Part shown: positions 1-37,350 of the stretch, piece by piece | How positions within the stretch are numbered: the first letter of the stretch is position 1 | Layout: each line of letters opens with the position of its first letter | From: Verrucomicrobiales bacterium | GTDB taxonomy: Bacteria > Verrucomicrobiota > Verrucomicrobiia > Verrucomicrobiales > DEV007 | Assembly (NCBI GenBank): GCA_029213195.1 | Contig: JARGNI010000035.1 | Coordinates: forward strand, 21,738-59,087 | Direction of reading: 5' to 3' | Length of the DNA stretch: 37,350 bases | Position numbers and translations under genes: made by a program | Notes under the pieces: model-generated | What the model was told of the DNA's origin: nothing | The model's input: only the letters and a program-made list of their open reading frames with translations | The model's database searches: none

Positions 1-67
1 CGAAACCTGAGGCGAAACCTGAGGCGAAACCTGAGGCGAAACCTGAGGCGAAACCTGAGGCGAAACC
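1..67 (+). repeat. 12-bp tandem repeat (five full copies)
   Basis: The unit GAAACCTGAGGC is repeated exactly five times from 2 to 61 and begins again to 67. It encodes Lys-Pro-Glu-Ala in the partial gene. The copies are identical even at third positions, which suggests recent expansion by slippage. Confidence 0.95.
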
Positions 68-143
68 GGCGCCTGCAGCGCCTGCAGCGCCTGCGAAAGA
101 GAAGCCCGCGAAAGCGGCCGCCCCCAATAAACCCAAAGCCTGA
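1..143 (+). CDS. 3' end of an unidentified gene with Lys/Pro/Ala/Glu-rich tail (partial)
   Basis: The frame starting at base 3 is open from the window edge to TGA at 141-143 and gives the last 46 residues of a protein. They are five copies of the tetrapeptide Lys-Pro-Glu-Ala, then Ala-Pro-Ala repeats and a basic Ala/Lys/Pro tail. Such tails are disordered and occur as C-terminal extensions of many unrelated proteins, including ribosomal and nucleic-acid-binding ones. The folded part lies outside the window, so no function can be assigned. The frame is supported by the 12-base and 9-base repeats both keeping phase in it. Confidence 0.75.
   Translation, partial: KPEAKPEAKPEAKPEAKPEAKPAPAAPAAPAKEKPAKAAAPNKPKA
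69..95 (+). repeat. 9-bp tandem repeat (three copies)
   Basis: GCGCCTGCA occurs three times in a row, the last copy with one changed final base. It keeps the reading frame and encodes alternating Ala/Pro residues directly after the 12-bp repeat. Confidence 0.85.
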
Positions 144-150
144 TCGCTTT

Positions 151-162
151 TTCGCTAGCGAA
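151..162. other. 12-bp perfect palindrome after the stop codon
   Basis: TTCGCTAGCGAA lies seven bases after the TGA of the partial gene, in the 98-base gap before the next gene. No T-tract follows, so it is only a weak terminator or operator candidate. Nothing else is evident in this gap. Confidence 0.3.
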
Positions 163-241
163 GTCTGGCGCAAAGCAGTAGGACGACGTTTTTTCAACGA
201 TTTCCTGCTTCTCCGTGTCGTAACCCCGCGTGGTCCCACCC

Positions 242-904
242 ATGAAATTTCCTCGCCATCATTTCCTCTACTTCCTCACACCCTGTGCCTTCGCCCTGAC
301 GGGCTGCGGGGACTCCGGTCCTTCGGGCTCGGAGATCGTTGTTCGCGAGATTCCCAAGGCTCATCGCGAGTTCAAGCTTGTTGACACGAGCCGAGAGCGA
401 TTTCGCTACCAGACTCGCGAACAGGCCTCAGCCCAGAACGAAGCTGCACAACTTGGAGGCGGTCCCCAACTGGTCTGGGATGTCCCCGAGGGATGGGAGG
501 AAAAGCCTGCCGCGATGATGCGTGATATCAACCTGGGCTTTGGTCCCAACGGCGAAGGCGAATGTTACGTCGCTCGCCTCCCCGGTGCTGGCGGAGGTCT
601 CGCTGCCAACGTCAATCGCTGGCGGGGACAGATGGGTGCTCCTGCATTGACGCCGGAAGAGGTTGATGCCCTGCCTAAGAAGCCTCTCTTCGGCCAACCC
701 GCGACATTCGTTTCAGTCGAGGGAAATTTCTCACCCGGAATGGGATCCCAGGAAACGAAGGAAAACTATCGCCTCCTCGGCCTGATCCTCTCCAGTGATG
801 CCGGCGCCGTCTTTGTAAAGATGACCGGGCCTCGCGAACTCGTCGATGCAAACGCCGAAAAATTCGACCAGTTTACGTCCTCGATCGACGTATCAATGAA
901 CTGA
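242..904 (+). CDS. lipoprotein of unknown function in a cytochrome c maturation cluster
   Basis: This is a 220-residue predicted lipoprotein. The signal peptide runs to a lipobox Leu-Thr-Gly-Cys with the acylated Cys at 22. The mature part has a Trp-containing segment near residue 75 (VWDVPEGW), then a Gly-rich stretch and an Asn-Arg-Trp-Arg-Gly-Gln motif near 125. I do not recognise a named domain, although similar proteins with a Pro-x-Gly-Trp segment and an 'NRWRGQ' motif are, as I recall, found in Planctomycetota and Verrucomicrobiota. ATG at 242 is preferred over GTG at 230 because it directly starts the signal peptide. It lies 24 bases upstream of resB, so a role in haem delivery or cytochrome maturation at the membrane is possible but is inferred from position only. 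Confidence 0.75.
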   Translation: MKFPRHHFLYFLTPCAFALTGCGDSGPSGSEIVVREIPKAHREFKLVDTSRERFRYQTREQASAQNEAAQLGGGPQLVWDVPEGWEEKPAAMMRDINLGFGPNGEGECYVARLPGAGGGLAANVNRWRGQMGAPALTPEEVDALPKKPLFGQPATFVSVEGNFSPGMGSQETKENYRLLGLILSSDAGAVFVKMTGPRELVDANAEKFDQFTSSIDVSMN

Positions 905-928
905 TCGGAAACGTAAATTCTTCTCCCC

Positions 929-2170
929 ATGGCCGATTCAACTCCCGAACAGTCCTCCCCCAGCTTTGGAAAGCTGCTTTTCAAGTTTTTCACCTCGTTC
1001 AAACTCGCCACGATCGTCCTCGTGCTGATGACGATCGTCACCCTTTTCGGGACGCTCGCGCAGGTGGAAGACGGTCTCCATTCGGCCAAGGTTCAATACT
1101 TTCACTCCTGGTTCATCGCCGACTCGATGGGAGGACTTCCCATCCTGCTCCCCGGAGGACTTCTTCTCATGCTGATCCTCTTCGTCAACATGACGCTGGG
1201 AGCGCTCATCAAGGTCAAGAAGCGCTGGAAGGGGGCCGGACTCCTCATCTCTCACTTCGGGATGTTGATGCTCCTCGCCGGAGGTTTCGTCACCTGGGCA
1301 TTCTCGACAGACGGCTACATGGCGATGTATCCCGGTATGTCTTCGAACCGGGTCGAAAGTTATCGAAACTGGCAACTCGAAGTCATGCCCCTGACTGAGG
1401 ATGGGAAAGGCGAGAAAGCCTGGATCCTCCCCTCGGACGAGCTTCAGAGCATCAAGAGCAACGAAAGCCGATCCTACGAATCGCCGGAACTCCCCTTCAC
1501 GATTGTGGTCAATGGCTTTACCAAGAACGCTACGCCGATCCCGGTCTCCGCCCCCATTGCAGCCAATGCACCTGGAAAAGAGATCGACGGATTCAAGCTT
1601 TCGCCCCAGAAACCCTCCAAGGAAGCCGAGCAGAACCTACCCGGAGCCTACGTGGAATTCCGCCCCGAGGGCGGTGGAGACCCAGTCGAAGCGATTCTCT
1701 GGGCCGGCTCTTTCCGATTTGACCCTCGAGAGAATCCAATGCCTTTCACCTTCGAAGTAGACGGAAAGAAATACGGAGCTCTCCTCGCGAAGAAGTCGTG
1801 GACCGTTCCTTTCGAAGTCCAACTCGACGAATTCATTTTCGAACGCCACCCGGGCATTGCGACGGCGCGAAACTACGAAAGCCGCGTGACCCGTTTCGAA
1901 GAAGGCCAGCCGGAAAAGGCTCTCGAGATCAAGATGAATGAGCCAATGCGCTACATGGGCTACACCTTCTTCCAGGAGTCCTTCGGCCCCTCCGGATCGC
2001 AGCCCGGAGATGAAATGTTCTCCCAGTTCGCTGTCGCCAACAATCCGGCCGACCAGTGGCCGCTCTACGCCCTCATCGTGACCGGAGTCGGCCTTGGCGT
2101 GCATTTCACGATCATGCTGATTTCGTTCACCACCCGCTCACGGAAAAAAGCTCCCGCCCCCACCTCATGA
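929..2170 (+). CDS. resB: cytochrome c biogenesis protein ResB (Ccs1/CcsB)
   Basis: At 413 residues this matches ResB, the partner of CcsA in system II cytochrome c maturation, which moves haem across the membrane and keeps apocytochrome thiols reduced for ligation. Three hydrophobic segments lie at about 27-47, 72-95 and 103-125, a large periplasmic domain follows, and a last helix is at about 380-402. This is the ResB topology. The segment Ser-His-Phe-Gly-Met in helix 3 is a conserved His-containing region of the family. The stop overlaps the ccsA start (ATGA), which implies translational coupling. The product should work with the CcsA homologue next door and supply the CxxCH cytochrome at 7376-8071. 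Confidence 0.92.
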   Translation: MADSTPEQSSPSFGKLLFKFFTSFKLATIVLVLMTIVTLFGTLAQVEDGLHSAKVQYFHSWFIADSMGGLPILLPGGLLLMLILFVNMTLGALIKVKKRWKGAGLLISHFGMLMLLAGGFVTWAFSTDGYMAMYPGMSSNRVESYRNWQLEVMPLTEDGKGEKAWILPSDELQSIKSNESRSYESPELPFTIVVNGFTKNATPIPVSAPIAANAPGKEIDGFKLSPQKPSKEAEQNLPGAYVEFRPEGGGDPVEAILWAGSFRFDPRENPMPFTFEVDGKKYGALLAKKSWTVPFEVQLDEFIFERHPGIATARNYESRVTRFEEGQPEKALEIKMNEPMRYMGYTFFQESFGPSGSQPGDEMFSQFAVANNPADQWPLYALIVTGVGLGVHFTIMLISFTTRSRKKAPAPTS

Positions 2171-4203
2171 AGCTACGACTCCTTCTCCTCCCTCTTATCG
2201 CTCTTCTTTCCAGCGGAGCGGCTCATGCCCGCGAGTTGCCGAAGACGATCCTCCCCTCTTATGAGCCATGGGATGCTGAAGTCGTTTCGACTTTTGAAAA
2301 CCTGCTGATCCAGGATGGCGGCCGGGTCAAGCCACTCTATACCTTTGCCCGCTTCACCTTGCTGCAGTTCAGCGGGAAAACGACGGCCAGCTTCCAGACG
2401 GCTGATGGCGTCGATCACAAGCTCCACTACTCGGAGTGGCTGCTGAACGTTCTCTTCCAGGGAAAAGTCGCCAAGGATCTCCCCGTTTTTGTCGTCGACG
2501 ATTCTGCCGCCGTTGTCCAAATCGGAGTTTCGCCCAAGAAGAAGCGGGATCGCTACTCCTACAACGAGATCGTGACCGGTCGCGCCAAGCTCGCGGAACT
2601 CAGCGCCCAATATGCCGAGAAGCAACGTCAGTACGAGCAGAGCGAAAAGGACCCTCAGTACGAGCTGGATCGCATCGAGGGCATGATCCTCACCCTGGGA
2701 CGAAACATCAGCTCGTTCGAGTATCTCATCGGCCAGTTTGGCTTTGCCCGCAAAGGCGATGTCCTCGTCAACGAGAACATTCTCCCCGAGGAGTTGAAGC
2801 AGCTGGCTCGCAATCTCAATGTCGTCGAGATGCTGGACCGCATGCCGGAAATGACAGTCGAGCAGCTCGTCCAGACCATCCGCCAACAGCCCGGTGCCTC
2901 GGAAGACGAGCGGATGTTCTCCGGCGCCCTCCGACTCTTCTTCTTCCACGCCAACTCAGCTCGGGGAGTCAACCTCTTCCCACCACAGGACAAGGACAAC
3001 GAGGTCTGGCTCTCAGCCGGTGATGTCCTGCTGAAAGGCCTCGAGTCGAAAGAAGATCGCCCCTGGGCCACCGAGCAGCTCTCGGATCTCCAAGCGCTGG
3101 TCGATGCTCGGAACGAGAGCCCCGAGGCGTTTTCTCGAGAACTCGCGTCGTTCGCGGAGAAGCAGCACTCCATCTCGGATCCCCGTGGGGAAGGCGTCTA
3201 CTCGGACCTCGAGGTCCAACTCTACCGTGGAAAATATTTCAGCAACTCGCTCCTCGTCTTCATCGTGGCCTTTGTCGTCATGGCTTTCAGCTGGTTGGCC
3301 CCGGGAAGCAAGGTCGGAAAGATCCTCATCATCGCCGCCGCCGTCCTCGCCCTGGTGGGGCTTGCCCTGAACATCTACGGAATCACCCTGCGGAGTATCA
3401 TTCGCCAGCGTCCTCCGATCACAAACCTCTACGACACGGTCCTGTTCATCACCGCGAGCGCGGTATTCCTCGGACTCTTCATCGAGTTGTTCACACGGAT
3501 CGGGATCGGCACCCTCGTCGCAATCGTTTCCGGTGTCCTCGGGATGTTTCTCTCGATGAAGTATGAGGCCAAGGAAGCGACCGATACGATCACCCAGCTC
3601 GTCGCCGTGCTCGATACGAACTTCTGGCTCGCGACTCACGTAACGATCATCAACATCGGCTACGCCGCCGGCCTCGTCGCCGCCATTATCGGAGTTCTCT
3701 ATCTCGCGATCCGGTTCATCCTCACCATGTTTGGAAAAGAGGCCAAGGACTTCTACCGAGTCCTCACGAGAATGAGCTACGGAGTCATCTGCTTCTGTCT
3801 TTTCTTTTCCCTGGTCGGAACCGTGCTGGGAGGCATCTGGGCCAACTACAGTTGGGGTCGATTCTGGGGCTGGGACCCGAAGGAAAATGGCGCGCTCATG
3901 ATCTGTCTCTGGACTCTTGTGATCCTGCATGGTCGAATGGCGGGATGGATTCGAGAAATCGGAGTCCACATGAACGCGATCATTCTTGCGATCATCACGA
4001 CCTTCAGCTGGTGGGGAGTTAACAATCTCGGTGTTGGTCTGCACAGCTACGGTTTTACCGAAGGTGTCTGGGGAGCCCTCTACAGCTCCTGGGCGATCCT
4101 CGGGATTTTCATGCTCATGGGAGTTTTCCTCTGGTTCGAGGAACGCGGGAAGAAAGCAGCGCGAAAAGACAGCCAAAAAATTTCCAAGAAAGCGGTGGCT
4201 TAG
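2167..4203 (+). CDS. ccsA: cytochrome c biogenesis protein CcsA/ResC with large periplasmic N-terminal domain
   Basis: This 678-residue haem-handling protein is the second half of the system II synthase. The tryptophan-rich haem-binding motif WGRFWGWDPKE sits at about residue 563, flanked by conserved histidines in helices (Ala-Thr-His-Val and Gly-Leu-His-Ser-Tyr). About eight membrane helices fill the part after residue 360. The first 25 residues resemble a signal peptide, and residues 30-360 form a soluble, probably periplasmic, region that makes the protein about twice the usual CcsA length. Long forms of this kind are known in some lineages. The start at 2167 overlaps the resB stop, and a longer open frame from 2056 would only add out-of-place residues. 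Confidence 0.92.
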   Translation: MKLRLLLLPLIALLSSGAAHARELPKTILPSYEPWDAEVVSTFENLLIQDGGRVKPLYTFARFTLLQFSGKTTASFQTADGVDHKLHYSEWLLNVLFQGKVAKDLPVFVVDDSAAVVQIGVSPKKKRDRYSYNEIVTGRAKLAELSAQYAEKQRQYEQSEKDPQYELDRIEGMILTLGRNISSFEYLIGQFGFARKGDVLVNENILPEELKQLARNLNVVEMLDRMPEMTVEQLVQTIRQQPGASEDERMFSGALRLFFFHANSARGVNLFPPQDKDNEVWLSAGDVLLKGLESKEDRPWATEQLSDLQALVDARNESPEAFSRELASFAEKQHSISDPRGEGVYSDLEVQLYRGKYFSNSLLVFIVAFVVMAFSWLAPGSKVGKILIIAAAVLALVGLALNIYGITLRSIIRQRPPITNLYDTVLFITASAVFLGLFIELFTRIGIGTLVAIVSGVLGMFLSMKYEAKEATDTITQLVAVLDTNFWLATHVTIINIGYAAGLVAAIIGVLYLAIRFILTMFGKEAKDFYRVLTRMSYGVICFCLFFSLVGTVLGGIWANYSWGRFWGWDPKENGALMICLWTLVILHGRMAGWIREIGVHMNAIILAIITTFSWWGVNNLGVGLHSYGFTEGVWGALYSSWAILGIFMLMGVFLWFEERGKKAARKDSQKISKKAVA

Positions 4204-4296
4204 CCCACCAGTTTCTCCCTCGCGAGATCGCAATTTCTCCAGCGTTTTCGTTGATCTTCGGATTGGAAAACTGAAAAAAACTGTCTAGGTTCAGCC

Positions 4297-4380
4297 ATGG
4301 CTATTTTCCTCGGTATCATCATCGCTGTCGTGTTCCTTCTTGCGGGGGCTCTTGCTTTCGGATATCTCGTCAAGGGATAG
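4297..4380 (+). CDS. 27-residue single-span membrane peptide
   Basis: The short frame encodes a nearly pure transmembrane helix: Met-Ala-Ile-Phe start, a run of Ile/Val/Leu/Ala/Gly, then Gly-Tyr-Leu-Val-Lys-Gly at the C-terminus. It lies 93 bases after ccsA and 60 before the next gene, on the same strand. A possible promoter (TTGGAA at 4265, TAGGTT at 4285) sits just upstream. Its size and composition resemble accessory peptides of respiratory complexes such as CydX or CcoQ-like subunits, but no family can be named. It could also be a chance frame; the clean hydrophobic composition and lysine-ended helix argue for a real peptide. Confidence 0.45.
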   Translation: MAIFLGIIIAVVFLLAGALAFGYLVKG

Positions 4381-4440
4381 AAGGATCTCCGTCTTCTTTC
4401 CCGGGGTTGTCTCCATGGCAGCCAGGGGTTCCTTCTGCAA

Positions 4441-5514
4441 ATGAACCGGCTTCGAATCCCCAACGTGATCGGTGCGGTCATCACCGCAATCCTCGCCGGA
4501 TTCTCCGCGCTGTTTTTCGTCGCTTGGATCATCACCTCGGAGCCGGAAGAATCGGAGAACGCCGCCTTGGAGTCGGCTGGAAAAAACCCCGCCGAAACTC
4601 AGGACGCGGAGCAGCAGTCTACGAGGGACGAATTGGAAAAGACACTCGCGGAATTATCCACTTCGAAAGAACGAGCTGAAAAGGCTCTAGCGATAGAGTC
4701 CGAACGTCGCGCGCAACTTGAGGAAGCAAAGGCCAAGCAGGATCAACTCATCCAGCTACTTCAATCGGAGAAAGCTTCTGCCGAGGCGTCGCAGGAAAAC
4801 GCCACCAAATCTCCGGAGCCCGATACCCTTGCTGCAGGAGATCTCGACAAGCTGAAGAAGCAAAACGAGGAACTCAGAGCTGCCCTTGGAAAGGGCAAAA
4901 AAGAGATCGCGGATCGAAAGAAACAGCTTGCAGAGGCCCAGGCCAAGTGTGCCGAAGAGAAGAAAGCCTTGCAGCAACAGTTGCGAGACTTGCGCCGGAA
5001 TCTCGATGGTGCCGTCTATGGGGAGCAGCTCAAACCGGCCGCGGAATTCCCTCCTCTCGACCTTCCTTTTCTGGTCAACAATCCGCTCGATCTCAAGGCT
5101 CCGGTGAGACCACTTTTCATCCGGTTGAGAGAATTTCAGGGAAAGCCTGATGCGCTCGAAAAACTGTATTCCGAGCTCAAGGAGCAAGGCATTCACTCGG
5201 CGCGTCACAAGGTTCCCTTCGGAGTCGGATCCGATCAGGCCAGCGACGAAGAGACAGCCAAGATCAAGGAAATGCTGAAGTCGGCCTCATCCAAGTCTCG
5301 TTTCCTTGTGGTCGGATACGCTTCGGCCGACGGTTCGGAAAAAGACAACTTCGAGCTCTCTTCGCGACGCGCCTCCAACATCGCCGAGCTCATTGGTTCG
5401 GAAATCAAGAACTCGGAGGAAGCAGTCCAGGCAGTTTACTTTGGCCAGACCGATCGGTTCAGTGCCGCCGAAATGGCACCGAACCGGATCGTCGAAATCT
5501 GGGAAGTCCGGTAA
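4441..5514 (+). CDS. membrane-anchored coiled-coil protein with OmpA-like C-terminal domain
   Basis: The 357-residue protein has an N-terminal membrane helix (about 9-32), a long Glu/Lys/Gln-rich coiled coil (about 60-195), a short linker and a C-terminal domain of about 110 residues. The C-terminal part contains Gly-Tyr-Ala-Ser-Ala-Asp-Gly followed by Asn-x-Glu-Leu-Ser-x-Arg-Arg-Ala and ends with Asn-Arg-Ile-Val-Glu-Ile, the pattern of OmpA/MotB peptidoglycan-binding domains. The likely role is linking the inner membrane to peptidoglycan across the periplasm. The match is diverged, so peptidoglycan binding is probable rather than certain. It is the last gene of the cluster beginning with the lipoprotein gene at 242; whether it shares their transcript is unknown. 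Confidence 0.8.
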   Translation: MNRLRIPNVIGAVITAILAGFSALFFVAWIITSEPEESENAALESAGKNPAETQDAEQQSTRDELEKTLAELSTSKERAEKALAIESERRAQLEEAKAKQDQLIQLLQSEKASAEASQENATKSPEPDTLAAGDLDKLKKQNEELRAALGKGKKEIADRKKQLAEAQAKCAEEKKALQQQLRDLRRNLDGAVYGEQLKPAAEFPPLDLPFLVNNPLDLKAPVRPLFIRLREFQGKPDALEKLYSELKEQGIHSARHKVPFGVGSDQASDEETAKIKEMLKSASSKSRFLVVGYASADGSEKDNFELSSRRASNIAELIGSEIKNSEEAVQAVYFGQTDRFSAAEMAPNRIVEIWEVR

Positions 5515-5632
5515 CGTTTGTTTTCGAAGCGCCCGTTTTGGAAATGAAGGGAGCTAGATCAAGCCTGCTGTTTCGAAATCGTTGATCGCGAACTTCCTTG
5601 TTCCCCCCTAGCTTCCCCGAGAATCCGTTCCG

Positions 5633-7039
5633 ATGAGTACACGAAAAACCAAGATTATTTCCACCCTCGGTCCAGCGACCCAGTCGCCGGAGAAAGTTCG
5701 CGAACTGATCGAAGCCGGCGCCAATGTGTTCCGCTTGAACATGAGCCATGCCGCCCATGACTGGACCCGAGAGATCGTCGCGACCATTCGGGAACAGATG
5801 GAAGTGACCGGAAAATACGTCGCGATCCTGGTCGACCTGCAAGGCCCCTCGATTCGAACCGGCGACGTCGAGGGCAAATTGGATCTTCACAAGGGAGACC
5901 AGGTGGAGTTTCGAAACACCTCCCTGGAGCCCTCCTGCGAAATTTCGGTGACCACCAACTACGATGGGCTCCACGAAGACATCTCCGTCGGCGATGTCAT
6001 GCTGGTCGACAATGGCGAGATTCATTTCCGAGTCGACCGCATCGACACCGGAAGGGTTCTCTGCGAAGTTCTCACCGATGGGCTGATGGGATCCCGCCGT
6101 CATATCAATCTCCCCGGGATCCGGGTCAACCTCCCCGCCCTGACCAAGAAAGACCTGCTCGATCTGCATCTCGCCGCCGAACTCGATGTCGATTACGTCG
6201 CGATCAGCTTTGTCAGAGATGCCGGTCACATCCGCTATCTTCGCGAGAAACTTGCCGAAGAAGACTGCGATGCTCGTATCGTAGCCAAGATCGAAGACCA
6301 GGAAGCGGTCCGAAACCTCACTGAAATCGTCGTCGAATCCGACGCGGTCATGGTGGCTCGCGGCGACCTTGGGATTGAGGTCCACATCGAAGAACTCCCC
6401 GTGATCCAGCGTTCCATTCTCAAGGAAGCCGCTCGTGTTGGGAGAAAGGTGATCGTCGCCACTCACATGCTCGAGTCCATGGTCGAGAATCCAGTCCCGA
6501 CGCGGGCCGAAGTCACCGACGTCGCCAACGCGATTTTCGAACAGGCCGATGCCGTCATGCTCAGTGGAGAAACCTCGGTCGGCGAATATCCAGTCAAGTG
6601 TGTCGAAGTGCTCGACCGGATCGCGAAGCGAATGGAGCGGGAGCCCGCCGCCAGATTCTGCGAAGAGATCGATTTGCGGACGGAAAAGCAGTTTACGGTG
6701 AAATCGGCTGTCGTCCTCGCCGACTCTCTCGATGACTCCCACCTCATCATCTTTACGGCTCGTGGCGTTCTCGCCAACTATGCAGCCCACCAGAGACCGA
6801 TCTCTGCCACCATCCACGCCTTCACTCCCGACCCGGCGGTGGCGCGAGCGCTCCAACTAAATCGTGGAGTTTTTGCCTACTCCATGGAGTTTTCCAAGAA
6901 TCCCGACGAAAGCATTCGGGAAGCGATCGACCTTCTCAAAGAAAAGGGCGGAATCGAAACCGGGGATCCCGTCGTCATTCTCAGTGACGTTCTCAACCAG
7001 GACTTCGACACGGAAGCCATTCTCCTGCGTAAAGCTTGA
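5633..7039 (+). CDS. pyk: pyruvate kinase
   Basis: The 468-residue protein catalyses the last step of glycolysis, phosphoenolpyruvate plus ADP to pyruvate plus ATP, in the cytoplasm. The N-terminal Lys-Ile-Ile-Ser-Thr-Leu-Gly-Pro, the Arg-Leu-Asn-Met-Ser-His segment and the active-site signature with catalytic Lys (VAKIEDQEAV, about residue 219) are all intact. MVARGDLGIE, the metal and substrate loop, follows. The length is typical of a bacterial enzyme with a full C-terminal domain. No Shine-Dalgarno is apparent before the ATG. The 118-base gap upstream shows no convincing promoter. Confidence 0.97.
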   Translation: MSTRKTKIISTLGPATQSPEKVRELIEAGANVFRLNMSHAAHDWTREIVATIREQMEVTGKYVAILVDLQGPSIRTGDVEGKLDLHKGDQVEFRNTSLEPSCEISVTTNYDGLHEDISVGDVMLVDNGEIHFRVDRIDTGRVLCEVLTDGLMGSRRHINLPGIRVNLPALTKKDLLDLHLAAELDVDYVAISFVRDAGHIRYLREKLAEEDCDARIVAKIEDQEAVRNLTEIVVESDAVMVARGDLGIEVHIEELPVIQRSILKEAARVGRKVIVATHMLESMVENPVPTRAEVTDVANAIFEQADAVMLSGETSVGEYPVKCVEVLDRIAKRMEREPAARFCEEIDLRTEKQFTVKSAVVLADSLDDSHLIIFTARGVLANYAAHQRPISATIHAFTPDPAVARALQLNRGVFAYSMEFSKNPDESIREAIDLLKEKGGIETGDPVVILSDVLNQDFDTEAILLRKA

Positions 7040-7064
7040 GCCTCCCTACCCCTGCGGGGAAACG

Positions 7065-7271
7065 ATGAACCTTTCGCATTTCGAGACCCTGGATCCCCAG
7101 CTGCTTCCGGGCCTGTTGAATACGGCATTGAGAAACGATTGCGAAGACCTCCATGACCTTCTTCGCACCCATGATCTCGACGAAGAAAAGCTGACCCGGC
7201 GAATGGAGGAACTGGGGTATCGCTATTGCAGAGACACCCACCAGTTTCGTCCCATTCCCTACTCGGAATAA
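7065..7271 (+). CDS. DUF4250 domain protein
   Basis: This 68-residue acidic protein matches the DUF4250 pattern: Leu-Pro-x-Leu-Leu-Asn-x-x-Leu-Arg near the start, an Asp-Leu-His-Asp-Leu segment, then Leu-Gly-Tyr-Arg-Tyr and His-Gln-Phe near the end. The family has no established function. It begins 25 bases after pyk with a GGGGA sequence four bases before the ATG, so it is probably co-transcribed with pyk and ends at the strong terminator at 7320-7348. Confidence 0.8.
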   Translation: MNLSHFETLDPQLLPGLLNTALRNDCEDLHDLLRTHDLDEEKLTRRMEELGYRYCRDTHQFRPIPYSE

Positions 7272-7319
7272 GAACCCGAATCCGATGACGGGCAGACGTC
7301 GCTCTTTCTCTCGGGCGAC

Positions 7320-7348
7320 AAAAAAGGAACCAGCGATGGTTCCCTTTT
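7320..7348. terminator. bidirectional rho-independent terminator
   Basis: GGAACCA (7326-7332) pairs with TGGTTCC (7337-7343) around the loop GCGA. TTTT follows on the plus strand and six A's precede it, giving a T-tract on the minus strand. It serves the pyk-DUF4250 transcript and the convergent cytochrome c gene. Confidence 0.8.
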
Positions 7349-7375
7349 CGAAGATGAAATGGAGCTTTCTTCCGA

Positions 7376-8071
7376 CTACTTGTGAGCGTCGACGATCTCC
7401 TTGATCTTGGCACGGCTCACTCCAGCCGGGGCCTCGACGTCGGCGAACTTCGCCCGAGCAGCCGCCGCCTGCTCCTTGGTGATCGCGGGAGCGCTGTTGC
7501 CCCAGGAGTTCCGAGTGTAGGTCAACACGGCTGCTAGTTTCTCGTCATCGAGCGCAGCACCGAGCGAGGCCATCATTCCCATGAAGTCCATGTTCTCCTT
7601 GGCAATGCCCTTGAGAATGATGAGAAGAGCTTGATCAGGATCTCCAAGAAGGAGTTCCGATCCCGTCAGGCTTGGTGCCATGAGCATCGGACCTGCCTTG
7701 AGCCCCTGGCCATCCGGTCCGTGGCATGCGGCACAGGTCATGTAAGACGCTTTCCCGAGTTCCATGACAGCAGGATCGATCCCTCCTGCGGCCGGAGCGG
7801 CAGCAGCGGTTTCCGCCGCGGCTCCACCTTCTGCAGGAGCAGTGGCTTCGGTCGGAGCCGGATCTGTTTCCGTAGTGGCGGCTACCGTCGCCGGGGCTGC
7901 CGGGGGAGCCGTTTCTTCCGGCTTCTCCGCCACCTCGACACCCGTCCCGCCGAGGAAGGCGGCACCGACGATGCCGAGCATCACGATGAGGGCTGCCGGA
8001 ACAAGAAAAATGAAAATGGTTCCGATGGCTGAAAGGATCGGGTTCTTTGAGTCTTGATTTTCGTCGCTCAT
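7376..8071 (-). CDS. membrane-anchored class I cytochrome c
   Basis: The 231-residue protein has one N-terminal helix (about 13-41), an Ala/Pro/Thr/Glu-rich flexible linker (about 45-98) and a cytochrome c domain. The haem motif is CAACH (Cys113, Cys116, His117). Met164, Met166 or Met167 are candidates for the axial methionine, and the segment TYTRNSWGN is typical of the last helix of small electron-transfer cytochromes. It probably carries electrons between a quinol-oxidising complex and a terminal oxidase on the periplasmic face. Its maturation would use the ResB/CcsA pair encoded at 929-4203. A promoter and an overlapping inverted repeat lie upstream. Confidence 0.93.
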   Translation of the reverse strand: MSDENQDSKNPILSAIGTIFIFLVPAALIVMLGIVGAAFLGGTGVEVAEKPEETAPPAAPATVAATTETDPAPTEATAPAEGGAAAETAAAAPAAGGIDPAVMELGKASYMTCAACHGPDGQGLKAGPMLMAPSLTGSELLLGDPDQALLIILKGIAKENMDFMGMMASLGAALDDEKLAAVLTYTRNSWGNSAPAITKEQAAAARAKFADVEAPAGVSRAKIKEIVDAHK

Positions 8072-8096
8072 AGTGGCGTGAAGGAAGCGTTTTTCT

Positions 8097-8126
8097 GCGG
8101 GAAGTCAATTGTTTGCTGCTTCCCGC
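8097..8126. promoter_or_regulatory. perfect 8-bp inverted repeat in the divergent cytochrome c/GNAT region
   Basis: GCGGGAAG (8097-8104) and CTTCCCGC (8119-8126) are separated by 14 bases. The repeat covers the predicted -10 element and most of the spacer of the cytochrome c promoter, so it could be an operator. A hairpin in a transcript is the alternative. Confidence 0.5.
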
Positions 8127-8136
8127 TATGATTCAA
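8108..8136 (-). promoter_or_regulatory. predicted sigma-70-type promoter of the cytochrome c gene
   Basis: Read on the minus strand, TTGAAT (plus 8131-8136) and AACAAT (plus 8108-8113) are separated by exactly 17 bases. Each matches four of six consensus positions. The start codon is about 37 bases downstream of the -10 element. Confidence 0.45.
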
Positions 8137-8182
8137 TTACGCTCCGATTTCTTCACGAGATACGCCTTTGAAAGGGATTCCC

Positions 8183-8713
8183 ATGCACTCAAGCGCTCCC
8201 CCCTCATCCAGTGAAACCGTCCTCGCGGCTTTCCTACAGAAAGACGCAGAGGATCTCAGAGCTTTCGCAAGGCCGATTTGGGAGAAAGCCTACTCCGAAA
8301 TCATCTCGACCGAGCAGATCGATTACATGCTCTCAAAGGGATACAGCGCGGAAACTCTTCTCCGCGAAATGTCGGAACAGGGAGTCATGTATCGCTGGAT
8401 CCAGAAAAATTCGCGTAGAGCGGGATTTCTCGCCTGCGAACCGGATCTTCGGCAATCCTCGGCGTTCCTCCACAAATTCTATGTCGAGCCCTCGTTCTGG
8501 GGAAAGGGTTTGGCGCATCTTGCGATGGAAGAACTCGTTCCCGAGCTGAGTTGTGACGGCATCCAAACACTTCATCTCCGCGTCAATCGAGAGAATCAAC
8601 GCGCGATCCGCTTCTACGAGTCCTGTGGATTTGGCATCGATGGTGAAGACTGCCTGCCAATTGGAAATGGCTTTGTGATGGATGACTATCTCATGTCCCG
8701 ATCCCTCCATTGA
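8183..8713 (+). CDS. GNAT family N-acetyltransferase
   Basis: At 176 residues this has the GNAT layout. Acetyl-CoA-binding motif A is FWGKGLAHLAM, preceded by the strand Phe-Tyr-Val-Glu-Pro, and motif B contains Val-Asn-Arg-Glu-Asn-x-Arg-Ala-Ile-Arg-Phe-Tyr-Glu-Ser-Cys-Gly-Phe. It transfers acetyl from acetyl-CoA to an amine; the substrate cannot be told. ATG at 8183 is preferred over TTG at 8168 because AAAGGGA lies at a suitable distance upstream. It is divergent from the cytochrome c gene and may share a transcript with the cyclase gene 49 bases downstream. Confidence 0.85.
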   Translation: MHSSAPPSSSETVLAAFLQKDAEDLRAFARPIWEKAYSEIISTEQIDYMLSKGYSAETLLREMSEQGVMYRWIQKNSRRAGFLACEPDLRQSSAFLHKFYVEPSFWGKGLAHLAMEELVPELSCDGIQTLHLRVNRENQRAIRFYESCGFGIDGEDCLPIGNGFVMDDYLMSRSLH

Positions 8714-8762
8714 GCCCTTCTTTTTGTTGGTCACCTCGCCCCGCACACCTCACACTGCCAGC

Positions 8763-10466
8763 ATGCGACCGATCGCGGATACGAACGACATGATCAAGGA
8801 CCTCCGGGATAAACTGGATCCGGCTGCGGAGGCCCTCTGTCGGCTCATTCATCGCTTCCTCTCGGAAACCGACCTTTCCCAATGCGAGGCCCAGACGTCA
8901 GCGGATCTTGAGAAACTCGCAATCGAGGCAGACGCCTTCCGAGACGGGATCCGAGACTGGTTTTCTCTCGACGCATCCGATGACGAGGATGGTTCCGAGC
9001 AAATCCGACAAGCGAGACACGATGCCAGGAATTCGCTGAATCATCTCTTCGGGTTGGTGCAACTCATGCAGATGACCCCTCCGTCCCCTTCTTTTCTCGA
9101 CCGCGTCGAGCAGGTGGCTGCGGGACTCGAACACTGTCTTTCGCTGGTGGCCACCACGGCCTCGCCAGAAGATGTCGAAAAGCCGTCCCAGAGTACTTCT
9201 CACGACAATCCCTGTGAAGTGGCGGAGGAGACCGGTGCGATCCTGGTTGTCGACGATGACGCCGAAAATCGCGAGATTCTCAACCGGCTCCTCGTCCCCT
9301 GCGGATTCACGATCACGGAAGCAACTCATGGAAAAGAAGCGCTCCAGTTTCTCGAGGCCGAAGACTTCGATGCGGTTCTCCTCGACATCGAAATGCCGGA
9401 GATGAACGGTTTCGAGGTTCTCGAAGAGCTTCGAGAGAAAGGTACCCTCCGTCATACCCCAGTGATCGTGGTGACCGGTCTCCAGGAGGAGCAGGATGCC
9501 GTCCGCTGCATCGAGATTGGCGCCGAGGACTTCCTCTCTCGTCCGATACGTCCCGCCCTGCTCATGGCTCGGCTCAGCGCCAGCCTTGAAAAAAAGAGAC
9601 TGCGGGAGAAAGTCTTCGAACAGCACTTCACTCCGGAACTCGCGAGAGAATTGGCCCGGAATCCGGACCCGATGAAAATGCAGGCCCGCGAGGCGGAGGT
9701 CAGCGTCCTCTTCTGCGACATCCGCGGATTCTCCACCATCAGCGAGCGTCTTGGCCCCACCCAGACGATCGATTGGCTGAGTGGGGTCATGGGAGAATTC
9801 TCCTCGATCGTGATCGAATACGGCGGGGTCCTGGTGGACTACACTGGAGATGAGCTCATGGCCATGTGGGGTGCCCCCAACGAGCAACTGGATCACGCAG
9901 CGCTCGCCTGCAAAGCCGGTCTCGATATTCTTGCTTCCCTCTCCGCTCTCAACGAAAAATGGCTCCCCGTCGTGGGAGGAGAAACCCGGGTCGGGATCGG
10001 GGTGAATACCGGGATCTCTCTCGTGGGCAATGTCGGCACTCACCGCAAGTTCAAGTATGGCCCCCTTGGAACGACGGTAAACCTCGCGAGCCGGGTGCAA
10101 GGGGCGACCAAGTATCTGAAGTCCCCACTGCTCATTACCGGAGAGACGGCCAAGCAGCTTCCCGACTCGTTTTCCTCTCGCCGGCTCTGCCAGGTCCGGG
10201 TGCAGAATATCCAGACCCCAGTGCATCTTCACGAGTTGAAACCACCCCATGCCGCCTCCGAATGGCCAGACCTGGCGAAAACCTATGAGGAAGCACTGGC
10301 CCACTTCGAGAAAACGAATTTTCGAAAGGCCTCCTCGGTCTTGAGCGATGCCCTGCTCCTCGCCCCCAATGATGGCCCCAGCCTCCAACTGATGTCGCGG
10401 GTCGTTGATGCGATGCTGAACGAAGGGGCAAACTTCACCCCGACCTGGACGCTGCCCGGAAAGTAG
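8763..10466 (+). CDS. receiver domain-class III adenylate/guanylate cyclase-like signalling protein
   Basis: The 567-residue cytoplasmic protein has four parts. Residues 75-130 resemble a histidine kinase dimerisation helix (ARHDARNSLNHL, His86) without an ATP-binding domain. Residues 158-275 are a response-regulator receiver with acidic residues 164-166 and phosphoacceptor Asp208; the usual conserved Lys is Arg260. Residues 308-490 are a class III cyclase domain with metal-binding Asp319 and Asp363, Asn440 and Arg444. The tail (500-567) is TPR-like. At the substrate-selecting positions I read Asp359 where Lys is usual and Gly433 where Asp or Thr is usual, so the product nucleotide is uncertain. 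Phosphorylation of the receiver presumably controls the cyclase. ATG at 8682 is an alternative start overlapping the acetyltransferase gene. Confidence 0.85.
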   Translation: MRPIADTNDMIKDLRDKLDPAAEALCRLIHRFLSETDLSQCEAQTSADLEKLAIEADAFRDGIRDWFSLDASDDEDGSEQIRQARHDARNSLNHLFGLVQLMQMTPPSPSFLDRVEQVAAGLEHCLSLVATTASPEDVEKPSQSTSHDNPCEVAEETGAILVVDDDAENREILNRLLVPCGFTITEATHGKEALQFLEAEDFDAVLLDIEMPEMNGFEVLEELREKGTLRHTPVIVVTGLQEEQDAVRCIEIGAEDFLSRPIRPALLMARLSASLEKKRLREKVFEQHFTPELARELARNPDPMKMQAREAEVSVLFCDIRGFSTISERLGPTQTIDWLSGVMGEFSSIVIEYGGVLVDYTGDELMAMWGAPNEQLDHAALACKAGLDILASLSALNEKWLPVVGGETRVGIGVNTGISLVGNVGTHRKFKYGPLGTTVNLASRVQGATKYLKSPLLITGETAKQLPDSFSSRRLCQVRVQNIQTPVHLHELKPPHAASEWPDLAKTYEEALAHFEKTNFRKASSVLSDALLLAPNDGPSLQLMSRVVDAMLNEGANFTPTWTLPGK

Positions 10467-10482
10467 ATCGGCTTTGCCTGGC

Positions 10483-11589
10483 TCACGGAGCAGACACGAC
10501 GGCCTGTTGCAGCCTTGCCATCATCGCCGCGAAATCCTCGAGATGGATCACGGCCTCGAGAATGGCCTTTCTTCCCGAATCCTCATCTTCACCGAGAATG
10601 GCCTGGTCGAAGGGCACCGGGATCTCGTCGATGGCAGCTCGAGCAGATTGGATTTTCTGATCAAACTCTTCCACCTCTTTGAGAAACAAGGCTCGTACGA
10701 GGGCGCGAACCCCATTCCCGACGAGGAAGTCCCCATCGAGAGTCCGATAGCGCCCGCGATAGACATTCTCCAAACCGAGCGCGTCATATTTCATGTCGAG
10801 GTGAGTCGTGTCGCTGAAGCAACTGTGCTCGTCTTCCTGGTCCTGGGTATCCCACGCCACGAGGAGGCGCTCCCCTGCCAGTTCTTTTCCACTCATTGCA
10901 TGGAGGCCATAGATCAGGTCCCTTGCCGCCTCCCGGGGAGGCAAGGCCTCGAACTGGGCTCGGAAATTCTTCTCGTCATCGGGAGCCCAGGCCTCCACTA
11001 GCGATCGAAGATGACCGGCAAGCGATTCTCCACACGCAAGAAGATAGGTCCCGCGTCGATCGGCATGAAGAGCCGTCGTATAGTCGGAAAAAGGTCGTTC
11101 TCCCGGACCTTCGGCGCTGAAATCCTGGCCCCACAGCAGAAACTCGATCGCGTGAAAACCCGAGGTGATCGCCGTCTCTCCGGCTCGCTCATTCATGCGC
11201 TCGATCAGCTCTCGCGTGATCGTCGGGAAAGTCTTCGGATCGTTGATGATTCCGGCGTTGGGAGCACCCGCTACCCCATCAATGTGATATTCATCGATCG
11301 GCCACCCATTGATCATCGGCTCGGGACCATCGGCATCATCGATCGGCCCGGCATAGAACCGAAATGCCTCGGTCTGCAGATAGGGAATCCGCGCCGCGAT
11401 CCAAGCCTCTTTGGCGGCAGCAAGTGACCCCTCCGTAGGTGCCTCGACAAACTCTCCCAGCGCCTTCGAGAGCTTTTCGGCTTCGCGGAGGGAATCCTGG
11501 TAGGTCGCGTGGACAATGCGTCCGTAGTGAGCGACAACCGCCCGAGCGACCTGGTCAGTCGAATTCGCAGGGCTGGCTACGGTTTTTTT
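10483..11589 (-). CDS. imelysin-family protein, start unresolved (possibly disrupted or frameshift-expressed)
   Basis: The frame is open for 368 codons from 11589, just after an in-frame TAA at 11590-11592. It matches the imelysin/ICMP family, periplasmic proteins often tied to iron acquisition: KEAWIAARIPYLQTEAFRFY near the N-terminus, the Gly-x-His-x-x-Glu motif (GFHAIEFLLWGQD), and EDEHSCFSDTTH further on. The domain begins about 13 codons after the TAA, yet no ATG, GTG or TTG precedes it; the first ATG (11316) would remove about 90 conserved residues. No signal peptide exists. The upstream sulfatase ends in a run of nine A's in the -1 relation to this frame, so slippage, a sequencing error or a 5' deletion are the options. 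Confidence 0.75.
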   Translation of the reverse strand, partial: KKTVASPANSTDQVARAVVAHYGRIVHATYQDSLREAEKLSKALGEFVEAPTEGSLAAAKEAWIAARIPYLQTEAFRFYAGPIDDADGPEPMINGWPIDEYHIDGVAGAPNAGIINDPKTFPTITRELIERMNERAGETAITSGFHAIEFLLWGQDFSAEGPGERPFSDYTTALHADRRGTYLLACGESLAGHLRSLVEAWAPDDEKNFRAQFEALPPREAARDLIYGLHAMSGKELAGERLLVAWDTQDQEDEHSCFSDTTHLDMKYDALGLENVYRGRYRTLDGDFLVGNGVRALVRALFLKEVEEFDQKIQSARAAIDEIPVPFDQAILGEDEDSGRKAILEAVIHLEDFAAMMARLQQAVVSAP

Positions 11590-12986
11590 TTACCCTTGGC
11601 CTTCGGCTTTCCAAAGGTCCAGTTGGGAGAAGGGGTGTGGGCTTCTTTGAAGATCTCCCGAGCTCGCTCCACGAGTTCGGGCTGGGATTCGGCGAGATTG
11701 TTCTCTTCCCTCAAATCTTCCGACAGGTTGTAGATCTCGATGGGCGCGTTCGGATTCTGGTTGATGCCCGTCTGGATGGCCTTCCAGTCTCCCCAGCGGG
11801 CCGCCTTCTTTCCACCTTTCTCGTAGAACTCCCAGTAGAGATACTCGTGCTCCTCCTGAGCGCCCTCTTCAAGAAGGGTCGGAACAAACGAAATCCCATC
11901 GATGGGAACCGTCACCTCGACACCCGCCAGCTCACAAACGGTAGGCAGGATATCCCAATGTGCCGAGGCCAGCTCGGTAACCCTGCCCGCCTCGATCTTG
12001 CCTGGCCAGCGAGCGAGCATGGGAGCTCGGATCCCTCCCTCGGTAAGGTCTCGCTTGTAGCCACGGAATGGGCCATAGCTTCCGAAAAAGTCGGGGACAT
12101 GTCCGCCCTCCTTGTGAGGTCCATTGTCGGAACTGAACATGACCAGGGTATTCTCGTCGATTCCCAGTTCATCGAGCAGGCCGAGGAGATCTCCCATCCC
12201 CTCATCCAGCATCGTCATCATCCCGGCAAAGGCAGCGGCAGGGTTGTCGAACTCGGTTCCTGCATAGCGACCGATTTTCCCCTCGAACTGGGGGAACTTC
12301 TTTCTCCAGGGAGCCGCATAGTCTTCCGGCACATGCATCGCCGCATGGGGGATCGTGATGGGGAGATAGATGAAGAAGGGGTTCTCTTGATTCTCTCGAA
12401 TGAACTTGAGCGTCTCATCCATGATCAGCGGATGAGTGTAGGTCTTGCCATCGAGCTCGATTTTCTCGCGGTTCTTCCAAAGATGCTTCGGGTAGTAGGT
12501 GTGGGCCTGTCTCTGGCAGTTGTAACCGAAAAATACATCGAAGTGCTCCACCGGATCACTCGCCGATCCGGGTGCTCCGAGCCCCCATTTTCCAAACGCT
12601 CCCGTCTTGTATCCCGCCTTGGACAGCAGCCGGGGAATCGTGACGATGTCTTCCGGCATCGGGGCCTGCCCCTCGGGCTGAACCTCTCGATTTCCGCGGA
12701 CATAGGCTTTTCCGGTATGAACCCCCGTCATGAGGACACATCGCGTCGGCGCACAGACGGTGCTTCCGGAATAGTGATCGGTAAATTTAAGCCCTTCACT
12801 CGCGAGACGATCGATGTTCGGGGTCGCGAATTTGGTTTGCCCATAGCAGCCCAGATCGCCATAACCGGCGTCATCGAGCAGCACATAAATGATGTTCGGC
12901 TTATCGGCGGAGACCGCAGAGGTCACTCCGCCGACTAGAAGAAGTGCGGTGAGAAAAGAGAAGACGAAGCGTCGAAAACAGATCAT
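11577..12986 (-). CDS. secreted arylsulfatase-type sulfatase
   Basis: The 469-residue enzyme hydrolyses sulfate esters in the periplasm or outside the cell. A signal peptide ends near Ala27. The formylglycine motif CAPTR (Cys78 to Arg82) is intact and needs an FGE-type maturase encoded elsewhere. Metal ligands are visible as Asp38-Asp39 in LLDDAGYGD and in SSDNGPHKEGG. Such sulfatases are abundant in Verrucomicrobiota and Planctomycetota that degrade sulfated polysaccharides; the substrate cannot be read from sequence. ATG at 12986 starts the signal peptide cleanly, whereas TTG at 13007 would add seven polar residues. The C-terminus ends in Lys-Lys-Lys-Pro, encoded by an A9 run that bears on the downstream imelysin frame. 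Confidence 0.93.
   Translation of the reverse strand: MICFRRFVFSFLTALLLVGGVTSAVSADKPNIIYVLLDDAGYGDLGCYGQTKFATPNIDRLASEGLKFTDHYSGSTVCAPTRCVLMTGVHTGKAYVRGNREVQPEGQAPMPEDIVTIPRLLSKAGYKTGAFGKWGLGAPGSASDPVEHFDVFFGYNCQRQAHTYYPKHLWKNREKIELDGKTYTHPLIMDETLKFIRENQENPFFIYLPITIPHAAMHVPEDYAAPWRKKFPQFEGKIGRYAGTEFDNPAAAFAGMMTMLDEGMGDLLGLLDELGIDENTLVMFSSDNGPHKEGGHVPDFFGSYGPFRGYKRDLTEGGIRAPMLARWPGKIEAGRVTELASAHWDILPTVCELAGVEVTVPIDGISFVPTLLEEGAQEEHEYLYWEFYEKGGKKAARWGDWKAIQTGINQNPNAPIEIYNLSEDLREENNLAESQPELVERAREIFKEAHTPSPNWTFGKPKAKGKKKP
11583..11591 (-). other. A9 homopolymer (possible slippery site) at the sulfatase-imelysin junction
   Basis: Nine T's on the plus strand are nine A's in the minus-strand transcript. 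In the sulfatase frame they read as three Lys codons followed by CCG TAG. A slip back of one base, or one added A in the RNA, enters the imelysin frame. One A fewer would open an upstream TTG for imelysin. Confidence 0.5.
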
Positions 12987-13052
12987 CCGAGACTCTCGTT
13001 GGGACAAGAGGACTCGTCAACGCGAAGACGACCACGCGAATGTGGAAGAGGA

Positions 13053-14108
13053 TCAGTTTCCACCCACCGACACCGCGACCTTGCTGGCGAGGTCTGCGAA
13101 AGCTGCCGAAACCGAGTTCTCTCCGGGGTCTGTCGTGGCGACGGGATTTCCTCGGTCGGCTCGATCTCTCGTTGGGACATCGAGGGGGATTTGCCCAAGG
13201 AGAGGAACCCCCTGCTTCTCGGCTTCCTTCTCTCCTCCGCCTTCTCCGAAAATGAAGTATTTCTTCCCGTGATCGCACTCGAACCAGGCCATGTTTTCGA
13301 CGATCCCGGCGATGGGCACATTGACCTTCTTGAACATGCCGATTCCCTTTCTCGCATCGATCAGGGCCACTTCCTGGGGCGTCGTCACGATGACCGAGGC
13401 GTCGACCGACACCGTCTGCACGATGGTGAGCTGGATATCACCTGTCCCGGGAGGCAGATCGAGAACGAGGTAATCGAGATCTCCCCAGAGGCATTGGCGA
13501 AGAAACTGTTGGGTGTAGCGGGTTGCAAGAGGACCACGGACGATGACGGGAGAATCCTCACTGAGAAGGAAACCCATCGAGATTGCCTTGATGCCGTGGG
13601 CCTCGATCGGAACGATCTCATTCTGTTCCGTAGCCATCGGCTGCTGATCTTCGGCACCCAGCATGAGAGCTACGCTTGGTCCATAAAGATCGCAGTCACA
13701 GAGCCCGACCGAGGCACCCGTCTTGCTCAATGCGATGGCGAGGTTCGTCGCGACCGTCGACTTTCCGACCCCGCCTTTGCCACTGGCAACGGCAATGATC
13801 TTTTTGACGCCGGGGATACTGGACTGACCCGCGGCAGGATTTCCTCCCGTGACCGGCTCGGGTGGGTCTTGAATATCGAAATCGACGTTCACTTTTCCAA
13901 TCCCGGGGATCGCGCTCAGGGTGCTTTCCACTCCTTCGTGGATCTGTCTCGGGATATTCGGATCCCGCGTTGCGATACTGAGCTTGACCACGACATCACT
14001 GCCGTCGGTCTCCACCGCCTTCACCAATCCAAACGACACAATGTCTCGGCTGAATCCCGGATAGTGAACTTCTCCCAATTTTTCGCGGATCAAACTCTCA
14101 GTAATCAT
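13053..14108 (-). CDS. mrp: Mrp/ApbC/NBP35-family Fe-S cluster carrier ATPase
   Basis: The 351-residue protein is a cytoplasmic P-loop scaffold that carries Fe-S clusters to target proteins. Residues 1-80 are the MIP18/DUF59 domain, followed by a Gly/Pro linker and the deviant Walker A motif SGKGGVGKS at about 109-117. Asp-Leu-Pro-Pro-Gly-Thr-Gly-Asp (217-224) is the Walker B and switch region. At the place where most Mrp proteins have Cys-x-x-Cys, this one has Cys278-Asp-His-Gly, so the second cysteine is missing. The cluster would need another ligand or a different dimer geometry. It sits between the Opp-like operon and the sulfatase on the same strand; the 215-base gap upstream shows no clear promoter. 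Confidence 0.92.
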   Translation of the reverse strand: MITESLIREKLGEVHYPGFSRDIVSFGLVKAVETDGSDVVVKLSIATRDPNIPRQIHEGVESTLSAIPGIGKVNVDFDIQDPPEPVTGGNPAAGQSSIPGVKKIIAVASGKGGVGKSTVATNLAIALSKTGASVGLCDCDLYGPSVALMLGAEDQQPMATEQNEIVPIEAHGIKAISMGFLLSEDSPVIVRGPLATRYTQQFLRQCLWGDLDYLVLDLPPGTGDIQLTIVQTVSVDASVIVTTPQEVALIDARKGIGMFKKVNVPIAGIVENMAWFECDHGKKYFIFGEGGGEKEAEKQGVPLLGQIPLDVPTRDRADRGNPVATTDPGENSVSAAFADLASKVAVSVGGN

Positions 14109-14323
14109 TTGCAGTCTTAGTCTTTGTTGTCAGAAACACGGAACGAGGGGGATTTCCACCTATTTCCTTGTCCCCGTTCTCAAATCTCACGGAGGATGGA
14201 CTCGCAAATTCCCTCGGGAAACGCTCCGCATGCGTTGCACGATACGGATCCAGAGTCATCTCGGAGGCATCCGCGAGACTCCTGCATGCCAGGGCCATCC
14301 TGTTTCTCTTTCAGATTCTTCCC

Positions 14324-15253
14324 TCAAGAATCCAATGTCGCGACCCCACCACGAACCGCATTCTCGGCCTCCGCAATGGCTTCTCTCGAAATTCCTCCCA
14401 GCTTTCTCGGCAGGTCGAGAATGGCAGGAGAACATTCGAGAAACTCCTCCGTATACTGGAACTTCGGTTTTGCAATCACCTCGGCAGGGTCCCCTTTCTC
14501 AAGGATTCCTCCCTCGTAGAAAATCGCGACCTGATCCGCAAATTCCTCGACCCCTCGCAGCTTCCCCGAGGTGAAAAGCACCGAGAGATTTTCTTCTTTC
14601 TGAAGATGCACCAACATCTCGAGAAACTGCCTCTCCGTCACTGCGTCAAATTCCAACGTCACCCAGTCGCAGACCAGGAGATCCACCTCAGCGAGGAGGA
14701 CACGCAGCAGAAGCAGTCGTGCGATGTCGCGCATCGAAAGATCCCGAACTGGTGCTTCGAGCAAATGCTCCGGTTCGATGCACCCGACTCGATACAGTTT
14801 CTCGTGGAGATCTTGGGTGCCCAATCGAGAGATCGGGATTCCCCTGGCCGAGGCAAAGTCCCGGAGATTCTGTGCCACCGAGCGCTTCTCGGAAAAGGTC
14901 GCGAGAGCAGGTCTACCCATGTAGAGCGCCTTCGATCGGCAGAGGTTTCGTCGCCGTCGACGGGAAAGGGCAAAGAGAACTTCTCCGTCGAGAATTATTT
15001 CTCCGGACAGTACCTTCGCGCCCGGGACCGAACCTGCCGCCACCCAGCGGCAGAACATGGAAACGCCTGAACCCTGCTCCCCGGCGAGCACGAGGATCTC
15101 CCCACGCGCCAGATCGAGAGAAACCTGACGCAGACAAACTTCTTCATCTTCGTAACGACGAGTTCTCTCCACCGTAAAGTTTTCGACGGAGAGCAGGATA
15201 CCCGTTTCCGACTCGCGGGAACCGGTCTCGGGAGGGACGGATTCGGCATTCAT
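14324..15253 (-). CDS. degenerate OppD/DppD-like ABC ATPase homologue lacking catalytic motifs
   Basis: This 309-residue protein aligns along its whole length with peptide-importer ATPases (OppD/DppD) but has lost every ATPase motif I could check. Walker A reads GEQGSGVSM with Val64 for Lys. The Q-loop Gln is Gly113. The signature LSGGMR reads DLSMR (171-175), lacking the two glycines. Walker B keeps Asp196, but the catalytic Glu is Trp197. The H-loop His is Ser229. The frame is intact with no premature stop, and its start overlaps the permease stop (ATGA), so translation appears maintained. ATP hydrolysis is very unlikely; a structural or regulatory role is inferred. No second ATPase gene follows. 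Confidence 0.85.
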   Translation of the reverse strand: MNAESVPPETGSRESETGILLSVENFTVERTRRYEDEEVCLRQVSLDLARGEILVLAGEQGSGVSMFCRWVAAGSVPGAKVLSGEIILDGEVLFALSRRRRRNLCRSKALYMGRPALATFSEKRSVAQNLRDFASARGIPISRLGTQDLHEKLYRVGCIEPEHLLEAPVRDLSMRDIARLLLLRVLLAEVDLLVCDWVTLEFDAVTERQFLEMLVHLQKEENLSVLFTSGKLRGVEEFADQVAIFYEGGILEKGDPAEVIAKPKFQYTEEFLECSPAILDLPRKLGGISREAIAEAENAVRGGVATLDS

Positions 15254-16158
15254 AGAAAATCGGGGGTTGTGCCTCCCCGCAGCAGGAAATTCGTGACACG
15301 GCCCAGGACCGAGAAGAGGAGGACGATGACACCCGCAAAAAGCCCCGGATAGATCGTCACCCAGGGCGCTTCCAAGAGAGAGCTGGTTCCAGAGGCAACA
15401 AGAACCCCGCAACTCAAGGAACCACCGGTGAATCCGAGAAAGGCCAGAGCCATCTCGGCCAGGATGACCACGGGAAGTAGCGTCGCTACGAGCCCGATGA
15501 GCCGACGGGAGATGACTGGGATCGATCGGGACTTGATGATTCGAGGTCGATGCAGTCCGAGAACCTCTCCCGATATGCGATCGGGTCGACGGTCCTCCTT
15601 CTCAAACCACTCGGCAATCGTCTCGCTGCTATACAAACCAACGACGAGGATGAAAGAGAGAAACAGCAATACCGGTCCGGCACCGCTGCCCCCGAGAACG
15701 ATGCAAAACACCATCATCGCGGGAAGGAGGCGAAGAAATCGGGATACGCTCCGCAAGAGGGTGAAACGGTCCCTGACATGCGCCCCAAATCGACTCCCCC
15801 CATCGAAGACGAAGAGCAGCGAAATGAGAAACCCCAGCAAAACTCCAAGAGTCGAGACCACTACCGCAAACGCACTGCCCTGCGCCATGGCAGCACGACT
15901 CAACACATAGAGATCCGTGCCATCTGCGGTCGTTCCAAAACGATGATCGGCATCCGGGGCCTCCCAGACGGGGCTCTCCGGCAGGGCCGAAAAATCGATC
16001 GGTCGCCCTTGCATCTCCTCGTAGGTTCCGGAGAACAGCCAGGAAAAGAGCAGCCCATAAGCCATGGCCAGGACAATGGCAAATCGAGCCTGCCAGAGCC
16101 GGGCACGGACGAGGGAGTAACCCTTCTTGATCTTCGAAGGTTTTCGATTCTGCATCAT
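15250..16158 (-). CDS. diverged OppC/DppC-like permease subunit
   Basis: The 302-residue membrane protein resembles OppC in order. There is an N-terminal helix (about 25-45), a periplasmic segment with His-Arg-Phe-Gly-Thr that replaces the usual His-x-Leu-Gly-Thr-Asp, then about five helices. A remnant of the ALSFLGLG motif is visible as ALAFLGFTGG. The cytoplasmic EAA coupling region, normally Glu-Ala-Ala-x3-Gly with a basic tail, reads EVLGLHRPRIIKSRSI and is much altered. It overlaps both neighbours by ATGA. The protein probably still forms a membrane complex with the gene upstream, but whether it forms a transport path is unknown. ATG at 16158 was chosen for the overlap. Confidence 0.8.
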   Translation of the reverse strand: MMQNRKPSKIKKGYSLVRARLWQARFAIVLAMAYGLLFSWLFSGTYEEMQGRPIDFSALPESPVWEAPDADHRFGTTADGTDLYVLSRAAMAQGSAFAVVVSTLGVLLGFLISLLFVFDGGSRFGAHVRDRFTLLRSVSRFLRLLPAMMVFCIVLGGSGAGPVLLFLSFILVVGLYSSETIAEWFEKEDRRPDRISGEVLGLHRPRIIKSRSIPVISRRLIGLVATLLPVVILAEMALAFLGFTGGSLSCGVLVASGTSSLLEAPWVTIYPGLFAGVIVLLFSVLGRVTNFLLRGGTTPDFL

Positions 16159-17018
16159 GACTCCCTCCTTTCCAGCCAATACACGAGACACTCACGAACC
16201 AGGGCAAGGATCGCACCGAGGCAAGCGATAAGGAAGGCCGAAAGAAACACCACCGAGGTCGAGCCTTCTCGAATCCCCTTCACGAAGGCGAAACCGATTC
16301 CTCCCTGGTGAAACGCGGTTTCAACGATCACCAGCCCCCCAAGGGTCAGCGGAAATACCCGGTCGAGGAGCTCCGCGAGCTGATGGCGAACCGGCCGACA
16401 AACCTGCTGATAAAAAACTTCCTCGGACGAAGCTCCTAGAAGAAAAAAAGCGCCTCGATGGGTCTCCGCGGCGCGATCGGTCAACACGCTACTGACCGCT
16501 CGAAGGAGCCGGCTCGAGCCAACAAGGATCAACGGAAGAGCAACGACAGAGGCATTCCACCACACGACGAGATCGGGCCCCTGCTCTACCCGGATCTCAT
16601 CGGCAAATCCTGGACGTTCCCAGACGAAATAAGAATAGAGCGAGATCAGGATGACCAGCCAGAATCCAGGGAAACAAGCCGCGATCCCGAAGGGAGCCCG
16701 CAACAGGAAGGAAGCTCCCAAACTCCGAAATCGAGACCCTAGAATGCCCCAGCCGTATCCGATCATCCAGATACCGAGCATCGCTATGAGCAGCGTGGGC
16801 ACCGAGTTCCCAAAGGCACGCCACACCCATGTCACCGCACTCTCTCCCGAGGGAGAAAGCTCCGGAGAAACCGGAGCGGAGAAAGCAAGATTCCAGACGT
16901 GGATCGAATCCTCCCGCAGCCAACCGAATCCGATCTCGATCAGGACGAGAAGCACGGCCGCTATACTGCCGATCCGCAGGGATAGAACGAGGAGTCGGCG
17001 GATCAGGAAATGCATCAT
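16155..17018 (-). CDS. diverged OppB/DppB-like permease subunit
   Basis: The 287-residue protein has the OppB plan: an N-terminal helix (about 8-28), a periplasmic loop, and then five further helices. The segment Gly-Gly-Leu-Val-Ile-Val-Glu-Thr-Ala-Phe matches the Gly-Gly-Ser-x-x-Val-Glu-Thr-x-Phe motif of OppB. The cytoplasmic coupling loop is diverged (RGAFFLLGASSEEVF), keeping only the Gly. The usual long Pro-rich stretch after helix 1 is shortened. Its ATG overlaps the stop of the binding-protein gene and its stop overlaps the next start, so the four genes are tightly coupled. Assignment to the OppB family is safe, transport function is not. Confidence 0.8.
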   Translation of the reverse strand: MMHFLIRRLLVLSLRIGSIAAVLLVLIEIGFGWLREDSIHVWNLAFSAPVSPELSPSGESAVTWVWRAFGNSVPTLLIAMLGIWMIGYGWGILGSRFRSLGASFLLRAPFGIAACFPGFWLVILISLYSYFVWERPGFADEIRVEQGPDLVVWWNASVVALPLILVGSSRLLRAVSSVLTDRAAETHRGAFFLLGASSEEVFYQQVCRPVRHQLAELLDRVFPLTLGGLVIVETAFHQGGIGFAFVKGIREGSTSVVFLSAFLIACLGAILALVRECLVYWLERRES

Positions 17019-19129
17019 CGCAGGTCTCCCGAATCCTCCGGATTGACTCGTTTTTCTCTTACCCACCAAGGTCTTGATCGAGTCACGCCCTCCTGTCCCA
17101 GGAACGGAAACCGTTCCCCTTCGAGATCGACCGAGGGGGGAGGAACCGCCTTGACCGCCCCCTCCCGATACCAGACCAAGCGCCCCGATTCAGCCAGAAA
17201 GAGACACGGCTGAAGCTCTATGATCCGGTCTTGAAGAGTCTTCGCAGCCTCCTGCACCTCCTCCCTCGAGTGCGAATCACGGAGAGTTTCGATCGCTTCA
17301 TCGATCCCCGGATCTGCGAGCCCGAATAGATTCGTCCCCCCTTCGCCACCACCTTGAGAATGAAAGGAGCGATACCGATCCCTCCCTTTCGGAATCTCCC
17401 AACTCAGGAGAATAGCTCCGAATCTGCGAGGCAGGAGCCGCTCCATCAAGATCGATGACAAGGGAAGTTCTTCGATTTTCACTTGGATGCCCAGGGCTTG
17501 CCACTGACTCGCGAGGGAAGCCGCGAGAAATCCCTGGTGAGCGTTCTGCTGGTTCACGAGCAGTTCGATCTCGAGGGGGTTTCCCTCCTGATCTCGTCGA
17601 ATTCCTCGAGCTTCGTCGTATCGGAATCCGAGTTCATCGAGTCGATCCGCTGCTGCTGCCACATCGTATCTCCAGAGTGCCAGCGGCCCGGGATCCCAAG
17701 AGTGCCCTGGGCGAAAAAGACCGCGAACCGGCTGGAGAAAGGAATCACTCTCCTCCCTCGTCCACGCCGAGGGATCGACCGCTTCGGCCAGAGCCACACG
17801 AAAATCCTTTTCCGAATACGGTTCCTGGTCCCGGTTCCAAACCACAAAATGTTGAAAGCGCGAAACACTTTTCGCTTTCTCCACTTCTCCGGGATTTCGC
17901 TGAGCCCAGAGAACGAACCGCTCATCGGGCACGAGCGCATCGATCCGATAGGAACGCAAGGCGAGCAGCTTGGACTCGAGGGAATCGAATCTCCGGTAGA
18001 CGAGATCTTCCTGCTCGGGAATCCCCAGCCAGTAGGCCTCATTGGCGCGGAGCCTGATCCCCCCATCACGGAAACGCTCCATGACCTGATAGGGACCCGT
18101 ACCCGTCGGGGAAACCTGGAACGTCGCCCAGGCTTCGCAAGACTCCATGCCTTCGAATCGGTGCCGGGGAACGATGGGCAATTGTTCCCAGCATTCGAGC
18201 ATCAACTCGGGCGAGGGCAGAGACTTGAGGAGGAATCGAACCTCGAACCGATTTCGAAGGTCGATACTTTCCGCAAACCAGAAGAGCCCTCTCAAGGGAG
18301 AATTGGCATCGTCCCCCGCAAACTTGTCGAGGCTGAAGAGGACATCCTCGGCGGTCAGTTTCTCCCCATCGTGCCAGAAAACATCGTCGCGAAAGCGAAA
18401 GATCGCTTCCCGGGCGAGAAAGTGGCTCTGCTCGCCCTGCCGCTCGACCCGAGGATTCAGATCCGAGTTGGAATCCAGATACAAGCCGAGTTCCTCGAGA
18501 AACGGGTCGATGTCCCCATCGAGAAAGAGCATCGCCTGCCGGTCATCGTCAAAATCGATCATCCGAATTCTCTTCTTCTCAATCGATGAGGTCAGGAAAG
18601 CTTCCAGGAAGGTCTCGATCGAGTGATCGACCGTGAGCACCACCACCTTGAAATTCGCCAGCTGCTCCGGAGGGATCTGGTCGAGAAACTCTTTTTCGAT
18701 GCTCTCGGCAAAATCGGGAAAGGTCAGGGTCAGGATTTCCTGCTCTCGGTCGCAGTTTGCCAGCGACTGCCGTGCCCCTGGACGGTATTCTCCGGAACGA
18801 ATCCGGGCCTCGACTTCTCCGGCATCCTCTTCACTCGCACAATGCAGGGTGACAATGGTCCGAAACTGCCACGAATCGAGCAGATGAGGCTGAAGTTTGA
18901 AGTCGGCATCCCGAACCAGCACGGGATCGAAGACAAGATCCCTGATTTCTCGAGTCACCCCTTCCTCGGCGCCGAAGGGAGAAAGGGACCCGATCGGCTC
19001 CTGGATGGCCGTGACCAAGGAACCCCCGGGAGGTGGGAGTTCCAGTCGCTCGACTTCCCGGACCAGCAGGAACCCGCCAAATCCCAGTGCCAGGGGCATG
19101 AGATAAGCGAGGTTTCGCAGCCAGAACAT
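17015..19129 (-). CDS. membrane-anchored family 5 solute-binding protein with insertion
   Basis: The 704-residue protein is an OppA/DppA-type binding protein. Recognisable segments are SLVTAIQEP near 37, FRFRDDVFWHDGEKLTAEDV (245-264), the Thr-Gly-Thr-Gly-Pro-Tyr motif in the central part and the usual C-terminal lobe. Two features are unusual. The N-terminus (about 5-24) is a hydrophobic anchor with no lipobox and no clear cleavage site, so it probably stays as a membrane helix. Residues about 88-242 are an insertion of roughly 150 residues, rich in acidic residues, between two strands that are adjacent in ordinary family members. ATG at 19129 lies eight bases after a good -10 element, so the transcript may be nearly leaderless; an in-frame Met at residue 11 is an alternative. 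Confidence 0.85.
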   Translation of the reverse strand: MFWLRNLAYLMPLALGFGGFLLVREVERLELPPPGGSLVTAIQEPIGSLSPFGAEEGVTREIRDLVFDPVLVRDADFKLQPHLLDSWQFRTIVTLHCASEEDAGEVEARIRSGEYRPGARQSLANCDREQEILTLTFPDFAESIEKEFLDQIPPEQLANFKVVVLTVDHSIETFLEAFLTSSIEKKRIRMIDFDDDRQAMLFLDGDIDPFLEELGLYLDSNSDLNPRVERQGEQSHFLAREAIFRFRDDVFWHDGEKLTAEDVLFSLDKFAGDDANSPLRGLFWFAESIDLRNRFEVRFLLKSLPSPELMLECWEQLPIVPRHRFEGMESCEAWATFQVSPTGTGPYQVMERFRDGGIRLRANEAYWLGIPEQEDLVYRRFDSLESKLLALRSYRIDALVPDERFVLWAQRNPGEVEKAKSVSRFQHFVVWNRDQEPYSEKDFRVALAEAVDPSAWTREESDSFLQPVRGLFRPGHSWDPGPLALWRYDVAAAADRLDELGFRYDEARGIRRDQEGNPLEIELLVNQQNAHQGFLAASLASQWQALGIQVKIEELPLSSILMERLLPRRFGAILLSWEIPKGRDRYRSFHSQGGGEGGTNLFGLADPGIDEAIETLRDSHSREEVQEAAKTLQDRIIELQPCLFLAESGRLVWYREGAVKAVPPPSVDLEGERFPFLGQEGVTRSRPWWVREKRVNPEDSGDLR

Positions 19130-19137
19130 AGCTACGA

Positions 19138-19165
19138 AGTATAGCAATCAATAAGGTCTTGCCAA
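19138..19165 (-). promoter_or_regulatory. predicted sigma-70-type promoter of the Opp-like operon
   Basis: On the minus strand TTGGCA (plus 19160-19165) and TATACT (plus 19138-19143) are spaced by 16 bases, and each matches five of six consensus positions. It is the best promoter found in the window. The ATG begins nine bases after the last -10 base, so transcription would start at or next to the start codon. Confidence 0.7.
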
Positions 19166-19203
19166 TCTGACAATGAAGAAAGCGGAAGGAAAGGCCGGAT
19201 CGA

Positions 19204-20547
19204 TCAGTTGAGATCGAGACATTTCAAGGTGTCCTGACCACGAACGATAAGGTGGCCTCGCGAAAGCGCCATGGGGGACCAGAATTTGAAATCGGGCATC
19301 TTGATGACGTCCCGCCCTTCCTGCTTGGCGATCTGTTCGTCGACTTCCGGCTTTTTGCCAAAGGCATCGAAGAATCCCACTTCCTGGTATCCCTCCGGAG
19401 AAGGTTTCACCACGCGCAGGTAGCCGACCTCGCCATCCTGGATAAGAAGATGTCCGTCGACGAGGATCATGTTGCCGCGCCCCATGAAGGGTTGATCACC
19501 GGTATGCCACTTGATGGTTCCATCGAAATCCATGCACATGAGGCCACCCGTTTTCCGAGCTTCTCCCTTGTGGTTCGCATTTTCGTTGGCGAGGAAATAG
19601 ATGTGTTCGTCGATCACGAAAGGAGGATGGACCTGGGTCCCCTGCTCCATATCGAAGACTTTCTCGACCCCCCAGGCGCTTCCGTCCTTCTCGACTCGAA
19701 CCATGCAGCTTCCGTTGCCGTAGCCGCCGGTCAGAAAGACCAACTCCTCCGTCACCTTGGTGGGAAATGGGATCGGGATCTTGTTGAAATAGAGATCGGT
19801 GCTCCAGAGCACGTCACCGGACTGCGGATCGACACTGATCGTCGTTCCGACTCCTCCGTCGCCATCTCGCTTGGTCGCGATAAAGACACACTGCTCTACC
19901 CCTTGCAGGTTCATCACCACCGGAGTGGAGTGCGAGTCACCGAAGGGAGAAGTCTCCCAGAGAACCTTTCCGGTCTTCTTATCGAATCCGACAAGCCCCA
20001 CGGTCTCGCTCATCGCGGGAACGATGAGAATGTCTCCCACCACGACCGGACTTTGTGCCCAGCCCCACTTCGGCGTGCCCACTTCGACCTCGTATTTTTC
20101 CCGCATCGGGACCATCCAGTCCGCTTCGTGGGTCTCCCGATTGATCCGAAAGACCTGTCCGAAACCGCTGATGAAATAAACCGCATCTTCTTCAATGAGG
20201 GGAACCCCACGGCTTCCGTGGAAAGAAAGCTTTCCGGGAAAATCGAAAGAGAATGACCATTTTTCCGCACCATCCTTCAGGGAGAGGCAAAGCAGCTTGT
20301 CCCGCTCTTCGAAATCGCGATCCACGAGGAAAACCTCGTCCCCCACGATGGCGGCTCCGCCAAATCCTTCGTTGAGCTCTTTCTCCCACAGAAGCTTGGG
20401 AGGATTTTTCTCCCAGCCATCGAGATTCAGTTCGGTTTCATCGGAAATCCCGATGCGATGCGGCCCTTGGAAATTCGCCCAGTCGCCAGCGACGACGAAG
20501 GTGGAAAAGCCGCAGAGGAGAAGGAAGGTCAAGCCGATGGATTTCAT
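19204..20547 (-). CDS. secreted PQQ-like beta-propeller repeat protein
   Basis: The 447-residue protein has a signal peptide (cleavage near Ala21-Gly22) followed by GDWANFQGPHRIGISDE, the typical entry to outer-membrane or periplasmic PQQ-like beta-propellers of Verrucomicrobiota and Planctomycetota. Repeated Trp-containing blades such as GKVLWE, GDVLWS and GTIKWH occur throughout. No dehydrogenase catalytic residues are recognised, so a binding or scaffold role is more likely than an enzyme. ATG at 20547 starts the signal peptide; GTG and TTG codons upstream are less likely. It lies 78 bases downstream of rpoN on the same strand. Confidence 0.88.
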   Translation of the reverse strand: MKSIGLTFLLLCGFSTFVVAGDWANFQGPHRIGISDETELNLDGWEKNPPKLLWEKELNEGFGGAAIVGDEVFLVDRDFEERDKLLCLSLKDGAEKWSFSFDFPGKLSFHGSRGVPLIEEDAVYFISGFGQVFRINRETHEADWMVPMREKYEVEVGTPKWGWAQSPVVVGDILIVPAMSETVGLVGFDKKTGKVLWETSPFGDSHSTPVVMNLQGVEQCVFIATKRDGDGGVGTTISVDPQSGDVLWSTDLYFNKIPIPFPTKVTEELVFLTGGYGNGSCMVRVEKDGSAWGVEKVFDMEQGTQVHPPFVIDEHIYFLANENANHKGEARKTGGLMCMDFDGTIKWHTGDQPFMGRGNMILVDGHLLIQDGEVGYLRVVKPSPEGYQEVGFFDAFGKKPEVDEQIAKQEGRDVIKMPDFKFWSPMALSRGHLIVRGQDTLKCLDLN

Positions 20548-20591
20548 GGCATTTACGAGAACGAAATCCGCCATCTTTTCAAATCCGCAAT

Positions 20592-20611
20592 CGTGTCCAC
20601 TTTGTGACACG
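20592..20611. promoter_or_regulatory. 6-bp inverted repeat between rpoN and the beta-propeller gene
   Basis: CGTGTC (20592-20597) and GACACG (20606-20611) flank eight bases, upstream of the beta-propeller start on the minus strand. It could be an operator or a weak hairpin; no T-tract follows. Confidence 0.25.
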
Positions 20612-20625
20612 CAAGCCCCCTCACC

Positions 20626-22035
20626 TCAGTAGCTGCGCCGCATGTGGCTCGGCAGGATGTGGAGTTCCTCGCGATACTTGGCAACGGTACGTCGAGCGAT
20701 CTTCACCCCGGCTTTTTCCAACTCTTCGACGAGTTTCTGATCGCTGAAAGGCTTCTTCGGATTCTCATTGTGAATCAAGTCGGCAAGCGTCTGTTTCACG
20801 GAAGTATTCGACAAGGTCTCCCCCGACTCCGTCTCGTAGCCGGTGGTGAAGAAATACTTCATCTCGAACACCCCGTGAGGCGTCTCAATGTACTTGCCGG
20901 AAACCGCGCGGCTCACGGTGGTCTCGTGCACCCCGACCTCGTCGGCAATCTGGGCCATGTTCATCGGCTTCAGCTTGGAAGGGCCGTGAGAAAGAAACTC
21001 GCCCTGCCTCTTCACGATCTCGGTGGCGATGGACTTGATCGTCTGCTGACGCTGATGGATGCTCTTAATCAGAAATTTTCCGGCCCGAATCTTGTCCCGA
21101 ATGTAGGTCCGCGCCTCACGGCTGCTTCCCCCTGCCATCATATCCTTGTAGGCATTGCTGATGCGGAGACGGGGAATCTGCTCGTTGTGCATCGAAACCA
21201 CCCACTCTGTGCCGATTCTTTCCACGGTCACATCGGGAGTCACATACGTGTTGTTGTCACCACCGAAACGACTTCCCGGTCGTGGATCGAGAGAAGCAAT
21301 GAACTCCGCAGCATGAGTGATCTGTTCCGGGGACACACTCAGCTTCTTCGCGACCTGGGGATATCGCTTCCGAGCAAGGTCGTCGAGATGGTGATCGATG
21401 ATCCGATACTCGAGGCTGTGATGTTTTCCCATGCGCTCCAGCTGGATGAGCAAACAATCCCGAAGATCCAGGGCCCCCACTCCAACCGGATCGAAGGACT
21501 GAACGAGAATCTTCGCTTCTTCCAATTCCTCAAGCGGGATTCCGAGATCAAAGCTCATTTCTTCGAGATCGACCTTGAGAAACCCCTGTTCATCGATATT
21601 TCCAATCAAGGTCTGCGCGATGTCTTCTACCTCTTTAGGAACATCCGAAACGTGGAGCTGGTTCAACAAATGCTCCTGCAGGGTGATCGGCTCCACGATG
21701 GAATCCATCACGAACTGATGCTTTTCATCGGCGTCGTCGCGTTTCGGGGACGCGACCCGGCTCTGCGACATGTATTCCCGCCATTCTTCATCGAGACGAG
21801 AAAGCTCAGCAAATTCCTTGTCGAATTCCTCCTCCTCGGAAGGGCTCGTAGCATCGTCGAGAGAAACATCGGTCGACTCTTCTTCCAGGGTCGGATTCGC
21901 AACGAGCTCCTCCTGGATCAAATGCTGCAATTCCAAAGTCGGAGTCTGCAGGAGCTGTAAGCTCTGCTGCATCTGCGGTGCAATCGTCTGCTGCTGGAGC
22001 AGAGACTGCGACTGATCAAAACGTTGCTCGGGCAT
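20626..22035 (-). CDS. rpoN: RNA polymerase sigma-54 factor
   Basis: The 469-residue protein directs RNA polymerase to -24/-12 promoters and needs an AAA+ activator. The Gln-rich region I is at the N-terminus (about 8-45), followed by an acidic region II, the core-binding region, a helix-turn-helix (HETTVSRAVSGKYIETPHG) and the RpoN box ARRTVAKYRE (447-456). All parts are complete. ATG at 22035 is chosen because the TTG at 22050 adds only a short polar extension before region I. No -24/-12 sequence was found in this window with the correct spacing, so its targets appear to lie elsewhere. Confidence 0.97.
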   Translation of the reverse strand: MPEQRFDQSQSLLQQQTIAPQMQQSLQLLQTPTLELQHLIQEELVANPTLEEESTDVSLDDATSPSEEEEFDKEFAELSRLDEEWREYMSQSRVASPKRDDADEKHQFVMDSIVEPITLQEHLLNQLHVSDVPKEVEDIAQTLIGNIDEQGFLKVDLEEMSFDLGIPLEELEEAKILVQSFDPVGVGALDLRDCLLIQLERMGKHHSLEYRIIDHHLDDLARKRYPQVAKKLSVSPEQITHAAEFIASLDPRPGSRFGGDNNTYVTPDVTVERIGTEWVVSMHNEQIPRLRISNAYKDMMAGGSSREARTYIRDKIRAGKFLIKSIHQRQQTIKSIATEIVKRQGEFLSHGPSKLKPMNMAQIADEVGVHETTVSRAVSGKYIETPHGVFEMKYFFTTGYETESGETLSNTSVKQTLADLIHNENPKKPFSDQKLVEELEKAGVKIARRTVAKYREELHILPSHMRRSY

Positions 22036-22144
22036 AAAATTGCTCGCCAACTCGGGGGCGAGATCTCACGCTAGCACATTTCCTGCCAGCAAGAGCAAGA
22101 AAATGAAATTTTGTCTCTTCCCACCGTTTCGGGCTCGGATTTCC

Positions 22145-22166
22145 TTTAAATTCAGCAAAATTTAAA
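22145..22166. promoter_or_regulatory. AT-rich inverted repeat in the rpoN/export gene divergent region
   Basis: TTTAAATT (22145-22152) and AATTTAAA (22159-22166) form a perfect 8-bp repeat around CAGCAA. It lies in an AT-rich island of about 80 bases in an otherwise GC-rich window. A plausible -10 hexamer TACAAT is at 22194-22199 without a convincing -35. This could be an operator, a UP element or a bent-DNA site. Confidence 0.4.
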
Positions 22167-22214
22167 ATTAAAAACTTTGATTATTATGGTTTTTACAATA
22201 AATTAGGAAGTAAG

Positions 22215-22247
22215 ATGTTCCAGAAATGTGAACTAACTTGGCAATGA
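22215..22247 (+). CDS. ten-codon leader ORF overlapping the export gene start
   Basis: ATG at 22215 opens a ten-codon frame (Met-Phe-Gln-Lys-Cys-Glu-Leu-Thr-Trp-Gln) ending in TGA at 22245-22247, which overlaps the ATG of the next gene (ATGA). AGGAAG (22205-22210) lies four bases before this ATG, one of the best Shine-Dalgarno sites in the window, whereas the downstream gene has none of its own. Reinitiation after the leader would give coupled translation of the export protein. Chance is possible given the short length. Confidence 0.45.
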   Translation: MFQKCELTWQ

Positions 22248-23320
22248 GACACCTACTCTCCCTCCTTATCCTCCTGACAATGCTTTCCCCCATTCTGCAT
22301 GGGCAGGAGCAGCGTCTTCGTCAAATCGGATCCGGAATTCCCGATCCAGGCGAATACTGGGAAGAGCTGAAACCGCTTCCCGCTGAGGAAACCATTCGTG
22401 CCGTCGCCCCTCCCCGGGTGAAGCCTGTTTCCGTCCCGTCCTGGCAAAAGCGGTATACCCTCGGCCCTGGTGACGTTCTCAACTTCTCTGTCTACGATCG
22501 ACCCGATCTCACCCGTCTCAACGTCCAGATCGCTCCAGATGGCACGGTCAGCTACCTTCAGGCCGTTGCGGTACGAGCCCAGGGACTGACCCTGGATCAA
22601 CTCCGAGCCAAGATTGAAGCCGAACTCGCGAAACTAGAAAACAAGAAAGTGATCATTTCTCCCGTGTCCATCGCGAGCAAGGATTTCACGATCATCGGCC
22701 GAGTTCGAAAGCCCGGCAGCTTTACGCTCGATCGCCCCACCTCCATTCTCGAAGCCATCGCTCGAGCCGAGGGCATCGAAAACGGAAACCTTCGTGGTTC
22801 TGCGTTCGAACTCGCCGACTTCGAACGCTCCTTTGTCGCTCGCGATGGGCGAAAGCTGGATGTCGATCTCGCCCGCCTCTATTACGAGGGTGACCTGAGC
22901 CAGAACGCTTTTCTTGAACCCGACGACTACATCTACATCGCTTCAAGCCTGAAGAATGAGATCTACGTCCTCGGTGCCGTCGCGAGTCCCGGACGCAGGA
23001 AGATGCCCGTGAAGCTGACGATCGCCCAGGCCATCGCCGAGGCAGGTGGGTTCGACAAGTATGCTTACAAGATGAAAGTGCTTCTCATCCGGGGCAGCAT
23101 TCACCAGCCCGAGACCCAGATCGTCGACATGCGAGCGATCCTCACCGGGCGCGACCCCGACATCAAGTTGGAGAACAAGGACATCATCTTCGTCAACGAG
23201 CGCCCCTTCGAACTCCTCGAGCGTGTTCTCGACGAGGCCATCTTCACCTTTTTGCAAACCGTTTCCTCGGAAGCCGTCAACATCAACTACGAGCCGATCC
23301 TGACTTGTGATTCGGACTGA
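22244..23320 (+). CDS. polysaccharide export (Wza-like OPX) protein
   Basis: The 358-residue protein has a signal peptide (about 1-21) and a Poly_export domain: YTLGPGDVLNFSVYDRPD near 68, followed by Ile-Ala-Pro-Asp-Gly-Thr. Two SLBB domains begin with IIGRVRKPGSFTLD and VLGAVASPGRRKMP. Such proteins form the outer-membrane channel for capsule or exopolysaccharide. No lipobox is present, so it differs from the lipoprotein next door. No Wzc-type kinase, flippase or glycosyltransferase follows in the window. The start at 22244 overlaps a leader ORF and is preferred to TTG at 22238. Confidence 0.9.
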   Translation: MRHLLSLLILLTMLSPILHGQEQRLRQIGSGIPDPGEYWEELKPLPAEETIRAVAPPRVKPVSVPSWQKRYTLGPGDVLNFSVYDRPDLTRLNVQIAPDGTVSYLQAVAVRAQGLTLDQLRAKIEAELAKLENKKVIISPVSIASKDFTIIGRVRKPGSFTLDRPTSILEAIARAEGIENGNLRGSAFELADFERSFVARDGRKLDVDLARLYYEGDLSQNAFLEPDDYIYIASSLKNEIYVLGAVASPGRRKMPVKLTIAQAIAEAGGFDKYAYKMKVLLIRGSIHQPETQIVDMRAILTGRDPDIKLENKDIIFVNERPFELLERVLDEAIFTFLQTVSSEAVNINYEPILTCDSD

Positions 23321-23342
23321 TTTTTCAACCCCCTCCCTCATC

Positions 23343-24482
23343 ATGAAAGTTATCCACTTCCTCGCACGAATCTGCGTCCTCACCGCCTTGGTCGGGACTC
23401 CATCCTGCGTCCACATGAAGCCTGCCGATCGCGAGTTCAAAGCCAACGCCTTCTACGAGCCCATGTCCTACGATGGATCGGAAGAAGAGGCCGAGGCTGC
23501 CCTCGCAAATCTTCCCAAGGAGCCCCAGTTTCAGCAACTCGAGTTCGATCGATCCGTCGATCCCAGCCTCCTCCAGGCTCCGTCGGGTCCCTATCGCGTT
23601 GGCCCTGGCGACGTTCTCGACATCGAGGTGGCCGAAAACGAAGGAACTCGGCAGCAGGTCAAGATCCTACCGGATGGGATGCTGCACTACGATGTCGCCA
23701 ATGGGATCCATGTCAAAGGGCTGACCCTCGCCGATATTTCGACGCGGCTCTCCAAGATTCTCGAAGAGAACTACGTGAATCCCGTCGTGTCCGTCAATGT
23801 CGCCCAGGCAGACAGTCAGCGATTCTGGATGCTGGGACAGATCAAGGTTCCCGGTGCCTACCCGATCAAGAAACCTACTACGCTTGTTGATGCTCTTTCC
23901 TTCGGAGGGGGCCTCCTCTCCAACGGAGAAGACCGCGAGGTCGGAAACCCGGAAGCGGCAGACCTCGAGAGAGCAATCCTGATTCGCAACGGAGACCTCG
24001 TCCCCGTCAACTTCGAAGCCCTCGTCCGCGAAGGAGACATGTCGCAGAACGTCTATGTGCGAGCTGGTGACTACATCTTTGTCCCCTCGCTCACTGCGCA
24101 GTCGATCTACATCCTCGGAGAAGTCGCCCAACCGGGACCGGTCTACTACGAAGCCGGCAATACGCTTCTCAGCGTGGTCGCCTCGGCCGGTGGGATCAAC
24201 AAGAATGCAGTCGGGAGCAAGGCCCTCATCATCCGTGGGGGAACTCGTCAGCCCAAGGTCGCCGTCGTCAACGTGAATGCGATCCGCCGTGGAAAGGAAC
24301 CCGACCTTCGTCTCGAAGGAGGCGATATCGTCTGGGTCCCAAGAACCCCCTGGACGAAGCTGAACGACTACGTCGAAGCGGTACTCATCACCGCAGGGCA
24401 AGCCGTTGCGGTTCAGGAAGGACTCGGAGTGCTCGGATCGTCCGGAGGTGCTGGAGTCGCGATCACCGCAGGCGGAAACTAG
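23343..24482 (+). CDS. polysaccharide export (Wza-like OPX) lipoprotein
   Basis: The 379-residue protein has a lipoprotein signal ending in Thr-Pro-Ser-Cys22. A Poly_export domain (YRVGPGDVLDIEVAENEG) follows, then two SLBB domains marked MLGQIKVPGAYPIK and ILGEVAQPGPVYYE. The C-terminal tail is Gly/Ala-rich. It is clearly related to the preceding gene, lies 22 bases downstream and is probably co-transcribed. Tandem OPX genes may form a mixed ring or serve two polymers. ATG at 23343 is chosen for the signal peptide over GTG at 23307. Confidence 0.9.
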   Translation: MKVIHFLARICVLTALVGTPSCVHMKPADREFKANAFYEPMSYDGSEEEAEAALANLPKEPQFQQLEFDRSVDPSLLQAPSGPYRVGPGDVLDIEVAENEGTRQQVKILPDGMLHYDVANGIHVKGLTLADISTRLSKILEENYVNPVVSVNVAQADSQRFWMLGQIKVPGAYPIKKPTTLVDALSFGGGLLSNGEDREVGNPEAADLERAILIRNGDLVPVNFEALVREGDMSQNVYVRAGDYIFVPSLTAQSIYILGEVAQPGPVYYEAGNTLLSVVASAGGINKNAVGSKALIIRGGTRQPKVAVVNVNAIRRGKEPDLRLEGGDIVWVPRTPWTKLNDYVEAVLITAGQAVAVQEGLGVLGSSGGAGVAITAGGN

Positions 24483-24486
24483 CCAG

Positions 24487-24515
24487 AGGATCGGGATGCA
24501 ATTCCTCCCGATCCT
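24487..24515. terminator. convergent terminator hairpin, no T-tract
   Basis: AGGATCGGGA (24487-24496) and TCCCGATCCT (24506-24515) form a perfect 10-bp stem with a nine-base loop between the convergent export and AIM24 genes. There is no run of T's immediately after either side, so it is a probable but unproven terminator. Confidence 0.5.
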
Positions 24516-24550
24516 GCTCAAGCTCGATTTTCCTGTCGGCCCGAAACTTT

Positions 24551-25567
24551 CTAGTCCCCGTCAATCAGTCGACCGAGTCCACCGAGAACGCTGCCTTCGC
24601 CCTGGGACTGCCCTCCGGAGGAAGGAGCAGAACGGATGATACGGTCAGCAAGGCGGGAGAACGGCAAGCTCTGCAACCAGACACGTCCATGCCCACTCAG
24701 GGTCGCGAGGAATAGGCCCTCCCCGCCAAAGAACATCGACTTGAGGTTTCCGGCTCGCTCGATGTTGTAATCGATCCCCGGTGAGAACGCGACGAGACAG
24801 CCGGTATCGACCCGCAGGGTTTCCCCATTCAGCTCCCGCTCGATGATGGTGCCTCCCGCATGGAGGAAAGCCATTCCATCCCCCTTGAGTTTCTGGAGAA
24901 TAAATCCTTCCCCGCCGAAGAACCCGGCACCGAGACGCTTGTTGAAAGCAATCGTGACCTGCGTGCCCATGGCAGCGCAGAGGAAGGAATCTTTCTGACA
25001 GGTGATCTCGCCACCAATTCCGGCCAGATCCACCGGAATGATCTTTCCCGGAAACGGAGCCGCAAAAGCGACCCGACGTTTGTGGGCACCTCCCGCATGC
25101 GTGAAATGAGTCATGAAAATCGACTCCCCCGTGAGCGCTCGCTTTCCGACCGCAAGCAGTTTCCCCATGACGCCCTCGTTCGGAGAGCTACCATCGCCCA
25201 TCTTGGCCTCGAAGTTGATGTCCGGCTCGATGTAGTTCATCGCTCCGGCCTCTGCGATCACGGTTTCACCAGGGTCGAGTTCGACTTCCACGATCTGGAT
25301 GTCGTCTCCAAAAATCTCGTAGTCGACCTCGTGGGATCGTTGCCCGGGTCGCGGCGGAATCGAGTTCACTGGAGGCGGTCCCGCCTGACTGCCGGTGATT
25401 CCAAACAGCTGAGGCAAAACATCGCCGGCAGGTGCCCAGTTGGCCATCCCGCTCGACCAGACCGGAGTCTGCTGAGTGATCGTTCCGTTGGCAACAAGTC
25501 CCGGAAGCTCGGATTCCGGGGTTTGCATCTGTTGATTGGGGTCGTTTGCGTAATGCCAGGTAGTCAT
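24551..25567 (-). CDS. GYF_2-AIM24 (TIGR00266) family protein
   Basis: The 338-residue cytoplasmic protein has an N-terminal GYF_2/DUF4339 domain ([12 protein letters not shown], later [17 protein letters not shown]; about 1-55), a Pro-rich linker and an AIM24/TIGR00266 domain (about 75-315). The latter contains [17 protein letters not shown] and the two Gly-Gly-Glu-Gly segments [10 protein letters not shown] and [13 protein letters not shown]24 proteins form a beta-sandwich of unknown biochemical role; GYF_2 is thought to bind protein partners. Fusion of the two is seen mainly in Planctomycetota-Verrucomicrobiota genomes as far as I recall. Confidence 0.88.
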
Positions 25568-25609
25568 GAGTCTAGGTTGAAGCGCAAGAAGAACAAAAAT
25601 GGAGAGACT

Positions 25610-26758
25610 TTAAAATACAATATCGTCGTCTTTTCGTAATTGCCCCGAGAGCTGCACGAGCCCATCCCGCACTTTCCAAATCTCATCGATGAGGAGGGCT
25701 TTCACGGTATCCGGCTCATTCTGGAGCAATCCCAGCAAGTGCTGACTACGCGCGATCTCCCTCTTTACGTGGGCAATGAGAAAACCCCGCTCGAAACTTC
25801 CTTCTCCGCGCTCCACCAGGTCGGCCGCAGTTTGAGCCTTGACGACGAGGGCGAGGAAATCGCTGTGGGCCACCGTCCCTAACAGTTCGTCATAGTGATC
25901 GGAGATGAGCGCTTTGCACCGCTTTCGAATCTCTCGACAGGAATCGAGTACGTCCGGGCTCGGGACATAAGCATCGCGTGATTCGATCGGTGAGCTCTCT
26001 TCCATTTCTCCCACTCCCTTCCCCTCCTCGTCCTGGTCCGGAAAATCGGGAATGACTTCTCCCTCAAACGCGAGGTCAGCGAGACGCTCCATTTCCTCGG
26101 GGTTGGAAGCCTCCTCGAGCAGGGCATGAAACGCCTCCGCTCGCCGATCCGACTCCTGGAGTCTCTTCTCCCAGGTAAACTCATCCGTCGCGTCGGGATC
26201 GATCTCATCCTCCGCAGCTCGGATTTCTTCATTGGTCTCCTGGAACATCTCGAGAGCAAAGTTCAGGTGCAATTCTTTCGCCGCCTTCGCCTGATCGACC
26301 TGCTGCCCGATCTCCTCGTCGTTCAATTCCCATCGTGGAAGGTCGATCTCCCAATCATAATCGAGTCCCTCGATGACGATACGTCCATTGAAATGGCTGA
26401 ACCACTCGATGAAGAGAACCGTCTTCCAGACCGCGGACTCCTCGCGCTCCTTATCGGACATGCGTCGGAAATCCTCGACCGGCAGATCGATCACCTGGCT
26501 CTTCTTCGAAGCTGTGATGTCCCCGGCAAAACCGGTCTGGAGATCTTCGAGGATTTCGGCCAGCTCGGGTTCCACCTCGACCGCGTCCTCGTTCGAGAAG
26601 GTGAGGATGCATCCCGCCAGGTCGAGATAGGCATTTCCCTGCAACTCGAGCTCAAGCGGGGTATTCCTGCCTACGATTTCAAGATGTCCGCGTACGACCC
26701 CCTTCTCCGAATTATCAATCGTTCCCCGTCGCACATGCTCTCCGAGTCGTATCGCCAT
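25610..26758 (-). CDS. unknown acidic protein, probably lineage-specific
   Basis: The 382-residue acidic protein has no signal peptide or membrane helix. Its N-terminal part (MAIRLGEHVRRGTIDN, GNAYLDLAGCILTFSN) is strand-rich, and WFSHFNGRIVIEGLDYDWEID follows near 125. The middle (about 165-260) is strongly Glu/Asp-rich and helical, probably a coiled coil. The C-terminus has a helical segment with FERGFLIAHVKREI. Similar proteins are, as far as I recall, found as hypotheticals in Verrucomicrobiota. No function can be proposed. It is divergent from oppA across 100 bases. Confidence 0.75.
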   Translation of the reverse strand: MAIRLGEHVRRGTIDNSEKGVVRGHLEIVGRNTPLELELQGNAYLDLAGCILTFSNEDAVEVEPELAEILEDLQTGFAGDITASKKSQVIDLPVEDFRRMSDKEREESAVWKTVLFIEWFSHFNGRIVIEGLDYDWEIDLPRWELNDEEIGQQVDQAKAAKELHLNFALEMFQETNEEIRAAEDEIDPDATDEFTWEKRLQESDRRAEAFHALLEEASNPEEMERLADLAFEGEVIPDFPDQDEEGKGVGEMEESSPIESRDAYVPSPDVLDSCREIRKRCKALISDHYDELLGTVAHSDFLALVVKAQTAADLVERGEGSFERGFLIAHVKREIARSQHLLGLLQNEPDTVKALLIDEIWKVRDGLVQLSGQLRKDDDIVF

Positions 26759-26858
26759 AAAAAAATCTGTGCGTGATTTCTGCCCCTGTCATCTGAAAAC
26801 GTTCTTTATATTTCCGTATTGAAAGGTTCGCGGGTCTGGCAAACACTACCCCTGACGT

Positions 26859-28556
26859 ATGACCCCTCCCGCGCCTCACGAAACCCACCAGGGTTCTCCG
26901 CTTCACCCAACCCTGTTCGGTCGTCTCCTTTCGGGTTTCCTCGCAGGCGCTCTTCTCCTCGGTCTCACCAGCTGCGAGCGCGAGAGCCGGGTCGACAAGG
27001 CAACGAAGGAAAAGATTCTCCTGCTCGGAAATGGGGCCGAGCCCAAAGCCCTCGATCCTCACATCGTCTCTTCGGTGGGAGATTCGAACATCCTCCGGTC
27101 TCTCTTCGAAGGTCTCGTCGCCTATCATCCGAAGAACGACATGCTCCACGAACCCGGAGTCGCGGAACGCTGGGAATCGAACGAAGACTTTTCCGAGTGG
27201 CGCTTCTTTCTCCGCAACGATGCACGCTGGTCCAACGGAGATCCTGTCACGGCACACGACTTTGTCTACTCTTACAACCGCATCCTGCATCCGGAGATGG
27301 CAGCTCCCTACGCCTCCATGCTGTATTTCCTCAAGAATGGCGAGGCATTCAATCGTGGGGAGATCGATGACTTCTCCCAAGTCGGGGTCAAGGCAGTGAA
27401 CGATTTCGAGCTCGTCTGCACCCTCGAGCGACCGGCCCCGTATTTTCCCGATGTCGTCAAGCACACCACCTGGCTCCCGATTCATGGTCCCACCATCGAG
27501 AAGTTCGGAAAAATGACCGACACCTACACGGAGTGGCAGAAACCGGGCAACCACGTCAGCAACGGAGCCTTCCGACTCACCGACTGGAGAATCAACGCCT
27601 ACGTCAAAGTTCGGAAAAATCCTCACTACTGGGATGTGAAAAACGTGAAACCCAACGGGATCAATTTCTACCCGATCGACAACACCTTCACCGAGGAGAA
27701 GGCCTTCCGAAATGGTCTTCTCCACTACACCTATGTTCTTCCCAACAACCTGATCTCGGCCTACGAGAAAAGTGGAGATCCTCGCCTTAGGAAGGAAACT
27801 TACAACGGCTCCTACTTCTTCCGCTGCAACGTGAACGAAGCGCCCACCAACAACGTCGACTTCCGCAGGGCCCTGGCCTACGCCATCAACCAGGAAACCA
27901 TCGTCAATTTCGTGACCCGCGGCGGCCAGCAACCCGCCTATGGTTTCACTCCACCCTCGGAAGCCGGTTATCATCCGCCGGACATGATTCGGCACGACCC
28001 GGATGTCGCACGAGAGTTTCTGACGAAGGCCGGGTATGAATCCGGCGCCGACGTTCCGGAGTTCACCATCATGATCAACACCTCGGAGTCCCACAAAGAT
28101 ATCGCCGTCGCGATCCAGGACATGTGGAAGAAGACCCTCGGCATCGAGAAGGTAAAAATCGAGAACCAGGAGTGGAAAGTGTTTCAGCAAACTGTCCAGG
28201 ATATCGAATACCAGGTCTCCCGAGCAGGCTGGATCGGCGACTATGTCGATCCGAACACCTTCCTGAGCATGTGGCTTTCCGGAGACTCCAACAACCAGAC
28301 CGGATGGTCGAATCCGGACTACGATCGATTGATGAAGGAAAGTGCATCGATCAGCGACCCCGCCGAGCGTTATGCCAAGCTGGTGGCAGCCGAAACGATC
28401 CTGCTCTCCGAGGTTCCCGTTCTCCCAGTCTACTGGTATACCCGGGTCTACCTGCTCCATCCCGATGTAAAAAACTGGCACCCCCTCCTCCTCGACAACC
28501 ATCCCTACAAGCACATCGACCTCGTCCGGGACGAATCCGAGGAGACCCCTGAGTAA
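26859..28556 (+). CDS. oppA: oligopeptide-binding lipoprotein OppA
   Basis: The 565-residue family 5 solute-binding protein binds oligopeptides in the periplasm for the OppBC permease. The lipobox Leu-Thr-Ser-Cys (Cys39) follows a hydrophobic stretch. EPKALDPHI near 60, NDARWSNGDPVTAHDFVYS near 120 and GWIGDYVDPNTFL near 460 are characteristic of the OppA/MppA subgroup. The 38 residues before the Cys are long, but there is no internal Met. The stop overlaps the oppB start by one base (TAATG). The 100-base divergent region to the left has a weak TTGAAA (26819) without a convincing -10. Confidence 0.92.
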   Translation: MTPPAPHETHQGSPLHPTLFGRLLSGFLAGALLLGLTSCERESRVDKATKEKILLLGNGAEPKALDPHIVSSVGDSNILRSLFEGLVAYHPKNDMLHEPGVAERWESNEDFSEWRFFLRNDARWSNGDPVTAHDFVYSYNRILHPEMAAPYASMLYFLKNGEAFNRGEIDDFSQVGVKAVNDFELVCTLERPAPYFPDVVKHTTWLPIHGPTIEKFGKMTDTYTEWQKPGNHVSNGAFRLTDWRINAYVKVRKNPHYWDVKNVKPNGINFYPIDNTFTEEKAFRNGLLHYTYVLPNNLISAYEKSGDPRLRKETYNGSYFFRCNVNEAPTNNVDFRRALAYAINQETIVNFVTRGGQQPAYGFTPPSEAGYHPPDMIRHDPDVAREFLTKAGYESGADVPEFTIMINTSESHKDIAVAIQDMWKKTLGIEKVKIENQEWKVFQQTVQDIEYQVSRAGWIGDYVDPNTFLSMWLSGDSNNQTGWSNPDYDRLMKESASISDPAERYAKLVAAETILLSEVPVLPVYWYTRVYLLHPDVKNWHPLLLDNHPYKHIDLVRDESEETPE

Positions 28557-29482
28557 TGGAAACGGCTCGCTACATCGCCTCCCGCTTTGCGCAGTCGCTT
28601 TTCGCTCTGCTCTGCATCATCACGATCACCTTTTTCCTCGCTCGACTCGCGCCCGGTGGACCTTTCCTCGATGAAAAGGCCGTGCCGGAACATCTCATCG
28701 AGCAGATGAACAAGAACTACGGTTTCGACAAACCGCTTCCGGTCCAATATTTCCTCTACCTCGGCCGACTCGTGCAAGGTGACCTCGGTCCCTCTCTGGG
28801 CAACAAGGGTTTCACGGTCAACGAAGTCATCTCGGAGGGATTCCCTGTCTCTTTTCTCCTCGGGATCTCCGGACTCGTCATCGCCCTGCTCATCGGAGTG
28901 CCCGTCGGAGTCTTCGCGGCCGCCAAGAGAAACACGGGCGTCGACTATGGATTGATGACTTTAGCCATGCTGGGGATCTGCCTTCCGACCTTTGTCATCG
29001 CTCCTCTCCTCGGAGAATTCCTGGGGCTTCGGTTGGGATGGTTCGACGTCGCGATGTGGGAAAACAGTTCGGCTTGGTTCCTCGGCGCCCTCACTCTCGG
29101 TCTTTACTACTCCGCCTACATCGCGCGACTCACTCGAGGCAGCATGCTCGATGTCCTGAGCCAGGACTTCATTCGCACGGCGCGGTCGAAGGGCGTCGCT
29201 CCCCTCACGATTCTCTTCAAACACGCCTTCCGCGGAGGTATCACCCCGGTCGTCGCCTATCTCGGACCCGCCCTCGCAGGCTTGATCGGAGGGTCGTTTG
29301 TCGTGGAAACGGTCTTCGGCCTTCCCGGTCTCGGACAGCACTTCATCAAGGCCGCGACCAATCGCGACTATTGGCTCATCAATGGAACCGTTACGGTTTT
29401 CGCCATTCTCATCCTCGTCATGAACTTCCTCGTGGATGTCATCCAGGCGTGGCTGGATCCTCGCACGCAATCCAAAGACTGA
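28556..29482 (+). CDS. oppB: oligopeptide ABC transporter permease OppB
   Basis: The 308-residue permease has six helices and the OppB hallmarks: the N-terminal helix ending in Ala-Pro-Gly-Gly-Pro-Phe, the cytoplasmic coupling motif FIRTARSKGVAPL, and GGSFVVETVFGLPGLG near 245. It ends in Trp-Leu-Asp-Pro-Arg, the family's usual end. It forms the membrane channel with OppC. Unlike the diverged copy at 16155-17018, all motifs are intact. Confidence 0.95.
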   Translation: METARYIASRFAQSLFALLCIITITFFLARLAPGGPFLDEKAVPEHLIEQMNKNYGFDKPLPVQYFLYLGRLVQGDLGPSLGNKGFTVNEVISEGFPVSFLLGISGLVIALLIGVPVGVFAAAKRNTGVDYGLMTLAMLGICLPTFVIAPLLGEFLGLRLGWFDVAMWENSSAWFLGALTLGLYYSAYIARLTRGSMLDVLSQDFIRTARSKGVAPLTILFKHAFRGGITPVVAYLGPALAGLIGGSFVVETVFGLPGLGQHFIKAATNRDYWLINGTVTVFAILILVMNFLVDVIQAWLDPRTQSKD

Positions 29483-29483
29483 T

Positions 29484-30404
29484 ATGGATCTCGCTCCCCC
29501 ACGTGACGGAAAAACGATCGAGAAAGGCACCTCGCTGGGCCGAGATGCCTGGTATCGCCTGCAGAAAAATCATCTCGCCATGGCGAGCCTCTGGTTCTTT
29601 ATCTTCATTGTCGTCGTCTGTTTCCTGCTCCCGCTCTTCCCGTTCGTTCCCAATCCCAATATTACCCATCCCGATCTTCAATCGATGCCGGCCCTTTCTT
29701 CGGCGACCTCGATGGAAGGTGCCGAGGTCTTTTATCTTCTGGGCAGCGATCATCTCGGACGGGATATCTTTGCCCGGATTCTCTACGGCGGACGGGTTTC
29801 CCTCGCCGTTGGCTTTCTCGCCACGGCCGTCTCCCTTTCCATCGGGGTGATCTACGGAGCTCTTTCCGGCTACGTCGGTGGCCGTCTCGACGCGGCGATG
29901 ATGCGGGTCGTCGACATTCTCTACGCCCTTCCCTTCATGATCATCGTGATCATCCTGACGACCTATTTCGGAAACCAACTCTGGCTTCTCTTCGTCTGCA
30001 TCGGGGCGGTGGAGTGGCTCACCATGTCTCGAATCGTCCGTGGTCAGGTCATTTCCCTGAAAAACCAGGAGTTCGTCGAAGCAGCGAGAAGCCTCGGCCT
30101 CGGACAATCCCGCATCATCTTTCGACACCTCATCCCCAATACCGTCGGCCCCGTCATCGTCTACACCACTCTAACCGTTCCCGCGGTGATGCGACTCGAG
30201 GCGATCCTCAGTTTCCTGGGTCTGGGGGTTCAGCCCCCCGATGCCAGCTGGGGATCGCTCATCAAGGAGGGTGCCGACCGCATGGCCAGCGATCCCGGCC
30301 TGCTCATCTATCCTGCCATCGTTTTCGGGCTGACCCTGTTCAGCCTCAACTTCCTCGGGGACGGGCTGCGTGACGCCCTCGATCCGAAAAGCTCCAAAGA
30401 CTGA
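29484..30404 (+). CDS. oppC: oligopeptide ABC transporter permease OppC
   Basis: The 306-residue permease starts one base after the oppB stop. GSDHLGRDIFARILYGGRVS near 90, the EAA coupling loop (FVEAARSLGLGQSRIIFRH) and LSFLGLGVQPPDASWG near 245 are fully conserved. The operon ends here: no OppD or OppF ATPase gene follows within the window, so the ATPases must be encoded elsewhere or shared. A longer frame from 29436 overlaps oppB and is not preferred. Confidence 0.95.
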   Translation: MDLAPPRDGKTIEKGTSLGRDAWYRLQKNHLAMASLWFFIFIVVVCFLLPLFPFVPNPNITHPDLQSMPALSSATSMEGAEVFYLLGSDHLGRDIFARILYGGRVSLAVGFLATAVSLSIGVIYGALSGYVGGRLDAAMMRVVDILYALPFMIIVIILTTYFGNQLWLLFVCIGAVEWLTMSRIVRGQVISLKNQEFVEAARSLGLGQSRIIFRHLIPNTVGPVIVYTTLTVPAVMRLEAILSFLGLGVQPPDASWGSLIKEGADRMASDPGLLIYPAIVFGLTLFSLNFLGDGLRDALDPKSSKD

Positions 30405-30450
30405 GCCTCGACGGAACGCTACCCGCGAGAGCGATTCCATTTTCACCACG

Positions 30451-30484
30451 AAAAAGGCCCATGCCCCACGAAGGGCATAGGCCT
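30451..30484 (-). terminator. rho-independent terminator for the small secreted protein gene
   Basis: AGGCCCATGCCC (30455-30466) pairs with GGGCATAGGCCT (30473-30484) with one mismatch and a six-base loop. Plus-strand A's at 30451-30455 give a T-tract on the minus strand, so it ends the gene at 30507-30821; it may also slow transcription coming from oppC. Confidence 0.75.
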
Positions 30485-30506
30485 GAAAGACGAGAGTCGG
30501 ACTCGA

Positions 30507-30821
30507 TCAGCGATCGTAAACGTGACCGGTGAGGACGCGCCTGTTCTCCAAATGGAACATGATCTCCGGGCTGGAAACCTCATCATGACGCTGATTGGCA
30601 TTGCCCTCGTAGCGGTAGACCGTGTTGTTCATGAAAACTCGCTCGACCGGACGGATTGAGCGCTTCGGATACTTCTTCTGAGAAGTGCGGATCGCACTCC
30701 GAAAATTCTGGGTCGCACGATTGGTGAGACGCTCACGATCCTGCGCATCCACATTCTCCAGGGGAAGCAGAGGGGCAGAGGAAAAGACGGCAAACAGTGC
30801 AAGCGTAAGTAGTTTTTTCAT
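30507..30821 (-). CDS. small secreted protein of unknown function
   Basis: The 104-residue protein starts with a clear signal peptide (MKKLLTLALFAVFSSA, cleavage in the region up to about residue 27). The mature part is basic and polar, with a Tyr-Arg-Tyr-Glu-Gly-Asn segment and a C-terminal GHVYDR. I recognise no family. It is followed by a good terminator and preceded by a predicted promoter, so it is a stand-alone gene, divergent from feoAB. Confidence 0.75.
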   Translation of the reverse strand: MKKLLTLALFAVFSSAPLLPLENVDAQDRERLTNRATQNFRSAIRTSQKKYPKRSIRPVERVFMNNTVYRYEGNANQRHDEVSSPEIMFHLENRRVLTGHVYDR

Positions 30822-30851
30822 AATTGGGCAGGTGGATTTGACTCCGTCAGT

Positions 30852-30880
30852 ACTAGAATCTGGAATCATTCGAGTTGCAA
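30852..30880 (-). promoter_or_regulatory. predicted promoter of the small secreted protein gene
   Basis: On the minus strand TTGCAA (plus 30875-30880) and TCTAGT (plus 30852-30857) are spaced by 17 bases, each matching four of six consensus positions. The ATG would be about 24 bases after the start point. Confidence 0.45.
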
Positions 30881-30943
30881 TACCGACTTTCGAAGGTGGA
30901 AACGAATGTCGTCCTGATCACGGTTGGAGTTCCAGAAGTTTCT

Positions 30944-30953
30944 TGTTGCAACA
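30944..30953. promoter_or_regulatory. 10-bp palindrome upstream of feoA
   Basis: TGTTGCAACA is a perfect palindrome 27 bases before the feoA start. A related GTTGCAA occurs at 30874-30880 in the same divergent region. A regulator binding site is possible; it does not resemble a Fur box. Confidence 0.25.
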
Positions 30954-30980
30954 CTGTCTCAATTAGATCAATTTGAGTTG

Positions 30981-31238
30981 ATGTCACACAGTTCGGTCAA
31001 AGATCTCGAAACCGACAGCCTGCAAAGCCTCTCCCAGGCCCAGGTCGGGTGTGATTTCCAGATTCGACAGGTCGAAGGCCCAGGGTGCGAGCAATTGCGC
31101 AATCTCGGCTTTTGTGAATCTCTCCAGGTTCGCAAACTCGCCAATGGTCGCAATCTGGTCTGCTCAGTTTGTGGCACTCGCATCGCCGTGAGTTCGCGAC
31201 TCGCCGAGCAAGTCAAGGTGTCTCCGATCGAGTCCTGA
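30981..31238 (+). CDS. feoA: ferrous iron transport protein FeoA
   Basis: The 85-residue SH3-like cytoplasmic protein supports FeoB. After a short polar N-terminus, SLSQAQVGCDFQIRQVEG and LRNLGFCESLQV fit the FeoA fold, ending in Arg-Ile-Ala-Val. It contains five cysteines, including Cys61-x-x-Cys64, more than is usual. ATG at 30981 is preferred to TTG at 30924. It lies 12 bases before feoB. Confidence 0.88.
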   Translation: MSHSSVKDLETDSLQSLSQAQVGCDFQIRQVEGPGCEQLRNLGFCESLQVRKLANGRNLVCSVCGTRIAVSSRLAEQVKVSPIES

Positions 31239-31250
31239 CCCGGTTTTGTC

Positions 31251-33128
31251 ATGGAAGATTCAACGACGCGGATCGCCCTCGCCGGAAATCCCAACACCGG
31301 AAAAACGACCCTTTTCAATGCGCTCACCGGTTCCGCGGCCAAAGTGGGCAACTACTCCGGGGTGACGGTCGACGTCAAGAGAGGGACCGCTCACCTTCTC
31401 CATGGTGACGAAGTCGAATTGATCGACCTCCCCGGGACCTATTCTCTGGAGGGCAAGAGTCCTGACCAGGAAGTCGCCCGCCAGGTCCTCTGTGGTGAGC
31501 ACGACCAGATTCCCCGCCCCGATCTGGTCCTCTGCGTCGTCGATGCCTCCAACCTCGAACGCCACCTGCAGCTGGTCCTCGAGATTCTCGAACGAGAGGT
31601 GCCTGTCGTCGTCGTCTTGAACATGATCGACCTCGCTGAGAAATCTGGATTGCGCCTCGATCCCGTCAAGCTCTCCGAAGAACTTGGAGTTCCCGTTGTC
31701 GCGATCCAGGCGGACAAGAAAAAGGGACTCGTCGAACTGAAGCAGGCGATGCGCAAACCGTTCCCCCCGGCTCCCGAAAGCCTCGGGTGGGAGAAAGGCG
31801 ACGAGGACTCGCGACGTGCCTTCGGTTTGGCAACGGGTGAGCTCGCTGCTCGAAGACCCGAAGCCCACAGCAGCAATACCTCGGACAAGTTGGATCGAGT
31901 CCTCCTGCATCCATTCTGGGGGTGGGTCTTTTTTCTTGGGGTCATGTTCGCCGTTTTCTGGTCGATCTTCTCATTCGCAGGCATTCCGATGGGCTGGATC
32001 GAGTCGCTCCAGGATTGGACGATCGGCCTCGTCGAAGAAGCCATGGCAGAAGGCGACCTGCGTGATTTGATCACCAATGGCATCATCGGCGGTGTCGGTG
32101 CCGTGGTCATCTTCCTCCCCCAGATCCTGATGCTCTTCTTTTTCATCGGGCTGCTCGAGAGTTCCGGCTACATGGCTCGTGCCGCCTTTCTCATGGATGG
32201 CTTCATGTCCAAGGTCGGTTTGAGCGGGAAAGCGTTTCTGCCCCTCCTGAGTTCCTATGCCTGTGCCATTCCCGGGGTCATGGCAACACGGACCATCGAT
32301 TCAGCCAAGGAACGACTCGTGACCATCTTTGTCGCGCCCTGGATGAGCTGCTCGGCTCGACTACCCGTCTACCTGCTCCTCGTTCCCATGCTACTGGGTG
32401 GCAGCGAAGGAGGGTCGGTCCAGGCCCTCGTCTTGATGGGTATCTACGTACTGGGAACCCTGACCGCCTTTGTCGTCGCTCGTATCCTGCGCGGAAAGCT
32501 CGGTCCCGATGAGGTGGAATCGCATTTTCTTCTCGAGCTCCCCCCCTACCGACGTCCCCAGTGGGGCTACATTTTCCGCCACGTCATCGAGCGGGGATGG
32601 GCATTCCTGAAGAAAGCGGGAACCGTTATCCTCGGGATCATGATCCTGCTCTGGGCGGCAACCACGTATCCCAAGCTCGAAAGTGACGATCCCGGCGAAG
32701 TGCTCTCGCATACCATCGTCGGACGAGTCAGCGATGCGATCGAGCCCATCGTCAAACCGATGGGATTCGATGGCCGGACCGGAACCGCCATTCTCACTTC
32801 TTTCGCGGCACGCGAGGTGTTCGTGGGATCCATGGCCCAACTGTTCCAGATCGAGGAAACCGAGGATGAGGGAGAGACCCGCAATCGCATCCGAGATCGA
32901 CTCGCCGCCGAGACCTGGCCAGATGGAAGCAAGATGTTCACCATCCCTGCCGTTCTCGCCCTGCTGATCTTCTATATCTATGCCCTGCAATGCCTGCCCA
33001 CATCGGCCGTGGTGGCGCGGGAAGCCGGCTCGTGGAAATGGGCGATCGGACAATTCGTTTTCATGTCCGCCTTTGCTGCGGTTGCGGCGTTGATCGTCTT
33101 TCAAGTCGGCACCCTCCTCTTCTCATGA
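31251..33128 (+). CDS. feoB: ferrous iron transport protein FeoB
   Basis: The 625-residue inner-membrane protein imports Fe(II). The N-terminal G domain carries AGNPNTGKTTLF (11-22), YSGVTVDVKRG, DLPGTYSLEGKS and Asn-Met-Ile-Asp in the guanine-specificity site. The C-terminal part has about eight helices in two Gate-type regions with FAAREVFVGSMAQLF, a conserved segment near 525, and AYACAIPGVMATR-like sequence near 340. It is shorter than the about 770-residue enterobacterial form but in the range of many FeoB proteins. The stop overlaps the next start (ATGA). Confidence 0.96.
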   Translation: MEDSTTRIALAGNPNTGKTTLFNALTGSAAKVGNYSGVTVDVKRGTAHLLHGDEVELIDLPGTYSLEGKSPDQEVARQVLCGEHDQIPRPDLVLCVVDASNLERHLQLVLEILEREVPVVVVLNMIDLAEKSGLRLDPVKLSEELGVPVVAIQADKKKGLVELKQAMRKPFPPAPESLGWEKGDEDSRRAFGLATGELAARRPEAHSSNTSDKLDRVLLHPFWGWVFFLGVMFAVFWSIFSFAGIPMGWIESLQDWTIGLVEEAMAEGDLRDLITNGIIGGVGAVVIFLPQILMLFFFIGLLESSGYMARAAFLMDGFMSKVGLSGKAFLPLLSSYACAIPGVMATRTIDSAKERLVTIFVAPWMSCSARLPVYLLLVPMLLGGSEGGSVQALVLMGIYVLGTLTAFVVARILRGKLGPDEVESHFLLELPPYRRPQWGYIFRHVIERGWAFLKKAGTVILGIMILLWAATTYPKLESDDPGEVLSHTIVGRVSDAIEPIVKPMGFDGRTGTAILTSFAAREVFVGSMAQLFQIEETEDEGETRNRIRDRLAAETWPDGSKMFTIPAVLALLIFYIYALQCLPTSAVVAREAGSWKWAIGQFVFMSAFAAVAALIVFQVGTLLFS

Positions 33129-33256
33129 CGGATTGGCAGAGCTGGGTGGCACTGGCAATCGTAGCCGTGACGATCGTGCTGTTCATCCTCCGCGCCCGGA
33201 AAGCCAAGGGATGCAATTCTTGTGGAACTGGTTCGTGCGGGACGGATCGCGAGTGA
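33125..33256 (+). CDS. FeoB-associated Cys-rich membrane protein
   Basis: The 43-residue protein has one membrane helix (about 7-23) followed by a basic stretch and the Cys-rich tail GCNSCGTGSCGTDRE with three cysteines. This is the pattern of the small FeoB-associated cysteine-rich proteins. The ATG overlaps the feoB stop. A role in FeoB assembly or metal handling is expected but not proven. Confidence 0.85.
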   Translation: MTDWQSWVALAIVAVTIVLFILRARKAKGCNSCGTGSCGTDRE

Positions 33257-33346
33257 GCGCAGCTCCAGCAACCGTGGGCTGACGGATTGCAAACTTCCTG
33301 TTCCCTTGTAATCGCGAGAGGCCGTTCCGCAGGAGATACTCCTGGC

Positions 33347-33733
33347 ATGACGGAAATCTACCTCTGTTTCGCCATCCTTCTCGCCCTCGTCCTCCTCCTC
33401 TTCCTGTTTCGGTGGGTTCATCGCTGTTGGGGAAAGGCGCTGATTGCCGTCGTATTCGCTCCCCTTCTTGCCGTTCCGCTTGGAGCCGTTTCCTATCTCG
33501 CCATATTCTTCCTGCTCCGAATCCTGAACTGGTTTCCTGCGCTTCTCGACGTTGGAATTCCTATGGCGACCCTTTCGACCCTGGCGTGGATTTTCACCAC
33601 CTTGTTCATGCTCCTCCTTACGGTGCACTACTGCAGGGAGCAGAGGCACCTTTCCACACTGGAGCGAGGTCCAATCAATGGAGTCGTGACCACCGCCCCG
33701 AAGGCTCCTGTTTTCTGGAGGAAGTTTCACTGA
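33347..33733 (+). CDS. small membrane protein of unknown function
   Basis: The 128-residue protein is highly hydrophobic, with about three helices (residues 4-22, 28-55 and 67-90) and a polar C-terminus ending in Trp-Arg-Lys-Phe-His. I recognise no family. AGGAG at 33331-33335 lies upstream of the ATG at 33347. It is on the same strand as the feo genes but 90 bases away, so co-transcription is uncertain. No other gene overlaps it. Confidence 0.65.
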   Translation: MTEIYLCFAILLALVLLLFLFRWVHRCWGKALIAVVFAPLLAVPLGAVSYLAIFFLLRILNWFPALLDVGIPMATLSTLAWIFTTLFMLLLTVHYCREQRHLSTLERGPINGVVTTAPKAPVFWRKFH

Positions 33734-33742
33734 GGGTCGCCA

Positions 33743-33761
33743 GCAGGGGGAAATCCCCTGC
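33743..33761. terminator. convergent hairpin between the membrane protein and acnA genes
   Basis: GCAGGGG (33743-33749) and CCCCTGC (33755-33761) form a GC-rich 7-bp stem with a five-base loop in the 33-base gap between two convergent genes. No T-tract follows. Confidence 0.4.
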
Positions 33762-33766
33762 ACGAA

Positions 33767-36550
33767 CTACCCCGCAATGATCTGCTCCAACACGTAGGGG
33801 AGAATTCCTCCCGCGTTGTAGTAATCGACCTCAGCAGGGGTGTCCAAACGAACCTTCAATGGCACTTCGACCGTCGTCCCATCACTCGCATGCGCGACGA
33901 GGGTCGCGGTCTGCATGGGCTTGAGCTCTCCGGCGATTCCCGTGATATCGAAAGTCGCATCGACGAGATCTTTGACCTTCTCGTAGTCCGCCGCATCGGC
34001 GAAGTTCAAAGGCAGAACTCCCATTCCGATCAGGTTGGAACGGTGGATACGCTCGAAGGACTTCGTCACGACGGCCTTGACGCCGAGGAGGCGGGTTCCC
34101 TTGGCGGCCCAGTCCCGGCTGGAGCCCATTCCGTAGTCATCGCCACCAATGACCACGAGAGGCGTCCCCTCTTCCTGGTAGGCCATGGAAGCGTTGTAGA
34201 TGAAAGTCGGCTTGGCGCTGCCGAAGGCTTCGATCCCGGTGTCGGGAGAAGGAACATCCTGGGAGCCAAAATACTGGGTGTATCCGCCTTCGATTCCGGG
34301 ACACATCAGATTCTTGATCCGAACGTTGGCAAAGGTTCCGCGAGTCATGACCCGGTCGTTACCGCGGCGTGCTCCGTAGGAGTTGAAGGAAGCCTTCTCG
34401 ACTCCGTTCTCGAGCAGATACTGTCCCGCAGGAGACGTGTCCTTGATCGCTCCGGCCGGAGAAATGTGGTCCGTCGTGACCGAGTCCCCAAAGATCCCGA
34501 GCGGACGGGCTCCAACGATGTTCTCGCTCGCGCCTTCCTTCGTGTCGAAGAAAGGAGGCGACTGCACGTAGGTCGAAGCTTCGTCCCAGGTGTAGGTCGC
34601 ACCCGTGGTACCGTTGATTTCTCCCCACTTCGGGTTCGCGGTATCGACATTGCCGTAGAGCTTGCTGTAAACCTCGGGCTTGAGAGCCGAAGCAAGCTGC
34701 TCGGTAACTTCTTCCTGGCTCGGCCAGACATCGGCGAGAAACACCGGATCGCCGTTGGTATCGGTGCCGAGCGGCTCCGTCGTCAGGTCGAGATCGACCC
34801 GACCGGCCAGGGCATAGGCAACGACGAGCGGAGGCGACATGAGAAAGTTGGCCTTGATCGATCCGTGGACACGAGCCTCGAAGTTTCGGTTTCCGGAAAG
34901 AACGGAGGCACAGACGAGATCGCCTTCCTTGATCGCATCTTCGATCGCCGGGTGAAGCGGTCCGGAGTTGCCGATACAGGTGGTGCAACCGTAGCCGACG
35001 GTTTCGAATCCGATCTTGTCGAGTTCCTCCTGAAGCCCCGTAGCCTCGAGATAATCGGTGACGACGCGAGATCCGGGCCCCAGGGAAGTCTTCACGAAAG
35101 GAGCCACGGTGAGCCCTTTCTCATTGGCCTTCTTCGCAACCAGGCCCGCCGCGAGCATGACGCTCGGGTTGGAGGTGTTGGTGCAACTCGTGATCGCGGC
35201 GATAAGAACCGATCCGTGACGGAGTGCCGTATCGACGTCGAGCTCGGTGATCGTCTCGCCCTCGATAAGCGGATTGTCGAATTCACCGGCGGGAGAGTTG
35301 AGGTGCAAGGGGACGGTGACGTCGCGCTGCGCTTCGGACAATCCGAAACCTCCATCGCCTGCGGGAGTCGTGAAAAGCTCGTTGAAGGAATTCCCGAGAG
35401 CCGGCACATCGATCCGGTCCTGGGGACGTTTCGGTCCGGCCACCGCTGGAACGATGGTGGCGAGATCGAGTTCGAGGAGATCGGTGTAGTCACAGTCGCC
35501 CTTGTCGGGAATGCCGAAAAGGTTCTGCGCCTTGAAGTAATTCTCCACCGTGGTGCAGAGTTCCTCGGAGCGACCCGTGCCGCGGAGGTAATTGATGGTT
35601 TCTCCATCGACAGGGAAGAATCCCATCGTCGCGCCATATTCCGGAGCCATATTCGCGATCGTGGCACGATCGGGCAGGGAGAGAGCATCGGCTCCAGGTC
35701 CGAAAAACTCGACGAATTTTCCGACCACTCCGTGGGCTCGAAGAATTTCGGTAACGCGGAGCGTCAGGTCCGTTGCAGTGACCCCTTCGGCAAGCGAACC
35801 GTGGAGATACACCCCGACCACTTCGGGAACGAGGAAAGTGACGGGCTGACCGAGCATTCCGGCTTCCGCCTCGATGCCTCCCACTCCCCAACCGACGACA
35901 CCGAGGCCGTTGATCATCGTGGTGTGAGAATCGGTTCCGACGAGGGTGTCGGGATAGAAAACGTTTTCTTTCTCGAGCACGCCCTTGGCGAGATACTCGA
36001 GGTTCACCTGGTGAACGATTCCGATGCCCGGAGGCACCACGGAGAACGTATCGAACGCCTGCTGTCCCCACTTGAGGAACTCGTACCGCTCACGGTTCCG
36101 GATGAACTCGATCTCCATGTTCCGATCGAGAGCGGCCTGGGATCCGGCGAAATCCACCTGCACCGAGTGATCGACAACGAGATCGACGGGAACGAGGGGT
36201 TCGACCTTGGCCGCTTCAGTTCCGCGGGCAACCGCCGCATCCCGCATCGCGGCGACATCGACGAGAAGAGGAACTCCGGTGAAATCCTGGAGAACAATTC
36301 GGGCCACCGTGAAGGGAATCTCGTATTCACCGGGCGACTTGGCGTTCCAGTTGGCGAGATTCTCGACATCGACTTCGTTGACCTTGCGACCGTCGACATT
36401 CCGGAGGACGGACTCGAGGACGATCCGAATACTGACAGGAAGACGATCCAGGTTCGGGGCCTTGCCGGACTCGGCGAGAGCGGGCAGGGAGTAAAATTTG
36501 CCTTCGGCTCCGGAGCCGGTGGTGAAGGATCGCACGACGTCTAAACTCAT
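33767..36550 (-). CDS. acnA: aconitate hydratase A
   Basis: The 927-residue enzyme interconverts citrate and isocitrate in the TCA cycle using a [4Fe-4S] cluster. Cluster ligands are Cys456 in [11 protein letters not shown] and Cys522 and Cys525 in [10 protein letters not shown], spaced as in E. coli AcnA. The C-terminal swivel domain has [17 protein letters not shown] and [10 protein letters not shown]. It is slightly longer than the E. coli protein (891). ATG at 36550 is preferred to TTG at 36625, which would add 25 residues not typical of the family. Mrp (13053-14108) is a candidate cluster donor. Confidence 0.97.
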
Positions 36551-36602
36551 CTTGTTCTGGTCAATAGTGGAGAGTGAATCAGGCCTTCTCGATGAAGACC
36601 TG

Positions 36603-36631
36603 ACAGGGTCGGGTCGATGACTCAACCCTGT
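36603..36631. promoter_or_regulatory. 7-bp inverted repeat upstream of acnA
   Basis: ACAGGGT (36603-36609) and ACCCTGT (36625-36631) flank 15 bases, 53 bases upstream of the acnA start. It may be an operator. No convincing promoter hexamers were found in the 159-base gap. Confidence 0.3.
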
Positions 36632-36686
36632 TCAATCCGGGAATTTTCCGCGTCCCGGCGCAGATGAGGCCACCTGTACGGCAGGA

Positions 36687-36707
36687 GGGGGCCGGATTCA
36701 AGGCCCC
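36687..36707. terminator. GC-rich hairpin after the Uma2 gene
   Basis: GGGGCC (36687-36692) and GGCCCC (36702-36707) flank a nine-base loop immediately downstream of the Uma2 stop on the minus strand. It has no T-tract, so its strength as a terminator is doubtful. Confidence 0.35.
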
Positions 36708-36709
36708 GT

Positions 36710-37246
36710 TTACGCAAAAAGTGGACCTATCGACAGCTCTACTTTGCATCCTGGATGCAATTCGAAGCTAGATTCGGGGGCAATCTCGCGATAGGTGCCA
36801 TCTTCACCCAATTGAAGAAGCAAAGCAGACTTGTCTTCCGGATCGAGAATCAGGTAATGGGGAACTCCTTCCGATGCGTATAGCTCGCGCTTGGCGACCA
36901 GATCTTTCTGTCGAGTCGATGGAGAAAGAATCTCGGCAGTGAATTCAGGGCGCTTCTTTAGCCATTTTCCGCCCGGATCTCCACACACCACCATGACGTC
37001 AGGTCGAACTACCGTATCTTTCTCCAAGTGCCAGTCGCTTTCGTAGACTGCTCGGCAGCTCCCTTCGCAATCATCCGAATGAAGCAAATCGACAAGCTGT
37101 GCGATGAGTTGGCTTCCTACAGATTGGTGAAAAAATCCTGGAGCCGGCGACATGGAAACTGGAACTCCGTCCCATAACTCCCATTCTCCTTCCCATTGAA
37201 GAAAGTCATCCACAGAATAACGCGGAATATAAGAAACAGCGCCCAT
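36710..37246 (-). CDS. Uma2 family endonuclease (DUF820)
   Basis: The 178-residue protein matches the Uma2/DUF820 family of restriction-endonuclease-like folds. The pattern is a Tyr-Ser-Val-Asp-Asp-Phe start, Trp-Glu-Leu-Trp-Asp-Gly, then the PD-(D/E)xK-type core: Arg-Pro-Asp-Val-Met-Val, Glu-Ile-Leu-Ser-Pro-Ser-Thr-Arg and Lys-Arg-Glu-Leu-Tyr. These proteins are common in Cyanobacteria and Planctomycetota, often in many copies, and their cellular role is unknown. Base composition looks lower in GC than its neighbours. ATG at 37246 is preferred over GTG at 37261. Confidence 0.88.
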   Translation of the reverse strand: MGAVSYIPRYSVDDFLQWEGEWELWDGVPVSMSPAPGFFHQSVGSQLIAQLVDLLHSDDCEGSCRAVYESDWHLEKDTVVRPDVMVVCGDPGGKWLKKRPEFTAEILSPSTRQKDLVAKRELYASEGVPHYLILDPEDKSALLLQLGEDGTYREIAPESSFELHPGCKVELSIGPLFA

Positions 37247-37275
37247 ACCCGAGCCTACCACAGGAAACGTCCAAG

Positions 37276-37300
37276 AAAAAGGCCCGGATTGCTCCGAGCC
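37276..37300 (-). terminator. rho-independent terminator for a gene beyond the right edge
   Basis: GGCCCGGA (37281-37288) pairs with TCCGAGCC (37293-37300) with one mismatch and a four-base loop; plus-strand A's at 37276-37280 give the T-tract on the minus strand. It lies upstream of the Uma2 gene, so it should end a minus-strand transcript entering from the right. Confidence 0.6.
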
Positions 37301-37350
37301 CGAATTGAGCCAAAATAAATGACACCCGAGCCGAAAAGCTGAGAGAAGGC

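Follow-up and report, generated by a model that had tools for sequence, protein, structure and literature searches.

The last gene of an Opp/Dpp-type operon in a Verrucomicrobiales genome encodes an ABC ATPase that, as its motifs indicate, is very probably catalytically dead and nevertheless retained, and we lean towards the interpretation that this subunit has a structural role in a complex of the Opp/Dpp type. It is not one odd gene: the degenerate form is carried by eight genera of one Verrucomicrobiota family (f1), among which the residues kept and lost point to a shared state with stepwise loss. The gene lies in the window, that is, the whole stretch of 37,350 nucleotides that was analysed, and on the minus strand the order from 22050 to 13053 is rpoN, a BamB/PQQ-repeat protein, an SBP_bac_5 substrate-binding protein (SBP), two Opp-type permeases, the ATPase-like protein and Mrp/ApbC:

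20626..22050, minus strand: rpoN (sigma-54), the synteny marker on the upstream side, present at 9 further loci of the genus.
19204..20610, minus strand: BamB/PQQ-repeat-like protein, directly upstream of the SBP; a further synteny marker, which accompanies the operon at 11 more loci of the genus.
17015..19129, minus strand: substrate-binding protein, SBP_bac_5, 704 aa, with a predicted N-terminal helix and a NikZ/AppA/DppA-type fold.
16155..17018, minus strand: permease 1 (TM1), OppB/DppB-like, PF00528, with an ATGA overlap with the SBP stop and an eroded coupling loop.
15250..16158, minus strand: permease 2 (TM2), OppC/DppC-like, with ATG at 16158 (GTG at 16161 is possible too) and an ATGA overlap at both ends.
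14324..15253, minus strand: pseudo-ATPase (NBD; P0001), OppD/DppD-like ABC fold, 309 aa, without the Walker A Lys, Q-loop Gln, signature GG, catalytic Glu and H-loop His.
13053..14108, minus strand: Mrp/ApbC Fe-S carrier, the synteny marker on the downstream side, present at 17 further loci of the genus and at the two g20 loci.

The ATPase-like frame is real and open, with its ATG at 15253 and its stop at 14324, and three ATGA overlaps (17018-17015, 16158-16155 and 15253-15250) join the four ABC genes in the order SBP-permease-permease-ATPase; at the last of them the start of the ATPase-like gene overlaps the stop of the preceding permease, and the coordinates bear out the intact frame and ATGA overlaps that had been claimed in a first-pass annotation of this DNA. 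The SBP_bac_5 protein and the two OppB/OppC-like permeases are the parts of an Opp/Dpp-type importer, for which peptides or metal chelates would be candidate substrates and ATP-driven import the expected activity. Permease 2 had no Pfam match at E<=0.1 and matched OppC models (best E=1.9e-14) under their cut-offs; its coupling loop is partly eroded and a C-terminal DppC-like stretch is retained. No second ATPase was found among the window genes from rpoN to Mrp, and a heterodimer with a partner from the same operon was rejected for this reason. A promoter scan of the sequence returned 2 sites versus 2.1 expected, and 13 terminators versus 9.4 expected. In genera g1 and g20, Mrp/ApbC (13053-14108; also in L050 and L052) is found on the downstream side of the pseudo-ATPase, and no neighbour matching Mrp, PQQ or rpoN was found in the L121-L140 stretches around canonical class-level operons.

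The pseudo-ATPase matched Pfam ABC_tran (PF00005, E=6e-07, over its cut-off) and, across most of its length, solved DppD/OppD chains; its best NCBIfam models were Opp/Nik/Cnt-type ATPases, under their curated cut-offs. Its AlphaFold model (AF2; pLDDT 92.1, pTM 0.88, from an alignment of 41 sequences) resembled E. coli OppD (8z21_C; Z 29.7, 287 residues, 3.3 A) and M. tuberculosis DppD (8wd9_D; Z 29.0). The ABC fold together with the sequence relation indicates OppD/DppD-type descent, in agreement with the alignment to OppD/DppD that had been proposed. Walker A reads GEQGSGVS, with Lys64 replaced by Val; the signature LSGGM has become LSMRD (LSMRDI), with Gly174 changed to Met and Gly175 to Arg; and Walker B reads LLVCDW, in which Glu197 is replaced by Trp and Asp196 is retained, as is Asp203 of the D-loop. 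Val64, which also held in the alignment with relatives, the loss of both signature glycines (Met174-Arg175) and Trp197 had all been correctly called by the first-pass annotation. It was also right that the Q-loop Gln and the H-loop His are gone, although its residue numbers need correction: in the alignment with relatives, Arg114 fills the Q-loop column (anchoring on the Pro that follows gives Gly113), and the H-loop column holds Gly230 instead of Ser229. Residues 112-116 of the window protein include no Gln, and residues 228-231 no His. Five features of a functional ATPase, namely the Walker A Lys, signature GG, Q-loop Gln, catalytic Glu and H-loop His, are absent from it.

The SBP was found in 25 of the 33 genomes of the genus that were searched. 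The ATPases read from f1 (n=38) were divided between this genus (23, of which 22 are full length) and seven others (15; g15, g16, g17, g20, g21, g22 and g26); G002 and G008 have the SBP and yielded no ATPase row. Thirty-seven of the frames are full length and open, and one (L041) is cut by the contig end and was counted only where letters exist. The signature GG was kept in none of the 38, the Q-loop Gln in three (all g16), the H-loop His in 4 of 37 and the catalytic Glu in 22 of 37. The Walker A Lys was kept in 31/38 and lost in 7/38 including the window, the Walker B Asp was kept in 27/37 and the D-loop Asp in 35/37. In contrast, every canonical operon homologue sampled (19/19) keeps all 14 columns tested; these loci come from four f4 genomes, one f5 genome, L043 (genus g2 of f1) and 13 genomes from other families of the class. 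With all 14 columns kept in 19/19 canonical copies and the signature GG missing from 38/38 family copies, chance is excluded for the motif loss. Orthologues with intact motifs had been named in advance as evidence that would speak against a selected, non-hydrolysing subunit; they do occur, in other families and at L043, whereas every copy read in the eight genera is degenerate.

An SBP match was present in 49 f4 genomes, four of which were read, and in 44 genomes from outside the order, 20 of which were fetched; seven of these 20 (L129-L132 and L138-L140) were without a homologous ATPase in the stretch and stand outside the 19. L046, L047, L048 and L049 were excluded as other systems, as were the extra ATPases in L058, L065, L121 and L130. 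L046 (6889-7749, in G053) is an intact ATPase of the same kind away from such an operon, beside genes that by eye resemble RND efflux; no SBP or permease match was found in its stretch. A search of the family genomes gave no SBP match in many other genera of f1. In the named collection, 31 of the 33 loci found with the SBP alignment were metagenome-assembled genomes titled Verrucomicrobiales, Akkermansiaceae, Verrucomicrobiaceae, Verrucomicrobiia or Verrucomicrobiota, and the two weak matches, L101 and L102, bear other titles.

In the SBP tree, 37 degenerate rows fell on one side of a branch and 18 intact rows on the other (SH-aLRT 90, not starred), which places the signature loss once, with a single apparent origin at that support. 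At least four changes of the Walker A Lys were needed on an SBP tree of 43 rows, and this residue appears to have changed after the single origin of motif loss. The larger SBP tree was rooted on 13 canonical class-level operons, L042 having been dropped for its very long branch; by path, the nearest SBP relative of the window in this tree was L041. The window SBP had an end branch of 1.12 versus a median of 0.3. Those of the other loci that lost the Lys were 0.90 (L045), 0.54 (L035 and L041), 0.34 (L039) and 0.30 (L059/L061), and long end branches were also seen in Lys keepers of other genera (L065, 1.55; L058, 1.06).

Pairwise dN/dS was calculated by NG86 over all 703 pairs of degenerate NBDs, and the ten pairs with at least 70% identity gave 0.08-0.20. 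Values as high as 0.90 occurred in the degenerate pairs with pS<0.65 (n=90), those above 0.39 all coming from pairs under 63% identity, in which codon bias probably lowers dS in this simple method. The SBP and permeases gave a range similar to that of the ATPase in 20 pairs picked by eye (17 degenerate and 3 canonical, with values printed as 0.00 at saturated pS being undefined). In the three canonical pairs the ATPase was far more conserved than the SBP (84/59, 73/42 and 74/36% identity), whereas in close degenerate pairs its identity was about equal to or under that of the SBP (for example, 79/87 for L032/L033 and 81/83 for L036/L038); since the ATPase is no more conserved than the SBP in degenerate pairs, the catalytic constraint is gone and ordinary purifying selection remains. 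At 26 columns, among them the H-loop His column (Gly here) and some in a C-terminal helix, at least 85% of the genus shares one residue that differs from the commonest canonical residue, and the window shares 21 of these residues and departs from five. The possibility that the losses are concentrated in the nucleotide site was rejected: 16 conserved columns were kept and 19 lost there, versus 28 kept and 35 lost elsewhere (Fisher p=1.0).

We considered as an unlikely but serious rival that the transporter has been useless since the base of the family and is decaying slowly, with weak selection on folding or non-toxicity, and that the window copy is at a late stage. In the window the flanking genes are ordinary (median identity, window/others: rpoN 81/81, PQQ 71/69, Mrp 80/80, sulfatase 69/69), whereas the ABC genes are more diverged (SBP 42/53, TM1 37/52, TM2 41/51, NBD 37/44); all four (14324-19129) are accelerated as a block and are among the fastest evolving. 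Long SBP end branches in several of the Lys losers (the window, L045 and L035/L041), although not in all, and the loss by the permeases of most canonical conserved columns agree with decay, and relaxation in the window lineage is a serious rival. On the other hand, omega=1 on the window branch was disfavoured (2dlnL 22.2 for the ATPase, with dS saturated); these branch omegas come from our own code with four taxa per gene and are indicative, the window branch of NBD and TM2 being at the bound. As a rough estimate, neutrality of just the excess changes would have produced about 8.8 stops across the four window genes, and none is present. Retention of the SBP in 25/33 genomes of the genus, the 37 full-length open ATPase frames plus the one cut by a contig end, the low dN/dS in the ten closest pairs and the genus-wide residues unlike the canonical ones also speak against slow decay. 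With its open frame, and with dN/dS well below 1 in close pairs of its relatives, the window copy does not look like a plain pseudogene.

The SBP is absent from 8/33 genomes of the genus, so that it is dispensable, which speaks against a retained function. Three of the eight have readable empty sites (G010, G013 and G020) and serve as a natural control; in G029 and G023 the flanking genes are on different contigs, and G015, G017 and G022 are 52-77% complete. In G010, G013 and G020, which are 3.5-Mb genomes, PQQ and Mrp lie 0.45-0.81 kb apart and the operon is missing. Two of the three gaps hold ATPase scraps detected by tblastn, one with an internal stop, and the third holds a weak ATPase trace by eye. 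The scraps in L116 (G020) and L117 (G013) are C-terminal, L115 being the site in G010, and L117 also has a stretch like the SBP start (MFWLR) just before them, as if a deletion had joined the start of the SBP to the end of the ATPase. The rpoN genes of these genomes share 91-95% identity with that of G031 (L041), which retains the operon. Where these genomes gave the operon up it fell apart, which as a control counts in favour of a retained subunit elsewhere, although the deletions as such agree with slow decay. Because the four ABC genes of the window have diverged and close relatives of L041 have lost theirs, the window copy may itself be heading for loss. The suggestion of the first-pass annotation that a non-hydrolysing subunit is under selection thus finds support in the family, in open frames, low dN/dS and shared residues, and is less secure for the window copy, because all four of its ABC genes rank with the fastest evolving. 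The comparison of orthologues and dN/dS that had been proposed alongside it returned degenerate orthologues in eight genera and low dN/dS in close pairs.

The other parts of the operon have changed to different degrees. Counting the columns that are invariant in 13 canonical copies and kept by at least half of f1 (g15 loci left out), we obtained 69/125 for the SBP, 45/115 for the NBD, 25/102 for TM1 and 27/112 for TM2, which makes the binding protein the least changed part. The window SBP model (pLDDT 85) is closest in fold to the NikZ/AppA/DppA type (Z 30.2 to 4oet, and 26.5-28.4 to DppA/AppA entries), and a helix is predicted at residues 2-30 of the N terminus (P0004 numbering, with one extra leading residue). 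In length this protein exceeds the solved SBPs that it matches by about 200 residues, and its Pfam match starts at residue 243. Erosion of the coupling loops, whose canonical forms are EDYIRTARAKG and EYVRAARxLGQ, is seen in f1, to a lesser degree in L060, and also in L063, another early branch: the Gly is kept, the LP of permease 2 is kept in most rows shown, and the flanking A/R residues are lost, so that the EAA-type loop is partly eroded, unlike in the canonical copies shown. In L059 and L061 (g15), both permease models match a single ORF of 617-632 aa; L042, L043, L044, L067 and L068 have a single ORF of 538-582 aa between SBP and ATPase, for which a fusion is suggested by its length. The expression 'peptide importer with a dead subunit' understates the case, as the permease coupling loops and most conserved columns are gone too.

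We return to the dead ATPase as a structural part of the complex. As for how it would work, a receptor or scaffold mechanism is a tentative proposal, preferred because the membrane-anchored binding protein is the best preserved part; conservation of the SBP is what would speak for a receptor role. Without signature glycines no ATP sandwich should form, so the complex would be unable to run an import cycle and should stay in a resting, inward-facing state. E. coli DppBCDF is inactive and rests inward-facing without DppA; once DppA is present, DppD and DppF are glued together by two ATP analogues and the complex is outward-facing (PMC12136057). At the inner membrane the assembly described here would most likely act as a receptor for a ligand or as a scaffold, in which the pseudo-ATPase holds the permeases and perhaps relays a binding signal to a cytosolic partner. 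An equally tentative and more specific history would have a complete type I importer become such a fuel-free receptor or scaffold in a single event, ancestral to most of the family: the SBP, the permeases and the ATPase fold would have persisted, while the motor and the coupling parts were taken down stepwise, beginning with the signature.

A working importer powered by a DppD/DppF-type ATPase encoded elsewhere, with the pseudo-ATPase as heterodimer half or assembly factor, is improbable. Two canonical D/F pairs do exist in the genome (C2 and C89), both with their motifs intact, and no other close canonical candidate was found; the Walker A Lys is kept in 31/38 copies; and one dead catalytic Glu would be tolerable, since in E. 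coli single catalytic-Glu mutants of DppD or DppF keep evident ATPase activity and the double mutant is inactive (PMC12136057). By this analogy, one lost Glu alone would not be decisive. However, loss of signature and Walker residues in one chain would leave no complete site even with a normal ATPase as partner, unlike in known heterodimers, and the permease coupling loops are altered. A search of seven genomes with a canonical homologue as query showed no close orphan canonical ATPase: all 28 matches at E<=3e-47 were adjacent or fused D/F pairs, and a close orphan replacement was rejected. Of the six weaker matches, three were the genomes' own pseudo-operon ATPases and three, which could be counted for this alternative, were more distant proteins outside the operon (G000:C47, G024:C167 and G026:C21; 31-37% identity). 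Furthermore, 10 of the 11 class-level loci (of 13) with at least 1.3 kb read downstream had no second ATPase there, and the eleventh, L121, had one of another type 0.75 kb further on; the ancestral operon therefore probably had one ATPase gene, that is, a homodimer.

An ATP-binding switch, in which binding without hydrolysis gates the permeases or signals the energy state, is still harder to credit. The Walker A Lys (31/38), Walker B Asp (27/37) and D-loop Asp (35/37) are widely kept, as it would predict, but the Lys is lost in 7/38 including the window, with at least four changes on the SBP tree, and the ATP-clamping signature is gone wherever it was read; the window species is therefore unlikely to depend on nucleotide binding. 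Finally, the genomes are drafts and the named records metagenome-assembled, yet a sequencing, assembly or frame artefact can practically be dismissed, as the same losses occur in differently named assemblies and one frameshift in an open frame cannot alter five motifs.

ABC importers are defined by ATP-driven transport. If the dead ATPase is indeed retained as a structural part, eight genera have preserved a whole four-gene importer beyond the loss of its ATP sites, which would show that the architecture is usable without its motor. The family would offer graded intermediates for dissecting motif function, with the signature gone everywhere and the His, Glu and Lys kept in some members. It would also be a warning that such operons in metagenomes should not be annotated as peptide ABC transporters. 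Among the titles and abstract beginnings listed, a scope outside which preprints and most subscription journals lie, no fully degenerate ABC importer or importer family without a possible site was described.

The system has the same kinds of subunits and folds as E. coli DppBCDF/DppA and OppBCDF and M. tuberculosis DppABCD and OppABCD; unlike these, whose ATPases are catalytic, it has a single ATPase gene with lost motifs and altered coupling loops. It also resembles the canonical class operon (L121-L128 and L133-L137), with which it shares the order SBP-TM1-TM2-NBD, a long SBP and homology in all four genes; canonical operons L044, L067 and L068 have one permease ORF of 540-582 aa, and the canonical ATPase, unlike the one described here, is intact in 19/19 loci read. 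Heterodimeric ABC transporters with a degenerate site keep one canonical site. In the window chain both halves of the site are lost, which would leave none complete in a homodimer or, by extension, in a mixed dimer, and hence, unlike in these heterodimers, no complete site should form in any pairing. Degenerate sites in heterodimers with one canonical site are well known, and BmrCD, TM287/288 and MsRv1273c/72c (PMC4046567, PMC5216877 and PMC12038006) likewise tolerate and keep a loss of catalytic residues, the abstract for MsRv1273c/72c (PMC12038006) naming one catalytically impaired site. Among the structural matches of the window SBP was LpqW (2grv; Z 26.1), which has the SBP_bac_5 fold. LpqW is a non-transport regulator of lipoglycan synthesis and a stand-alone lipoprotein; unlike LpqW, the system described here retains its permeases and the ATPase fold.
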